A stretch of DNA of 64,000 nt, from NCBI RefSeq assembly GCF_900774055.1, contig NZ_CAAGSW010000006.1, forward strand, positions 62,001 through 126,000. The letters are read 5' to 3'. Source of the DNA: Methanococcoides sp. AM1. Its GTDB lineage: Archaea > Halobacteriota > Methanosarcinia > Methanosarcinales > Methanosarcinaceae. The position numbers and the translations under genes were made by a program. Below the pieces are notes generated by a model. The model ran no database searches. It was not told the origin of the DNA and saw only the letters and a program-made list of their open reading frames with translations. Below, in pieces: positions 1 to 64,000 of the stretch (position 1 is its first letter; each line of letters opens with the position of its first letter).

Positions 1-60
1 TTCATCTACACGTTCGTGTGGGTTCATATCCCTTATTTCTTTTGTACGAAGAATTGCCAT
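1..60 (-). CDS. rpmC: Ribosomal protein L29 (uL29), N-terminal fragment
   Basis: Only the first 20 codons lie in the window; the gene runs off the left edge. They read MAILRTKEIRDMNPHERVDE, the usual archaeal L29 opening, in which a basic start leads into the first helix of this two-helix 23S-binding protein. The ATG at 60-58 sits two bases after the S3 stop codon, and L29 follows S3 in the S10-type operon of all archaea, so context supports the call. The rest of the protein cannot be judged. Confidence 0.85.
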   Translation of the reverse strand, partial: MAILRTKEIRDMNPHERVDE

Positions 61-62
61 GA

Positions 63-998
63 TTAGCCCTCCCTGTGGACACGTGCCATTGGGTGCCAGT
101 AGTCGTGACCTTCATGCTTGTGCTGCCATACATTGTTGACCTCACGGCGCTCTTCTCCATCAACTATCTCAATTGTAGCTTCTGACTCTTCTGCGGATTC
201 AGCCACAGGTTCTTCTGCCACAACTTCTGCTTCTGAAGTTTCTTCGACTGCTGCTTCTACAGTTTCAGCTTCTACTTCTGTTGCTGCTTCAACAACTGTT
301 TCTTCAGCCTCTACAGCTGCACCTTCAGCTTCTACAAGCTCTTCAATGCCTGCACTCTTTGCTTCTTCAGCAGGAGCAACGACACCAGATGCTGCAAGTT
401 CCTCGGCAGTCTTCATTCTGTATGCGTCCGGAAGGACTGCATCAGGATGAATTATACGTACACTGCATCCAAGGGTACCAAGTTTCTTGACAGCAACAGC
501 GAAACCGTCGTCGACAATATCTTCAGCAGGCTTTCCTGCATGCTTGATATAGCCGTTGACCATCTTCTCCACCCTTGACCTTGAACCGGTCAATTTTCCG
601 GAGATGACGATCTCACAGCCAAGTGCACCAGCGTTCATGATAGCACGCATGGTGTTGTGACCGGCTTTCCTGAAATACCATCCTCTTTCGATGGAAGAAG
701 CAAGTCTTGATGCCATCATCTGTGCATTCAGCTCAGGCCTCTTAACTTCCTGTGCATCGATCTGAGGGTTGTCCAGATCATATAACCTGTCTACATCACG
801 GGTCAGTTTACGGATAACCTTTCCAGCCTTTCCGATAACCATACCTGGTTTCTCAGCATAGACTGTTATCTGGGTTCCCATTGGAGTACGGTTGATTTCC
901 ATACCACCATAACCAGCCCTGCTTAATTGTTTTGCAAAATATTCATCCATGGATGCCTTTACGTATCCATCCTGGACGAACTTTCTCTCTACAGCCAT
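63..998 (-). CDS. rpsC: Ribosomal protein S3 (uS3) with long acidic tail
   Basis: Small-subunit protein at the mRNA entry channel. Residues 1-205 hold the conserved body, including the type 2 KH domain with its GxxG-type loop ([12 protein letters not shown] near residue 54). From about residue 215 to 285 the protein is almost only Ala, Glu, Val and Ser. It ends in a separate His/Trp-rich segment ([21 protein letters not shown]). At 311 residues it is far longer than the 210-240 residues of many archaeal S3 proteins. Its start overlaps the L22 stop by one base, so the two are translationally coupled in the S10-type operon. Confidence 0.96.
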
Positions 999-1453
999 TA
1001 GCGCACCTCGCTTATGATCATCTCAATATTGACAGTTTCCGTGTTTTTCGGACTTGCCCTTCCGCGAGCCCTTGGCCTCATACCATGAATCACACGTCCA
1101 CGCTTTGCTGCTGCATGTGCAATGTACATGTGATCTGCATTCAGACCCTTGTATTCTGCATTGCTCTCTGCGTTCTTGAGCAATTTAAGCATTTCAGATG
1201 CAACTTTCACAGGATAACGACCTGCTGCCATTGGCCCCTTTCTGTGACCAAGGCTGTCATTGTGCCTGCCAAAAGGTACTGCCTGCTTCAAAGAGACGAC
1301 CTCTTCAAGATAGCGTTTTGCAGCTTTTGTTTTCATGCCTTTTACTGCTTTGCAGAGTTCACGTGATTTCTTAGGTGAGATATGAAGCTCTGAACCCATT
1401 GCTTTTGAACTGGTCTCTGGATCGAGATCCGTTGTATAGTTGATTCTTGCCAT
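998..1453 (-). CDS. rplV: Ribosomal protein L22 (uL22)
   Basis: Large-subunit protein that lines the peptide exit tunnel. The 151-residue length fits archaeal and eukaryotic-type L22 (L17e). Conserved features are the N-terminal MARINYT, the helix [17 protein letters not shown], and the tunnel beta-hairpin around [18 protein letters not shown] near residues 115-135. It lies between S19 and S3 as in other archaeal S10 operons, 10 nt after the S19 stop and overlapping S3 by one base. Confidence 0.96.
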
Positions 1454-1463
1454 TCACATCACC

Positions 1464-1877
1464 TTACTTCAATGGTACGAACTTACTCGAACGTGTTGCA
1501 CCGACACCAGCGCTTCCGTGTGAAACCCTGTTACGTGTTGGAGAGAACTCGCCGAATCTGTGCCCGATCATTTCAGGCATAATCTCTGTTGCTACGAACG
1601 TCTTACCATTGTAGACCTCAATGGTCCTACCGACCATTTCTGGATAAATGATCATGTTCCTGTAATGAGTTCGTACGTTTTCCTTACCGTCCTTGAACTG
1701 TTGCAGAATATCCTTCTGTTTGTCAGAAAGACCACGGCGTATAGACCTGCGTTCCTTTGCAGGCAGGAGTTCTGCAAATTCTTCAAAACTCAATTGCTGG
1801 AGCTTCTCAACCGTAAGACCACGGAATGTGAACTCTCCCTTTCGTTTTGGTAATCTTGATGTTGATTTCTTTGCCAT
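1464..1877 (-). CDS. rpsS: Ribosomal protein S19 (uS19)
   Basis: Small-subunit head protein that works with S13 near the A and P sites. The 137-residue length is typical of archaeal S19, which has a longer N-terminus than bacterial S19. The diagnostic core is [35 protein letters not shown] at the C-terminus, preceded by the [17 protein letters not shown] strand. The gene sits between L2 and L22 in the conserved order. Confidence 0.96.
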
Positions 1878-1894
1878 GTATATTACCTCTTTGT

Positions 1895-2608
1895 TTAACG
1901 TTTTCCGGTCCTACGTGCTGCGATCTGACCAACCTTACGTCCTGGCGGTGCATTCCTGCTCACAGTAGTTGGTCTTCCTGGGTGCTTTCTGTTACCTCCA
2001 CCGAACGGGTGATCGATAACGTTCATGGCAACTCCTGATACGCGTGGGTATTTTGCAGCCCTTGCTTTCATCTTGTGGTATTTCTTACCTGCTTTGAGGA
2101 ATGGTCTGTCAACCCTTCCGCCACCAGCAACGATACCGATTGTTGCCCTGCATTTAGGACTGAACCATTTCAAGACACCGGATGGCATCCTTACAACGAC
2201 CTTGGTAGCTTCACGGGAAACAAGTGTTGCATAAACACCTGATGCTCTTGCGAACTGACCGCCATCGTTTGGTTTTGACTCAATGTTGCATACAGGAATA
2301 CCCTCAGGGATCTCTGCAAGAGGCAGAATGTTACCTGGTTTGACCTCTGCGGAAACACCACAGGCAATCTTCTCACCAACAGCAATTCCCTCTGGAGCAA
2401 GGATCAACTGTTCCTCACCATTCTCAAAGGCTACTTTGACAATAGGAGCTGACCTTGCAGGGTCATGTGTAATATCAATAACTGTACCATTGAGAACGCT
2501 CTCTTCATCCACACGTGGGTGTTTGAGTGCGGCTTTGTACTTGTGTGATGGAGCCCTGTATGTTGGACTTCCTCGACCTCTGTTTTGTGATATAAGTCTT
2601 TTAGCCAT
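1895..2608 (-). CDS. rplB: Ribosomal protein L2 (uL2)
   Basis: Primary 23S rRNA-binding protein close to the peptidyl transferase centre. At 237 residues it matches archaeal L2 (L8e type). Hallmarks are [22 protein letters not shown] at the start and, near residues 195-225, [22 protein letters not shown], with the conserved His needed for peptidyl transferase assembly. The tail [15 protein letters not shown] is basic. It is 17 nt upstream of S19 and 11 nt downstream of L23. Confidence 0.97.
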
Positions 2609-2619
2609 GTACCTTCACC

Positions 2620-2868
2620 TCACACCAAACCGATCCTTGTTGCGATCTCATGTGCAGCATCCGGTTCCTCGAATGTCACCAATGCTTTCTTTAAGCCTTT
2701 CATGGTGGTCATTGTGCGTACTGACTTTACAGAAAAGCCATACATCTTGACCACGTCATCTTCCACCTGCTTCTTGTTAGAGCGTGTGTCGACAACGAAC
2801 TGAAGCTTATTATCATCCATAAGCATCATTGCTTTTTCAGTAATGAATGGATACTTAATAGCACTCAT
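2620..2868 (-). CDS. rplW: Ribosomal protein L23 (uL23)
   Basis: This 82-residue protein sits at the exit tunnel opening, where SRP and chaperones dock. It matches the short archaeal L23 form: [23 protein letters not shown], then [24 protein letters not shown]. The start overlaps the L4 stop by four bases (ATGA), so translation is coupled to L4. Confidence 0.96.
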
Positions 2869-3626
2869 ATGAACATACCCTCCATATTGGTTATTGCAGA
2901 TTCAGTCCATATTGTAAGTCTGCCTGCATGGGTACCTGGTGCCAGAAGTTCTGCATTCAGGGAGTCTACTGTAGCAACATCGACACCTGAAAGATTGTTA
3001 GCTGCCTTACTGATAGGACTTGCATCCCCAGTAACGATCAAAACACTCTTTCTTGTCTTGTACTTTCGACCCCTGCGCTTACCTTTACCGGCCCTTATGT
3101 GTTTACCGTCCTTTGCGCGGATAACATCATCGTAGACACCAGCTGCCTGGAGGAAGCTGATTACGTCCTTTGTCTTCAAAAGATCTTCAATGGTGTTCTC
3201 TGCAACAAGAGGAACTTCTGCGTCGAATCTGTGTCCGCGTGCCTTTACAAGGTCAGCATCGATAGTTGCTGCAATTGCGGATCTGATAGCCAGACGCTTC
3301 TCTTTCTTGTTGATCTTCTCTGTACGGTCGGTCTCCGGCTTTGGAGGATGTGCACGCCTTCCGCCCACTGCCTGTGGGATTCTTGCGACACGGCTTCCAT
3401 TGGATATCCTTGGAACCTGTGCAACACCTCTGCCTGATCCCCAGGAGTGTGCTGATGTTTCCATACCTGAATACTTCTTAGGACCATATGGCTGGAGTCT
3501 GTTAGCCTGTGCAGAAAGAACTGCTTTCTTGATAAGATCCGGCCTGAAAATCTCATTAAAGACTTCCGGCAATGCGATCTCGCCTTTAGCATTTCCTGAT
3601 AAATCAATAATATTTGCTGTGGTCAT
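2865..3626 (-). CDS. rplD: Ribosomal protein L4 (uL4)
   Basis: Large-subunit assembly protein with an internal loop reaching the exit tunnel. At 253 residues it is the archaeal/eukaryotic L4 (L1e) type. Conserved blocks include [28 protein letters not shown] near residues 46-75, the loop [19 protein letters not shown], and [21 protein letters not shown] near residues 180-200. It lies between L3 and L23. L4 autoregulates the S10 operon in some bacteria; nothing in the sequence proves the same here. Confidence 0.97.
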
Positions 3627-3631
3627 TCACT

Positions 3632-4645
3632 TCACCCCTGCTTGGACTGTGTACTAATGTGAACGATCTGAGGTTCTCCCATGCTGGATACCTTTGATCT
3701 TGTTGGTTCCCTGAGTCTGATCAGTCTCTTTGATGGACCTGGAACACTGCCTTTGATCAAGATATAGTTGCCACGAACAACACCATAGTTGGTAAATCCG
3801 CCTGCAGGATTGATCTCTTCAGCGTCTGAAGACATCTTTAAGATCCTCTTGTTGTACTCAGTTCTCTGATGGTAACCCATCTGACCCTGCTGTGGTACTC
3901 TCCAGCTAACGTGTGCAGGAGTCCATGGACCAAGGGTACCGACCTGTCTCAAACTTCCCTGACGGGAGTGTTTGTTCTTCATGAGGTTGATTCCCCATCT
4001 CTTTACCGGACCCTGTGTACCGTGACCGGTTGTGATAGCTGCAACATCGATGATTCCACCGTTGTCAAACACATCTGAAACATCCATCATGGTTCCCAGA
4101 ATGGTTTTTGCGAACTCGAACTTTGCGCCCACATCAGATCCACTTACACCAGTTTCCATTACATCAGGTACCTTCTTTGGAACACCAGTAAGTGTTGAAG
4201 GTAATGTGTATGTGATGAGCCTGATGTCCGTTGCCTTGCCGTTTTCGACAAGTGACCCGATCTTTTCGAGTGCTGCATTGACGTCATGGTTCTTTGGAGC
4301 TTTGATCCTGCGGTCAAGATCGCTGTCCAGAACATTTGTCCATGCTTCTGCAAGAGCTTTCTCACCATGAGTGTTCTCGCCGTATGCACGAATTGCTGCA
4401 ACACGGATTGCTGGGGTCTCAATGACAGTTACAGGAACGGATATTTCAGTACCCTCTGTAAGACTGTTCTTTGTGTCATCGATCATGATAACGTGAGTCA
4501 TACCGACCTTGTAACCTGCAAAACCCTGCAGTTTAGGTTCGGCACTAGACTCTGGCCATGATCTAAACCTTGGAATGTGACTTTGTGCTCGCTTGCGTGG
4601 ACTGAATGCAAGTGAACCCCGTCTTGGTCTGTGTCCTTTTGCCAT
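3632..4645 (-). CDS. rplC: Ribosomal protein L3 (uL3)
   Basis: First gene of this S10-type operon, an early-assembly 23S-binding protein. I start it at the ATG at 4645 ([19 protein letters not shown]), the universal archaeal L3 opening, which has an AAGGAG ribosome-binding site just upstream at about 4651-4657. The open frame extends 46 codons further, but that part is Cys/Phe-rich and lies in the leader. The 337-residue protein contains [13 protein letters not shown] and [11 protein letters not shown], both diagnostic of the family. Confidence 0.96.
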
Positions 4646-5060
4646 TTGTATTCTCCTTCTTTTACGATTCTTTTTGAAACAACGTTTCGTTTTTTCATGA
4701 TGTAGGCCAAGACAGTGAAAAGAGTTTAAGTTCCAAAATGTATGCAATGCCCCCATAGCTCGAAACAGAGCTATGCAGACCAACTGCCCACATTACGCGG
4801 AAAGCAAGATAACTAACATACTTGTAATTACGGATAGGATGAATCCTTCCGTACGTTCGTACTCAATCATCTCTAAAAGATCTAGCCATTCGGTGTCCCC
4901 TTGTACACATTTGCACACAAGAGCGGGCATTCCGTGAAGAGGCCCATGAACACTTCCTGTTAAATCCGACTTTTCACACTTGCTTATTCCTACGTTATGA
5001 TCTTTAGTCTTGTAAAGTGGCAAGGCCAAATTACATACTTAATCCTAACTTAGGCTCTCT
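4646..5060 (-). promoter_or_regulatory. Long 5' leader of the ribosomal operon with a strong hairpin
   Basis: The likely transcription start (about 5050, set by the TATA box at 5074-5083) is some 400 nt from the L3 start codon. The leader contains a perfect 8-bp inverted repeat, CATAGCTC at 4754-4761 and GAGCTATG at 4768-4775, with a 6-nt loop. A weak 78-codon frame (5029 to 4793, TTG start, no ribosome-binding site) lies inside; I do not count it as a gene. A cis-acting control element for ribosomal protein synthesis is an inference. Confidence 0.5.
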
Positions 5061-5073
5061 AAATGTTAGATTG

Positions 5074-5083
5074 TATATATAAA
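5074..5083 (-). promoter_or_regulatory. TATA box of the ribosomal operon
   Basis: On the minus strand this reads TTTATATATA, preceded by CAAAACC, which fits an archaeal TATA box with an adjacent BRE. It predicts transcription starting near 5050. A small palindrome (CCTAACTTAGG, 5044-5054) lies at the predicted start site. Confidence 0.6.
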
Positions 5084-5192
5084 GGTTTTGCACAATTGCC
5101 CCACGAAATTGACCGACTAAAATGCATACGACAAGGGGTTTTCACACAACGATGAAAAATAGAGATCACCATTGAACTTATCCAGATATCTC

Positions 5193-5210
5193 AATGGATA
5201 CAATGGATAT
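5193..5210. repeat. Tandem 9-bp direct repeat upstream of the methyltransferase
   Basis: CAATGGATA occurs twice head to tail, about 100 nt before the GTG start. ATCCA at 5181-5185 makes an inverted partner to the first copy. It may be an operator or chance; nothing else ties it to a function. Confidence 0.35.
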
Positions 5211-5311
5211 TAACGTAAAGTGTCCGGATATAATTAAATGTACCGGAGAATATAGACCAAAGCATTGGATGGATTTAAATCGATTGAACCTTTCTTTCCT
5301 ACTGATCATAA

Positions 5312-6334
5312 GTGTCACGAAAAAAGAAATTTGATAACAGAATTAAAGCCGACAATGATGGCCTGCGTTTTGCAACACCGGAAGTAGTTGCAAGCTACCG
5401 TGCCAAACGACTCAGATGCAAAACTATCGCAGACATCAGTTGCGGGATCGGTGGCCAGACTATTTTCTTTGCAAAAGAATGTGAAAAGGTCTACGCCATA
5501 GAGATAGATCCAAAAAAGATCGAATTTGCAAAGAAGAACTGCAAACGTTATGGATTGGACAACGTGGAATTCATCTGCGGAGATGCACTCTCAGAGGAAG
5601 TGATCGAACAGGTTCCAAAAATAGATATCCTGTTCTCAGACCCTGCAAGACCACCATCAGAAGATAAACGTCACGTTTCAAGCCTTGAGCCCGGAATTCC
5701 AAATGTACTTTCTGCATATGCTGAAAAAACGAATAATTTCGCATTCGAAGCACCACCTCAAATGACACCGGACAGGATCCCTTTCGATTGCGAGAAGGAA
5801 TACCTCTCACTTAACGGGCAGTTAAATCGTTTGAACCTATACTTTGGAGACATAAGATCCTGCGACCGTTCAGCAGTTTCCCTACCATCCGAAGCAAGGA
5901 TCGATTCGAATGACGCAAAAGCAGAGATCGTGAAAGCAGAGAATATTGGATCATTTGCTTGTGAACCGGAACCTTCAGTCATCAAAGCCGAACTGCTTCC
6001 AGAGCTTGCAGATGCGATCATGGAAAGATCAAGCTCGCAAGTAAGCCTATTCAGCATTGACCAAAAGAGGGTACTGCTTACTTCCGAATCACCCATCGAC
6101 CACGCCATTGCAAAGAACAATTACGAAGTTCTTAAGGTAGTAGAACTGGACACTGCACTAATAAATAAAGAACTCCGGAAAGAAGATATTGGCGCAGTAA
6201 TATTAAGAGCCGGAATTGACCCTGCAAGATACTGGGAAATGCGAAATGAAATCGAGGAAGGTCTAGTAGGTTCAGGTACAATACATCTTTTTGCAAAGGA
6301 TGGCAAGGCCATCATATGCAAGATAATGTATTGA
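5312..6334 (+). CDS. Class I SAM-dependent methyltransferase, THUMP-like family
   Basis: The N-terminal half is a Rossmann methyltransferase: TIADISCGIGGQTIFFA (SAM-binding motif I, residues 39-55), acidic YAIEIDPKKIEFAKKN (motif II), FICGDAL (motif III) and the catalytic-type DILFSDPARPP near residue 110. The DPAR motif is seen in bacterial and archaeal proteins with a C-terminal THUMP-like domain, and the last 80 residues fit that. The substrate, probably an RNA, is not evident. The start is GTG; a TATA-like ATTTAAATC at about 5273-5281 puts transcription within about 10 nt of it, so the mRNA may be nearly leaderless. Confidence 0.75.
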   Translation: MSRKKKFDNRIKADNDGLRFATPEVVASYRAKRLRCKTIADISCGIGGQTIFFAKECEKVYAIEIDPKKIEFAKKNCKRYGLDNVEFICGDALSEEVIEQVPKIDILFSDPARPPSEDKRHVSSLEPGIPNVLSAYAEKTNNFAFEAPPQMTPDRIPFDCEKEYLSLNGQLNRLNLYFGDIRSCDRSAVSLPSEARIDSNDAKAEIVKAENIGSFACEPEPSVIKAELLPELADAIMERSSSQVSLFSIDQKRVLLTSESPIDHAIAKNNYEVLKVVELDTALINKELRKEDIGAVILRAGIDPARYWEMRNEIEEGLVGSGTIHLFAKDGKAIICKIMY

Positions 6335-6397
6335 ACTTGCAATGTTGACAAATTGTATCCCGGAAAATAGAATACAGATATCAGACATAGTTTCGTA

Positions 6398-6766
6398 TCA
6401 AGTATCCCCGACAAGGAACTTGATACGTTCTACAAACTCAACATTATTAAATGGCTTTGTAATGTAATCATTTGCATTCAATACGTTAAGTCCAAGCATC
6501 TGGTCGAACTTCTGCCCTTTTGCAGAGAGGATAGAAACAGGAACATCAGGCAATTCTTTTTTGATCTTATGGAAAGTTTCCCAACCATCCATATCAGGCA
6601 TCATCAGATCCAGCAGTATAGCATCTGGTTTTTCAATATCAAGGAGTTCCAGACATTTAGCACCACTGCTGACTCCCACTACCTCGAAACCTTCTACTTC
6701 AAGGATGGACCTGACAAGATAAATGGTATCATCCTCATCATCGATGATCATTATTTTCTTGTTCAA
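6398..6766 (-). CDS. Stand-alone response regulator receiver domain
   Basis: A 122-residue single-domain receiver. All catalytic positions are present: the acidic pair in IMIIDDEDD (residues 9-10), the phospho-acceptor Asp in AILLDLMMPDMDG (about residue 53), the Ser in SILSAK, and the Lys in YITKPF (about 105). With no output domain it probably relays phosphate or acts by protein contact, as in many methanogen signalling sets. No kinase gene is adjacent; the kinase-like gene at 36.5 kb lacks its phospho-acceptor His. Confidence 0.9.
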   Translation of the reverse strand: MNKKIMIIDDEDDTIYLVRSILEVEGFEVVGVSSGAKCLELLDIEKPDAILLDLMMPDMDGWETFHKIKKELPDVPVSILSAKGQKFDQMLGLNVLNANDYITKPFNNVEFVERIKFLVGDT

Positions 6767-6968
6767 TGCAACAGAACTCCTGGATTACTTCCATACACTA
6801 TGAATTTACATGACGTAAACATACATATGACCATTAATATCAAACACTACATAAATATTATGCATTTTTCAATTGTCTCTTAAAAAAATAAGAACGCATT
6901 CGATTGAAGCAGTAAAAAAAATTTATGAGACAATATATTTGAATAACTAATCAACATATCCAAAAAAC

Positions 6969-7223
6969 TCAATCCTTAATCTCCGATTCATGCCCCTTCA
7001 AAGAAGTATCCTTCGAAGAGTGGATCCCCAGGACGTTGACAGCATTAATGTCAGAACCACGCACATTAACCCTTTGCACAGGTATAACTGACCCAGGTAG
7101 ACCTGAATCGATAGTGTCCACCATACCACCTACTTTTGAAGACAACTCCACTAATTCAGAATGAAGTTGTTTTGTCTTCTCGACCATTTCCTTGTATTGA
7201 TCAAACACCGTTTTTTCAGACAT
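6969..7223 (-). CDS. Small conserved-looking protein, function unknown
   Basis: 84 residues, hydrophilic. The N-terminal 35 residues are predicted helical and heptad-like (FDQYKEMVEKTKQLHSELVELSSKVGGMVDTI), followed by a Gly/Val-rich segment and a charged tail. No signal peptide or known motif. A good ribosome-binding site (GGTGGT) precedes the ATG, which supports translation. It is followed by the receiver gene on the same strand after about 200 nt, so co-transcription is uncertain. Confidence 0.6.
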   Translation of the reverse strand: MSEKTVFDQYKEMVEKTKQLHSELVELSSKVGGMVDTIDSGLPGSVIPVQRVNVRGSDINAVNVLGIHSSKDTSLKGHESEIKD

Positions 7224-7413
7224 ATTACCACCACCAAGAAAATCATTTCAGATTATTAATTGCAATGGAGAATATATAAGTGATAGCATTTATAGCCTTT
7301 GTCAAATTAATGAAGAAATAAGTTCAAAAGGCAGGAAAAAAGAAAACTAAAGTAAACAAAAAAGTAAAATTTAGAGAAAGTTGCACCATTATTAGGCCAA
7401 GCGTTATCGTCAG

Positions 7414-7421
7414 ATATATAT
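7414..7421 (+). promoter_or_regulatory. TATA box of the RNase P RNA gene
   Basis: GATATATATC lies 25-30 nt before the inferred 5' end of the RNase P RNA, the spacing expected for archaeal TBP/TFB promoters. Confidence 0.6.
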
Positions 7422-7442
7422 CTAACATACACAACCATACAA

Positions 7443-7795
7443 CCGAGAGAGGAAGGACGACCACCGGGCCTTTGGCCTGAGGAAAGTCTCCCCATCATCC
7501 AGATACACGAACACCTGTGAAGGGTGTCTGGCGAGAGCCAGGGCGCTGGCACAGAAACGATACCACCCCATGTTAATGCTATGATACTGAAAGGTTGAGG
7601 TCGCATGGCAAGTGGATGGAACGGCGAAACCTCGTGGGTGCAAGTTGGAAGTAGGGATAAAACGGGTTTCTGGACCGTCCCGAAGTTATTAACGCTTAGC
7701 CGAATGTCGTCAATGCAAGAGTCCGTAAGGACCTTCACTATCCGCCCTGCGGATAAGGAATTTTGCATCAACAGAAGGGAGCTTACTCTCCTCAC
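7443..7795 (+). ncRNA. rnpB: RNase P RNA (archaeal type A)
   Basis: The catalytic RNA that removes 5' leaders from pre-tRNAs. Conserved elements are in order: CR-I GAGGAAAGTC at 7479-7488, an ACAGAAA box at 7551-7557, and CR-V ACAGAAGGGAGCTTACT at 7771-7787, which forms the P4 helix with CR-I. The ends pair as P1 (GAGAG near 7445 with CTCTC near 7786-7790). A TATA box and a T-run (7807-7816) flank it. The length of about 350 nt is usual. Exact ends are estimated. Confidence 0.93.
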
Positions 7796-7854
7796 TCACA
7801 AACCACATTTTTGTTTCGGAATAAAGTTACAAGGACGAAACGGTCGAAAAACAA

Positions 7855-8472
7855 TCATGCAAACATCTTCATAGTGTCAGTAACGAGATCGTAATCTACT
7901 TTTGTATTATAGCAACCATCGTTCAGCATAGGGACACCATAGGTCACAACACTTGTTCCTGCAAGTGATCTCATTCCCTTATTTATCTCATAGTCACATG
8001 CAATGACCAGTACACCATCTGCATAGTGGTCCTTCAGGATGTTCTTGACAAAAGAAGAACCAGTTACAATGTAGAGATCATACCCATATTCTTTTGCATC
8101 TTCTTTCAACTCACCCATAACGCACTTGCCACAGGACTTGCACTGTATACCATATTTCGTTGCGTATGCAGGACAATCAAGTGAACGCATGCAATGTGGA
8201 ACGAACATAAGCCGTTTCTTTGTCTTTGCAAAATCAGACTTGTGTGCAGAATTCTTTAAAGAGACCATCCACCTATCAAGTTTTCTTGGATCTGAGAACT
8301 TACAAAAGAAATATTTAAGTGGCAGGAAAAAGAAATCCAGCACATTAGCAAAAAAACCAGAAAGCCAGACGCTTCGAGTAAGACTTACACGGCTAACATA
8401 AAGAGATAGAGCCGAAATAAAAATAGATAGCCCTAAAAAGACCAATAATAATTTGCCTATCAAGTTATACAT
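7855..8472 (-). CDS. DUF116 family membrane-anchored Cys-rich protein (second copy)
   Basis: 205 residues. An N-terminal membrane helix (residues 4-26) is followed by a cytosolic domain with the DUF116 signature: PHCMRSLDCPA, then CKSCGKCVMGEL, YIVTGSSFVK, VLVIACDYE and MLNDGCYNTKVD. The cysteine pattern suggests an iron-sulfur or other metal site. The biochemical role of the family is unknown. The start lies within the end of the upstream paralogue (8-nt overlap), so the pair is one transcriptional and translational unit. Confidence 0.85.
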   Translation of the reverse strand: MYNLIGKLLLVFLGLSIFISALSLYVSRVSLTRSVWLSGFFANVLDFFFLPLKYFFCKFSDPRKLDRWMVSLKNSAHKSDFAKTKKRLMFVPHCMRSLDCPAYATKYGIQCKSCGKCVMGELKEDAKEYGYDLYIVTGSSFVKNILKDHYADGVLVIACDYEINKGMRSLAGTSVVTYGVPMLNDGCYNTKVDYDLVTDTMKMFA

Positions 8473-9100
8473 TGCAGAGCTCCATTTTTTCGATCACTTC
8501 GGAAACATCCACCTTTGTGTTGAAGCAACCATCTTTCAAGAGGCAAACACCCTGAACCGGCATAAATGATATCTCCTCCATGGACTCTGAGAGCTCATTA
8601 TAACAGGCCACACCTATACACGAATTGGGCCTGTGTGCTTTCATGATCTTCTTTACAAAGCTACCACCAGGAATCACATAAACCCTGAAACCATGTTCAT
8701 CAGCAGCTTCACAGATGTTTCCGATATCGCATAGACCACACTTTTTACATTCATATCCAATTATGGGATCACATCGGGCCCTGCAATTGGCATGACGCAT
8801 ACACTGAGGCAAAAATACAGCCCTTGGGCCTTTTGCATTGATAAAATCATCAAGCATTACAGCATTTCTTACCTCAATAAGGATCTCATCCACAAGAGTG
8901 TCCCTTATAGAGAAGACGCCACACATCCATTTGGCAGGTGAGTAGAACAGATAAAGCATGAATAAAACGAAATTCGGGAAGACGACCTTTTTCTTCTTAA
9001 AACTGTAAGATCCAACAAGTAAAGCCAGAACGATCCCCAGTAGAACAAAGAGAAGCAGATATACGAATAGCTTACCCAGAAGTTCATAGGGAATTTCCAT
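8465..9100 (-). CDS. DUF116 family membrane-anchored Cys-rich protein (first copy)
   Basis: A 211-residue paralogue of the next gene, with the same layout: a membrane helix (residues 8-30), then PQCMRHANCRARC, CKKCGLCDIG, YVIPGGSFVKKI, IGVACYNE and LLKDGCFNTKVD. A TATA-like element (minus-strand TTTTAAATAT, 9121-9130) is about 26 nt from the ATG, and no ribosome-binding site is visible, so the mRNA is probably leaderless. Duplication and divergence of DUF116 within one operon is the main oddity. Confidence 0.85.
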   Translation of the reverse strand: MEIPYELLGKLFVYLLLFVLLGIVLALLVGSYSFKKKKVVFPNFVLFMLYLFYSPAKWMCGVFSIRDTLVDEILIEVRNAVMLDDFINAKGPRAVFLPQCMRHANCRARCDPIIGYECKKCGLCDIGNICEAADEHGFRVYVIPGGSFVKKIMKAHRPNSCIGVACYNELSESMEEISFMPVQGVCLLKDGCFNTKVDVSEVIEKMELCNV

Positions 9101-9196
9101 GAATCAGAGAGGAAGTAGCAATATTTAAAAGTAACTGTGAAAGAGAACTGAGTAAAAATAAAAAAGAATATAAAAAATTAATGAAAGGTAGAGATA

Positions 9197-10450
9197 TTAG
9201 CTCTCTACACAGTCATCAAGTGAAATTCCAAGTGCTTCAGCCGTAAGGACGATAACATCCTCAACAACAAGCTCATCTGCACCAAGGGAGTCCCTTCCAT
9301 CAGAAAGGTTCCTCTTACAGAACGGGCATGCGCTTGAAAGGATATCCGGGTTCTTTGCAAGAGCATCCTGAACACGGGTCTCAGCGACCTTGAGAGCAAG
9401 ATCAGGAACACCTGCCTTTACACCACCGCCAGCTCCACAGCAGCGCTGGTTTTCCTTGATACGATCCATCTCTTTAAGGTTTAGACCAGGAATCGCGTTA
9501 AGAACACTCCTTGGCGGATTATATACACCAACGTGACGTCCAAGGTGACATGGATCGTGGTATGTTACTGTAAGGTTATCGAATGGCTTTTTCCATTCAA
9601 GCTTGCCTTCCTTGATAAGATCCTCAAGGAACTCTGTGATATGGATGATCTCGAATGGCATTTCCTCATTGAGCAACCTTGGCCAGTCCACAAGAGAAGT
9701 ACGGTAGCAACCAGCACATGCATACAAAACTTTCTTTGCACCCTTTGCAACGATACCGTCAACATTCTTCCTTGCAGCTTTACGTGCAATGTCCTCGATC
9801 TCGTACTGACCGGTCCTGACAAGTGCGGAACAGCAGCAAGCCTCATCCTCACCAAGCATTGTGAACTCGATTCCAAGGTAGTTAAGGACACGTGCCGTAG
9901 CAAATGCCAGCTTTGTCTGCCTCAGTTCTGCAGTACAGCCACCAAAGTAAAGGATCTCTGCTTTGTCAGCGATCTTTACATCATCAGGAATCCAGTTGAG
10001 CCTGTCCTTGTTGTCAGCCATGTATGGGTTCATGTACTCGCCGATGAGCTTTACGAACATTCCCTGCTTACCATATGGACCATTACCACGTTTGACAAGG
10101 TTTGCACGCATAGATTCCCACAACTCAATGGTGTTGATACCAACTTCACAGACTGTAGCACACATTCCACAAGTGGTGCAGCCATAGACATCATCCTTGA
10201 ACTGCTCGATCTCTTCCTCAGGAATTGCCTTTGGACCGAAGAGTCTGGCACGAAGACCATAGGACTTATTCATAAACTGTCTCCACCTGAGGATCTTATC
10301 CCTTGGTGCAAGTCCAGGATCTTTGTTGGATGCATCATAGGTTGGACACCAGTTGACACATTCACCACAGCGTACACAAGCATCAAGCTCCATGAGCTGG
10401 ACAGCAGTTAAGTTATTTGTATTAATTGAAGGTTCGCCTTTCATGATCAT
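9197..10450 (-). CDS. hdrD: Heterodisulfide reductase subunit D (catalytic)
   Basis: Catalytic subunit that reduces CoM-S-S-CoB on the cytoplasmic side of the membrane, the terminal step of respiration in cytochrome-containing methanogens. N-terminal ferredoxin-like region: [11 protein letters not shown] (residues 27-37) and [11 protein letters not shown] (about 90-100), binding two 4Fe-4S clusters. Two cysteine-rich CCG domains follow: CCCSALVR with CAGC, and RCCGAGGG with CPFC. The second one holds the special active-site cluster. The 417-residue length is normal. It overlaps hdrE by four bases (ATGA), so the subunits are translationally coupled. Confidence 0.96.
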
Positions 10451-11256
10451 TCGCCTCCCTTGTTAGCCATGAGGGTAAGTGGTCCTGCGATCATATGCAT
10501 ATACTTGCTGAATGGGATATATGCTATACAGAAGAACAATGAGATAACAACGTGGAACAGTGATGCAGGTGGTGCAAGATCTGACTGCATCCCCATGCCC
10601 CAGAAAGTACCGTTCCTTACACCGTCAGCAACGAAACCTGTGACAACGATGATTGTAAGTCCGATAAGAAGGACAGAGTCAAAAGCAATGGTGCTCTCAC
10701 GAGCCTTTGTGACGAAAAGTCTCCTGAAAATTGCAATTATGATACCGAACAACAGTATGTAGCTGAATACATCATTTGGCACACTGAGCATCTCCCTGAA
10801 AACTTCAGGTGATATTATGTGAATGCCTACCATGTGAATGATCTCCACAACGAACATAGCTATTGACATGATACAAAGTGCGATCCATCCACCAAAGATG
10901 GCTAGATGCATAACCCATCTTGCAGGACTGCGCTGTAAAGCACGTCTCTGAAGGAGAGCATCAAGAATAAGTGTAACAAATATGTTCTGGCCATGGCCAT
11001 GTCCTTTTGCACTCATCTGATAGGCTAACGCTTTAGGGAATGCAAGTATGCTTCCTGAAGGCTTAAGACTGTATCCTTCGGAACCTTCGCCCCATTTTTT
11101 AAGATTGATATACATACCGACCATGAAGATCGCTATTGAGATTGTGGCCATGATCATGACCGCTGCAAATGTGATCCTCATAGATTCAGTAAGCATCCCG
11201 AAACTGTTTACGATCTCCGCAGACTCAGTAAGTCCACTGAAATATTCCATACTCAT
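10447..11256 (-). CDS. hdrE: Heterodisulfide reductase subunit E (cytochrome b)
   Basis: A 269-residue membrane cytochrome b that passes electrons from methanophenazine to HdrD. About five membrane helices are visible (near residues 30-50, 110-150, 165-185, 200-220 and 235-255), with histidines suited to haem ligation ([21 protein letters not shown]). It is first in the hdrED unit. A TATA-like ATTTAAATA on the minus strand at 11356-11364 suggests a leader of about 75 nt. Confidence 0.95.
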
Positions 11257-11557
11257 AAATTCTTCTCCTGATATTGCTACGAAACAGTAATATTACATCT
11301 TTCTAAAAATTATTATGATACCGAATACGGTTTGTGTATTGGTGGAACCTATTGTATTTAAATATTTTCATTAGCAGAGTGTGCATCAGAAGACCTAAAA
11401 ATATTTCAAAAATGGTCAGATGGAAGCTTATTCCAACGTCTGAAATAATTATAATAATAGCTAAAAGTTTAAGGATGCTTTAGAAAACCAAACAAATATA
11501 GAGAAGAGAAATCTGCACACATAATAAAAAGCTAACAAATACAAAAGAACATCGAAG
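11257..11557 (-). promoter_or_regulatory. hdrE: hdrED promoter region, otherwise empty
   Basis: 301 nt without a gene. The minus-strand TATA-like ATTTAAATA at 11356-11364 is the likely hdrED promoter. The rest (about 11370-11557), downstream side, is AT-rich and shows no convincing ORF, hairpin or RNA. Confidence 0.45.
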
Positions 11558-12229
11558 TTATATTAAGCCAAGTTCCTTCTTGAAATTATCAAGACCCATA
11601 TCATCGATGAGCCTGCCAATACGATATCTTTTAGCATAACCTTTGTAAATACCAATGATTTTTTCCACTAGTTCAAGAACCTCAGTTTCGTTGAGACCTT
11701 CACTGACCACATCAGCAAGTCTTGGCTTGATACCAGCATTCCCACCCACCATTACAGTATAGCCCCTGGGAGTTCCCATTATGCCAATATCCTTTACGGC
11801 TGGTTCGGAGCAGGAATTCATACATCCACTAACAGCCATTTTGAACTTTGAGGGGAGCTCCATTCCATGGTATTTTTCATTAATGATAGAACCAAGAGAA
11901 ACAGCATCTTGTTGTGCCCTTTTGCAAAAGCTTGTACCAGGACATACCTTGATACTACGAACGCATTTACCTATCGAAGATGCGGATCCCATTCCAAGTT
12001 CCAGCCATGCACTATCAAGATCCTCTTCTTTTAGTCCGACAATAGCAATACGCTGTGCAGATGTAAATTTAAGAATATCAGCATCATATTTCCGTGCAAC
12101 ATCCACTATCCTTTGCAATTCATCAGGAGTTACGATGCCTGCCGGAGTTTGTGGAACTATGGCATAAGAACATTTGTCACGCTGAAGTATAGCGTTTTTA
12201 TCTAACAGATCCTTTGCCAATAATCCCAC
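11558..12229 (-). CDS. Small siroheme/4Fe-4S protein, sulfite-reductase-like (Dsr-LP)
   Basis: 223 residues resembling one half of a sulfite/nitrite reductase. The signature siroheme-4Fe-4S cysteines are present: CPGTSFC (C-x5-C, near residue 95) and SGCMNSC (C-x3-C, near residue 135), preceded by the IVTPDELQRIVDVARKYDADILKFTSAQRI ferredoxin-like half-domain. Methanogens have several such Dsr-like proteins whose physiological substrate is mostly unsettled. The likely start is GTG. It follows the ferritin-like gene by 27 nt, suggesting an operon. Confidence 0.8.
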   Translation of the reverse strand: MGLLAKDLLDKNAILQRDKCSYAIVPQTPAGIVTPDELQRIVDVARKYDADILKFTSAQRIAIVGLKEEDLDSAWLELGMGSASSIGKCVRSIKVCPGTSFCKRAQQDAVSLGSIINEKYHGMELPSKFKMAVSGCMNSCSEPAVKDIGIMGTPRGYTVMVGGNAGIKPRLADVVSEGLNETEVLELVEKIIGIYKGYAKRYRIGRLIDDMGLDNFKKELGLI

Positions 12230-12256
12230 ACCCGACTTAAGTCTTTAATGTCTTAC

Positions 12257-12640
12257 TTATTCAGTCTGTTTCAGTTTCCTGAGAAGACCTGCAAGACCTG
12301 CCTTGTGCCTTGCCTCATCAAGTGATGCCTTTGCAAAGAACAATGCAGCAGCTTCATTACCTTCTTCGCGAGCAATACGTGCAGCATCTGCTTTCTCAGC
12401 TTCAGCCATTGTCTCACCCTCGAGCATCATCTCGATGTTCTCAATTGTAGTGCCTTTTATAACACCAAGGATCTCAGCAACTTCTGTAGCATGCCATGCC
12501 TCATCCATCGCGATCTGACGGAAATAGAGAGCAGCATCAAAATGACCTTCGCGCTCGGCCAGCTTTGACATTGCAAGGTACCATCCAACTTCAGTAGTCT
12601 CACCCTTAAAAGTAGCTTTCAGAATATCTTCTAAACTCAT
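12257..12640 (-). CDS. Ferritin-like (rubrerythrin-type) di-iron protein without rubredoxin domain
   Basis: 127 residues forming a four-helix bundle. Two repeats carry di-iron ligands: ETTEVGWYLAMSKLAEREG with AMDEAWHATEVAE, then EGNEAAALFFAKASLDEARHKAGL (ExxH motifs at the end of helices 2 and 4). No C-terminal rubredoxin domain, so it probably acts with a separate electron donor. A peroxide-scavenging role fits the family but is inferred. A strong site (AAGGAGGT) precedes the ATG. Confidence 0.8.
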   Translation of the reverse strand: MSLEDILKATFKGETTEVGWYLAMSKLAEREGHFDAALYFRQIAMDEAWHATEVAEILGVIKGTTIENIEMMLEGETMAEAEKADAARIAREEGNEAAALFFAKASLDEARHKAGLAGLLRKLKQTE

Positions 12641-12781
12641 TTATTTACCTCCTTGATACAAATTGTATAATTAATATTAGCAGGATTCTTGATAACGTTT
12701 ATGGAATACTGACAAATACTGTGCAATTACAGCAGTTCTGTTTTGGCTTTGCGGTCGATGAACAATATAGGCAATTGCGCA

Positions 12782-12789
12782 AAATATAC
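12782..12789 (+). promoter_or_regulatory. TATA box of the TrmJ-like gene
   Basis: GCGCAAAATATACAT has a BRE-like part followed by a TATA element. Transcription would begin near 12812, which excludes the ATGs at 12795/12798 as starts and supports ATG 12816. Confidence 0.5.
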
Positions 12790-12815
12790 ATGTATTGATG
12801 ATATTGAAGGATGAG

Positions 12816-13511
12816 ATGACTTTTAATTTAAGGATAGTTCTGGTGGAACCTTTATACCAGGGTAATGTTGGATCAGTAGCAAGAGCTATGAAAAATTTTG
12901 GATTCAGTGACCTTGTGCTAGTAAATCCATGCAAACTGGAAATTGAAGCACGTGCACTTGCATCCCATGCTTGGGATGTACTTAACGGCGCAAGGATAGT
13001 CACCAACATTGAAGAAGCCATTGAAGGAGCTGATGTGGTAGTTGCAACAACAGGCATCACCGGGATTAAAACAGATGAACATATACGCATGCCTCCATAT
13101 ACACCACATGAACTTAAGGAAAAGTTCAATGGCACTAATGGAACTATTGCCATCCTCTTTGGCAGGGAAGATAATGGGTTCACCAATGATGAGCTTAAAC
13201 TAAGCGATATGATCGTAAGCATCCCAACTTCAGAGATCTATCCAATAATGAACCTATCACATGCCACAACGATTATGCTATATGAATTGAGTCAGATCGA
13301 TGCAGGAGAACAGCAACTTGCTGATGGTTTTGATCTTAAGCTTCTAAATGAGCATATTGGAGAACTTCTGGACGATATCCAATACCCGGAACATAAAAAG
13401 GAAAAGACACACCTTATGTTCAAAAGGATATTCGGAAGGGCACAGCTCATGCCAAGAGAAGTGCAGACATTGAGAGGCTTTTTTGGAAAGATACAGCAAC
13501 TGCTGAAATGA
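12816..13511 (+). CDS. trmJ: TrmJ-like SPOUT RNA 2'-O-methyltransferase
   Basis: Family of tRNA 2'-O-methyltransferases acting at position 32. SPOUT signatures: RIVLVEPLYQGNVGSVARAMKNFGF at the N-terminus, GTIAILFGREDNGFTNDEL near residue 115, and the knot motif IPTSEIYPIMNLSHATTIMLYE. I start it at ATG 12816 (MTFNLRIV) because GGATGA lies just upstream and the TATA box at 12782 places transcription close to it. After the stop, AAAATC-AAACC-GATTTT (about 13508-13524) may act as a terminator hairpin. Confidence 0.87.
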   Translation: MTFNLRIVLVEPLYQGNVGSVARAMKNFGFSDLVLVNPCKLEIEARALASHAWDVLNGARIVTNIEEAIEGADVVVATTGITGIKTDEHIRMPPYTPHELKEKFNGTNGTIAILFGREDNGFTNDELKLSDMIVSIPTSEIYPIMNLSHATTIMLYELSQIDAGEQQLADGFDLKLLNEHIGELLDDIQYPEHKKEKTHLMFKRIFGRAQLMPREVQTLRGFFGKIQQLLK

Positions 13512-13603
13512 AAATCAAACCGATTTTGACCAGACCATCTCCCCAAATTATTATTTAACGATGCCGACTCGAAATATTGATATGTATTATGATGTGTTGT
13601 AAC

Positions 13604-13615
13604 CTTCTATAAATG
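13604..13615 (+). promoter_or_regulatory. TATA box of mcm
   Basis: CTTCTATAAATG gives a predicted transcription start near 13635, leaving at most about 15 nt of leader before MCM. Confidence 0.5.
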
Positions 13616-13640
13616 AAGGATCATTCCAAAACAGGAAAAT

Positions 13641-15740
13641 GTGAATCAAATGAGCGAAGTTAAATGGGATGAAAAATTCAGGGATTTTCTAAAAAGATAC
13701 TGCTGGGACGATATACTCCTGCTTGCTAATGAATACCCTGAACTGCGCAGCATTACAGTCGATTTTCCGGACCTTGAGCAATTCGATGCAGATCTTGCAT
13801 ATGAACTACTCGAGCATCCCGATGATGTAATACCATATGCTGAGCAGGCGCTTCGTGAAATTGACATTCCTATCGAGAAGGAACTCGATGATGCCCATGT
13901 ACAATTCATTAACATCCCAAACCGTGTTACAATAAGGGACCTGCGTAGCAAACACTTGCTGAAGTTCGTATCCATTGAAGGAATGATACGCAAAGCAACG
14001 GAAGTCAGGCCAAAGATCACAAATGCAGCATTCATGTGCATGCGTTGTGAGAACACAAGCTATGAGCCACAGGAGGGACCCAAGTTCGTAGAACCGAACG
14101 AGTGTGAGAACGAATCATGCGGCAAAAAAGGACCTTTCAAATTACTTATCGACCAGTCCAGCTTTGTAGATGCACAAAAACTTCAGGTACAGGAAGCACC
14201 CGAAAATCTCAAGGGTGGCACACAACCACAAAGCCTTGATGTTGATGCAGAGGATGATCTTGCAGGACTTGTCAAACCCGGTGACCGTCTTGTAATAAAC
14301 GGAATACTACGCTCACACCAGCGAACCCTGAGAGAGGGTAAATCCACGTTTTACGACCTCGTCCTTCATGCAAATTCCATCGAATACGTAGATCAGGAAT
14401 TCGATGAACTTGATATCACTCCGGAAGATGAGGAAGCGATCATTGAAATGAGCAAGGATCCGAACATTTATAAAAATATAACCGGATCGATCGCACCGTC
14501 CATCTACGGTTATGAGGACATAAAGGAAGCACTCAGCCTGCAATTATTCTCGGCAGTTGCAAAGATGTTACCCGACGGATCTCGTGTCAGAGGTGACATA
14601 CACATTCTGTTGGTAGGAGATCCGGGTATCGCTAAAAGTCAGTTACTTCGATACATGGTGAAAATATCACCCCGTGGTGTGTTCGCATCAGGTAAAAGCG
14701 CATCATCCAGTGGTCTGACAGCTGCAGCAGTTAAAGACGACCTTGGAGACGGACGCTGGACACTGGAAGCCGGTGCACTTGTAATGGCAGACATGGGTCT
14801 TGCAGCAGTGGACGAAATGGATAAAATGAGCAGGGAAGATAAGAGTGCACTGCACGAAGCAATGGAACAACAGACCATCAGTGTTGCAAAAGCAGGTATT
14901 CTTGCAACGCTTAAATCAAGATGTGCACTCCTTGGTGCTGCAAATCCTAAATACGGAAGGTTCGACAAGTATGAGGGGCTTGCCGAGCAGATCAATATGC
15001 CACCTGCACTCATATCCAGGTTCGACCTTATTTTCATACTTCTAGATGTTCCTGATCGCACAAAGGATAGCAATATCGCAAACCACATATTGAAATCGCA
15101 ATATGCAGGAGAACTTTTAGAACAGAAGAGTAGACTCCCATCGTCCAAGGTAACGAAGGAAGATGTAGAAGCACATATAGATGTTATACTTCCTACTATC
15201 GAAAATGACATGATGAGAAAATATGTAGCCTATGCACGACGAAAAGTTTTCCCAATCATGGAAGACGATGCCCGTGAACACATAATTAATTTCTATCTCG
15301 ACCTTAGGAGACAGGGAGAAGGCAAAGATTCACCCGTACCCGTAACTGCAAGACAGCTCGAAGCCCTTGTCAGACTTTCTGAAGCAAGTGCTCGCATACG
15401 TTTAAGTAATGTAGTTACAATGGATGATGCGAAAAGGACCACACGAATTTCTATGGCATGTATGCGACAGGTAGGAGTCGATCCGGACACCGGCGCATTC
15501 GATGTAGATGTGGTCGCATCCGGAACAAGCAAGAGCCAGAGAGATAAGATTCATCTGATAAAAGAAATCATTACACGTGTCAGTGAAAGGCATGCCGGTT
15601 CAAAGGCACCTCTTGAAGAAGTCTATGCAGAAGCTGAGAGCGAAAACATAGACAGGGAAAGGGCAGAAGAGCTTGTCACAAAAATGAAAAGGCAGGGGGA
15701 TCTCCTTGCACCTGATAATAAACACATAAAATTAGTATGA
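13641..15740 (+). CDS. mcm: Replicative DNA helicase MCM
   Basis: Hexameric 3'-5' helicase that unwinds the replication fork. The N-terminal domain has a zinc site (CMRCENTS with CENESC, residues 133-160). The AAA+ core has Walker A GDPGIAKSQ (about residue 332), Walker B LAAVDEMDKM (about 390), sensor 1 GAANPKYGRF and arginine finger SRFDLIF. The C-terminus is a winged helix. The 699-residue length is usual and there is no intein. GTG 13641 and ATG 13650 are both possible starts. It leads a run with DUF424 and two coiled-coil genes. Confidence 0.96.
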   Translation: MNQMSEVKWDEKFRDFLKRYCWDDILLLANEYPELRSITVDFPDLEQFDADLAYELLEHPDDVIPYAEQALREIDIPIEKELDDAHVQFINIPNRVTIRDLRSKHLLKFVSIEGMIRKATEVRPKITNAAFMCMRCENTSYEPQEGPKFVEPNECENESCGKKGPFKLLIDQSSFVDAQKLQVQEAPENLKGGTQPQSLDVDAEDDLAGLVKPGDRLVINGILRSHQRTLREGKSTFYDLVLHANSIEYVDQEFDELDITPEDEEAIIEMSKDPNIYKNITGSIAPSIYGYEDIKEALSLQLFSAVAKMLPDGSRVRGDIHILLVGDPGIAKSQLLRYMVKISPRGVFASGKSASSSGLTAAAVKDDLGDGRWTLEAGALVMADMGLAAVDEMDKMSREDKSALHEAMEQQTISVAKAGILATLKSRCALLGAANPKYGRFDKYEGLAEQINMPPALISRFDLIFILLDVPDRTKDSNIANHILKSQYAGELLEQKSRLPSSKVTKEDVEAHIDVILPTIENDMMRKYVAYARRKVFPIMEDDAREHIINFYLDLRRQGEGKDSPVPVTARQLEALVRLSEASARIRLSNVVTMDDAKRTTRISMACMRQVGVDPDTGAFDVDVVASGTSKSQRDKIHLIKEIITRVSERHAGSKAPLEEVYAEAESENIDRERAEELVTKMKRQGDLLAPDNKHIKLV

Positions 15741-15752
15741 TAAAGTGAACAC

Positions 15753-16043
15753 ATGTACCTGAAAATACACAAATCCGGAAATCAGATGATCGTTGCAGTT
15801 TGCGATAAAGAACTGATAGGTAAAAAGCTTAAAAAAGGCGAACTGGTCATCGAGATCAGTGAAGGATTCTACAAAGGCGAGATAGCATCTGAAGAAAAGA
15901 TCATCGAAGCTATATCAAACGCCACAACCGCAAATATATTTGGCAGTCGCGCAGTCCAATGCGCCATCGATGCCGGCGTGATCGAATCCGGATGCGTTAT
16001 ATATATTGAAGGAATACCACATGCACAATTATATAGATTATAA
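15753..16043 (+). CDS. DUF424 family protein
   Basis: 96 residues of a small archaea-specific family found near replication and translation genes. Typical pattern: MYLKIHKSGNQMIVAVCDKELIGKKLKKGE, then FYKGEIASEE and ANIFGSRAVQCAIDAGVI. No catalytic motif is obvious and the function is unknown. It begins 12 nt after mcm, so it is very likely co-transcribed with the helicase gene. Confidence 0.82.
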   Translation: MYLKIHKSGNQMIVAVCDKELIGKKLKKGELVIEISEGFYKGEIASEEKIIEAISNATTANIFGSRAVQCAIDAGVIESGCVIYIEGIPHAQLYRL

Positions 16044-16077
16044 AATATTACAATTCTGACATAAATTTGGTGGAACT

Positions 16078-16740
16078 ATGAGTGAGAGTACACAAAATAA
16101 TGAAGTTTCCATTCTTGACAAAAATGAATTGATCAAGAATGTGATCACGAAGCACAAACGCCTTTTAGAAGAATACAACAAAGAGTTCAGCGGACTCGAA
16201 GAGAAAGTAAAGGCATTGAACGAAAAGATAGAATCTTCCAGGAAAGAAAAGGAAGACGTATTGAGCCGAACTGAACTGCTAAAAGAAAAGCGTCAACAGC
16301 TATACCACCAGGCAGAGAACACACTCGAAGAAATGTTTGACGTTATCGATGAAAAACTACTGGATAACAAGCTTATGCATGGCATCCACGATGACATCAC
16401 AAAGGTAAAGCGAGTTATTAAGATCGATGAAGAGAAGAAGGTCGTAGACGAACTTCTCCAAAAACTGGATGGCATGGGAACCCATGAAGATGTCCAGAAA
16501 TCCGTTCAGCAAATAAGGACAAGGGTAAATGAAGCCATCATTTCCAGTACCGAACTTGCAAATATATTCGGGACTGAGAAGAACTTTGAAAATGCCTTCC
16601 AAAAAGCAAGAGATGAACTCAAAGAGGTCTCACCTCGCCACGGCTGGCTTGACAACAGAATAAAGAGTCACAATGAAGCTCTTGAATACTGGGAAAAGCT
16701 TCCATCCAGTGAAGAGAGCACTCAGGAGGTAAACGCATGA
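16078..16740 (+). CDS. Coiled-coil protein, function unknown
   Basis: 220 residues, almost entirely Lys/Glu-rich helix with heptad patterns. The first 90 residues form one long coiled coil, a helical middle segment follows (DVQKSVQQIRTRVNEAI), and the C-terminus is short and charged. No membrane segment or nucleotide-binding motif. It overlaps the next coiled-coil gene by four bases, so the two are translationally coupled and may form a hetero-oligomer. Confidence 0.75.
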   Translation: MSESTQNNEVSILDKNELIKNVITKHKRLLEEYNKEFSGLEEKVKALNEKIESSRKEKEDVLSRTELLKEKRQQLYHQAENTLEEMFDVIDEKLLDNKLMHGIHDDITKVKRVIKIDEEKKVVDELLQKLDGMGTHEDVQKSVQQIRTRVNEAIISSTELANIFGTEKNFENAFQKARDELKEVSPRHGWLDNRIKSHNEALEYWEKLPSSEESTQEVNA

Positions 16741-17663
16741 GCGACTTACCAGATGCATCAATCATGAACGAAAAGGATCTTAAAAATGTGGTAAACGACT
16801 ACAGAACAAAGATCTCACAGAACGAGCGTACCCTAAAAGCTGTTTTCAGAGACCTGAAGCTACACCGAACGAACATCGATGAGCTGAAAGAAAAAAGGGA
16901 CAAGCTAAATGCACAGGTAAAAGAACTGGCAAAAAAGGCACGTGAAGAAAAAACACTACGTGATGCAGTGAATGAAAAGATCGCTGAGATCAAGGCTTCA
17001 AATGAGAAGATACGTGGTGAAAAGGACAAGATCACAGGTAGCATTTCAGAGCTTAAAGCAAAACGTGATGAGTACAATAAGCTTTCCCGCGGAAGTGTTG
17101 AATCCCTCACAAAAGCATATGCTGCAGAGCTTGACAAGTTCCTGAATGCCGACATTCCACTAAAACATGAGATCGATATCTTTGGAAGACTTACGGAGCT
17201 TCAACAGAGGATCGACTCTGCAAGCAATGCAGACGATATCCACAAGAAGATAGTCGAAACATACAAGCAATCCGAATCGATCTACAAATCAGATGGAACC
17301 ATTAGCGGTAGCGTTAAGGATCTCGCAGAAGATTCACAGAAGCACCATCTTGCAATGCTTGATAGCTACAAGAAGGTCGATGAGCTTCGCAAAGAAGCGG
17401 ATATGTACCACTCACAGATCAAGGAAACATATGATGTAGTATCCCCGATAAGAGAAAAGATCGATCCACTTAAAGCTAAGATCTCACAGCTCAGGGATGA
17501 ACTCAGCGTATACCTTGACAAGCTCAACGATATCCAGCTTGAAAAAGATGAGAAGAAAATAGATGAAAAGCATAATGTAGCAAAAGAGAAGTTTGAGAAG
17601 ACAGGAAAGATGAGCCTGCAGGACCTCAAATTGTTAATGGAAAAGGGAGATATTAAGTTCTAA
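16737..17663 (+). CDS. Archaeal coiled-coil protein (COG1340-like)
   Basis: 308 residues with two long coiled-coil stretches (about 10-110 and 205-275) around a helical centre (SVESLTKAYAAELDKFLNADIPLKHEIDIFGRL). It resembles the widespread archaeal coiled-coil family COG1340, which has no established function; database names such as phosphoserine phosphatase for relatives are unsupported here, as no HAD motif is present. ATGA overlap with the preceding gene. A very T-rich stretch (17678-17730) follows and may terminate the mcm transcript. Confidence 0.77.
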   Translation: MSDLPDASIMNEKDLKNVVNDYRTKISQNERTLKAVFRDLKLHRTNIDELKEKRDKLNAQVKELAKKAREEKTLRDAVNEKIAEIKASNEKIRGEKDKITGSISELKAKRDEYNKLSRGSVESLTKAYAAELDKFLNADIPLKHEIDIFGRLTELQQRIDSASNADDIHKKIVETYKQSESIYKSDGTISGSVKDLAEDSQKHHLAMLDSYKKVDELRKEADMYHSQIKETYDVVSPIREKIDPLKAKISQLRDELSVYLDKLNDIQLEKDEKKIDEKHNVAKEKFEKTGKMSLQDLKLLMEKGDIKF

Positions 17664-17677
17664 ACTTAGTTATCACT

Positions 17678-17730
17678 AACTTTTCCTTTTTTAAATTTTC
17701 TTTTCTTTAATTTTTATTTTACGACCCTGA
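17678..17730 (+). terminator. T-rich terminator after the mcm/coiled-coil genes
   Basis: Several runs of T (CTTTTCCTTTTTT, TTTTCTTTTCTTTAATTTTTATTTT) directly after the stop codon, between convergent genes. Archaeal RNA polymerase terminates on such U-rich tracts even without a hairpin. Confidence 0.5.
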
Positions 17731-17787
17731 TATTTTCCTACACCGAGTCAATACTAAACATTAGTGAAGCTTCGGTCGATTCCCTGA

Positions 17788-18354
17788 TCACTTCGATTCA
17801 AAAAAGCGACTGCAAATAAAAACAACGGCCATGCAACATATCGATGCCACAAGACCAAAACCCGGGATGCCATTATCAGGATTTATACCCGGTTCCGAAG
17901 ATGTATTGGAATCATTTAGAGATATGTCAGGATCTTCCGGGATGGGAGCTGGAAGTGATCGATCACGATATTGGAAAACGGGTTCAAAGGTCACCAGATC
18001 ACCACCCGGACCATAATAGATAGTATCAACTGTCATATTGAATAATTCTGTTGAATCACGGGAATAAACAAAAATGTCTCCTTCATAAAGAACTTCGTCC
18101 TTCAGACTAACACCATCAAGCGAAAGTTCTACCCATACACCCCCATCTGCATTCACATCTTTGATAACAAAGACATAACCCTGGCTGAACTCCCAGAAAC
18201 TTCCGGTCTCAATGAAAATACTGTCACCATCCATTAGCACTTCAGCCTTTACCTGAGCTCCGAGCACTGGCAGTATAAGAAGTGACAAAATAATAAGGAA
18301 GGATACAAAGAAACGTATCCGGTTAATTCTACTGTAACTCATGTCCCACACCAT
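17788..18354 (-). CDS. Exported S-layer-domain-like protein with PGF-type C-terminal sorting signal
   Basis: 188 residues. An N-terminal signal sequence (hydrophobic FFVSFLIILSLLILPVLGA, ending near residue 33) leads to a beta-rich domain. GYVFVIKDVNADGGVWVELSLDGVSLKD resembles the repeat of Methanosarcinales S-layer proteins. After a Pro/Ser/Asn-rich linker the protein ends in PGFGLVASICCMAVVFICSRFFESK, the layout of archaeosortase (PGF-CTERM) substrates. Its start abuts the birA stop, so it is probably the last gene of the pyc-birA transcript, an unexpected partner. Confidence 0.65.
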   Translation of the reverse strand: MVWDMSYSRINRIRFFVSFLIILSLLILPVLGAQVKAEVLMDGDSIFIETGSFWEFSQGYVFVIKDVNADGGVWVELSLDGVSLKDEVLYEGDIFVYSRDSTELFNMTVDTIYYGPGGDLVTFEPVFQYRDRSLPAPIPEDPDISLNDSNTSSEPGINPDNGIPGFGLVASICCMAVVFICSRFFESK

Positions 18355-19344
18355 TCATTTATAGATGCATCGACCTGCCATGACCTCTTTCACACCTTCA
18401 GCAGTCTCTACAATTAGAGCACCTTCGGCAGTAATTCCAGTTGCTTTACCTGCAATTATCTTCTGAGGAGTTATAACTTCAACCTGACTTCCAATTGTAT
18501 CAGATAAAGAGATCCAATCTTCCAGGATCTTCGAGAAACCCTCAACTTTAAAACGCAGATATTCCGTCTCGAGAGATCTGAGTAAAGCCTGTACGAATGA
18601 AGCCCTGTTTATAGATTCACCCTTGATGGAACTAAGGCTGGTGGAACTATCCCTTAACTCTTCCGGGAGCTCCTCGACAGATACATTAGCATTGATGCCA
18701 ATACCGATCACAACAAAACCAATGTGATCCACTTCTGCATCCATTTCAGTAAGGATACCACAAACCTTCTTATTACCAATGACAACATCGTTTGGCCATT
18801 TGATAGATGCATCTACACCAAACTGTCTTATGGTTTTGGCAACAGCAACTCCTGCCATGAGGGTTAGTCTTGGTGCATGAGCAGGCAAAATACCTGGTTT
18901 GAGAATGACCGAAAGCCAGATGCCACCTTTAGGGGATACCCAACGGTCCCCTTTGCGACCACGTCCGCTTTCCTGCATCTCAGCAATTACGACCGTACCC
19001 TCTTCAGCCTTAAAGCCCATTTTCTTTGCCATATCATTGGTAGAATCCACTGTTTCGAAATAGTGAAGTTCTTTCCCGATGATGTCTGTGTCAAGCCCAA
19101 TGCTGATCTCAGAAGGATAGAGCTTATCAGGAACGGAAACAAGATTATACCCCGAACCAGGAGAGGATCCAATAACATAACCATCTTCTTCAAGGCCCTT
19201 AATATATTTCCATACCATTGTCCGGGAAATACCCAACCTTTCACCCAATTCTTCCCCGGAAATAGGTTCTTTGCCCGCTTCTTTCAGAGCTATAAGAATA
19301 TCCATTTTCCTGTCGACCAAGATAGTAACCCCCAATATGATCAA
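18355..19344 (-). CDS. birA: Biotin--protein ligase with N-terminal winged helix
   Basis: Activates biotin as biotinyl-AMP and attaches it to the lysine of PycB, encoded just upstream. Residues 15-70 form a DNA-binding winged helix (GEELGERLGISRTMVWKYIKGLEEDG), so it may also repress biotin or pyc genes. The catalytic domain has ESGRGRKGDRW (biotin/ATP loop), SIKWPNDVVIGNKKVCGIL and a C-terminal SH3-like domain. The start is uncertain: the ATG at 19344 or a downstream TTG/ATG (19305, MDILIALKE) are all possible. It is 32 nt after pycA. Confidence 0.9.
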   Translation of the reverse strand: MIILGVTILVDRKMDILIALKEAGKEPISGEELGERLGISRTMVWKYIKGLEEDGYVIGSSPGSGYNLVSVPDKLYPSEISIGLDTDIIGKELHYFETVDSTNDMAKKMGFKAEEGTVVIAEMQESGRGRKGDRWVSPKGGIWLSVILKPGILPAHAPRLTLMAGVAVAKTIRQFGVDASIKWPNDVVIGNKKVCGILTEMDAEVDHIGFVVIGIGINANVSVEELPEELRDSSTSLSSIKGESINRASFVQALLRSLETEYLRFKVEGFSKILEDWISLSDTIGSQVEVITPQKIIAGKATGITAEGALIVETAEGVKEVMAGRCIYK

Positions 19345-19376
19345 ATCATTATTATAAAAGAATATATCAACAGACC

Positions 19377-20873
19377 TTATTTAGTCTGTTGATTGTTCAT
19401 CTTCTGTTTTGCAGCATTTACGTAGGCACTAACCGCCACACCTGCAGCTGCAACATTCCTTGAATTGGAACAAAGTACTGATCCCAGAGTAACACCCTTT
19501 TCAAGATCATGTTCGACAACCTTTACGACCTCATCAATGATATTATGATCATCAATGAAGTGAGTGGTCAGATCACCACGTACGAATGCCTCATTGTCCA
19601 GGACAGCTTTATGGAATGGTATGTTGGTAGTAACTCCCTATATGATAAACTCATAAAGTGCTCTTTTCATCCTGTTAATAGCCTCTTCACGATCACTGCC
19701 CCAGGTGCTTAATTTTGCAACCATGGAATCATAATAAGGCGGAATGGTGTAACCCATGTAGACACCACTGTCCATACGTACACCCGGACCACCCGGGGAA
19801 CGATAACCTCTGATCTTACCAGGAGATGGTGCAAAGTCGTTCAGAGGATCCTCAGCATTGATACGGCATTCGATTGCATGACCCTGTATCTTGATATCTT
19901 CCTGCTTGAAAGGAAGTTTTTCACCATCCGCAATGAGTATCTGCTGTTTCGCAAGATCTATTCCGGTAACAAGCTCAGTGATACCATGTTCTACCTGAAG
20001 ACGTGTATTAACTTCAAGGAAGTAGAAATCACCCTTTGAATAAAGGAATTCGACCGTACCTGCATTCTCATAACCTATTGATTCAGCTGCCTTTACTGCA
20101 GCATCACCCATCTCTTTACGAAGTTCAGGTGTCATGATAGGAGAAGGTGCCTCCTCCATGAGCTTCTGATGCCTGCGCTGTATGGAACATTCCCTGTCTG
20201 ACACATAGACAGTATTTCCATAACTATCAGCAAGTATCTGGAATTCGATATGGCGTGGTTCTTCAACATATTTCTCGACGAATACTGTAGAATCGCCAAA
20301 AGCAGATTGTGCAACTGACTGGATGGATTCCAGTGATGAAGCAAACTCATCCTTTGAGTGGACGATCTTCATACCGATACCACCACCACCTGCAGATGCC
20401 TTGATCATTACAGGATATCCGATGGAATTTGCGATCTCAATTGCTTCATCAACATTCTCGATCGCCTTGTCATATCCGGGGACGACAGGAACACCAGCTT
20501 CGATCATCAGTGCCCGGGCAGCGATCTTGCTACCCATCTTTTCAATTACATCACTTGAAGGACCTATGAAAGTAATGCCTGCTTCCTCACATTTCTTTGC
20601 GAACACGGCATTCTCGGAAAGGAAACCATATCCCGGATGAATAGCTTCTGCACCTGATTCCTTCGCAACTTCCAGGATCTTATCCATATTAAGATAGCTC
20701 TGGCTTGAAGGAGCAGGACCGATCAGATATGCCTCATCTGCATATTTAGAGAAAAGAGCATTATCATCAGCTTTTGAATATACAGCCACAGTGGAGATGC
20801 CAAGCTCTCTGCAAGCACGCATGATGCGTATAGCGATCTCACCCCTGTTGGCTACAAGAACTTTTTTGAACAT
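19377..20873 (-). CDS. pycA: Pyruvate carboxylase subunit A (biotin carboxylase) with in-frame TAG codon
   Basis: ATP-dependent carboxylation of biotin on PycB, feeding oxaloacetate synthesis. Residues 1-411 carry the ATP-grasp core: [60 protein letters not shown]. Codon 412 is TAG (19638-19640). The same frame continues for 86 codons as [22 protein letters not shown] and THFIDDHNI, the conserved biotin carboxylase C-terminus, ending in TAA at 19377. Full length would be 498 residues, normal for the family. In pyrrolysine-using methanogens UAG can be read through; otherwise the protein would be truncated within its C-terminal domain. Located 14 nt after pycB. Confidence 0.9.
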
Positions 20874-20887
20874 GATCTGTACCTCGA

Positions 20888-22603
20888 TTAGTTGATTGCC
20901 ATCAATACTTCTCCCGTACCAACGGGATCGCCTTCAGAGACAAAGATCTCCTTTACCACACCACTGGCCGGAGCATGGATCGCATTCTCCATCTTCATGG
21001 CTTCAATAACACAGATCTTATCTCCTTCTTCAACGGTGTCGCCAACATTGACATTGATCGAAAGGATCATTCCCTGCATGTGGCTTGTAACGGCGCCTTC
21101 ACATTCAACCGTCGTTTTTGAGCTCTCCACGACCTGGACAGAACCTCCTGTAGGTTCTACTTTGACATCAAATACCTCACCATCGATCTCAACACGGTAA
21201 TCGGTTGGAATAGCCATGTCGACCTTTGGAGCAGCCTGCACAGCATCTACAGGAAGCAGCTCCTCCTCCTCAGCCTCACCGAGCAGGAATTTTGGTGCGA
21301 TAGCAGGGTACAGGATATAGGTAAGAACATCCTCTTCCTTCTTTACAAGACCCTGTTCTTCTGCCTCTTTCTTAAGAGACTCATATTCAGGTTCCAGAAG
21401 ATCTGCCGGACGGCAGGTTATAGGTTCTTCATCACCAATTATCTTTGAGATCATTTCCGGGCTGATAGGTGCAGGTGACCTTCCGTAGAGACCACGCACA
21501 TAGTCCTTCACCTCCTTAGGAATGACCTTATAGCGCTCACCCATAAGAACATTCAATACAGCTTGAGTACCCACAATCTGGCTGGTTGGAGTAACAAGTG
21601 GCGGATATCCAAGTTCTTCACGTACCCGTGGCATTTCTTCCAGCACAGCATCATATTTGTCAAGGGCATTCTGCTCCTTAAGCTGTGAAACAAGATTGGA
21701 AAGCATACCGCCAGGGATCTGATAAAGCAGGACGTTCGCATCTATCTGTTCTGATATCGGATCAAGTATACCCCTGTATTCTTCTTTGATCTTCTTAAAG
21801 TATCTTGAAGACTCGGTCAGAAGTTCCAGATCCAGACCAGTATCATATTTTGTCCTTGCAAGCGCTGCAACAACTGACTCTGTCGGAGGCTGGGAAGTCC
21901 CGCCTGCCAGAGGAGACAATGCCGTGTCAAGAACATCAACACCAGCATCACATGCTGCCATATAGCTCATTGACGCCATGCCTGATGTGCAGTGGCAGTG
22001 AAGTGCAACAGGAAGTCCGACCTCTTTCTTGAGCGAGGTTATCAGTTCATACGCCTCATGAGGTGCAAGCAGCCCTGCCATATCCTTGATGCAGATAGAA
22101 TCACAATCCAGATCCGCAAGCTCTTTTGCAAACTCAACATATTTTTCCACTGTGTGAACCGGACTGATGGTATAGCTGATCGTACCCTGAACATTAGCAC
22201 CAACGTTCTTTGCGACCGTAATTGACTTTTCCATATTTCGGATGTCGTTGACAGCATCGAATATCCTGAAGATGTCGATACCATTCTCATGAGCCTTGGT
22301 TACGAACTTCTCCACAACATCATCTGAATAATGACGGTATCCCACAAGATTCTGACCACGAAGTAACATCTGTGCCGGAGTGTTCACCATTTGCTTTTTA
22401 AGTTCCCTCAGGCGCTCCCACGGATCCTCATTCAAGTACCTTATACATGTATCAAATGTAGCACCTCCCCACATCTCAAGAGAGTAATATCCGACCTCGT
22501 CCAATTTTTCAACGATCGGTAACATGTTACGGGTTCGCATACGGGTCGCAAGAAGAGACTGGTGTGCGTCTCGAAGAATTGTTTCCGTGATTTTTACTGA
22601 CAT
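20888..22603 (-). CDS. pycB: Pyruvate carboxylase subunit B (carboxyltransferase and biotin carrier)
   Basis: Transfers the carboxyl group from biotin to pyruvate. The N-terminal TIM-barrel carboxyltransferase domain starts [18 protein letters not shown], with metal-site residues LHCHCTSG near residue 205. A conserved central PYC domain follows, and the C-terminal biotinyl domain has the acceptor lysine in VIEAMKMEN (near residue 538). The 571-residue length is normal. First gene of the pycB-pycA-birA unit; relatives sometimes have pycA first. A minus-strand TATA element is at 22711-22719. Confidence 0.95.
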
Positions 22604-22888
22604 AATTTTACCTCATAATAAGATCTATTTAGACCCGATCCGGGGTTTGTATTCATGATAAGCTTAAATTGTACATAATTAAACATCTCCTTTTATGTAC
22701 TTTCTGGTAAGCATATATAAGCAAAAAAATAAAGTAAGCATATCTGTGTTTAAATAAAATAGATGTTGTGCGTGTACACCGCCTTTCTAATACCAAAATA
22801 TCAAATAGATAATAAAAGGAGAACAACGAAAAAAGTAGGAACAGACATCTCTGCCTGAAAATGAGAATGTAACATGATAGGAAGTTCC
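22604..22888 (-). promoter_or_regulatory. pyc operon promoter and leader
   Basis: The minus strand carries TTATATATGC at about 22711-22720, predicting a start near 22688 and a leader of about 85 nt, ending in GAGGTAAAATT before the pycB ATG. A small hairpin (ACCC-CGGATC-GGGT, about 22632-22647) lies in the leader. The part from 22720 to 22888 is AT-rich with no gene I can support. Confidence 0.45.
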
Positions 22889-23353
22889 TCATACAAGACC
22901 TAACAACTGTGAAAGTTTCAATATAACATTGCCAACAGAAAGGGTAACTTTATTAACAATACTTACTGCTTCAATTTTAACATTACCACCATCATAAGCC
23001 TCAAGAAAATCGTTCACCGGATCATCCGATCCAAGAAGTTCACGTACAGTTTTCTCATTAGTATTAATTATAATAGAAGGACTGAGATCCGACCCATCCG
23101 GATCAACGGCACTAAAATCAGTTACGATCATATCTTTAGTCACTATCTTCAAAGCAAGAGTACTTCCGTCGTTCATATCAATTACTGCAAGGATATCTTC
23201 ATTCCCAAGCAGGCCTTTAAGAGGAGCGGGAGCACTATCTGCGTTCAAGTTGAATTCAGTTATTACAAAGTCCAGTTCACTGGAAAGATCAGCTGATGCA
23301 GGGACTGAAAACAGAGTTGCAATAATCAATAATGTTAGAATAATCCTGTTCAA
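22889..23353 (-). CDS. Small exported protein, function unknown
   Basis: 154 residues with a clear signal peptide (MNRIILTLLIIATLFSVPASA, cleavage about residue 21). The mature part is acidic and beta-rich, with no cysteines or known motif: ADLSSELDFVITEFNLNAD, ILAVIDMNDGSTLALKIV, and a hydrophobic C-terminus (VGNVILKLSQLLGLV) too weak to be a certain anchor. It sits divergently from polC and has no obvious partner gene. I do not recognise the family. Confidence 0.65.
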   Translation of the reverse strand: MNRIILTLLIIATLFSVPASADLSSELDFVITEFNLNADSAPAPLKGLLGNEDILAVIDMNDGSTLALKIVTKDMIVTDFSAVDPDGSDLSPSIIINTNEKTVRELLGSDDPVNDFLEAYDGGNVKIEAVSIVNKVTLSVGNVILKLSQLLGLV

Positions 23354-23490
23354 TACAAATCCTCCGTATTAATATATAAATTCATATAATATTCAAAATA
23401 TAAAAATGAGATGGAATCGATCTAAAAGAACATCAACATCTTTTTAATTTCAAAAGCCATAGTCAATGAAATCAGGGAGATCAACCCAAC

Positions 23491-26400
23491 ATGGCAGAAA
23501 TTGTAGCAAGCAAGGAAATGCATGAGTACTTCAATACGCTTGAGGGCACGTTGAAAAAAGAGATAGAAATAGTCAACAATGCACGCTCAAAAGGAAAAGA
23601 TCCAAAACCCCATGTTGAAATACCACTTGCAAAGGACCTGGCCGACAGAGTGGAGAACCTTATCGGAGTTAAAGGTGTAGCAGAACTCATCCGGAAACTG
23701 GAAGAAACAAGGTCAAGAGAAGAAGCTGCATTGGCCCTTGGAAGAGAAGTAGCTCAGGGAAAAGTTGGTACCTTTGATTCAAAATCTGATGCTATCGAAG
23801 CGGCGATCCGTGTGTCTGTTGCCATGTTGACAGAAGGAGTTGTTGCTGCCCCAATTGAAGGAATTGACCGCGCAGGGATTGGAAAGAACGATGACGGATC
23901 TGAATACGTCAGCATTTTCTATGCCGGCCCGATACGTAGTGCAGGAGGTACTGCACAGGCACTATCAGTACTTGTTGGCGATTATGTACGCAGAGGTGTT
24001 GGTATTGACAGGTATAAACCCCGAAAAGAAGAGGTTGAACGCTATATCGAAGAGATCATGCTCTACAAAAGGGTTGCAAGTCTCCAGTACACCCCATCCG
24101 AAGAAGAGATCCGGCTGATCGTAGAGAACTGTCCAATATGCATTGACGGGGAACCAACCGAAGCAGAAGAGGTTGAAGGACACCGCAATCTCGACAGGAT
24201 AGATACTAACAGAGTGCGTGGCGGAATGGCCTTGGTACTTGCGGAAGGTCTGGCATTAAAAGCCCCAAAGATACAGAAGCATGTAAAAAAGCTTAAGATC
24301 GACGGATGGGAATGGCTCGACCAGCTGATCTCCGGTACAAAACCTGCATCTGATGATAGTGGTGAAGAGAAAACGGATGAAAAACCGAAGATCAAGCCGA
24401 AGGATAAGTACATGCGAGACCTGATCGCCGGAAGACCTGTTTTTTCCCACCCATCCCGACCAGGAGGATTCCGGTTGCGCTATGGAAGGTCGCGCAATAC
24501 ATCCTTTGCAGCCGCAGGAATAAATCCATCCGGAATGATCGTGATGGATGATTTCATCGCACCTGGAACACAGCTTAAAGTTGAAAGACCTGGAAAAGCA
24601 GCAGGAATGGCACCAGTGGATTCCATCGAAGGTCCCACTGTAAAACTCAGGTCCGGAGATGTTGTCAGGATCGACCGCATAGATGAAGCATATGAGTTGC
24701 GATCAGATGTCGAAGAGATCATTGACATCGGCGAGATACTGATAAATTATGGCGATTTCCTTGAGAACAATCACCCTCTCGCACCATCCCCTTACTGTTT
24801 CGAATGGTGGATACAGGAATACAGGAAAGCCGGAGGAGATCCGTCAGTTGACGAAGAAGTCCTTAAAGACCCATACCAAAATGTTGCATTGGATATCAGC
24901 AAGAAGTATGGAGTCGCACTGCATCCTAAGTTCACATACCTGTGGCATGATATTGAAAATGAACAATTCGAACAGCTTGCGGACTTCATATCTGAGAACG
25001 GCATCCTTGAGAATGATAGATCAATGCTCAGGTTGCCAAATGATGCTGCCATGTCAAGCGGAGTGAAAAGAATACTTGAGATAATGCTTGTCCTTCACAA
25101 GGTCCGCGATGGAATGATATTGATAGAGGAACCACTGCCATTCATATATACACTTGGACTTGATGATGAACTCCGGAAAAAGTGGACGTCTCTTGAACAC
25201 GAAGAGGTGCTTGACAATATCAACCAGATCACGGATTTTGAAGTCCGTCCAAGGGCACCCACGCGTATCGGTGCAAGGATGGGAAGACCGGAGAAATCTG
25301 ATAAAAGAAAGATGTCACCGGCACCTCATGTGTTGTTCCCTATTGCAGAATCCGGAGGCAATACACGAAAACTTGAGAATGCCGCCAGCTTCAAGGCATC
25401 AACAAATGCAAAGGTCGGCGAGATCGCTGTAGAGATCGGTAATAGGATCTGCCCGGCATGCGGAGTGGAAACCCTCGAATACAGATGTGACTGTGGCGAA
25501 TATACCATACCAAAACTTTTCTGCCCCAGATGCGGGATATCTGTGAACAAAGCGGAATGTCCCAAGTGCGGTACAAAGACAACCTGCACAAGTATGAGAA
25601 AGATCGATTTCAAAAGCATTTATCAGAAAGCATTCGAAAAGGTAGGTGAAAGGGACAAACTCGATTCCTTCAAGGGTGTTAAAAAGATGATGTCAAAGGA
25701 CATGACACCCGAACCACTTGAGAAAGGGATCCTCCGGGCAAAGCACGATCTGTTCACTTTCAAGGACGGAACGGTCCGTTATGACATGTCGGACATACCA
25801 CTTACACACATCCGGCCTTCAGAGCTGGGCGTCACCTGCGAGAAGTTCAGGGAACTTGGCTATGAAGAGGATATCTACGGAAAACCACTTACTGATCCTG
25901 ACCAGGTGCTCTGCCTGAAGGTTCAGGACCTCGTGGTATCATACGATTGTGCTGATTATATTCTAAGGACCATGCAATACATTGACGACCTGCTTGTCAA
26001 ATATTATAAAGTTGACCCATATTATAATGCAAAGACAAGGGATGACACGGTTGGCACCCTCCTGATGGGACTGGCACCGCATACATCAGCAGGAGTGCTT
26101 GGAAGGCTTGTAGGATTTACCACAGCTGCAGTAGGATATGCACACCCGTTCTTCCATGCTGCAAAAAGGCGTAATTGTGATGGGGATGAAGATTGTGTCA
26201 TGCTGCTTATGGATGGCCTACTCAACTTCTCCCGCGAGTACCTGCCGGACAAAAGGGGAGGAAAGATGGATGCACCTCTTGTTCTGACCACACGCCTTGA
26301 TCCTAGTGAGGTTGACAAGGAAGCACATAATATCGACGTATGTGAATCATATCCGCTTGAGTTCTACGAAGCTACACTGAGAATTGCAAACCCGAAGGAG

Positions 26401-26928
26401 TTCGAAGACACTTTTGACCTGATCAGCAACAGACTTGGTACCCCGTTACAATATGAAAAGTTCATGTTCACCCATGATACATCCAACATTGCAGCAGGGC
26501 CGCTTAAAAGTGCATATAAGACACTTGGAAGTATGGTCGAAAAGATGGATGCACAACTTGAACTTGGAAAGAAGATACGCGCTGTTGATGCTTCAGACGT
26601 CGCAGAGAGGGTACTTATATCCCACTTCCTGCCGGATATGTTCGGAAACCTGAGAGCATTCTCAAGACAGGGGACAAGATGTGTAAAATGTGGTGCTAAG
26701 TACCGCAGACCACCACTTACAGGTAGTTGTCAAAAATGTGGTGGCAGGGTTATCCTTACGGTTCACGAGGGAGCTGTCAAAAAGTATCTTGAGGTCTCAA
26801 TGAAAGTAGCAGAAGAGTACAATGTTTCCAGTTACACAAAACAGCGCATTGAACTGATAGGCTATGACATGAAGTCACTTTTTGAAAATGACAGGTCCAA
26901 ACAGATGGGACTTTCAGACTTTATGTGA
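23491..26928 (+). CDS. polC: DNA polymerase II (PolD) large subunit DP2
   Basis: Catalytic subunit of the euryarchaeal replicative polymerase. 1145 residues, no intein. The catalytic two-barrel region contains [26 protein letters not shown] (near residue 891), with the acidic residues expected to bind Mg2+. Zinc-binding clusters are [34 protein letters not shown] (650-690) and a C-terminal [17 protein letters not shown] (about 1068-1091). The extreme C-terminus LSDFM lies where a PCNA-binding tail is found in relatives. The DP1 subunit gene is not in this window. Confidence 0.96.
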
Positions 26929-26930
26929 AA

Positions 26931-26954
26931 ATATTGCAGCAGATGCTGCAATAT
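26931..26954. terminator. Perfect 10-bp hairpin between convergent polC and mmp10
   Basis: ATATTGCAGC (26931-26940), loop AGAT, GCTGCAATAT (26945-26954). It begins two bases after the polC stop. There is no strong T-run on either side, so its use as a terminator or as an mRNA 3'-end stabiliser is inferred from its position. Confidence 0.5.
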
Positions 26955-27051
26955 ATTAGTGTACAACTACGATCGAGCATTGGATAATTATCCATTAGCA
27001 GATAAATAGATAGATTAAGCAACTGATCGAGCAATCTATTACCGATAAATA

Positions 27052-28284
27052 TCACTGCACAGGTATACCTATGGCATTGATCTGCTGAATGAGCTCTGTG
27101 AACATTTTCATTTCAAGATCAAGAACATCTTCTTCGCTCATACCTATTGACATCTCGCCATCAACTGTCAATGTATCAGGCCCACGCCTTACGAGCCGGT
27201 CCACACCATCGCTGCAAAGCAGTCCCTTAACTTCGGGATCATGGACAAAAGCACGACCGGGAATGATAACCGTCTCCTTTACATTGGAAAGATCAAGATC
27301 ACGGAAATCATCGATAGTGATCAGGCAGCCGATGTCCTTGTTCAAACCAATTACATTCACAATGCCTCCCAATTTGTCGAATATCCCGGAAAGCCTTTCT
27401 TCTGCAACCTTACTTGTGATTATTGTAGCTTCCTTTGTAACCTCAGGTAACTTTGCGAGCAGATCATCATGCGATCTGATCGCGAACGGGGACCCATAGA
27501 GTGGATCTTCCAGAGGTGTGCCGGTTACCCTGAAGTTATGATTATTAGCAGCATCACGTACTATCTGAGTGAACTCCTCGACGCTATGAGACTCGATGCC
27601 TTCCATTATAGGTGCATTCTCAAGTATCAGCCCTTCTTCCCTTGAGTTCGCAAAGCGCATGAGTATCGCACCTGAGGCACCCATTTCTTCAAGGTCTGAA
27701 AGTGTGTTCTCAAGGACTTCACCATCATTGGCACCCGGAATTACAACAATTGCAGCATAGACCTCACAATGAGCACAGAAGTCACGAAGTACAGCAAGAG
27801 AGGCTTCCGGCTCGGGATCGTTCATATACTTCCCACGAATTTCCGGATCGGTCGCAAATACGGTAAATGATACCTCGGTAACACCGTTCTCAATGAAGAA
27901 GGCAGCATCATCTTCCGAAGTAAATCCTTTACCACTGGTATATCCCAAATGTATTGGTTTTTTGAACTGTGATAAGAAAGAAACCAGCTCCTTAAGTTCA
28001 GGATAACAACTGATGTCACCTCCACCACTTATGGTAAACTTGTCAGCTTCCCCCGAACCAAAGTGCAGGGCTTGTGAAACTTCACCCATAACATATTGAG
28101 CAGGTTTGAAGCCGGAGTAGAGTTCTTTGACGCCGCGTGTGCAGTAGTCACATCCCTTTGAAAAGGGGAAACAATGTTTACAACCAAAAGCAGGTACGTC
28201 TTTTACTTTCTTAAAGTAACAGTATTTGCAAAACCCGCGACAATCTACGCCGGGATTTCCACCGACATCTGCGACTATTTCCAT
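27052..28284 (-). CDS. mmp10: McrA arginine C-methyltransferase (Mmp10), radical SAM
   Basis: Methanogenesis marker protein 10, the B12-dependent radical SAM enzyme that makes 5-methylarginine in McrA. The N-terminus has the family hallmark [27 protein letters not shown] with the CxxxCxxC cluster motif, then [16 protein letters not shown] start at ATG 28284; the open frame extends 46 codons upstream but that part looks non-coding. Length 410 residues. It is divergent from the mcr operon, whose product it modifies; the target Arg is in the PARRARG segment of McrA at 31918-33636. Confidence 0.9.
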
Positions 28285-28705
28285 ATCGATCGTGGGTACC
28301 TTAATGAATGTAGTACTAAACCTTTGTGGTGCAAAAAACGGGAGAGAACAGACATAGATTATTATTCCACACAGAATTAATTTAGAAAGAGATGATTGGC
28401 AGTTCATTTCATACAAATTCAACCGTAAGTATGTCTATAGTATGTTTATTCCGTTGAATAATTCAAATTAAAAGGCATAATAGGCAAATTCTTTAATGAT
28501 TAATGATGATTGAAATTCAGAACCTCACGACAAATCCAAAAGCTTTAAACCTGAAAACAACGTTCCAAATTTGAATCAATTAGAAGAATGACCAATTGGA
28601 AACATCATTTAACACATAACCGGCATCAGTAGGAAACTACTGTGCCATCGCTCAAATCATGTGGTTTCCATCGGGATTTCTGGAATAAAATTAGGAGGAA
28701 ATATC
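28285..28705 (+). promoter_or_regulatory. mmp10-mcr divergent region: mcr promoter and structured leader
   Basis: A plus-strand TATA-like CTTTAAAC at 28543-28550, preceded by CCAAAAG, suggests transcription of mcr from about 28570, with a leader of about 135 nt. The leader has a hairpin CAGTAG-GAAA-CTACTG (28627-28642), extended by GCA/TGC across a one-base bulge, with a GNRA-type tetraloop. The mcrB ribosome-binding site AGGAGG is at 28693-28698. No gene is visible here. Confidence 0.55.
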
Positions 28706-30010
28706 GTGTCTGACAAAATAGACATATATGACGACAGAGGTACACTGTTGGAAAGCGGCGTCGACATAATGGCACTCGCACCAACAACAAATGCAGCAAT
28801 CGGAAAGATCATCAAAGACACAAAGAGGACTGTAGCTGTCAACCTTGCAGGTATCGAGAAAGGTCTCGCAACCGGCAAGTATGGTGGTAAAGGACGTCAG
28901 ATTCTCGGACGTGAACTTGAGTATGATATCGTAGGGAACGCAGATGCTATCGCAGAGTCTGTTGCAAACCTTGTAAAGGTAAGCGACGACGACGACACAA
29001 ACGTAAAAGTGATCGGTGGCGGAAAACAGCTTCTTGTGCAGGTTCCAAGCGCAAGGACAGACGCTGGTGCTGACTTCGTTTCAGGAAGTACAGTAAGTGC
29101 AGCAGCTGTTGTACAGACCATCATTGATACATACAACACCGACATGTTCGATGCACCACTCGTAAAGGGTGCTGTCTGGGGTAGCTATCCACAGACCATG
29201 GACATGAGCGGCGGTAACGTTGCATCAATTCTCAGCATACCACAGCAGAATGAAGGTCTCGGTTTCTCACTTAGGAACATCATGACCAACCACGTCGCTG
29301 CTATCACAGGCAGAAAGGCACTCAACGCTGCTGCACTCTCCTCAATATACGAGCAGGCAGGTATGTTCGAGATGGGTAACGCAGTGGGTTCATTCGAGAG
29401 ACACCAGTTACTCGGATTCGCATATCAGGGTCTTAACGCTAACAACTTCGTCTACGAAACTGTCAAAGAGAACGGCAAGAACGGTACAGTCGGTACAGTC
29501 ATCGACACCATTGTCGAGAAAGCAATCGAAGCAGGTATCATTGAGGTAGACCACAAGGCACCATCCGGATACAACTTCTACAAAGCAAATGACGTTTCCA
29601 TGTGGAACGCATGCGCAGCAGCCGGTCAGCTCGCAGCTACACTCGTAAACTGTGGAGCAGGCAGAGCAGCTCAGAACGTATCATCAACCATCCTGTACTT
29701 CAACGATATACTCGAGAAGGAAACAGGTCTTCCAGGCTGTGACATGGGTAGAGCACAGGGTACTGGAGTCGGATTCTCTTTCTTCAGCCACTCAATCTAT
29801 GGTGGCGGTGGACCAGGTATCTTCAATGGTAACCACGTTGTAACAAGACACTCCAGAGGATTCGCAATTCCTTGTGTATCCGCTGCATGTTCACTTGATG
29901 CAGGTACTCAGATGATCACCATCGAGAAGACATCAGGACTTGTCGGAAATGTGTTCGGTTCAATCGAAGAATTCAGAGAGCCAATCAAAGCAGTTGCAGG
30001 GGCACTCTAA
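28706..30010 (+). CDS. mcrB: Methyl-coenzyme M reductase beta subunit
   Basis: Part of the (alpha-beta-gamma)2 enzyme that releases methane from methyl-CoM and CoB using factor F430. I start at GTG 28706 ([19 protein letters not shown]), eight bases after a strong AGGAGG; this gives 434 residues, the family length, while the longer open frame from 28661 does not match relatives. The C-terminal half contains [26 protein letters not shown], part of the active-site channel. First gene of mcrBDCGA. Confidence 0.97.
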
Positions 30011-30046
30011 ATAAAGAGCTCTAACAGATCTTGAAGGTAATCAATA

Positions 30047-30535
30047 ATGGTCGATTCTGCATCAAACACAGAGAACCTCATACAGATCGAGATATTTCCA
30101 CGAAGGTTACTCAGCCCGGAAACCGCACAGGAACTACTCGTCGAACTGAGCAAAATAGAAGGCATCACAAGGGCATTCGTACAGGGCCCAAGACTTCCAG
30201 TGACCGTACCATACGGTCCTGCGACAGGACAGGATGTCAACCATAAGTTCAGTGACACGATCAGTATCGGTGAAACGGACATTAGCTTGGCTGTGATCGT
30301 TGGCCGCATAAGGCTGGAAGTCCTCAACTCTGAAATAAGAGACAACATCAGGGAAGTTTGTGAGCGAATACTCCCGATGGGACTCGAGTTCAGGGAAGGA
30401 CTTTTCTTACAAAAAAAGCAGACCGTCTCCGACTATGCAAAACGTGGTCCTGGAGCAGATCCGACAGTCCTTGGACTGGCAGATCCGAAAGGCAAAGTGG
30501 GTAATCGTATTTGTACCTTAAATCCAGCGGAATGA
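30047..30535 (+). CDS. mcrD: Methyl-coenzyme M reductase operon protein D
   Basis: Accessory protein of 162 residues between mcrB and mcrC. It is not a subunit of the mature enzyme; it is thought to help assembly or cofactor delivery. Family pattern: LIQIEIFPRRLLSPETAQELLVELSKIEGI at the N-terminus and GLADPKGKVGNRICTL near the C-terminus. GAAGGT precedes the ATG. It ends 6 nt before mcrC. Confidence 0.95.
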   Translation: MVDSASNTENLIQIEIFPRRLLSPETAQELLVELSKIEGITRAFVQGPRLPVTVPYGPATGQDVNHKFSDTISIGETDISLAVIVGRIRLEVLNSEIRDNIREVCERILPMGLEFREGLFLQKKQTVSDYAKRGPGADPTVLGLADPKGKVGNRICTLNPAE

Positions 30536-30541
30536 TGTTAA

Positions 30542-31144
30542 ATGTTTGACCGGGAAACACAAGTTGTAGACTGCAGGCATGGAATGGGCCTGGGACGCGG
30601 TGGAGGGCTTGCACAACGCGGCACTCTTTCCGAGACCGGACGCCCTGATGTCATCACCGTCGCAATGAGTCCCGGCAGACGTCACATCACAAAACCGATA
30701 TGTGAACTCACATACGGTATGCGCAGGGAGGATATACAAGTCAGTGTCCTTGTATTGAACTCAGGATCAGGAATTCCTGATACACCAATGAGATCAGGCG
30801 CATTCGGGATAACACCTGAAGAAGTTGCGCAGATATCAAGGCATAAGCTGGCAGTTATCCATACAGGGAACATACGAGACCATGTGGTCAAAAAAGTAAG
30901 AGAAATTCTAAAGGATGCAGAGGTCCCGGCAATAATCGTCTGTCAGACAAATGTCGACTTCGAGGATTTTGCCAAGGGAGGAATTAAGACCAAATTTGTG
31001 AAGCCTAAAAATAACGAGACCCTAACAAAAGGAAAAGTTATGGATATTGTGTCAGGAGTCACAAGAGGAGAATCATGTTCAAGAGATAAGTTGAACGAAC
31101 TTGTGAAATCCGTAAAGAACACAATGAGATCTATTGATAACTAA
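30542..31144 (+). CDS. mcrC: Methyl-coenzyme M reductase operon protein C
   Basis: 200 residues. Conserved accessory protein of the mcr operon, reported as a component of the ATP-dependent system that reductively activates Mcr. Hallmarks: VVDCRHGMGLGRGGGLAQRGTLSETGRPDV, then MSPGRRHITKPICELTYG and PMRSGAFGITPEEVAQI. It lies between mcrD and mcrG, as in Methanosarcinales. Confidence 0.95.
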   Translation: MFDRETQVVDCRHGMGLGRGGGLAQRGTLSETGRPDVITVAMSPGRRHITKPICELTYGMRREDIQVSVLVLNSGSGIPDTPMRSGAFGITPEEVAQISRHKLAVIHTGNIRDHVVKKVREILKDAEVPAIIVCQTNVDFEDFAKGGIKTKFVKPKNNETLTKGKVMDIVSGVTRGESCSRDKLNELVKSVKNTMRSIDN

Positions 31145-31156
31145 GGAGTGTATAAT

Positions 31157-31903
31157 ATGGCATACGAAGCACAATATTATCCAGGTGCAACATCCGTTGC
31201 AGAAAACAGAAGAAAGCACATGTCCGGAAAGGTCGAAAAACTCAGGGAAGTCTCTGACGACGATCTTACATTAGTACTCGGACACCGTGCACCAGGTAGT
31301 GACTACCCAAGCACACACCCACCACTCGCTGAGATGGGTGAACCAGAATGCTCAATCAGAGAAATGGTCGAACCAACACCAGGCGCAAAAGCCGGTGACA
31401 GGGTAAGGTACGTTCAGTTCGTTGACTCAATGTACAACGCACCATCAACACCATACTTCAGGTCCTACGCAGCAGCAATCAACTACAGAGGTGTCGACCC
31501 AGGTACACTTTCCGGTCGTCAGGTCGTTGAAGCTCGTGAGAGAGACATGGAAGAGATCGCAAAGTTCCAGCTCGAGACAGAAATGACCTGTCCAGCACTT
31601 GCAAGCCTTCGTGGCGCAACTGTCCACGGTCACTCACTCCGTCTCCCAGAAGATGGAATTATGTTCGACATGCTCGACAGATGCCGCCTTGAGAATGGCG
31701 TAGTTATCATGCACAAGGACCAGGTAGGAAGGGCAATCGACAAGAAGGTCGACTTTGGAAAGCCAATGTCAGAGGACGAGGCTGCCAAGAGAACCACAAT
31801 CTACCGTGTGGACAATGTCGCATTCAGAGATGACGCAGAGGTCATCGAATGGGTCCACACAATATTTGAGAAGAGAACCGCATATGGATTCAAGCCAGAG
31901 TAA
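31157..31903 (+). CDS. mcrG: Methyl-coenzyme M reductase gamma subunit
   Basis: Third structural subunit, 248 residues. I start at ATG 31157 (MAYEAQYYPGATSVAENRRKHMSG), which follows GGAGTG; an in-frame GTG at 31148 lies inside that site. Conserved blocks include VLGHRAPGSDYPSTHPPLAEMGEP and LRGATVHGHSLRLPEDGIMFDML. It contributes residues around F430 and the CoM sulfonate. Ends 14 nt before mcrA. Confidence 0.97.
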   Translation: MAYEAQYYPGATSVAENRRKHMSGKVEKLREVSDDDLTLVLGHRAPGSDYPSTHPPLAEMGEPECSIREMVEPTPGAKAGDRVRYVQFVDSMYNAPSTPYFRSYAAAINYRGVDPGTLSGRQVVEARERDMEEIAKFQLETEMTCPALASLRGATVHGHSLRLPEDGIMFDMLDRCRLENGVVIMHKDQVGRAIDKKVDFGKPMSEDEAAKRTTIYRVDNVAFRDDAEVIEWVHTIFEKRTAYGFKPE

Positions 31904-31917
31904 TCGAGGTGAGATAA

Positions 31918-33636
31918 ATGGCAGATGATAGAAAGAGATTGTTCCAGAAAGATTTGGAAATCAAATTCACAAAAGAACACGGCGACAACAAGATGGAAGG
32001 CGGAGAGATCACTGACAAGAAAGTGACATACTACCGTCTTGGTGTTGACCAGAACCCAAGAAAGGTCGAGATGAAGAAAGCTGGCCAGGATATGGCTGCA
32101 GCGAGGGGACTCGTTGGTTACAACCCAATGATGCACTGTGGTGGTATACCACTCGGTCAGAGAGCACTCACACCATCCTTCATTTCCGGCACTGACATCA
32201 TGGTCGAGTCCGATGACCTCCACTACGTCAACAACGCTGCAATGCAGCAGATGTGGGATGACATCAGAAGAACCACAATCGTCGGTATGGACATGGCTCA
32301 CGAGACACTCGAGAAGCGTCTCGGTATAGAAGTCACACCAGAAACCATCAACCACTACCTTGAAGTGCTCAACCACGCACTCCCTGGTGGAGCAGTTGTT
32401 CAGGAGCACATGGTCGAAACACACCCAGCTCTTGTAGATGACTGTTACTGTAAGATCTTCACCGGTGACGACGAACTTGCAGATGAGATCGATGACCAGT
32501 TCCTCATCGACATCAACAAGCAGTTCCCAGAAGAGCAGGCAGAAGCACTCAAAGCAGCTATCGGAAAGACAACCTGGCAGGCAGCACACATCCCAACCGT
32601 TGTAAGCAGAACAACAGATGGTGCACAGACCTCAAGGTGGATGGCAATGCAGGTCGGTATGTCCTTCATCGCAGCATACAACATGTGTGCTGGTGAAGCA
32701 GCAGTAGCTGACCTTTCATATGCAGCAAAGCACGCTGGTGTAATCTCAATGGGAGATATGCTTCCAGCAAGACGTGCACGTGGTCCAAACGAGCCTGGTG
32801 GAATTTCCTTCGGTCACATGGCTGATATCGTTCAGACAAGCCGTGTCGACGCAGAAGACCCAGCACACGTAGCTCTCGAGGTAGTAGGTGCAGGATGTAT
32901 GCTCTACGATCAGATCTGGCTTGGTTCCTACATGTCTGGTGGTGTCGGATTCACACAGTATGCAACCGCTGCATACACCAACAACATCCTTGACGATAAC
33001 CTGTACTACAACGTTGACTACATCAACGACAAGTACGATGGTGCAGCAAACAAGGGTACCGACAACAAGGTCAAGGCAACAATGGATGTTGTCAAGGACA
33101 TCGCAACAGAGTCCACGATCTACGGTATCGAGAACTACGAGAAGTACCCAACAGCACTCGAAGACCACTTCGGTGGTTCCCAGAGAGCAACAGTACTCTC
33201 CGCAGCAGCAGGTAGTGCAACAGCACTCGCAACCGGAAACGGAAACGCTGGTCTTTCCGCATGGTACCTTTCAATGTACCTGCACAAGGAAGCCCTCGGA
33301 CGTCTTGGTTTCTTCGGATTCGACCTGCAGGACCAGTGTGGTGCTACAAACGTATTCTCCTTCCAGTCCGACGAAGGTCTGCCTCTTGAGCTCCGTGGTC
33401 CAAACTACCCTAACTACGCAATGAACGTAGGTCACCAGGGTGGTTACACCGCAATCGCTTCAGCAGCACACGCTGGACGTGGAGATGCATGGGCAGTCAA
33501 CCCACTGATCAAGGTCTGCTTCGCAGATGACCTTCTACCATTCGACTTTACCGCACCAAGGAAAGAGTTTGGAAGAGGCGCAATCAGGGAGTTCGAGCCA
33601 GCTGGTGAGAGATCACTCATCATCCCAGCAAAATAA
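31918..33636 (+). CDS. mcrA: Methyl-coenzyme M reductase alpha subunit
   Basis: Catalytic subunit holding F430, 572 residues. Residues modified in known enzymes lie in recognisable segments: [13 protein letters not shown] (N-methyl-His), [13 protein letters not shown] (methyl-Arg made by Mmp10, encoded nearby) and [19 protein letters not shown] (thioglycine and the Cys region). The channel segment [25 protein letters not shown] is intact. Strong ribosome-binding GAGGTGA upstream. Followed by hairpin-plus-T terminators, so this is the end of the operon. Confidence 0.98.
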
Positions 33637-33645
33637 ACATAAATT

Positions 33646-33675
33646 TGAAAAGGCAGGCTTTGCCTGCTTTTTTCT
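33646..33675 (+). terminator. Hairpin terminator after mcrA
   Basis: GCAGGC-TTT-GCCTGC with flanking A/T pairs, followed by a run of seven T. It lies 15 nt after the mcrA stop and looks like an intrinsic terminator. Confidence 0.8.
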
Positions 33676-33688
33676 ATCTTTTTTGATC

Positions 33689-33710
33689 CGGATATTAGTC
33701 CGCTTTTTTT
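33689..33710 (+). terminator. Second, weaker terminator after mcrA
   Basis: CGGA-TATTAG-TCCG followed by C and seven T. Together with the preceding element it forms a tandem stop for the highly expressed mcr operon. Confidence 0.5.
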
Positions 33711-33923
33711 AATCTCGATACAACATTTGTTCATGAGCGAAAGCTTTGTTTGATGGAAACCCTTCACCGATGACATATTCGGCATGCTATAAACATGAAA
33801 AAAGAGCAGGTAAATCGATAATTATATCAGTAAAGTAATCATCATCAAAAGCATTCAAACAGGACCGAAGAAACTAAACTTCGAACAGATCATCATATTA
33901 TCTTTTTACAAGGGGATCACTTC

Positions 33924-35273
33924 ATGGCCACAGAGATAGAAAAGAAAGTAATGGAAGCTAAAATGGCATCCATTACACTTGCAAGTGTAGACACTAAGAC
34001 AAAGGACAGGGCTCTTGAAGCCATGGCCAACGCACTTGACGAGAACCGCGACAGAATAATAGAAGCAAACAACGCTGACCTGGAAGAAGCCGGGAGAATG
34101 AAGGCCGAAGGTAAACTGTCACAGGCACTTGTAGACCGTCTTAAGGTCAGTAATGCGAAGATCGACGGAATGATCAACGGTATTCGTGATGTTATCAAAC
34201 TTGAGGATCCTTCCGGTAAAACAATGAAGACGCTTGAACTTGACACCGGCCTGGACCTTTATCAGGTAAGCTGCCCTATCGGACTCATAGGAGTTATTTT
34301 CGAATCCCGTCCGGATGTTGTCCCACAGATCATGTCACTTTGCCTCAAGAGCGGGAACGCCACCATATTCAAAGGTGGTAGCGAAGCATTGAACTCCAAC
34401 CGCACAATATTTGACATACTTGTCAAGGCAATGGAAAATACGGAAGGAATACCAAACGGTGCATTCCAGCTCATGGAAACAAGGGAAGAGGTCATGAACC
34501 TCCTTGCACTTGACGATTATATTGATCTCCTGATCCCACGCGGTTCTAACGAATTCGTGAAATATATACAGGACAATACAAAGATATCGGTGCTCGGCCA
34601 CGCAGATGGAATATGTCATGTTTATGTAGACAACAATGCTGATATGAACAAAGCGTATGATGTATGCTTTGACTCAAAAGTGCAGTACCCTGCAGTATGC
34701 AACGCCATGGAAACACTGCTCATAAACAGGGAAATCGCTGAGGACTTCATTCCCGAAATGATGAAAAGGTATGATGAAGCAGGCGTCGAGCTTCGTTTTG
34801 ATGAAGGATCATACACCATCGCAGAAAAACTTGGCCTGAAAAATATTAAAAAGGCAACCGATGAAGATTGGAAAACAGAATACAATGAGCTGATCCTTTC
34901 AGTAAAGCTTGTTGACTCCATTGAGCAGGCGATAAACCATATCAACAACTATGGATCACACCACACAGATGCGATCATCACAGAAGATGCACCAAAACGA
35001 AAGCAGTTCATCGATCTTGTGGACTCATCCAGTGTTATGGTAAATGCATCCACCAGATTTGCAGATGGATTCCGCTATGGAAAAGGTGCAGAGGTCGGCA
35101 TTAGCACTAACAAGATACATTCACGTGGCCCGGTGGGAATGGAAGGACTCGTCATTTACAAATATGTATTGTTAGGTAATGGGGACAAGGTCTCCGATTA
35201 TGCAGGAGATGAGCCAAAGCCATTTACTCACAGAGTGATCGATAAAAAACTATCCGATGCTTTGAACAACTGA
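33924..35273 (+). CDS. proA: Glutamate-5-semialdehyde dehydrogenase (gamma-glutamyl phosphate reductase)
   Basis: Second step of proline synthesis from glutamate, NADPH-dependent. 449 residues, aldehyde-dehydrogenase superfamily. Motifs: GLIGVIFESRPDVVPQI, NATIFKGGSEALNSN, IPRGSNEFVKYI and the catalytic Cys in QYPAVCNAMETLLIN (near residue 258). It lies 13 nt before proB, so the two form a proAB unit. GGGGATCA upstream of the ATG serves as ribosome-binding site. Confidence 0.95.
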   Translation: MATEIEKKVMEAKMASITLASVDTKTKDRALEAMANALDENRDRIIEANNADLEEAGRMKAEGKLSQALVDRLKVSNAKIDGMINGIRDVIKLEDPSGKTMKTLELDTGLDLYQVSCPIGLIGVIFESRPDVVPQIMSLCLKSGNATIFKGGSEALNSNRTIFDILVKAMENTEGIPNGAFQLMETREEVMNLLALDDYIDLLIPRGSNEFVKYIQDNTKISVLGHADGICHVYVDNNADMNKAYDVCFDSKVQYPAVCNAMETLLINREIAEDFIPEMMKRYDEAGVELRFDEGSYTIAEKLGLKNIKKATDEDWKTEYNELILSVKLVDSIEQAINHINNYGSHHTDAIITEDAPKRKQFIDLVDSSSVMVNASTRFADGFRYGKGAEVGISTNKIHSRGPVGMEGLVIYKYVLLGNGDKVSDYAGDEPKPFTHRVIDKKLSDALNN

Positions 35274-35286
35274 TAATAACAAAAAG

Positions 35287-36423
35287 GTGTCCGCTTTGAT
35301 CAACAGGCAACAGATACTAGGTGATGCTAAGAAAATAGTCATCAAGTTAGGTACAACTTCGATCAGCAGGGAAGATGGAAGCCTTAATACTGAAATTATG
35401 GAGAAGGTCGCATCACAGGTATCCGAGCTGCATAGCGCAGGGAAGCAGGTAATACTGGTAAGTTCCGGTTCAATTGGAATTGGTATAGAGATCCTGAACC
35501 TGAACTGCCGCCCAAAGGAGATACCCGTACGTCAGGCAGCTGCTGCTGTCGGACAGGGCGTATTGATGCAGCACTGGATGGATGCTTTCCGAAAGTATGA
35601 CCTTAATGTGGCACAGATACTCCTGACATACGATTCCTTCACCAACAGGTTGACATACCTGAACCTGAGGAACAGCATATCCACACTTTTAAGCTACGGA
35701 GTTATCCCGATAATCAATGAGAATGATCCCATCTGTGTTCATGAGATCGAAGCAACACTTGGCGACAATGACAAGCTTTCAGCAATGGTCGCAAGTAAGA
35801 CTGAAGCTGACCTATTGATACTGCTGACCGATATAGACGGCCTGTTCAACAAGAATCCAAAAAGGCATGATGACGCAGTACTATTGAATACCGTGGAGGA
35901 GATCACACCTACCATCGAAAGCTATGGCGGAAGCCCTACCAGCATGAAAGGTGTTGGAGGCATGCGTACTAAAATAGCAGCTGCAAAGATATGCAATATG
36001 GCCGGCTGCTACATGGTCATTGCCAATAGCAGTGTGGATAATAGTATTACCAGAATACTTGCCGGAGAAACCATCGGAACACTCTTCCTTGCAAACCAGT
36101 ACGTTCAAAAGAACAGGATACGCTGGATAATACTTAGCAAAGCATCCGGAACCGTCATAGTCGATCCGGGAGCAAAGGAGGCTCTAACTAACAGTATGAG
36201 TTTGCTCCCATCCGGTGTTGTCGAGGTCATCGGCAACTTTGACAGAGGCGATATAGTCAAACTGGAATGTGACGGAGAAGTATTTGGAAAAGGTATCACA
36301 GACTACACATCCGATGAACTTGAAGCCATCAAAGGTAAACAAACGAATGTGATAGCAGATATTCTTGGATACAAGAACTATGATCACGTGATCAAGAAAG
36401 AGAATATCGGACTTCTCAAATAA
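35287..36423 (+). CDS. proB: Glutamate 5-kinase with PUA domain
   Basis: First step of proline synthesis: ATP-dependent phosphorylation of glutamate. N-terminal amino-acid-kinase domain (KIVIKLGTTSISRE, VSSGSIGIGIEIL, NENDPICVHEIEATLGDNDKLSAMVA, GVGGMRTKIAAAKI) and a C-terminal PUA domain (about residues 280-365). The start could be GTG 35287 or TTG 35296; the GTG overlaps an AGGTG ribosome-binding motif, which favours TTG. This is the bacterial-style route, and proline feedback at the kinase is likely from family knowledge. Confidence 0.93.
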   Translation: MSALINRQQILGDAKKIVIKLGTTSISREDGSLNTEIMEKVASQVSELHSAGKQVILVSSGSIGIGIEILNLNCRPKEIPVRQAAAAVGQGVLMQHWMDAFRKYDLNVAQILLTYDSFTNRLTYLNLRNSISTLLSYGVIPIINENDPICVHEIEATLGDNDKLSAMVASKTEADLLILLTDIDGLFNKNPKRHDDAVLLNTVEEITPTIESYGGSPTSMKGVGGMRTKIAAAKICNMAGCYMVIANSSVDNSITRILAGETIGTLFLANQYVQKNRIRWIILSKASGTVIVDPGAKEALTNSMSLLPSGVVEVIGNFDRGDIVKLECDGEVFGKGITDYTSDELEAIKGKQTNVIADILGYKNYDHVIKKENIGLLK

Positions 36424-36550
36424 TAAGTGCCATATTTATCAGATCTTCCAGATAATAGTTATTTCAAAACAAAAGAATGACCATAACCTTATTATACATT
36501 TTTATTTACTGTAATACCATACAATTGATGGAACATTACAGGGAGCATTA

Positions 36551-38068
36551 ATGAAGACAAGTACCAGGGAACATAACGGAAGCAAGAGATCAAAGATCCT
36601 TGTTGCAGAAGCAAAAGGTCCTGATGTTGAAAGCTTGAGCCTTGTTCTTTCAGCAGACTACGATATAATAAGGGCCACTAAAGGCAATGAAGCCCTTGAA
36701 CTAGTAGAAAAAGAAAATCCCGAACTTATTCTTCTTGGCAAAGACCTACCAGATATGGAAGGACACGATGTCTGCAAGAAAATAAAGAACAAGATTCGGA
36801 ACAAGCTGTTACCCGTAATAGTAGTTACATCCCTCCTCGAAAATGAGGAAAAGACAGATATCATTAAAGCAAATGCGGATGAGATCCTTATAGAACCTGT
36901 TGATGAACTGGAACTTACAACGAGAGTACGTTCACTTCTTCGCATGCGTCATCTGCACGAGGAACTTGTCAAAGAAAGGGATCAGGTACAACGATATATT
37001 GATGTCGCAGGTTCGATCATCGGAGTTGTTGACAGGGACTTCAGAGTTACCCTCGTGAACCAGAAGGCATGTGATGTTCTTGGTTACTCAAAAGAGGAGG
37101 TCATGGGGAAGAACTGGTTCGATGTTTTCGTACCGGAATACATCAGAGATGATATAAAGAAAGGCTATTTAGGCGTCATTAGCGGAACTATTGAGCCTCC
37201 TGAATTCTCTGAAAAGCCCATCATTACCAAAAATAAAGATGAAAAGTGGGTACTCTGGCACGACGTAGTACTTCGGGACGATGAAATGAACATATTGGGA
37301 ACCATTAGTTCCGGCGATGACATTACGGAGAGAAAACTTGCAGAAAGCGCAATGGAAGAAGCGAACACGGAACTTAAGTTACTCGATAATATAAAGGACC
37401 AGTTCCTGACAAATCTTAATTATGAGCTCAGGACTCCACTCATATCCATAAAAGGTTTCTGCGAACTATTAATGGAAGAGAAGCTGGGGACAGTGAACGA
37501 TTCCCAGAAAAATGCACTGGATGCGGTCCTCAGAAATTCAGAAAGGCTTCGACATCTGATCGACTCTCTACTGTACGTAAGTGGAGAACGCAACCAGAAC
37601 ATAAAGTATAATATAATACCACTTTATCCTGCAAGACTTATTGAAGACATAATTGAAGATAGAGCCTTATATGTAGAGAAGAAGGAACTGATAATTGAAA
37701 ATCATGTTCCGAAAAACCTTCCTGCCATACTGGGAGACATCGAACATCTGGAAAGGATGTTTACTCACCTTCTGGATAATGCAATAAAATTTACACCTTC
37801 TAAAGGAAAGATCATATTTTCTGCCTCAACCTACGACGATACTTTAGAAATAAAGATAAAAGACACAGGCATCGGAATCCCCAAGGAACTTTTGCCCAAT
37901 ATATTCAGCAGTTTCTATCAGGTAGACGGATCTACCCGAAGAAAATATGGTGGAACCGGTGTTGGATTACATATTTGTAAGAAGATCATTGAAGCTCACA
38001 TGGGAGAGATCTTTGTAGAAAGTGAGGAAGGAATTGGCACAACATTCACAATTATACTTCCGGTTTGA
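36551..38068 (+). CDS. REC-PAS-histidine-kinase-like protein lacking phosphoacceptors
   Basis: 505 residues: degenerate receiver (about 15-130), PAS (about 145-255), HisKA-like helix pair (about 275-345) and HATPase (about 385-505). In the receiver, the acidic pair is AEA, the phospho-acceptor Asp is Gly (LILLGKDLPDMEG) and the conserved Lys is Glu (ILIEPVD). In the dimerisation domain the phospho-acceptor His is Tyr (NLNYELRTPL). The ATP-binding boxes look intact (LDNAIKF, DTGIGIP, FYQVDGS, GGTGVGLHI). It may therefore act as a signalling scaffold or a kinase for another partner. Soluble, no membrane helices. Confidence 0.9.
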   Translation: MKTSTREHNGSKRSKILVAEAKGPDVESLSLVLSADYDIIRATKGNEALELVEKENPELILLGKDLPDMEGHDVCKKIKNKIRNKLLPVIVVTSLLENEEKTDIIKANADEILIEPVDELELTTRVRSLLRMRHLHEELVKERDQVQRYIDVAGSIIGVVDRDFRVTLVNQKACDVLGYSKEEVMGKNWFDVFVPEYIRDDIKKGYLGVISGTIEPPEFSEKPIITKNKDEKWVLWHDVVLRDDEMNILGTISSGDDITERKLAESAMEEANTELKLLDNIKDQFLTNLNYELRTPLISIKGFCELLMEEKLGTVNDSQKNALDAVLRNSERLRHLIDSLLYVSGERNQNIKYNIIPLYPARLIEDIIEDRALYVEKKELIIENHVPKNLPAILGDIEHLERMFTHLLDNAIKFTPSKGKIIFSASTYDDTLEIKIKDTGIGIPKELLPNIFSSFYQVDGSTRRKYGGTGVGLHICKKIIEAHMGEIFVESEEGIGTTFTIILPV

Positions 38069-38117
38069 CCCAAGATCATTTTTATTCCCTTAGTGATCTT
38101 CCTTTCTATTCGAACAC

Positions 38118-38128
38118 TATAAATATAA
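38118..38128 (+). promoter_or_regulatory. TATA box of the AI-2E-type permease gene
   Basis: CTATAAATATA is about 25 nt from the ATG at 38145, so the transcript is probably leaderless. Confidence 0.5.
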
Positions 38129-38144
38129 TAAGACTGGATGATTT

Positions 38145-39167
38145 ATGATGAGAAAAGAACGGTCTGTAAAGATGGTTTTAGCACTCCTATGCATAATCAT
38201 ACTTGCCATCGTGCTAAGCTATGCACTGCTACCCTACGTTAATGCTTTTCTGGGAGCGTTCATCCTTTATGTAATATTCAAACCGGTATATTGCCTGCTT
38301 ACAGAACGATTCAAACTGCGTAAAGATGTCTCTGCAGTTTCCGTGATGTTGATGTCAATCATACTGGTACTCATACCACTTTATTTCCTGTTCGTTTCTA
38401 TCGTAGGAGAACTCGAAATTGTTATCAGCAGTATTGCTACCAACATTAGCTATGTTGACATCACAGAGAACATAAACTACCTGAATGAGATTGCACCTGA
38501 CCTGAAAATTCAGGAAAAAGTGGTCAACATCGCATCCACCATAGGTTCATACACTAGCAAATACATCTTATCAGCACTGCAGAACATCAGCGGCCAGATC
38601 ATCTCCCTGACTATCATGTTCTTTTTGCTATACTACCTGTTCACATCCACCAACACAGGGTTTGATAATAAGCTCAAGGAATTTGTCCCGTTCAACAACA
38701 GGAACACCGAGATACTTTTAAGAGAGCTCAAGAACGTCATACAATCCACCCTCATTGCCACACTATTAATAGCACTCCTTCAGGGATCACTAATTGGTCT
38801 GACCTTCTATGCATTAGGAATACAAGGAGCAACACTCTGGGGAGCTGTCACTGCGATCCTGTCTTTTTTGCCTGTGGTAGGTGCACCCCTTGTATGGATC
38901 CCTGCAGCCATTGTACAATTTGCATTGAAGAACTATGTTGCAGGTGTTGCAATACTCGTGATCGGAATAATAATCAGCAATATAGATAATGTCCTCAGGC
39001 CTTTTATTCAGAAAAAAGTAGGAGCTATGCACCCCTTTGTGTCCCTGCTCGGAATATTTGTAGGTATCTACCTCTTCGGGATCATAGGTATCGTAGTAGG
39101 ACCATTACTGATCTCAACATTCCTTTTGGTATTGAAGATGTTCAATGAGGAATACCTTCAGGAATGA
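38145..39167 (+). CDS. AI-2E family membrane permease (PF01594)
   Basis: 340 residues with eight predicted membrane helices and a long soluble loop between helices 3 and 4 (about residues 85-145). The C-terminal pattern (ALGIQGATLWGAVTAILSFLPVVGAPLVWIPAA, then NIDNVLRPFIQKK and LLGIFVGIYLFGIIGIVVGPLLI) is characteristic. Members transport quorum signals or ions, some acting as Na+(Li+)/H+ antiporters; the substrate here is unknown. ATG 38145 or 38148 are both possible. Confidence 0.87.
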   Translation: MMRKERSVKMVLALLCIIILAIVLSYALLPYVNAFLGAFILYVIFKPVYCLLTERFKLRKDVSAVSVMLMSIILVLIPLYFLFVSIVGELEIVISSIATNISYVDITENINYLNEIAPDLKIQEKVVNIASTIGSYTSKYILSALQNISGQIISLTIMFFLLYYLFTSTNTGFDNKLKEFVPFNNRNTEILLRELKNVIQSTLIATLLIALLQGSLIGLTFYALGIQGATLWGAVTAILSFLPVVGAPLVWIPAAIVQFALKNYVAGVAILVIGIIISNIDNVLRPFIQKKVGAMHPFVSLLGIFVGIYLFGIIGIVVGPLLISTFLLVLKMFNEEYLQE

Positions 39168-39218
39168 AAGAATGGGAACAATGAAAATATTGTGCAATAA
39201 TATGATATTAACATAATA

Positions 39219-39893
39219 TCAAGTGTGCATGCCGAAAGCGCGCTTTATCTTTTTCCCGGTTCCCACGATCATCTGTTTTACAACATAGGAAACAGGCGTC
39301 CTTCGCCCTCCGGAAGTTACGTTCCCGTCACGTATGGCCTGAAGCACTGATTCCACCGTCCTTTCCGAAGTATCCACCTCAGTATAAGAACAACCAACCA
39401 TCTTTGCTTCATGTGAATCACTGCCTCCTACCTGCGGGAAATCAAGCTCTTTTGCAACCTTTTTTGCCTTGTTGTTAGCACCACCGGTCACACACCTGGA
39501 ATTCAGGACCTCTACAGCATCAGCATCAAGCCCTTCAACGTACCCGATACCATGAGATGTTATCTTGAAAGGGTGAGGAATTACCACAACACCTCCAAGC
39601 TCTCTTGCACGTTCTATTGTTTTCTCAGGGGTCATTCCTGGTTCGATGTCCCCATCCGGAGCAAGTACCAGGATATGTCCTTTAGAAGAGGTGACCTCAA
39701 TCCCAGGGATAACAACCATATCAGAACCTAATTCCTTTGCCCTTCTGGCACAGGCAAGGCCTCCCTCCCGGGTATCATGGTCACATATTGCAACACCATT
39801 AAGACCATTTTTTTTTGCAAATTCAAGAATAGAATCTATTTCAGCATTGCTATCCTTTGAAAAACAGGAGTGGACATGAAGATCAATACGCAT
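39219..39893 (-). CDS. PHP-domain metal-dependent hydrolase
   Basis: 224 residues. PHP-fold motifs: MRIDLHVHSCFSKDS (motif I, metal-binding HVH), GVAICDHDTREGG (motif II), VVIPGIEVTSSKGHILVLA (motif III), VIPHPF (His) and GGSDSHE near residue 156. Relatives hydrolyse phosphoesters, for example nucleoside bisphosphates or histidinol phosphate; the substrate is not evident. A minus-strand TATA box (CTTTATAAC, about 39917-39925) is so close to the ATG that the mRNA should be leaderless. Confidence 0.87.
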   Translation of the reverse strand: MRIDLHVHSCFSKDSNAEIDSILEFAKKNGLNGVAICDHDTREGGLACARRAKELGSDMVVIPGIEVTSSKGHILVLAPDGDIEPGMTPEKTIERARELGGVVVIPHPFKITSHGIGYVEGLDADAVEVLNSRCVTGGANNKAKKVAKELDFPQVGGSDSHEAKMVGCSYTEVDTSERTVESVLQAIRDGNVTSGGRRTPVSYVVKQMIVGTGKKIKRAFGMHT

Positions 39894-39981
39894 ATAGAGA
39901 AAGCTGTGCTTTCCAGTTATAAAGTTTTTGAAGAATGCCCTGCATAATTGGTCAAAAAAAGAAAAATAGGAGGACTAAAAA

Positions 39982-40060
39982 GCGAACGGGATGAATCAAG
40001 TCGATTAAATAGGGGATTTGTGGTGTAGTACTTAGGGGATGTATGAAGAAACCCGTTCGC
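39982..40060 (-). ncRNA. Probable small RNA gene
   Basis: Minus strand, between hflX and the PHP gene. A TATA box with BRE-like part (GCGAAAAGTATATATG, about 40083-40098) predicts transcription from about 40061. The RNA begins GCGAACGGG at 40060-40052 and ends CCCGTTCGC at 39990-39982, a perfect 9-bp closing stem, followed directly by TTTTT. The 61-nt loop is mostly unpaired and shows ATCCCCTA twice (40040-40033 and 40017-40010), complementary to G-rich ribosome-binding sites. No ORF. I do not recognise an Rfam family. A target role is inferred. Confidence 0.6.
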
Positions 40061-40082
40061 AATTATACAAACGTTCTGTACC

Positions 40083-40098
40083 CATATATACTTTTCGC
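40083..40098 (-). promoter_or_regulatory. Promoter of the probable small RNA
   Basis: On the minus strand GCGAAAAG is followed by TATATATG, about 25 nt before the 5' stem of the RNA. Confidence 0.55.
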
Positions 40099-40135
40099 AT
40101 GTATACGAACAAATATTAACCGAATGTTAATATTA

Positions 40136-41383
40136 TTAAGAAGAAATAGCGAAAGACTGCATTTTCTGAATGATCTCATCCCTTGCTTCTATATCCATAA
40201 TAATAGAATCACCGTACTCGATCGTGTGCACAATACCTTCATCATAAAGCCATGATACCATGGACATCCCCTCTTCGGACATCGGGATGGATATCCTGCA
40301 ATGTTCCCATTCAGGAAGGTTACCATATAGAAGCTGCTTAAGTTCGTCAAGGCCTTCTCCAGATATTGCAGATATCATGACTGGATCAGGAGCAAGATAA
40401 TCGATCACGTCCAGCTTTTCTTTCAGATCATCTTCAGGAAGCAGGTCTGTCTTGTTAAGAGCAGTAACTATCACAGCACCCTCTGTTCTCTTCCAAAAGA
40501 TATCATGACTGACTGCCAGTTTCTGTCTGATAACATCCACAGGATCACTCATATCCACCACAAGAAGAATGATATCAGCCAGGAAGATCTCATCAAGAGT
40601 TGACCTGAAAGCATCTACCATCCAGTGAGGAAGGTCTTCGATAAATCCCACAGTATCCGTCAGAAGCATTTTTCTTTTGTTGATCGTGAGAGAACGTGTT
40701 GTAGGAGACAGTGTCGTAAAAAGCATGTCCTCGACTATTGTCCCCTCCTCGACAAGTGACTGGAAAAGGGTACTTTTTCCCGCATTCGTATACCCTGCCA
40801 GAGCTACAAGTGAAAAACCCCGCTCATGCCTGAAACTGCGAAGTGACTCACTCCCCTTGCACGAATGAAGAAGTTCGGTCCTGATCCTTACGATCCGTTT
40901 CTTAATATCCTGCTCATACGAATCCTCATATCCTCCAAGACCCATAAACCCCGGTCGTTCCTCTTTTTTCAGCAGGGAAACAATAGACCTTGCCTTAGGA
41001 AGCTCATATTGCAATTTTGCAAGCTCGACCTGCAGTTTTGCACGTCTTGTGGTAGCTCTTGCAGCAAATATCTCAAGGATAAGCTGGAACCTGTCCATAA
41101 CCTCACATTTGCAGGTCTCGGAGATATTATAGATCTGCGTCGTTGATAGCTGGTTGTTAAAAATTACTTTTTCAGCATCCAGAGCTTCTACAAGTTCTGC
41201 GAGTTCATCTGCCTTGCCACGACCTACCTGGTACTTCCGGTCAGGATATCTTGATTGCACCAATGTGCCAACAACCACATAATCAGCAGCATGTGCTAAC
41301 TCCTTGAGCTCGGCCAGCTTCCGCTCATTTGCAGCATCATCAGAATTCGGATCATTTCGTTGGACAACAATGGTTTTTTTCAT
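40136..41383 (-). CDS. hflX: GTPase HflX
   Basis: Ribosome-associated GTPase of the Obg-HflX group. The N-terminal HflX domain (VVGTLVQSRYPDRKYQVGRGKADELAELVEAL, then VIFNNQLSTTQIYNI) is followed by the glycine-rich linker and the G domain: GYTNAGKSTLFQSL (G1), DTVGFIEDLPHWM (G3), NKTDLL (G4). I start at ATG 41383 (MKKTIVVQRNDPNSD), which follows AAGGT; 13 further codons upstream stay open. In bacteria it rescues or splits stalled ribosomes; in archaea the role is less clear. Confidence 0.93.
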   Translation of the reverse strand: MKKTIVVQRNDPNSDDAANERKLAELKELAHAADYVVVGTLVQSRYPDRKYQVGRGKADELAELVEALDAEKVIFNNQLSTTQIYNISETCKCEVMDRFQLILEIFAARATTRRAKLQVELAKLQYELPKARSIVSLLKKEERPGFMGLGGYEDSYEQDIKKRIVRIRTELLHSCKGSESLRSFRHERGFSLVALAGYTNAGKSTLFQSLVEEGTIVEDMLFTTLSPTTRSLTINKRKMLLTDTVGFIEDLPHWMVDAFRSTLDEIFLADIILLVVDMSDPVDVIRQKLAVSHDIFWKRTEGAVIVTALNKTDLLPEDDLKEKLDVIDYLAPDPVMISAISGEGLDELKQLLYGNLPEWEHCRISIPMSEEGMSMVSWLYDEGIVHTIEYGDSIIMDIEARDEIIQKMQSFAISS

Positions 41384-41479
41384 AATACAACCTTGAACGG
41401 AATCATGCGGATACATATCCAATGTTTATCTATTAGTGATAAACAAATTGATGGATGTATAGGTAAGTGGTTAAACTAA

Positions 41480-41931
<452 letters not shown>

Positions 41932-42048
41932 TAATTCAAGTATCGGTTCCGGTTATTGATAATTCAGGCATCCAAGTTCATCTATTAATTTAAATATTTA
42001 TTTGAACACCCATTTAAACATTCAATATATTTGAGATATTCGAGAATA

Positions 42049-43086
42049 TTATTTCATAAGATTCCGAATATAATCTGTATCCTTGAGTATTTTGAAGCTT
42101 ACAAAACCACCTACAATAAGGTTCATGTAAAGTGTGAAAACACGCCATGCAATAACAACTATGCCAACCATGTAAGCCGGAACGAAAACCGAGAACAGGG
42201 AAGTTGCACCAAGCTCTGCCACGCCACTTGAACCCGGAGTGACCGGAATGACCAAGAGTATCATTAGCAGAATCTGTGCAGCAAATGAGATGATAATAGA
42301 TGGTGGCTGATTCAATCCCATGAGGATCACCGGAACCATGGCAAATTCAACCAACCAGAAGAGAACAGTGTAAACACTACCAAATAGCAATCCTTTGCGC
42401 CCTTTTGTCACAAAGAAGGCCATGCTATCATGGAAGTCTTCAATGATAAGATCGATCTTTCCCAGAACCCTGTCAAGACGAGGATCGCCTCCCTTCCCCA
42501 TAAATCCTGCAACCCGATGAAGTATGAAGTAAAGCGCTTTCTTTGTATGGTGAGGATGCCAGACTGCATAGATCACCATTACAAATATCAGAATGAGGAA
42601 CAACTCTCCGACCATTATCACAATATCCAGGCCGGATGACGATATGATCCTGCGGAACAGGTGAAGGGCAAGTGGGGCCGACATCATGATAAGGATACCG
42701 TCAAGTAATCGCTCTCCAAGAACTACCGCAGTAGCCTTTCCCACAGGTACATTGTCCTGATTTAGCAGATGTACCCTCAAAGGCTCTCCGCCAATTGATG
42801 ATGGAGTGACAGATGCAAGGAAAGTGCTTGAAGTAACGATCTCGATCGATCTGGATAAACCCACCCTGAAGCCAAGTGAGTTACACATTGTTTTTGTCCG
42901 CAAGCCCCAGAGGATATAGGAACTCAAGTGAAGAAATACAGCAGCCAGAAGGAACTCCGGCCTTATATCATGGATAAGTTCCAGTGTTTGTGGACCTATT
43001 GTATAGAACATAACAAGAACAATGGAAATGGCACTTATAAGAAAAGAAATTAACAACCATTTTCTTAGCTTGTTCACATAGATCAT
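42049..43086 (-). CDS. Lysylphosphatidylglycerol-synthase-like / UPF0104 membrane protein
   Basis: 345 residues, about eight membrane helices. Family features: LRTKTMCNSLGFRVGLSRSIEIVTSSTFLASVTPSSIGGEPLRVHLLNQDNVPVGKATAVVLGERLLDG, where SxxGGEPxR is diagnostic, and VTPGSSGVAELGATSLFS. Archaeal members include AglD-like proteins without the glycosyltransferase half; flippase or lipid-handling roles are proposed. It is divergent from the PAP2 and glycosyltransferase genes, which supports membrane lipid or glycan work. Confidence 0.85.
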   Translation of the reverse strand: MIYVNKLRKWLLISFLISAISIVLVMFYTIGPQTLELIHDIRPEFLLAAVFLHLSSYILWGLRTKTMCNSLGFRVGLSRSIEIVTSSTFLASVTPSSIGGEPLRVHLLNQDNVPVGKATAVVLGERLLDGILIMMSAPLALHLFRRIISSSGLDIVIMVGELFLILIFVMVIYAVWHPHHTKKALYFILHRVAGFMGKGGDPRLDRVLGKIDLIIEDFHDSMAFFVTKGRKGLLFGSVYTVLFWLVEFAMVPVILMGLNQPPSIIISFAAQILLMILLVIPVTPGSSGVAELGATSLFSVFVPAYMVGIVVIAWRVFTLYMNLIVGGFVSFKILKDTDYIRNLMK

Positions 43087-43131
43087 TCCTATAAATAAGG
43101 GGATTTTTCAGTCGAATTAATATTACTGACT

Positions 43132-43190
43132 ATATACGTAGTCCCATATAACAGATTTGTTTCGATATATCGACTTGTCTGACGATATAC
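43132..43190. promoter_or_regulatory. Cluster of palindromes in the divergent promoter region
   Basis: GACTATATACGTAGTC, the perfect 12-bp palindrome TCGATATATCGA (43162-43173) and a partial copy GACGATATAC follow each other within 60 nt, between the two divergent membrane-protein genes. A TATA box (ATGTATAAATATG) lies near 43194-43206, 50-60 nt before the PAP2 ATG. They may be operator sites. Confidence 0.4.
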
Positions 43191-43252
43191 ATAATGTATA
43201 AATATGATGCAACCTAATTCATTCTAATTAAAGAAGATGACGGAAGTAAAAA

Positions 43253-44062
43253 ATGCAGAAAGATTTAAACCTTAGAAGAAAAGGAACAGAACCAAACAAC
43301 AAACTGCATTTTATATCTAATTTCCTCCCATATGCATTTGCTGCAATCCTTGTATTTGGCCTGATGCTTCTGCAACTAGATATTGAGCATTTGCTGAAAC
43401 TGAACCCTACATTGAATTATGCAAGTTTCATGGTCATGATCGAAGGAGGTGCCGTAACTCACCTACAGGCTTTTGCTTCACCCTTGCTTACGTACATTTC
43501 AGCCTTTGTATACCTTATTGGATTCACCGGCCTCCTGATAGGTACTTTCCTTATATTCGCATATAAAAAGGATGAAAAAAGCCTGCAGGAGTTCTCTATA
43601 GCATTTACACTCATCTACCTGATAGCATACCCGTTCTACATATTGTTCCCTGTGGACGTGACAAGTAAAACATTACCCAATATGGCACCATTGCTTTACA
43701 CCCTTGATCCATCCATCGTGCATTTCGTGCGTATCTGCGACCCTACACTTGACAATTGCTTCCCAAGCCTTCATGCAGCACTTTCCCTAATGGCAATGTT
43801 GCTCATTATATCCAGGGCAGAAAACATAGGATATAAAGCAGTTGCAGTTGCAATCACTATTGCCATCCAGTTTACGATATTGTATCTGGGAATACATTGG
43901 ATCACTGATATGATCGGAGGTATAATGCTGGCAGTTACAAGTTACTATATTGCAACAAGATACCGTGAGAATATATTAGGATGGTCGGAAAGGATTAACT
44001 GTAAAGACGAACAGGAAATCAGAAAAAATGAAAAAGAGAGTAAGGGAAGGATATCACAATGA
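43253..44062 (+). CDS. PAP2-superfamily membrane phosphatase / phosphotransferase
   Basis: 269 residues with about six membrane helices. The PAP2 motifs are CFPSLHAALSLMAML (motif 2, catalytic His) and LGIHWITDMIGGIMLA (motif 3, catalytic His and Asp). Motif 1 is not clear, as in the inositolphosphotransferase-type branch. It probably acts on a lipid phosphate at the outer membrane face. Overlaps the following glycosyltransferase gene by four bases, so the two are coupled. Confidence 0.83.
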   Translation: MQKDLNLRRKGTEPNNKLHFISNFLPYAFAAILVFGLMLLQLDIEHLLKLNPTLNYASFMVMIEGGAVTHLQAFASPLLTYISAFVYLIGFTGLLIGTFLIFAYKKDEKSLQEFSIAFTLIYLIAYPFYILFPVDVTSKTLPNMAPLLYTLDPSIVHFVRICDPTLDNCFPSLHAALSLMAMLLIISRAENIGYKAVAVAITIAIQFTILYLGIHWITDMIGGIMLAVTSYYIATRYRENILGWSERINCKDEQEIRKNEKESKGRISQ

Positions 44063-45189
44063 AAATAATGCTCTTTGTTTGCGGGGAAGGACTCGGACAT
44101 ACCAGCCGCTGCATACCACTTGCACAACAAATACAGGCAGCAGGTCATGATGTAATGATCGGAGCCTACGGGTATTCCAGAGAACTCATTGAAAAGAAAG
44201 GATTGCAAACAATAGAGATTCCGCCGGAGATCCAGCTTGTGGGTGATGCAGGCAGCCTTGATCTTAAAAGATCAGTCCTTGCTACCATCAAAAGTGGTCA
44301 ATTGCTCGGGATCAGAAAGGTCAGCAGGCAATTGAAAGAATTCAAACCCCAGGTGGTTATATCAGACAGTTATTACACTGCAACCCTTGCTGCGATGTTC
44401 AAAAAGATCCCTGTGCACCTTATGATAAACCAATCTAACATGGAGGAATTCTTTTACGATAAAGGATCTTTCATGAAGCTCATTGGAAAGGTAACAAAGA
44501 GATTTTATAACGCGATATTCAGGAAAGTTGACGGGATCATCATACCGGACTATCCTATGCCAGACACAATCTGTCGCCTGAACCTTGATCTTGAGGATGA
44601 AAAAGAAGATAATGTGTTCTACAGCGGACCACTTGTCGGGAAAAAGTATGAAGAAGTGATCGAAGCGGATCTTAGCAGACCGCATGTGCTTTCCACAGTT
44701 GGTGGTTTTGGATATCGTGAACCGATATTTCGAAAGGTCATCGAAACAGCAAGACTGGATACTACGATCAGTTATACACTCCTGTCCGGGCCAAGTGTCG
44801 ATCCCGATGACTTCACTGACCTGCCAGAAAACGTGACCATACTCAGGTTCATTGAGGACCAGTTCCCATACATAAAAAGTTCCGATCTTGTAATTGCACC
44901 CGGAGGTCACAGTACGATGATGGAAGCTCTTTCATTTGGCATCCCGATGTTATCTTTTCCGGACATTGGACACAACGAGCAGGAGAACAACGCTAATGCA
45001 CTGGAAGAAGACGGATGCGGAAGGAAGTTGAACTATTCAACGTCCCCTGCACAACTCCTTGAATACATACATGAGATCACAAATGACGGAAAGTTACTTG
45101 AAAAAAGTCGGGAGCTACATGACCTCTCCAACGAACTTGACGGACCATCTGCTATCACAAGGATGATGGAATTAAAGTACATGAAATGA
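44059..45189 (+). CDS. GT28-type glycosyltransferase (MurG / MGDG-synthase-like)
   Basis: 376 residues with a GT-B fold. The N-terminal domain begins IMLFVCGEGLGHTSRCIPLAQQIQAAGHDV, an acceptor-side Gly-rich loop. The C-terminal donor site is VIAPGGHSTMMEALSFGIPMLSFPDIGHNEQENNANALEEDG (residues 278-318), with the usual His and Glu for a UDP-sugar. No membrane helices; such enzymes are peripheral. Context (PAP2 and UPF0104) suggests synthesis of a glycolipid; the acceptor is not known. Confidence 0.83.
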   Translation: MKIMLFVCGEGLGHTSRCIPLAQQIQAAGHDVMIGAYGYSRELIEKKGLQTIEIPPEIQLVGDAGSLDLKRSVLATIKSGQLLGIRKVSRQLKEFKPQVVISDSYYTATLAAMFKKIPVHLMINQSNMEEFFYDKGSFMKLIGKVTKRFYNAIFRKVDGIIIPDYPMPDTICRLNLDLEDEKEDNVFYSGPLVGKKYEEVIEADLSRPHVLSTVGGFGYREPIFRKVIETARLDTTISYTLLSGPSVDPDDFTDLPENVTILRFIEDQFPYIKSSDLVIAPGGHSTMMEALSFGIPMLSFPDIGHNEQENNANALEEDGCGRKLNYSTSPAQLLEYIHEITNDGKLLEKSRELHDLSNELDGPSAITRMMELKYMK

Positions 45190-45222
45190 TCTTACGCTAC
45201 AAAAGATATTTCACTTCTGATA

Positions 45223-45232
45223 CCATTAATGG
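45223..45232. promoter_or_regulatory. Palindrome upstream of the ArsR-type regulator
   Basis: CCATTAATGG is a perfect palindrome, extended by GATA on the left and (A)TATC on the right. It lies 54 nt before the regulator ATG and is a candidate autoregulatory operator. Confidence 0.4.
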
Positions 45233-45285
45233 ATATCATAATAATAACAGCGTTTACTCAATATTATTTCCAATAGGTGCATTAG

Positions 45286-45618
45286 ATGATAATTCCTGAA
45301 CCGATCGAAAATGAAGTGAAACTGCTTGGGGGAACTGAAGGTATTGCATTGAGGATCGCAGATGATGACAAGATCGCCAGGCAAAGTGGCATACATCATG
45401 CACTATCCTCCGCGATACGCCTGAAAATACTCAACCTTGTGCTGGTGCAGCCCCTGTGTGTCTGCCTGATCAAGGATATCACAAATATGCCCGATTCAAA
45501 ACTCTCCTACCATCTTTCGATCCTTGTGGATAATGGGCTTATTCATCGGGAGAAAAGTGGTAACTGGATAATCTATCATCCAACAGAAGAAGGCAGGAAG
45601 TATAAGGTAGAGCCTTAA
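45286..45618 (+). CDS. ArsR-family winged-helix regulator
   Basis: 110 residues. Winged helix: HHALSSAIRLKILNLVLVQPLCVCLIKDITNMPDSKLSYHLSILVDNGLIHREKSGNWIIYHPTEEGR. The recognition helix is SKLSYHLSILVDNGLI. It has only the CVC pair near residue 60 as possible metal or thiol ligands, so metal sensing is uncertain. The N-terminal 35 residues are an unusual acidic extension. It follows the glycosyltransferase gene by about 96 nt and has its own likely promoter. Confidence 0.83.
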   Translation: MIIPEPIENEVKLLGGTEGIALRIADDDKIARQSGIHHALSSAIRLKILNLVLVQPLCVCLIKDITNMPDSKLSYHLSILVDNGLIHREKSGNWIIYHPTEEGRKYKVEP

Positions 45619-45716
45619 AAGAACCCAAGACTTCTTTCAGCTTGTTTCTTGTTTTTGTTATTTATTATTATTAAGATCTGCAAAGAACAGAGTTAAACTT
45701 AATTGAATATTGAGAT
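45619..45716 (+). terminator. T-rich stretch after the regulator gene
   Basis: TTGTTTCTTGTTTTTGTTATTTATTATT (about 45642-45670) follows the stop codon and may end the plus-strand transcript before the minus-strand tRNAs. Confidence 0.35.
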
Positions 45717-45790
45717 GGGCCTAACCGGATTTGAACCGGTGATCGCCCGGTTATGAGCCGGGCGCTCTAACCTGACTAAGCTATAGGCCC
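45717..45790 (-). tRNA. tRNA with CAU anticodon (probably tRNA-Ile2)
   Basis: 74 nt cloverleaf: acceptor GGGCCTA/TAGGCCC, D arm TAGCTTAGTCAGGTTAGAGC, anticodon arm CCCGG-CTCATAA-CCGGG, T arm ACCGG-TTCAAAT-CCGGT, discriminator A. No CCA in the DNA. A CAU anticodon can be elongator Met, initiator Met or Ile2 (with modified C34). The GGGCC acceptor end resembles archaeal isoleucine tRNAs more than the GCC-starting elongator Met or the initiator, so I favour Ile2. 23 nt after tRNA-Asn and probably co-transcribed. Confidence 0.85.
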
Positions 45791-45813
45791 TCAAAAAAAG
45801 GTAAGTAGAAAAC

Positions 45814-45885
45814 GCCGCCAACAGGGCTCGAACCTGTGACATTCTGATTAACAGTCAGACACTCTACCAACTGAGTTATAGCGGC
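45814..45885 (-). tRNA. tRNA-Asn (GUU)
   Basis: Acceptor GCCGCTA/TGGCGGC, D arm ACTCAGTTGGTAGAGT, anticodon arm TCTGA-CTGTTAA-TCAGA, T arm CACAG-GTTCGAG-CCCTGT, discriminator G at 45813 as usual for Asn. No intron. A TATA-like AAAAGGTTTAAG lies upstream on the minus strand near 45930. Confidence 0.95.
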
Positions 45886-46021
45886 ACTTGATTGCGCTTC
45901 AACGCACGATTCCTCCTAATGCAGTTATCGAACTTAAACCTTTTGTTCGAAAAAGCAAAAATGCCCGCAATAAGCAGGAATTTTCGCAATTTTGAACCAA
46001 AATACCGCCCTAGGATTCCAC

Positions 46022-47047
46022 TCAAAGACCACCATATTCACCATAGATATTGATAGGCTCCCCACAATTGCGGCACTTGTGCTCCGGAGTAATATTGTAC
46101 TCATTCACATCGAATAGCCCGCGCCCTATCAGAAGTTCGCCACAAGAAGGACAATATGTGCCCTCATACTGGTGGCCAAAAACGTTTCCAATGTAAACGT
46201 ACCTCAAACCTTCATCCAATGCAATACCATGGGCTATCTCAAGTGTTTCCACCGGTGTTGGCGGCAGATGCTTCATCTTATAATATGGCTGGAATCGGGT
46301 AAAGTGTATCGGAGTGTCAGCGCCCAGATTTTCATATACCCATGCGGAGAGTTGCCGTAGCTCATCCTCAGAATCGTTCAGTGTCGGTATGACAAGATTA
46401 ACTACCTCCACATGCATCCCCAGTTCCTTTGCCAGTTTTGCAGACTCCAGCACAGGTGCAAGCCTGGCACCGACAGTCTCCCTGTAGAACTCTTCCGTAA
46501 AAGCCTTGATGTCCACCCTGAAAGCATCAAGATAAGGAGATATGTGCCGCAATGCTTCCGGAGTGATGTAACCATTGGTCACATATACTGTCCCCAGTCC
46601 GGATTCTTTTGCCAGCTTTGCAGAATCATAAGTGTACTCATACCAGATGGTCGGCTCGTTGTAGGTCCATGCAATAGATGATGATCCTGTGGCAATGGCC
46701 CTATCCACTGCTTCCTGCGGCGTGATCTCCATGGATACAGCCTCATCCAGCCTGACCTGGGAAATTGTCCAGTTCTGGCAGTGCTTGCATCTGAAATTAC
46801 ATCCAATGGTCCCCAGGGAATAAACCTTTGAACCGGGTTTAAAATGGAACAATGGTTTCTTCTCAATTGGATCAACTGCCTCACTGGAAACAGTGTTGTA
46901 GATCAGGGAAAAAAGCATACCATCGCGATTCTCCCTCACCCCGCAGATACCACTTTTACCTGAAGATATCTTGCACCTGTGATTGCAAAGGTTGCATCGA
47001 ACTTTCCCCTCATCCAGCTTTTCATAGAACATCGCTTCTTTAAGCAT
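46022..47047 (-). CDS. amrS: AmmeMemoRadiSam system radical SAM enzyme
   Basis: About 341 residues. An N-terminal Cys-rich part (CNLCNHRCKISSGKSGICGVREN) precedes the radical SAM motif GCNFRCKHCQNW (CxxxCxxC). The C-terminus has a second zinc or iron-sulfur site (YCPSCGELLIG, CRNCGEPI). It belongs to the family that co-occurs with Memo and AMMECR1 proteins; a Memo gene is at 52548-53342, but no AMMECR1 gene is in the window. I start at ATG 47047 (MLKEAMFYEK), preceded by GGGGA. The substrate of the system is not established. Confidence 0.88.
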   Translation of the reverse strand: MLKEAMFYEKLDEGKVRCNLCNHRCKISSGKSGICGVRENRDGMLFSLIYNTVSSEAVDPIEKKPLFHFKPGSKVYSLGTIGCNFRCKHCQNWTISQVRLDEAVSMEITPQEAVDRAIATGSSSIAWTYNEPTIWYEYTYDSAKLAKESGLGTVYVTNGYITPEALRHISPYLDAFRVDIKAFTEEFYRETVGARLAPVLESAKLAKELGMHVEVVNLVIPTLNDSEDELRQLSAWVYENLGADTPIHFTRFQPYYKMKHLPPTPVETLEIAHGIALDEGLRYVYIGNVFGHQYEGTYCPSCGELLIGRGLFDVNEYNITPEHKCRNCGEPINIYGEYGGL

Positions 47048-47097
47048 TAGTATTCCCCAAGACAACATTATCACAGATGGTTAAAAAACCTTCTTTA

Positions 47098-47240
47098 AGT
47101 AGAATGGAACGAGATGAGATAAGATCCAGTTAAATGAGAAAGAGTGGAATAAAGTGCAATAGATCAGACTGGTGTGAATGAAGTGAGATGGAGTGGAGTG
47201 GAATCGATAGGAGTAGAATAGAATAAAGATCAAAATAAAA
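47098..47240. repeat. Purine-rich, roughly 5-bp periodic tract
   Basis: On the plus strand this non-coding stretch is mostly G and A, with degenerate five-base units such as GAATG, GAGTG and GGAGT (for example GATGGAGTGGAGTGGAATCG). The opposite strand is the 3' side of idsA and correspondingly pyrimidine-rich. It looks like a degenerate microsatellite. Confidence 0.55.
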
Positions 47241-47280
47241 AAGAAGAAAAGATTCCCTCCACCATGGAAGGGAAACGAAA
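47240..47280 (-). terminator. Terminator of the isoprenoid gene series
   Basis: Minus strand directly after the idsA stop: TTCCCTTCC-ATGGT-GGAGGGAA folds with one mismatch and is followed by CTTTTCTTCTTTTTTATTTT. This is the probable 3' end of the transcript that includes idsA. Confidence 0.6.
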
Positions 47281-48249
47281 TCAATAGTTCCTGGTTACCA
47301 TGTAGTCTGCGATAGCAAGCAGAATATCCTTTGCCTCAGAGTCGTCAAGAACATCGAGCATCTTTTTACCATTTTCAAGGTAAGTTGCAGAAAGTTCCTG
47401 TGCATATCCAATTGAACCGGATCTTTCAAGTATGGCAACTGCCTCATCGATCTGTTCAGGAGTAGCAGTTCCGCCTTTCCCGAATATCTCAAGTTCAACG
47501 CCATTGTTGAGAGCGTGAATAGCTATCAGTGTCCTCTTGCCTTCTATCAGGTCGCTTCCACGGACCTTGCCGAGGATCTCTTCAGGAGTCACCATGTCGA
47601 TGACATCATCCTGTATCTGGAAACTTATCCCTACAAGACGGCCGAACTCATAAAGCGCATCTGCAACCTCATCGGAAGCTCCGCCAAGCAGGGCACCGAC
47701 CTTTGCTACTGCACCATAGAGCACAGAGGTCTTTTTCTCAACCATCTCAAGATACTCTTCTTCTGAAACAGAATCACGAGTCTCAAAATCAATATCCATC
47801 CACTGACCTTCACATATTTCAGTACAGGTCTTTGAAAGAAGAGCAACGCACTTCAGTATGCGTGCAGGATCCTTCTCCATAGATGAGATGATCTCAAAAG
47901 CTTTGGAATAGAGAGTATCTCCTGCGAGGATAGCACCTTCACTGCTCCACTTTACATGAACTGCAGGCATTCCACGCCTGACATCGTCATTGTCCATTAT
48001 ATCGTCATGGACAAGGGTGAAATTGTGAACCAGTTCAACAGCTACTGCTGCCGGAACAACGGATATGGGATCGCCACCTACCGCCTCAGTTGCAAGCATA
48101 AGGACAGTAGGACGGAGACGTTTTCCACCTGCATCCGGCAAGTACCTTGATGCTTTGTAAAGCTCTTCAGGATGTGCGATCGGAAGAAGTTCCCCTATCC
48201 CTTTATCGACATGCACACTTCGCTTTTTTATTTCATCCATAAGATCCAT
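47281..48249 (-). CDS. idsA: Geranylgeranyl (polyprenyl) diphosphate synthase
   Basis: Short-chain trans-prenyltransferase that builds the C20 chain of archaeal lipids from IPP and DMAPP. First aspartate-rich motif VHDDIMDNDDVRRG (near residue 85) and second QIQDDVIDM; substrate-binding GGKRLRP near residue 44. I start at ATG 48249 (MDLMDEIKKRS), which avoids overlap with the RNase J gene; length about 322 residues. Last gene of the mevalonate-to-prenyl series on the minus strand. Confidence 0.93.
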   Translation of the reverse strand: MDLMDEIKKRSVHVDKGIGELLPIAHPEELYKASRYLPDAGGKRLRPTVLMLATEAVGGDPISVVPAAVAVELVHNFTLVHDDIMDNDDVRRGMPAVHVKWSSEGAILAGDTLYSKAFEIISSMEKDPARILKCVALLSKTCTEICEGQWMDIDFETRDSVSEEEYLEMVEKKTSVLYGAVAKVGALLGGASDEVADALYEFGRLVGISFQIQDDVIDMVTPEEILGKVRGSDLIEGKRTLIAIHALNNGVELEIFGKGGTATPEQIDEAVAILERSGSIGYAQELSATYLENGKKMLDVLDDSEAKDILLAIADYMVTRNY

Positions 48250-48280
48250 ACTAACCACGACTATGTTATAATTCAAATGA

Positions 48281-49624
48281 TCATTCTTCAATATATAGTT
48301 CTTCACCATTTCTCAACAGGTGTACGGTATCGCCCAGAACGTAGCCGGCATCTTCTGCCATCTCGATATAAGCGCTGTGCATCTCGATAGTACCGTGAGC
48401 AGGGATTACGTGTTCTGGATTGATCAAACGCAGAAGTTCCCAGTGATCTTCACGATAAGCATGTCCTGAAACGTGCACGTTATCATAGATACGGCCACCT
48501 CTCATTCGGATCTTGGTTTCCAGTGCGTAGCGGTTTGCCTGTGTCATTGGACTTGGGATCACGTTTGCAGAGAAGATAACACGATCTCCGGACTCAATTT
48601 CATAAGGAGTATCACCCTTTGCAACTCGTGAAAGAATAGCACCAGGTTCACCCTGATGACCAGTTACAATAGGCAGGTATTTTTCCTTACCTTCTTTCAT
48701 GATCTTCTTGAACGCCTTATCGATATCCTTTCTCTTACCGTAGATCTCTACATTATCAGGGAAATCAATGTATCCCATATCCTTTGCAGTTACTACATAC
48801 TTGTCCATGGAACGACCCATCAATACAGGAATACGCCCCATCTCTTCAGCGAACTGGATGATAGAGTTAATACGGGATATGTGAGAAGCGAATGTCGTTA
48901 TGATCATTCCAACATCTGATTCCTCTGTACCAAGAAGTACATCACGGACCATGTCATGAGCGATCCTCTCTGAAGGTGTTTTCCCTGCACGTTTTGCATT
49001 GGTACTTTCCACCATCATACAGATGACGCCTTCCTTTCCGAGTTCCCTGAGCCTGTCAAAGTCCGGCTGCTCACCCAGTGTAGGTGTACGGTCAAGCTTG
49101 AAATCACAAGCATAAAGTACAGCACCTGCTGGTGTGTGGACTGCTACGAATACAGCGTCGATTATACTGTGCTGGACACGTATCAGCTCAATAGATACCT
49201 CATCATTGACCTGGTAGATACCACCTGCTTCAACCGGGATGATCCTGTTCTTTACACCGAACTTGCGTTCTGATTCGATCTGCTGCTTAACAAGAGCAAC
49301 TGTGTACGGAGTACCGATGATCGGTGCAGTGTACCTGTGTGCAAGCTTTGAGATCGCACCAATGTGATCAAGGTGCCCGTGTGTACAAACGATAGCAGCA
49401 ACGTTGCCGTTGACCTGCTTCATGATCGTATCATCAGGTATAGCACCCATTTCAATCAGTTCAAGAGAATGCATCTTATCAATTTCCACATCCTCATGGA
49501 TCTGGACCCTATCTAATCTCAGACCCATATCTACGATAATGATGTCTTCGTCAACCCTTATAGCAGTCATGTTGCGGCCCATTTCATTATATCCGCCAAC
49601 TGCTATTATTCCAATATCTGTCAT
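48281..49624 (-). CDS. rnj: Ribonuclease J (archaeal type)
   Basis: Metallo-beta-lactamase/beta-CASP ribonuclease with 5'-3' exonuclease activity in relatives. Motifs: GGYNEMGRN at the start, CTHGHLDHIGA (zinc site), CDFKLDRTP, MVESTNAKR, TTFASHISRI and, near the C-terminus, VSGHAYREDHWELL. I start at ATG 49624 (MTDIGII), which has GGAGG just upstream; a TTG four codons earlier overlaps that site. The gene is embedded among isoprenoid genes, a conserved archaeal arrangement. Confidence 0.93.
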   Translation of the reverse strand: MTDIGIIAVGGYNEMGRNMTAIRVDEDIIIVDMGLRLDRVQIHEDVEIDKMHSLELIEMGAIPDDTIMKQVNGNVAAIVCTHGHLDHIGAISKLAHRYTAPIIGTPYTVALVKQQIESERKFGVKNRIIPVEAGGIYQVNDEVSIELIRVQHSIIDAVFVAVHTPAGAVLYACDFKLDRTPTLGEQPDFDRLRELGKEGVICMMVESTNAKRAGKTPSERIAHDMVRDVLLGTEESDVGMIITTFASHISRINSIIQFAEEMGRIPVLMGRSMDKYVVTAKDMGYIDFPDNVEIYGKRKDIDKAFKKIMKEGKEKYLPIVTGHQGEPGAILSRVAKGDTPYEIESGDRVIFSANVIPSPMTQANRYALETKIRMRGGRIYDNVHVSGHAYREDHWELLRLINPEHVIPAHGTIEMHSAYIEMAEDAGYVLGDTVHLLRNGEELYIEE

Positions 49625-49746
49625 ATTTTCCTCCAATAAATTTCGGTTACTTTCAATACAAGTTATTCCTTTGGTCCCTTGACCAAAAAATGAATGTGAA
49701 TTGTTGTGTTTTGATGATGATCGCTCTTTTACAGATGCGACCTTAC

Positions 49747-50826
49747 TTAAAGTTCCTTTAAGTCAAAACCACGCTGTGTTATGTATTCCTTTGTCCAGCC
49801 TGTGACCACGGTCTTCGAATCAGTATGAAGCTCATTGACAGTCCCACATCCGCAAAGGAACATTGCAACTTTCAGTTCATTGAGCATGCCTGACAAGCTT
49901 TCTACCACCGCATCTTTTCCAATCAGTGCAGGTCCAACAAAAGGAAGCGCTGCACTTGCAGCACATGCTCCCAGAGAGAGGGATTTTGCAATATCAAGGC
50001 CTGTCCTGACACCACCTGTGGCTATCACAGGAAGGGAACTTCTGCATTCAAGCACACTGGAAACTGTGGGAATTCCGAAATCCCAATATAGTTCACCCAG
50101 ATGCCCGGATATTGTATCACCACTTTCATTTGCCCTATAAACTTCCACGCCGGACCAGCTGGTTCCACCAACTCCCCCAACATCTATTGCACTGACGCCT
50201 GCCTTTTTAAGCATTTGTGCATCTTCTTTGGAGATACCCGCACCGGTTTCCTTTGCAATTATCGGGACCTTCAATGAGCAGACCTCTTCTATAGCTTCAA
50301 GCACACCGGTAGCATCCCTGTCGCCTTCAGGCTGTATAGCCTCCTGAAGAAAATTGAGATGAACAGCCATTGCATCTGCATCCAGCATTTCCACAAGCTT
50401 TTCAATCGATTCAATGTCGTATTCCCTGAGCTGTGCTGCCCCGATATTCCCATAGACAAATGCATTCGGAGCTACATCACGCACGATACTGAATGAATCT
50501 TCCTGTTCAGGGTCCTCTATGGCAGCCCTCTGGCTACCCACGCCGATCCCAACACCAACCTCTTCAGCAGCTTCTGCAAGTGCTGCATTTACCGGCTTGG
50601 TATCCGGATGACCTCCGGTTATTGATGCTATCAAAAAAGGTGCCTTCAACTCCTTTCCCAGGAATTTGGTGGAAAGGTCGATCTCGTCCATATTGATCTG
50701 AGGTAGTGCTCTGTGTACAAGCATCACATCATCGAATCCTGGCGTAACGTCCCTTGATTCTACCGGACGCTGCGCACAATGCTCAAGATGTTCTATCTTT
50801 CTTCTGGACGTACTCAAATTTATCAA
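49747..50826 (-). CDS. fni: Type 2 isopentenyl-diphosphate Delta-isomerase
   Basis: FMN- and NADPH-dependent isomerisation of IPP to DMAPP. 359 residues, TIM barrel. Motifs: TSRRKIEHLEHC at the start, FLIASITGGHPD, AVHLNFLQEAIQPEGDRD, IAKETGAGIS, VGGVGGTSWSGVE and the phosphate-binding ATGGVRTGLDIAKSL near residue 265. It follows ipk by 15 nt. Confidence 0.95.
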   Translation of the reverse strand: MINLSTSRRKIEHLEHCAQRPVESRDVTPGFDDVMLVHRALPQINMDEIDLSTKFLGKELKAPFLIASITGGHPDTKPVNAALAEAAEEVGVGIGVGSQRAAIEDPEQEDSFSIVRDVAPNAFVYGNIGAAQLREYDIESIEKLVEMLDADAMAVHLNFLQEAIQPEGDRDATGVLEAIEEVCSLKVPIIAKETGAGISKEDAQMLKKAGVSAIDVGGVGGTSWSGVEVYRANESGDTISGHLGELYWDFGIPTVSSVLECRSSLPVIATGGVRTGLDIAKSLSLGACAASAALPFVGPALIGKDAVVESLSGMLNELKVAMFLCGCGTVNELHTDSKTVVTGWTKEYITQRGFDLKEL

Positions 50827-50841
50827 ACCTGTAAATGTATA

Positions 50842-51615
50842 TTATGATTCTCTAATTGCAGTCCCGATATTTTCACCATTCAGAAAACTCGAAACATTCC
50901 CTGCAACTGTTGCATTGAATATATAGGAAGTTATACTTGATGCTTTTCCAAGATCCAGCATCTCAAGCACTTTCCCAAGCATACCACCGGTCACATCCGT
51001 ACCTGCCGAACCACCGATATACCCCTTCATTTCTTCGAAATTATCCGAAGTGATCACAGGAATAGTGTTGCCCTTGTCATCAAGGACACCGTTTGCAGCA
51101 CTGCCAACACCAATGCGGGAAGCACCAAGTGCCGTTGCGAGATAAGGAATTACCTGATCACCTGATACGATAGACACGCCTTTTTCAGTATCCATCACTA
51201 CATCACCATGCAGTACAGGCACAAGACCCTTTTCAAGCATCAAAAGGATGCTGCCAAGATACATCTCTGAGATCCGGCCACCCTTTGCAACAGTACAGCC
51301 CATAGGATGAACTGCGATCGCATTGACACCTTCTTCGTCCAGAATGTCCACAACGATCCGGTTCAGGGATTTTACAGCCTTGTGAGTGACAACCGCACCT
51401 TCTGCATGGAATCTTTCGGTAAGTGCATACCTCTTTGCCTGAGGATGACCAAATGAACCGGCACCATGAACAATGATAAGTTTTCCTTCAAACCCTGAGA
51501 TCTCACGCGCAATGCGGACTATCTCTTCTTCCCAGGCAAGACCATCCTCCGAATTCTTGTCGGTAATGACGCTCCCGCCAATTTTCAATATTGTGATATC
51601 GTTTGTTGAACTCAC
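50842..51615 (-). CDS. ipk: Isopentenyl phosphate kinase
   Basis: Converts isopentenyl phosphate to IPP, the archaeal alternative end of the mevalonate pathway. 257 residues, amino-acid-kinase fold. Motifs: TILKIGGSVITDK, IIVHGAGSFGHPQAKRY (includes the active-site His), LHGDVVMDTEKGVSIVSGDQVIPYLA and GGMLGKVLEM. Overlaps mvk by four bases, so it is coupled to the preceding pathway gene. Confidence 0.95.
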   Translation of the reverse strand: MSSTNDITILKIGGSVITDKNSEDGLAWEEEIVRIAREISGFEGKLIIVHGAGSFGHPQAKRYALTERFHAEGAVVTHKAVKSLNRIVVDILDEEGVNAIAVHPMGCTVAKGGRISEMYLGSILLMLEKGLVPVLHGDVVMDTEKGVSIVSGDQVIPYLATALGASRIGVGSAANGVLDDKGNTIPVITSDNFEEMKGYIGGSAGTDVTGGMLGKVLEMLDLGKASSITSYIFNATVAGNVSSFLNGENIGTAIRES

Positions 51616-52523
51616 AGGGATTCCACCCTTACACCAATATCCGTTGCTTTTGTAACAACAACTTCCCCGCCTGCAGAAGCAATTGCAGCAGCTACCCCGC
51701 CCACAAGTTCATGCGGAGCGATCGCCACCATACAACCACCACCTCCTGCACCGGTTATCTTTGCACCATATGCTCCACTGTCACGGGCAGCATACGTAAA
51801 TGAACTTAATTCAGAACAACCCACACCAATAGCATCCAGAAGACCCTGATTAATATTCATGAGCTTGCCGATAGAAACATAATCCTTTGCATTCACAAGT
51901 TCCTCGCCCGTTACTGACATCTTTCCGATGGATGATAGAACAGGACCGACAACATCAGGGAATTTCTCATTCAGCTCTGCAACATTTGCTACAAGCTCCT
52001 TTGTAGAAGAGAAGATATTGGTATTACCGACAACAATAGAACAATCAATAAGATCAAGCACCTTACGTTGGGGTATCATGACAACTCCACCCATGGTACA
52101 GACATATGTATCAGTCTGGCTTGCAGCACCCTGTATCCTCTGCTCGATCTCATGCCCCATTCGTGCAATATCATCAAGCTCAAGACCAATGCCAAGCAGA
52201 CTATCCAGTGCCTTTATCGTTGCTATGGTAACAGCAGCAGACGAGCCAAGTCCTGAACCAACAGGTATCTCGGACTCGATGCTGATGCTTACACCTTCAA
52301 GAGAGGACATATTCTGGAAACGCTCAACAACCGCTGAAACATAAGGATGGACCTCAAAGTCGATCCCGGTAGTACCGAGGCTGGAACTAATAATTATGGA
52401 ATCTGCAGGGGCAACATTTATACGTGTGCGTATATCCACTGCACAACAAATAGCGGGTTCACCGTAAACTACGGCATGTTCACCGAAAAGATAGACTTTC
52501 CCCGGTGCGGAACATGTGATCAT
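51612..52523 (-). CDS. mvk: Mevalonate kinase
   Basis: Phosphorylates mevalonate at O5. 303 residues, GHMP kinase family: SAPGKVYLFGEHAVVYGEPAICCAVD at the N-terminus, the ATP loop PVGSGLGSSAAVTIAT (near residue 90), and the third motif GAKITGAGGGGCMVA near residue 265. Between the Memo gene and ipk, in the conserved archaeal order. Confidence 0.95.
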   Translation of the reverse strand: MITCSAPGKVYLFGEHAVVYGEPAICCAVDIRTRINVAPADSIIISSSLGTTGIDFEVHPYVSAVVERFQNMSSLEGVSISIESEIPVGSGLGSSAAVTIATIKALDSLLGIGLELDDIARMGHEIEQRIQGAASQTDTYVCTMGGVVMIPQRKVLDLIDCSIVVGNTNIFSSTKELVANVAELNEKFPDVVGPVLSSIGKMSVTGEELVNAKDYVSIGKLMNINQGLLDAIGVGCSELSSFTYAARDSGAYGAKITGAGGGGCMVAIAPHELVGGVAAAIASAGGEVVVTKATDIGVRVESL

Positions 52524-52547
52524 CTTAAAAGCCCCTTGTACAGAATT

Positions 52548-53342
52548 TTATTCCACAATAATGCCAGCATATCCTACGACATTAGGATCGCCGGAAACCT
52601 CTCCGCTTGTGGCGTATTTTATCAATTCGGTGCTCTTTGCACCGTATTCCTTTGCAGCGCTCAACATTGCTGAGATAGGACCATACCCACAGGCTGAGAT
52701 GTTCTCCTCATATCTTCTGCGATAAAGTTCAGGTACATCCATGTCCAGAATAGCTTCTATCAGATAATGGTCTACACGCTCAGCATGCTCTGCAGGAACA
52801 TAATGTGACATATCACTTGATGCGATGAAAACTACCTTCTTTCCGGACTCTTTGGCTGCACGCGCAACTTCCTGACCTACCTCCACAGCAGTCTCCTCAT
52901 CCTGCATACCCATGCATATAGGAAGGATCTTGAAATCATTCCCAAACCTGTGCTGAAGGAAAGGTATCTGTACTTCTATGGAATGCTCATATCTGTGAGC
53001 GACCTCATCCATATCGATAATGGTACCTGCAAGAAGCTTGCCAATATCCTTGTCTGTTTCGATCTCACCAAGTGGGTTCTTCCATGTATCCTGCGACATT
53101 GCCACAGGGGACCCATACCCCGTATGGTTCGGTCCAAAAAAGATGTACGTATCAGCTTTAGGTAAGCTTGCATAAACATTTGCCGCAACTGAACCAGAAT
53201 AAACATATCCTGCATGCGGAACTACTGCTCCGATAACATCGCGAGGAGTGACCTCAATGCTATTAAAGCATCTGGAAACCTCTTTTTTAAGGGTCTTCGG
53301 ACTTAACGGATAGAACTGACCTGCAACAGCTGGTTGTCTCAT
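52548..53342 (-). CDS. MEMO1 family protein (AmmeMemoRadiSam component B)
   Basis: 264 residues. Signature: MRQPAVAGQFYPLSPKTLKKEV, then VVPHAGYVYSGSVAANVYASL, FFGPNHTGYGSPVAMS, ASSDMSHYVP and ILDMD. Fold resembles class III dioxygenases, with metal-type His/Asp residues; the activity is not settled. I start at ATG 53342, after GAGGTGA; the upstream extension to 53438 overlaps the S2 stop region and has no support. Its proposed partner amrS is about 5.5 kb away. Confidence 0.9.
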   Translation of the reverse strand: MRQPAVAGQFYPLSPKTLKKEVSRCFNSIEVTPRDVIGAVVPHAGYVYSGSVAANVYASLPKADTYIFFGPNHTGYGSPVAMSQDTWKNPLGEIETDKDIGKLLAGTIIDMDEVAHRYEHSIEVQIPFLQHRFGNDFKILPICMGMQDEETAVEVGQEVARAAKESGKKVVFIASSDMSHYVPAEHAERVDHYLIEAILDMDVPELYRRRYEENISACGYGPISAMLSAAKEYGAKSTELIKYATSGEVSGDPNVVGYAGIIVE

Positions 53343-53421
53343 ACTATTGTCACCTCTTGCGCCCCCAATGGAACATCTGCTGTATGAGCAATGGTGCAAC
53401 GAAAAAATGAGAACAGGTCGT

Positions 53422-54066
53422 TTAAAGACCTGTTTCAAAGTCGGTTAACTCGTAGTTGAAAGGAATACCCCTTTCGTTTGCAACTTCCCTTGCAAGAAGC
53501 CAGTACACAAGAGAAAGTGCTTTCCTACCCTTGTTGTTGGTTGGGATAACAAGATCGACATTGGATGTCATGTTATTGGTATCACAGAATGCAACTACAG
53601 GAATACCCACGCTGACAGCTTCCTTAATTACCTGTGCATCTCCTGCAGGGTCTGTCACAATAATTGCATCTGGCTCATAGAAACCTTCCTGAACAGGGTT
53701 TGTAAGAGTACCTGGAATGAACCTTCCAACTCTTGAAACTGCGCCTACTGCCTTGGAGAACATTGTTGCAGGATACTGACCGTACTGACGTGCGGACACA
53801 ACAAGTATTCTGGATGGGTCATATTTTGAAAGGAAATGTGCAATTGATCTGATCCTCTCATCTGTTGACTGGATATCAAGCACGTAAAGACCATCTGTCC
53901 TTACACGGTAGACGAACTTCATCATGTTCTGGGTCTTCTGCTGTGTACCAATGTGCACACCTGCTGCCAGATATTCATCTATAGGTACTAATGATGTTGA
54001 TTCGGTTGCTTCCTGTGCTGCTGCGCTTTCTTCAGCATTAACTTCAATATTTTCTGTAGATTCCAT
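53422..54066 (-). CDS. rpsB: Ribosomal protein S2 (uS2)
   Basis: Small-subunit protein at the head-body junction. 214 residues. Typical segments: [71 protein letters not shown] and [13 protein letters not shown]. The N-terminus is acidic and Ala/Glu-rich. I start at ATG 54066; the GTG three codons earlier lies within the GAGGTG ribosome-binding site. Follows rpoK closely. The enolase gene often found between rpoK and rpsB in archaea is absent. Confidence 0.95.
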
Positions 54067-54071
54067 AAAAT

Positions 54072-54260
54072 TCACCTCAAATATTCGTAATTTCTCTTCA
54101 CTGTAACTGGTATAACACCTTTCTCAAATTCCAATGTAGCTATGTGCAGCGAATCAGTACTATCAGTGTCGATCAATATTGGAGCTTCCATTGCTATCTG
54201 AAGTGATCTTGCACCAATGATCCTTGCACGCTCATACCTAGTAAACTTCTCTTTGCTCAA
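54072..54260 (-). CDS. rpoK: RNA polymerase subunit K (Rpb6/omega)
   Basis: 62 residues. The Rpb6 signature [29 protein letters not shown] is complete; this subunit helps assemble and stabilise the polymerase. It has its own likely promoter downstream of tRNA-Pro (TATA at 54424-54432), giving a leader of about 140 nt. Co-transcribed with rpsB. Confidence 0.95.
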
Positions 54261-54398
54261 CTGATCACCTTATAAAAAGTCCATCATTAGAAAGAACAAT
54301 TTGAATGTATCAATAAGTGATATTGTATATTAACAAATAACCATGAACCAAAAGCAGTTTTATTCATTTGTTAGTTTGGTCTGTTAAATATGAAATGG

Positions 54399-54432
54399 TA
54401 TTCGGAATCCCTCCGAATATGGTCATATATAA
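54399..54432 (-). promoter_or_regulatory. rpoK-rpsB promoter with hairpin at the transcript 5' end
   Basis: Minus-strand TATA GATTATATATG (54424-54432) predicts transcription from near 54400, where a perfect 8-bp hairpin lies: TATTCGGA (54399-54406), loop of five, TCCGAATA (54412-54419). A second TATA-like element (TTAATATAC, about 54326-54336) would give a shorter leader. Confidence 0.5.
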
Positions 54433-54471
54433 TCTCAGCTGCCTATCGGTCATCCCTGTAAAGGGAATCAT

Positions 54472-54576
54472 GGGACCGCTGAGATTTGAACTCAGGTACC
54501 GGCGTGGTTCGCACAGACTCGAAAGAAGAACCGTGTCCCGAACGCCGAAGGATGGTCCAGGCTACCCTACGGTCCC
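54472..54576 (-). tRNA. tRNA-Pro (CGG) with a 31-nt intron
   Basis: Acceptor GGGACCG/CGGTCCC, D arm GGGTAGCCTGG, T arm CTGAG-TTCAAAT-CTCAG, discriminator A. The anticodon stem is CGGCG/CGCCG, and the loop reads TTCGGG, intron, A, so the anticodon is CGG. The intron (54506-54536) sits at the canonical site 37/38. The bulge-helix-bulge is textbook: central helix TTCG/CGAA, 3-nt bulges GGA and CCA, flanking helices GCG/CGC and CAC/GTG. The mature tRNA is 74 nt. It lies between rpoN and rpoK on the same strand. Confidence 0.93.
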
Positions 54577-54578
54577 TT

Positions 54579-54767
54579 TCACTGATACGGAGCCATTATA
54601 TCCACAAGGTTGACGTGTGCGAGGAACATACGCCTGCAGCAGTATCTTGTGAAGTTAAGATCATCAAGTACCGCAGCAGGATCTTCTCCGTCCTTCACAC
54701 GCCTGGTATACTCTTCCCAGCTTCCTGCAATTACTTTTCCACATGTGAAACAGCGAACTGGAATCAT
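54579..54767 (-). CDS. rpoN: RNA polymerase subunit N (Rpb10)
   Basis: 62 residues. Zinc-binding pattern [20 protein letters not shown] with the second pair [17 protein letters not shown]. Small assembly subunit contacting subunits D and L of the polymerase. Its stop codon is three bases before the 5' end of tRNA-Pro, so the tRNA is probably processed from, or overlaps, this transcript. Confidence 0.96.
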
Positions 54768-54781
54768 TGTAACTACCTACC

Positions 54782-55186
54782 TTACCTGTAAGATTTCTGA
54801 TATTTAGCGCGAGCGCCAGGTCCACCGAACTTCTTGGTCTCTTTCTGTCTGGAGTCGTTGACCAGAAGATTCCTGTCATATGCCATAAAAGCATCCCTTA
54901 GGTCGGTGTCGTTGGTCCACTCAACAATACCTCTTGCGATAGCAGTCCTGATCGCATTTGCCTGGCCAATGATTCCGCCTCCACTTACCTTAACATCAAT
55001 GTCAAGGCCGGAAACTGCATCTCCTGCCAGCATAAGAGGTTCGATTATCTTAAGTTTTGCAAATTCAGGTTCATAGATCTCAACAGGTTTCTTGTTGACC
55101 CTTGCCTTACCTGTACCTGCAGAAACTGTTGCACGTGCAATTGCAGTCTTGTTTTTACCTGATGAATTGACAACTTTAGTAGACAT
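54782..55186 (-). CDS. rpsI: Ribosomal protein S9 (uS9)
   Basis: 134 residues. [31 protein letters not shown] at the N-terminus, [24 protein letters not shown] in the middle, and the basic tail [17 protein letters not shown] that reaches the P-site tRNA. I start at ATG 55186 ([13 protein letters not shown]) after GGGAG; the longer frame overlaps L13. Confidence 0.95.
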
Positions 55187-55199
55187 GAATAAATCTCCC

Positions 55200-55619
55200 T
55201 TAGAATTTAGCACCTAATTTGCGGCTTAGATCACCAATGGTCACATACTTGTTAGAACTTAAACGTGTCATGTTTGCTCCATCAACAGTTGTAAGTTCTG
55301 CTTCCTCGAACTCAGTAGGAATTCCTACATAGATCTTGAGGTTAGCCATTGCTTCCTTGCCCCTTGTGCGCTTGTATGGAAGCATTCCCCTGACAGTCCT
55401 CTTGAGGATCCTGTCTGGTCTTTTTGGGAAGTAAGGACCGAATTCACGTGTGCCCATGTTCCTGATCTCATCATACTCTTCAAAGGTTGTTATCTTTGAA
55501 CCGGAGATCACAGCATTCTCAGCATTTACAATTGCGATCTCTTCGCCTGAAAGCAGTCTCTTTGCAACGTTACTTGCAAGTCTGCCCATAATTAAACCAT
55601 TTGCATCGATTACCGTCAT
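55200..55619 (-). CDS. rplM: Ribosomal protein L13 (uL13)
   Basis: 139 residues. [41 protein letters not shown], then [36 protein letters not shown], both diagnostic. ATG 55619 is the usual archaeal start (MTVIDANG). Lies between L18e and S9, 13 nt before the S9 start. Confidence 0.96.
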
Positions 55620-55629
55620 TTGAAACACC

Positions 55630-56010
55630 TCACTTCAAGATCCTGATACCAGAACCTGCTGGATTATCTTCCAGAACCTGTTCAATGGTAATGCACTTCC
55701 CGCCTGCACTTGTGATCTTATCAACAGCAGTTGTGCTGAAACTCAATGCTGCAACAGTTACAGCGTGTCCCAGTACACCGGCACCCAGTACCTTACCTGG
55801 AACCATTACCAGTTCGTTCTCTGCTGCACACCTGTTGATCTTGCTCAGATTTACCTCAGCATAGTTCCTGTTAGGTTTCTCGAGCCTTTTTGCCATATCT
55901 TTCCAGATAGGTGCGCCGTTGTCACGTGCTGAGTCTTTCAACACTGCGATTAACGATGGAATCCTTGGATTGGTTTTCCTTGAGATTTTAGCTTGTGTTT
56001 TTTTTCCCAT
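55630..56010 (-). CDS. rpl18e: Ribosomal protein L18e (eL18)
   Basis: 126 residues. [45 protein letters not shown] and [22 protein letters not shown] are typical of this archaeal/eukaryotic protein. I start at ATG 56010 (MGKKTQ), preceded by GAGGGACAT. First gene of the L18e-L13-S9-rpoN series here; the rpoD gene that precedes it in some archaea is not present. Confidence 0.95.
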
Positions 56011-56148
56011 AATGTCCCTCCGCAAGATTTTCTTACTCACGCATTTCTGCGTTCGAACATCTTTGAAGATGTATCAGTTAATAATTAACTGGAGTTGCAC
56101 ATAATTATATTAATAGTACATAAAGATTATGCGAAAATACGAATGTCA

Positions 56149-56619
56149 TTATTGATCAGAAATGCCTGATACCCTTTGATAGACCACATCAAAAAGATCA
56201 CCTGCATCACACCCCATGTCATGAGCCACCAGTAAAGCTGCTACTTCCACATCAACAAGTCCTGCCAGAGAATCCTGTTTAATGTTTATGCATGAAGCAA
56301 CCTCTTTTTTGCTCATACCACTATCTGAGATGAGAATGTCCATTATCTTCTCAATATTACCCTTTTCCCGAAAGAGATCTTCAGATGGTTTGAACCCTGC
56401 AGGAATATCCACTGTATCAGCATCCATGTTCAGGATAAGTTCCCCATTTTCAAATTTCAGGATCGAAGACATTATTGCCTGGTCCCTGACCTTCGATGCC
56501 TGTGCAGGAGACATCCATTTAAGATCAAAGGACAAAGCAAATTCAAAATCCTTTATAGAAAGAGAAGATGTGGCATTCTTCTTGAAAGGTGAAGCCACCA
56601 CCAGATTAAATTCATCCAT
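56149..56619 (-). CDS. DUF2240 family protein
   Basis: 156 residues. Begins with FNLVVASPFKKNATSSLSIKDFEFALSFDLKWMSPAQASKVRDQAI, fitting the archaeal DUF2240 family; the C-terminal part is helical and acidic (KEVASCINIKQDSLAGLVDVEVAALLVAHDMGCD). No catalytic motif is obvious. The winged-helix-like N-terminus could bind nucleic acid, but that is a guess. Its start directly follows the stop of the upstream gene on the same strand. Confidence 0.7.
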   Translation of the reverse strand: MDEFNLVVASPFKKNATSSLSIKDFEFALSFDLKWMSPAQASKVRDQAIMSSILKFENGELILNMDADTVDIPAGFKPSEDLFREKGNIEKIMDILISDSGMSKKEVASCINIKQDSLAGLVDVEVAALLVAHDMGCDAGDLFDVVYQRVSGISDQ

Positions 56620-57102
56620 TCATGCACCACGTCGAAGTTCATCTATGATCGTATCTGCCACACGACCACATTCAGTGCGCTCCTGGCCATCTATGTGGTT
56701 TACCCTCAAGGTGAGTACCTCAGACTCAAGGATAGCACGCACAAGATATACATCACCCCTTAAAGGCACACGATTATATTTCCCATCAAGATAGCTATAG
56801 GAAAGTGTCATCCGGAAATCAATAATACCTTCCGGTTCGATAGTATCGATTACAGAATCTACGTTCTCGTAATTAAGAGGAGCAAAATCCATACTGTTCA
56901 TCGCGACCTCAACACCGATCTCTCTTTTTGCCTGAATTCGATGGCCTTTCTTGGTCGCGGATTCTGTCACGAACATTCCAAACTTACCATCCATGCCTGC
57001 CATTACCTTCACAAAAAAAGGCAGGTCTGAATAGTAACGGTGCTTCTGCTCGAACTGGACCTCCCTGTGAGGGAATCGGTGGTATACGCGCTTTCTCATC
57101 AT
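56620..57102 (-). CDS. Conserved-looking archaeal protein, function unknown
   Basis: 160 residues, mostly beta-strand and charged. Starts with an aromatic and His-rich segment (KRVYHRFPHREVQFEQKHRYYSDLPFFVKVMAGMDGKFGMFV), then SATKKGHRIQAKREIGVEVAMN, ending acidic. No cysteines apart from one near the C-terminus, no membrane segments, no motif I know. Abuts DUF2240 with no gap, so the two probably work together. Confidence 0.65.
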   Translation of the reverse strand: MMRKRVYHRFPHREVQFEQKHRYYSDLPFFVKVMAGMDGKFGMFVTESATKKGHRIQAKREIGVEVAMNSMDFAPLNYENVDSVIDTIEPEGIIDFRMTLSYSYLDGKYNRVPLRGDVYLVRAILESEVLTLRVNHIDGQERTECGRVADTIIDELRRGA

Positions 57103-57175
57103 ATGTGATCAATACTCCCATTTGATCCGAAAATAATACATGGGCATATTAACCCATGCATTGGTGACATATAAA

Positions 57176-58747
57176 TTAAAGTGTCACAAGTGTTGCATCA
57201 AGTATGCCGTCAATTCCGCGGATCTCATCAAGGATCTTTTCTGAAACCTCTGTATCCACATTAAGTGCCATTATGGTCTGCCCGCCAACTTCAGCACGTC
57301 CGACCTGCATGCCGGAAATGTTAATGTTGTTAGCACCAAGTGCGATACAGCATGGACCGATAACATTCGGACGGTTGATGTGGTTTGAAACGATCATATA
57401 ACCTTTTGGAACAAGATCTACATGCTGACCGTTGATCGTTATGATCTTTGGTTCACTTCCAACCACAGCACCTGTAACAGACCTGGAATTAGAATCCTGG
57501 AAAAGCCCGATACTAATAGTAGAAGCATACTCATCAGATGTCTCAGACTTGCTTTCCACAACTTCAATATCCCTTAATTTTGCAAGGGCCGGTGCATTAA
57601 CATAATTCACAGCAGATCCTAATGCAACCTCAAGCACACCTTTAATAGCCGCAACTGTCACAGCCCTTGTGTCCTTTTCTGAGATCTCACCTTTATAGGA
57701 GATCTCGATCTTGTCATAATTCGTATCCAGAAGCTGTGCTACTGCACTTCCCAGAGTTTCAGCAAGCCCTATATATGGAGCCAGTACAGCCATGACCTCC
57801 GGTTTGACAGCCGGAATATTGATAGTATTGCGAGCGGAGCCGCCGTTTAGGACAGAAATTACCTCTTCAGCAACAGAAACTGCAACATTTACCTGAGCTT
57901 CCTCAGTAGAAGCACCCAGATGAGGTGTCACGACCACATTTTCAAGATCGATGAAAGGACATTCAAATGGTGGTTCACTGGTGAACACATCGATCGCAGC
58001 ACCTGCGATCTTGCCTGCTTTAAGTGCATCAGCAAGAGCTTCTTCGTTTATTATACCACCGCGAGCACAATTGATCACCCTTGCAGAGCTCTTCATCATA
58101 TCGAACTGAGCTGCATCAAGGATATTACGTGTCTCTTTTGTAAGCGGTGTGTGAACAGTAATAAAATCTGCCCTCTTTGCAATATCATCAACAGTAGTAA
58201 GCTCGACACCCATAGCCTTTGCACGTTCCCCTGTAATGAAAGGATCATATGCAAGAATATCCATCTCCATACCCTGTGCACGTTTTGCAACTTCAGCGCC
58301 AATACGACCAAGACCAATAACCCCAAGTGTCTTGCCATTGACCTCGACACCCATGAAGTTCTTACGTTCCCATTTCTTTGCTTTAAGAGAAGCATTTGCC
58401 TGGGGAATGTTCCTTGCCATAGACATCATCATAGCAATAGTGTGTTCTGCTGCGGAGAGCATGTTACCTTCAGGTGCATTAACAACAATGATCCCTTTTT
58501 CAGTTGCAGCATCAATGTCAATATTGTCCACACCAACGCCGGCCCTTCCGACGATCTTAAGATTGTCTGCAGCTTCGATGACCCTTCTTGTTACCTGCGT
58601 ACCGCTACGGATCACAAGAGCGTCGAAATCAACGATCTTCCCTACAAGCTCGTCCTCTGAAAGACCTGTTGAAACATCGACTTCAAAATGCTCCTGAAGT
58701 TTTGAAACTCCTTCCTCTGATAATGAATCACTTACCAATACTTTCAT
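57176..58747 (-). CDS. serA: D-3-phosphoglycerate dehydrogenase
   Basis: NAD-dependent first step of serine synthesis. 523 residues, the long form: substrate-binding half, Rossmann domain (LGVIGLGRIGAEVAKRA, residues 142-158), catalytic residues in INCARGGIINEEAL and VVTPHLGASTEEAQ (Arg, Glu, His), an intervening allosteric domain and a C-terminal ACT domain (VSNHINRPNVIGPCCIALGANNINISGMQVGR), which usually senses serine. Preceded by AT-rich DNA with no close partner gene. Confidence 0.96.
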   Translation of the reverse strand: MKVLVSDSLSEEGVSKLQEHFEVDVSTGLSEDELVGKIVDFDALVIRSGTQVTRRVIEAADNLKIVGRAGVGVDNIDIDAATEKGIIVVNAPEGNMLSAAEHTIAMMMSMARNIPQANASLKAKKWERKNFMGVEVNGKTLGVIGLGRIGAEVAKRAQGMEMDILAYDPFITGERAKAMGVELTTVDDIAKRADFITVHTPLTKETRNILDAAQFDMMKSSARVINCARGGIINEEALADALKAGKIAGAAIDVFTSEPPFECPFIDLENVVVTPHLGASTEEAQVNVAVSVAEEVISVLNGGSARNTINIPAVKPEVMAVLAPYIGLAETLGSAVAQLLDTNYDKIEISYKGEISEKDTRAVTVAAIKGVLEVALGSAVNYVNAPALAKLRDIEVVESKSETSDEYASTISIGLFQDSNSRSVTGAVVGSEPKIITINGQHVDLVPKGYMIVSNHINRPNVIGPCCIALGANNINISGMQVGRAEVGGQTIMALNVDTEVSEKILDEIRGIDGILDATLVTL

Positions 58748-58967
58748 TTTTTGTATCTCCGGATATGATCAATGACCTGTGATATTAATATGGACACTAA
58801 TGACTGTCTATGTCTGTCCAATAATGGTGAACTGTGCCCTACATCTATCATAAAACACATCCTTCTAAATATAGCTAACTATCCTAGAACAATTAAACGA
58901 AGATCATTGTAAGAATAATCCCCCATTCAAAAATGATCATAAGAAAATAAGAAATAAATAAGGTTTA
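58748..58967. other. serA: Intergenic region between serA and the FTR gene
   Basis: About 220 nt, AT-rich. It holds the serA promoter (minus-strand CATATTAATATC near 58782-58793 is a possible TATA element) and some T/A runs on the far side. I see no gene or structured RNA in it. Confidence 0.35.
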
Positions 58968-58987
58968 AAAGGACCACAGGGTCCTTT
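58968..58987 (-). terminator. Hairpin terminator after the FTR gene
   Basis: AAAGGACC (58968-58975), loop ACAG, GGTCCTTT (58980-58987); on the minus strand it starts inside the stop codon and is followed by TTTTAAACCTTATTTATTT. Confidence 0.65.
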
Positions 58988-59261
58988 ATTTCATGTACAG
59001 GCCACAGCGACATGCACCGCGTGTCTCTACATCCCGGCTGCGGGCAGCGCATGGACAGATGATCTTCTTATCCTTTTCGACATCACCAGACCTTTTCTGA
59101 CAGAAGCAATACCATTCACCAAATTCACGCTTGTTGTTGCAGATGCCCTTTACAGCAGTTGTAATGACATCATAGTCAGAATTAAGTTTGTACCCGGTTG
59201 CTTCTGCATTCTTCTTTGATCTCTGGTAGAATTCTTCTTCAAGTTCGCCTTCAAATTTCAT
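58986..59261 (-). CDS. Ferredoxin-thioredoxin reductase catalytic subunit (FTR-beta-like)
   Basis: 91 residues. Cysteines in the family pattern: EWYCFC, IICPCAARSRDVETRGACRCGLYM, with the 4Fe-4S cluster and redox-active disulfide. It transfers electrons from ferredoxin to thioredoxin-type proteins. No variable subunit gene is present, as usual in archaea. Follows fprA by 20 nt in one unit. Confidence 0.85.
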   Translation of the reverse strand: MKFEGELEEEFYQRSKKNAEATGYKLNSDYDVITTAVKGICNNKREFGEWYCFCQKRSGDVEKDKKIICPCAARSRDVETRGACRCGLYMK

Positions 59262-59281
59262 ATTTAATCACTTCCTTATAT

Positions 59282-60496
59282 TCAGTTAGATTTCTTCAAT
59301 GCAAGTTCTGCAAGTCTTATACCAAGTTCTCTGCAAGCTTTAATATCAGCTTCATAAGGCTTATACTTAACCTGCAGACCAGGTTCTATTATATCAAAAC
59401 CGGATGTCTTTAACAGCTCTTCCATTCCCTTTACCGCACCGCCACCCCAGCCGTATGAGCCAAATACAACAGCACTTTTATCTTTAGGACGAAGGCCCCT
59501 CATATATGTCAGGAAACCTGATACCGTAAAGAACATAGTACCATGCATAGTAGGAGATCCAAGAGCAATTACAGGAGAGAACATCAAATCCTTTAACATC
59601 ATGCTCCAGTCATTCTTGCGCAAATGGAAAAGCTTGGCTTCGACGCCACCCTCCCGAACGCCCTCGACAATTTCCTTTGCCATTATCTCAGTACTATTCC
59701 ACATAGTATCATAAATGACCAGTACTTTTGGAATGACTTCCCTTTTTGCCCATCTCAGATAAGCATCAACGATACGCGAAGGGTCCTCCCTCCAGATCAC
59801 GCCGTGCGATGGTGCGATCATATCAAATTCAATATCAAGATCTGCGATCTTCTCAGCATACTTTATAACCTTTGATCCAAATGGCATCAGGATATTAGCA
59901 TAATAGATAGCCGCATCCTCAATAGCACCGCCCTCCACTTCATCCTCGAACCTTACAGAGGTAGCAAGATGCTGACCGAAAGCATCGTTAGAAAAGAGGA
60001 TCTTGTCCTCTTTCAGGTATGTCTGCATACTATCCGGCCAGTGCAGCATCGGAGTTTCAATGAACATCAGAGTACGAGATCCAAGATCAAGTTCATACCC
60101 GGTATCCACAACTTCAAAGTCCCAGTCTCGGCAGCCACCAGCCTCATAATATTCATTCAGTCCTGCCTTGCCATGCTTTGTGCAGAAAACCTTAGCATCC
60201 TTTGCCAGTCCCATGATCGCAGGCAGACCACTTGAATGGTCCATTTCCACATGATTAGAGATCACATAATCGATCTTAGAGGGATTTACTATCCTGCGTA
60301 TCCTTTCGATCATCTCGGGAGCAAATTCCGCCTTCACAGTATCTATAAGTGTTATCTTTTCATCGACAATAAGATAAGCGTTATATGTACCACCCTTAGG
60401 AGTGGCATAACCATGAAAATCGCGCAGGTTCCAGTCAACAACACCTACCCAGTAGATGCCTTTTGCGATCTCAAGATTTTCATCTATTGGATCCAT
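59282..60496 (-). CDS. fprA: A-type flavoprotein FprA (F420H2 oxidase)
   Basis: 404 residues. Reduces O2 to water with F420H2 in methanogens. N-terminal di-iron beta-lactamase domain (GGTYNAYLIVDEKITLIDTV, ISNHVEMDHSSGLPAIM with the HxExD ligands, TPMLHWPDSMQTYL) and a C-terminal flavodoxin domain from about 250 (VLVIYDTMWNSTEIMAKEIVEGV, FGSYGWGGGAVKGMEELL). Probably an oxygen-defence enzyme with the adjacent ferritin-like gene (15 nt upstream). Confidence 0.94.
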   Translation of the reverse strand: MDPIDENLEIAKGIYWVGVVDWNLRDFHGYATPKGGTYNAYLIVDEKITLIDTVKAEFAPEMIERIRRIVNPSKIDYVISNHVEMDHSSGLPAIMGLAKDAKVFCTKHGKAGLNEYYEAGGCRDWDFEVVDTGYELDLGSRTLMFIETPMLHWPDSMQTYLKEDKILFSNDAFGQHLATSVRFEDEVEGGAIEDAAIYYANILMPFGSKVIKYAEKIADLDIEFDMIAPSHGVIWREDPSRIVDAYLRWAKREVIPKVLVIYDTMWNSTEIMAKEIVEGVREGGVEAKLFHLRKNDWSMMLKDLMFSPVIALGSPTMHGTMFFTVSGFLTYMRGLRPKDKSAVVFGSYGWGGGAVKGMEELLKTSGFDIIEPGLQVKYKPYEADIKACRELGIRLAELALKKSN

Positions 60497-60511
60497 AAAA
60501 ACCTCAACTGA

Positions 60512-60970
60512 TCAAGTCTGCATCCTGAAACCGGTAACCGCATTAAGCAAACCGTCGATCAGGTCGTAATGGCCTCTTTCAACTGCAGCAAGCTTTTCAA
60601 AGAACTCGCGTTGACCGGCATCAGAAGACACACTTGAAAGCATCAGATAAAGGTCTTCGGTCTTTCGCTCAAGACGCATGGCAGCCAGCATTACCCCGAC
60701 CTCACCAAGATCTTCACCAGTAAACTCTGATGCGAATGCTTCCCTGAAATCCGGCAGATCTGATTCATCCTCAATGGAAAGATCCTCACCTTTCAGATAG
60801 CTTTGCAAATATTTAGCATGCTTCTTTTCTTCTTCTGCAAGGTACAGGAACATTTCTTTGGCAGCAGGGTCCGTGGCGGTTTCCGCAAACTCCAGATAAA
60901 AATCCCTGCCCTGATCCTCAAAAGAGATTCCCAGCTTCACTGCTTCTTCAACGGAACCTATATTGCCCAC
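60512..60970 (-). CDS. Ferritin-like (rubrerythrin-type) protein
   Basis: 152 residues. Four-helix bundle: EEAVKLGISFEDQGRDFYLEFAETATDPAAKEMFLYLAEEEKKHAKYLQSYLKG with the EExxH motif, then MLAAMRLERKTEDLYLMLSS and FEKLAAVERGHYDLIDGL. No rubredoxin domain. No ATG is available: GTG 60970 is my start, but the strong ribosome-binding-like GGAGATGG at about 61005-61012 precedes an in-frame ATT at 61003, which would add 11 codons. Upstream TATA AATATAATATAAAA near 61012-61025. Confidence 0.78.
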   Translation of the reverse strand: MGNIGSVEEAVKLGISFEDQGRDFYLEFAETATDPAAKEMFLYLAEEEKKHAKYLQSYLKGEDLSIEDESDLPDFREAFASEFTGEDLGEVGVMLAAMRLERKTEDLYLMLSSVSSDAGQREFFEKLAAVERGHYDLIDGLLNAVTGFRMQT

Positions 60971-61300
60971 ATTCGGAAATTCGTCTGATACATTCTGAAT
61001 AATACCATCTCCTTTTATATTATATTGCCAAAGAAATAACAGGCATGCGTTGATACCTGCGTTTGTTTCCCCATCAGTACAGAAATAAAGTTTCTCAAAA
61101 AATAAACGGTTTTCACGACTTAAAAGCTTTTCTGAAAGCAGGAAGCAGCATAAAGATAAAGAAAGATAAAGCTACATTTACCCCCAGGAAGTCGTCTTTG
61201 TTAGAAACCTTTTTATTTGACTGTAAACATTAGGACATTGCATAACGATTAATATATTTTATATCATCAATATCGTTCACTTTAGCTAAGAGGAAGTGTT
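60971..61300 (+). promoter_or_regulatory. Divergent promoter region of ino1 and the ferritin-like gene
   Basis: For ino1, TTAATATATTTTATATC (about 61249-61265) is the likely TATA region and GAGGAAG the ribosome-binding site. For the minus-strand gene, TATAATATAAAAGG lies near 61011-61024. The 200 nt between are A-rich with no gene I can support. Confidence 0.45.
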
Positions 61301-62404
61301 ATGGACAAAATAAAAATCGCAATCGCAGGAATCGGTAACTGCGCAAGTTCACTGATCCAGGGCCTTGAGTACTACAAAGACAAAGCGGAAAAAGATGCGA
61401 TAGGACTAATGCATTGGGATGTTGGCGGGTACAGACCTTTTGATATTGAAGTAGTAGCAGCATTCGACATTGATGAGAGAAAGGTTGGAGAAGATGTTGC
61501 AGATGCTATTTTTGCAGCCCCTAACTGCACAACAGTCTTTTGTCCCAATGTGCCAAAGACCGGCGTAAAGGTCACGATGGGAAACATCAAGGATGGTGTC
61601 TCCGAACACATGGTGGACTATGAAGATGACTACAGATTCATAACATCCTCCAAAAAAGAATCCACAGACGAGGAGATAGTCTCCACATTAAAGGAATCCG
61701 GCGCAGAGATCCTTTTGAACTTCCTTCCAGTTGGTTCTGAAATTGCAACTCGTTTCTATGCACAATGTGCACTGGATGCTGGAGTTGCTTTTATCAACAA
61801 CATGCCAATATTCATCGCCAGTAATCCTGAATGGGCACAAAAGTTCGAAGAAAAGGGAATCCCGATCATAGGGGATGACATAAAAGCTCAGCTTGGAGCT
61901 ACCATTACACACCGAACCCTTGCAGATCTTTTCAGGAAGAGAGGAGTTAAAGTTGAAAGGACCTACCAGCTTAACACAGGCGGTAACACAGACTTCCTCA
62001 ACATGCTCAACAGGGACAGGCTTTCTTCCAAGAAGACATCAAAGACAGAAGCTGTGCAGTCAGTGCTTGCCGAGAGACTGGATGATCACAACATCCACGT
62101 AGGACCAAGTGACTACGTACCATGGCAGCAGGACAATAAACTATGCTTCCTCAGAATGGAAGGTAAGCTTTTCGGCGATGTGCCAATGAACCTCGAGCTT
62201 CGCCTTTCAGTGGAAGACTCACCAAATTCCGCAGGCGTGGTCATCGATGCAATTCGCTGCTGCAAGATAGCATTGAACAGAGGAACAGGCGGAATACTTT
62301 ACTCACCAGCATCATATTTCATGAAGCACCCACCAAGGCAGTTCCCTGATGATGATGCATACCGCATGACAAACGAATTTATCGAAGGCAAAAGAGAAAA
62401 TTAA
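61301..62404 (+). CDS. ino1: Inositol-3-phosphate synthase
   Basis: Converts glucose-6-phosphate to inositol-3-phosphate with NAD, for archaetidylinositol or inositol-based solutes. 367 residues. NAD-binding IAIAGIGNCASSLIQGLEYY near the start, GAEILLNFLPVGSEIATRFYAQ, and GDDIKAQLGATITHRTLADLF with the catalytic Lys region. LNTGGNTDFLNMLNRDRLSSKKTSKTEAVQSVL is typical. It probably forms a unit with the next gene, 8 nt away. Confidence 0.95.
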   Translation: MDKIKIAIAGIGNCASSLIQGLEYYKDKAEKDAIGLMHWDVGGYRPFDIEVVAAFDIDERKVGEDVADAIFAAPNCTTVFCPNVPKTGVKVTMGNIKDGVSEHMVDYEDDYRFITSSKKESTDEEIVSTLKESGAEILLNFLPVGSEIATRFYAQCALDAGVAFINNMPIFIASNPEWAQKFEEKGIPIIGDDIKAQLGATITHRTLADLFRKRGVKVERTYQLNTGGNTDFLNMLNRDRLSSKKTSKTEAVQSVLAERLDDHNIHVGPSDYVPWQQDNKLCFLRMEGKLFGDVPMNLELRLSVEDSPNSAGVVIDAIRCCKIALNRGTGGILYSPASYFMKHPPRQFPDDDAYRMTNEFIEGKREN

Positions 62405-62412
62405 GAATTACG

Positions 62413-63240
62413 ATGCCCTCACCCCCTGCAAACTCAAAAACCCTTATTTATGGGGTCGACTTCAGCGGATCAAAGACCGCATGTAAGAAGATATGGGTAA
62501 GCAGGGGCACGATACATAACAGAACACTTCACATCAACAGTTGTTGCCCAATATCCGACCTAATGCCAGAAAGTATCAGTAAGGACAGGGATAACTGTCT
62601 TTCTTTTCTCCGATACCTCATTTCGACCGAAACAAAAGCCATCTTCGGCCTTGATCTTTCACTAGGGTTCCCTGAAGCAATGATCGATGGCCAAAGCTGG
62701 GAAAGCTCAATACTGAATTTTTCAAAAAATTATAACTCCCCTGAAGACTTTCGCGCCAAATGTCGTAGTGCCATGGGAAACAAGGAAGTTAAGCGCAAAA
62801 CCGAAATTCAGAAAAAAGCTCCGTTTTGTGTTTACAACCTGAGACTTTACAGACAGACATATTACGGCATCAAATACATAATCGAACCATTACTGAAAAA
62901 AGAACATGTGCGCATAATGCCAATACAGGAACCTCTTCCCGAAAAGGCATTACTGGCAGAGATCTGCCCGGCCTGCACACTCAAGAGAAATGATATTTAC
63001 GTACCTTACAAAGGAAAGAGCAACAGGGAACTCGAAAATCGCCGTATGATACTGGCCGCCATAAAGACATGGAAAATTGAACTGGAAAAAAAAGTCGTGA
63101 AAGCAGCCCTTGAGAATGCAGAAGGTGATGCCCTGGATAGCATACTTGCAGCATATGCAGCCCATAGTGCATTGCAGGAGATGGAAACTGATCAGCCCTT
63201 AGCAAAAGAATACATGTCAGAAGGAATGATCTACGACTAA
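62413..63240 (+). CDS. DUF429-like protein
   Basis: 275 residues. Begins LIYGVDFSGSKTACKKIWVSRG and contains FGLDLSLGFPEAM, RKTEIQKKAPFCVYNLRLYRQTYYGI and AEGDALDSILAAYAAHSAL. RNase H-like fold with Asp residues in the DUF429 pattern (first-strand GVDFSGS, second FGLDLSLGFP, last DALDSILAA). Function unknown. Only 8 nt after ino1. Confidence 0.7.
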   Translation: MPSPPANSKTLIYGVDFSGSKTACKKIWVSRGTIHNRTLHINSCCPISDLMPESISKDRDNCLSFLRYLISTETKAIFGLDLSLGFPEAMIDGQSWESSILNFSKNYNSPEDFRAKCRSAMGNKEVKRKTEIQKKAPFCVYNLRLYRQTYYGIKYIIEPLLKKEHVRIMPIQEPLPEKALLAEICPACTLKRNDIYVPYKGKSNRELENRRMILAAIKTWKIELEKKVVKAALENAEGDALDSILAAYAAHSALQEMETDQPLAKEYMSEGMIYD

Positions 63241-63343
63241 GGATAAATTAAAGAAATGTGTGATAAAACTAAGATTATATTCACAAAATAATTAGTAAAA
63301 GGAAAAAAAGGAAGAGATCCCACACAGGACCCCAACGGAGAAG

Positions 63344-63889
63344 TTATTCTTTATCAAGACCCACAAGAGCATAGAGGTCTTCGGGTTTCTCAAGCAATGT
63401 GATATTTTCCATTTGTCCGAGTTTTTCCGAATTGGACACATCCACCTCACGCATTTTAAGTGTCATCTTCTTTCCGTTTGGTGCAACCGTATCCACAGTT
63501 CCTCTTTTCTGGTCAACTGCCAGAATATAAATTGGAGTGTCGCCCTTGGCAGTCTGGGCAACTACATTTGTTACCAGCGAATCAGCAATACCATAGACGA
63601 TCTTGGCAACACTGTTAGCGGTAGCCGGTGCGATGATAAGAGCATCATAATGACCTACCTGAAGAGGACCGGCAATAAATGGTGAGTTCGGACCTGCATC
63701 TGTCTTGAAGTTAGGGAAATCCCTCTGGATGCCATCCCACATCCGATACCATTTCATTACGACCTCCCCTTCCTTTGAAAGGAAGACCATGAACTCGATA
63801 TCAGTACGTTCTTTAATATCACGCATTACCTGGTAGGTCTCAACTATCTGGTCGCCTGAACCTGTAATACCCCATGCTATACGTTTCAT
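63344..63889 (-). CDS. Archaeoflavoprotein AfpA-like / DmrB-like flavoprotein
   Basis: 181 residues. FMN-binding flavoprotein fold of the phosphopantothenoylcysteine-decarboxylase type: MKRIAWGITGSGDQIVETYQVM, NSPFIAGPLQVGHYDALIIAPATANSVAKIVYGIADSLVTN. Relatives include AfpA and dihydromethanopterin reductase DmrB; the lack of a C-terminal ferredoxin domain leans to AfpA. It could pass electrons from ferredoxin to the redox-defence proteins nearby. Confidence 0.75.
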   Translation of the reverse strand: MKRIAWGITGSGDQIVETYQVMRDIKERTDIEFMVFLSKEGEVVMKWYRMWDGIQRDFPNFKTDAGPNSPFIAGPLQVGHYDALIIAPATANSVAKIVYGIADSLVTNVVAQTAKGDTPIYILAVDQKRGTVDTVAPNGKKMTLKMREVDVSNSEKLGQMENITLLEKPEDLYALVGLDKE

Positions 63890-63904
63890 GCCATAACCTC
63901 GTGA

Positions 63905-64000
63905 TCAGTAGTTCTCAGCCATTACCTCGAAATAGCCCTGTGGATGGGCACATGCAGGACATTCCTCAGGAGGTTCAGGACCTTCATGGATGTATCCGCA
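63905..64000 (-). CDS. Rubrerythrin C-terminal (rubredoxin) end, partial
   Basis: The last 31 codons are visible before the right edge: CGYIHEGPEPPEECPACAHPQGYFEVMAENY, then TGA. The CGY and CPAC cysteines are the rubredoxin-type Fe(SCys)4 end of rubrerythrin. The rest lies outside the window. It is followed by the AfpA-like gene 15 nt downstream. Confidence 0.8.
   Translation of the reverse strand, partial: CGYIHEGPEPPEECPACAHPQGYFEVMAENY

Follow-up and report, generated by a model that had tools for sequence, protein, structure and literature searches.

The minus strand between hflX and a PHP-domain gene of Methanococcoides sp. AM1 very probably carries, judging from its sequence, a genuine small RNA gene that belongs to a family of RNAs not catalogued before and spread over methane-cycling archaea. 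The window analysed is a stretch of 64,000 nucleotides, of which the locus occupies positions 39954–40109. The best explanation, and in our judgement a fairly probable one, is a free-standing noncoding RNA gene of about 80–105 nt, which belongs to the class of family members with a TTCG-N8-CGAA box in the promoter (class A), would be controlled by the redox sensor MsvR and would act in trans through its C-rich loop.

The features of the locus are reported in table 1. The preliminary description had placed a BRE/TATA promoter on this strand at the right distance from a perfect 9-bp stem followed by a T-run, and all of these elements are present: the centre of the TATA box lies about 27 nt from the first stem base, a distance that matches the one mapped for msvR of M. 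acetivorans (PMC3729527). Its loop of 62 nt and RNA of about 80 nt measure 61 and, from arm to arm, 79 nt. The predicted fold has an energy of -18.3 kcal/mol, compared with -7.8 ± 2.3 in dinucleotide shuffles (z = -4.6; none of 200 as good). The motif ATCCCCTA does occur twice in the loop as described, but its single-stranded context is confirmed only in part, weak internal pairing being predicted near both copies in a partly open loop. Overlooked at that stage were the MsvR-type operator, the paralogs and the CCUCCUA element of the 3' tail. The right half of the second palindrome, TTTGTATAATTGCGAA, is the start of the stem; sequence comparison indicates that this palindrome is kept in class A, and to some extent also in class B. 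In the named collection, Methanococcoides vulcani has the nearest hflX, with 93% identity. The window also contains an ordinary archaeal RNase P RNA (7445–7797, plus strand) and ordinary tRNA-Met/tRNA-Asn genes (45716–45886, minus strand).

Table 1. Features of the small RNA locus and of its two neighbours, in positions of the window.
Feature	Positions	Strand	Remarks
MsvR-type operator TTCGTATACATGCGAA (TTCG-N8-CGAA)	40094..40109	-	overlaps/abuts BRE; motif and position as in msvR promoters
TATA box TATATATG	40083..40090	-	purine-rich BRE immediately 5'
Second, imperfect operator-like palindrome TTTGTATAATTGCGAA	40056..40071	-	spans predicted start site
5' stem arm GCGAACGGG	40052..40060	-	predicted transcription start about 40060
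C-rich loop, 61 nt	39991..40051	-	
Loop motif ATCCCCTA, copy 1	40033..40040	-	reads TAGGGGAT on plus strand
Loop motif ATCCCCTA, copy 2	40010..40017	-	reads TAGGGGAT on plus strand
3' stem arm CCCGTTCGC	39982..39990	-	pairs with GCGAACGGG over 9 bp
T5, first possible terminator	39977..39981	-	directly after 3' arm
CCTCCTA element of 3' tail	39967..39973	-	anti-Shine–Dalgarno-like; similar elements in many class-A members
T-rich tract TTTTTCTTTTTTT	39954..39966	-	second, stronger terminator-like run
hflX, upstream neighbour	40136..41422	-	separate from RNA; domains GTP-bdg_N, MMR_HSR1, HflX_C
PHP-domain gene, downstream neighbour	39219..39893	-	separate from RNA; own TATA-like ACTTTATAA just 5' of start

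Full-length matches to the RNA were found by DNA search in the window's genome and in eight of 10 congeners, and a stem-loop pattern matched 69 of the 112 genomes of the taxonomic family, with few control matches. With a covariance model built from 44 sequences, members were detected in 95 of 186 genomes of the order. Of the 238 genomes of the class, 155, from 27 of the 39 genera, contain members according to a second model built from 36 diverse members (E <= 0.001 per genome); chance alone would account for about 0.24 genomes. The preliminary description had suggested an undescribed small RNA of the Methanosarcinaceae; relatives do occur throughout that family, but the scope is far wider, the RNAs forming a multi-copy family across the class. 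That the gene is of the small RNA type and undescribed agrees with its promoter, its stem, its T-run terminator and the results for open reading frames (see below), and with Rfam 15, in which the window and 18 loci of all classes gave no match at the RNA at either gathering or permissive thresholds. The literature on the stem sequence, on MsvR-controlled RNAs and on the identities of M. mazei sRNAs gave no match either; individual members may already stand anonymously in published sRNA tables.

The members were divided into classes A–E, which are labels only, as are f1–f7 for families and g1–g36 for genera. Class A is defined by the promoter box given above, class B comprises the hflX-linked genes of Methanolobus and Methanomethylovorans without the box, class C the arrays of Methanosarcina, class D those of family f4 and class E the short members. 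There are up to seven copies per genome, often tandem paralogs in arrays of two to four, and the paralogs adjoin different, unrelated genes. Among the hits of the 44-sequence model are paralogs with the stems GUGAGCGGG/CCCGCUCAC in tandem arrays of Methanosarcina, and others with GCGAGCGGG/CCCGCUCGC in tandem triplets of another family. Members span 50–109 nt, the hflX-linked gene being 79–97 nt long, and class E, of 50–60 nt, has a near-constant ACCCCCACUCCCC loop end. The window's genome contains a second member, of class E and 53 nt, outside the window (G000:C1:201898-201950; L292:1899-1951). In the sister genome G006, class E is present as two identical tandem copies with diverged flanks. 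In two Methanococcoides relatives (G003 and G005, loci L003 and L006), the class-A RNA is itself in tandem, the copies lying about 230 bp apart, each with an operator and a TATA box.

The preliminary description had made its reading depend on compensatory changes in the stem of relatives, and these are found at five of the nine pairs (1, 2, 3, 5 and 9) among 128 distinct RNAs. In this set, pair 2 is CG in 77 and UA in 51 RNAs, pair 5 is AU in 69 and GC in 59, and pairing is about 97% or more at every position. In a 36-sequence alignment, double changes occupy 32 cells, against 11 ± 2.8 in shuffles (0/500 as high). A first count of covariation, on sequences picked by the stem pattern, was weak and biased, and was redone on covariance-model hits with other stems. 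The support from covariation is strong, yet lies below the impression given by the raw counts, since these are counts of RNAs, not of independent change events.

Like the covariation, the other comparative properties of the family all speak for an RNA gene. The loops contain 5% G and 36% C, and are mostly unpaired in prediction (mean 0.79). Between tandem copies the RNA is 88–100% identical, while identity of the distal upstream flanks falls to 62–75%, and 96 of the 100 family members checked have a TATA-like sequence at a similar position. When 2.09 Mb of a sister genome were scanned by composition for perfect GC-rich 9-bp stems enclosing a loop of 30–100 nt rich in C and poor in G, only three hits were returned, namely the counterpart of the locus RNA and two paralogs; the numbers for locally shuffled genomes were 1, 0 and 0. 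A start-to-stop frame is absent from 65 of 96 RNAs, the longest has 14 codons and none is conserved. Membership of the C/D box sRNAs was rejected, as an RUGAUGA C box with a CUGA D box occurs in 0 of 96. Separately, an intergenic site of G006 (C1, about 1319900-1320010) has a TATA box followed by GAGTTCT...CCCCCACCCCCCACAACTAACTTTTTT...AGAACTC and may be a further RNA with a C-rich loop, closed by an unrelated stem.

Class-A promoters, that of the window included, carry the TTCG-N8-CGAA box fused to TATA at -49 from the stem, with the consensus GTTCGTAT..AT.CGAAA; the class is defined by this box, and its sequences were partly gathered by similarity to a stretch containing it. The same box is found in the same place before TATA in the msvR promoters of seven further genomes and of most others examined. 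In the genome that we take to be that of M. acetivorans C2A it reads TTCGTAGTCACGCGAACGTTTTATATA. The msvR gene of the window's genome lies at G000:C4:258331-259062, with TTCGGATACTACCGAA before its TATA. In vitro, TTCGN7-9CGAA is recognised by the reduced M. acetivorans protein (MaMsvR), which leaves the DNA once oxidised; one TTCGN8CGAA within a coding region (rpoK) is unbound (PMC3729527). The exclusivity of the box refers to one sister genome, in 84% of which it precedes TATA outside genes only at the msvR promoter and at the locus RNA; TTCGN7-9CGAA directly before a TATA-like sequence occurs at three sites there, these two and one intragenic. In genus g11, the perfect box is absent from both the msvR and the RNA promoters examined, and within Methanococcoides the middle eight bases differ between the msvR and RNA boxes.

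The operator sequence and its position suggest that the RNA is repressed by reduced MsvR and expressed on oxidation, and the class-A RNA may thus be an oxygen-stress RNA of strict anaerobes. Classes B–E are without the box, so that the family as a whole cannot have redox control as its role. Two further sites of this kind were observed. In Methanolobus (L163, L142), a gene for an IscA/HesB-type Fe–S protein has a promoter arranged like that of the class-A RNA, with operator plus TATA. The only other TTCGNA-N4-TRCGAA of the window's genome (L139:1500-1516; G000:C5:263065-263090) has a weak TATA and is close to an SPFH/stomatin-like ORF.

The RNA probably works through its loop, with mRNA or a protein as the partner. 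The preliminary description had proposed a general blocking of G-rich ribosome binding sites, in which the ATCCCCTA motifs mask AGGGGAT-like sites of many mRNAs, and we regard this as quite unlikely. Loop and tail are indeed C-rich, with CCUCC-type elements resembling an anti-Shine–Dalgarno sequence that recur in many class-A 3' tails, and action on ribosome binding sites has been reported for sRNA41, sRNA154 and sRNA162 of M. mazei. However, when 1,842 start regions were examined in the sister genome (ORFs and starts called by a simple script), loop 7-mers complementary to positions -20..-1 numbered 130, below the 225 ± 59 of shuffled loops, the duplex energies of the loop were like those of shuffles, and AGGGGATG and AGGGGATT occurred in only two and one start regions, respectively. 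For the tail CCUCCUA and the class-E loop, complementarity is slightly above the shuffle mean and non-significant. In 84% of the sister genome, nothing else nearly complementary to the ATCCCCTA segments was found beyond the RNA genes themselves. Nor is ATCCCCTA the conserved feature: it is confined to some Methanococcoides relatives, and other members have CCUCUCC, ACCACC or ACCCCCACUCCCC. Since a trans-acting sRNA may have few targets, these results argue against general masking but not against base pairing altogether. A protein partner, for which stem and C-rich loop would form a docking site or decoy with no mRNA pairing mechanism, is unlikely but a serious rival, because stem positions 3, 4, 6, 7 and 8 hardly vary among the 128 RNAs and are more constant than pairing alone requires. 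It would also agree with the near identity of the class-E loops across several families and with the negative genome-wide complementarity tests, and multiple tandem copies are compatible with titration. On the other hand, covariance models favour similar stems, so that this constancy is partly due to ascertainment; part of the class-A and class-B stem may be kept as DNA operator half-sites instead, and the strong differences in loop between classes are unfavourable to a single protein site.

The order hflX, RNA, PHP gene on one strand, found both here and in Methanolobus class B, could indicate a cis-acting 5' leader or attenuator of the PHP-domain gene, or a 3' terminator of hflX, with no independent RNA. 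This is very improbable given that the RNA has a promoter of its own, that the T-runs are followed by a TATA-like sequence belonging to the PHP gene and that paralogs stand beside unrelated genes in tandem arrays of two to four. Least credible of all is the absence of any RNA function, the arms serving a transcription factor as operator half-sites in the DNA (TTCG/CGAA): GCGAAC and GTTCGC do include the MsvR half-site, and the second operator-like palindrome lies across the start site, but the stems of classes C–E, such as GUGAGCGGG/CCCGCUCAC, have no CGAA/TTCG and still pair perfectly, and the G-poor loop, the TATA spacing and the tandem copies would be left unexplained.

In the trans-acting, MsvR-controlled RNA that we prefer, the 9-bp stem at the extreme 5' end would clamp a largely unstructured, almost G-free, C-rich loop. 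Reduced MsvR would probably cover the TTCG-N8-CGAA box together with BRE/TATA and keep the class-A gene off; on oxidation MsvR would let go, and the RNA would be made together with MsvR. The RNA would most likely act in trans through the loop, perhaps also through its CCUCCU tail, by pairing with a few G-rich mRNA sites, and the translation or stability of these mRNAs would be adjusted under oxygen stress. More tentatively, and with slightly less than even confidence, we propose a large and old archaeal sRNA family in which class A is wired to MsvR as its main, perhaps nearly its only, output in Methanococcoides apart from msvR, which would give these strict anaerobes an RNA-based response to oxygen stress. 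The oxygen response of strictly anaerobic methanogens is poorly understood, and in Methanosarcina few targets of MsvR other than msvR have been tested; as a conserved RNA gene with an msvR-like operator, the locus offers a directly testable second one. A covarying family absent from Rfam and present in most genomes of the class provides comparative depth for work on archaeal sRNAs, and it occurs in genetically tractable hosts (M. acetivorans and M. mazei).

Among the closest known systems is the autoregulation of msvR in M. acetivorans and M. thermautotrophicus (PMC3729527), which the locus resembles in having TTCGN8CGAA directly 5' of TATA, in the place of MsvR box B. It shares with the MsvR regulon an msvR gene in the same genome, with the same operator type at its own promoter; the literature examined names no small RNA among the targets of MsvR. 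The M. mazei sRNAs named above are likewise intergenic methanogen RNAs with a presumed action on mRNA, ribosome binding sites included. Two of them were considered and set aside by description, not by sequence, as their published loci and sizes differ from those of the hflX-linked gene: sRNA154 (130 nt) lies between MM3337 and MM3338 and has an NrpR operator, and sRNA162 (191 nt) lies between MM2441 and MM2442. sRNA41 or other listed M. mazei sRNAs may be family members. Three members were found in genome G043, presumably that of Methanolobus psychrophilus R15. For strain R15, 195 intergenic sRNAs have been mapped, including conserved cold-induced ones (PMC5378194); the nine 'cold box' sRNAs reported there disagree in number with the three family members, a comparison of numbers and not of sequences. 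By analogy only, and with no homology of sequence or structure claimed, the class-A RNA may be likened to the bacterial RoxS/RsaE of Bacillus and Staphylococcus, a redox/NO-regulated sRNA controlled by a redox regulator and equipped with C-rich single-stranded targeting motifs (PMC4409812).
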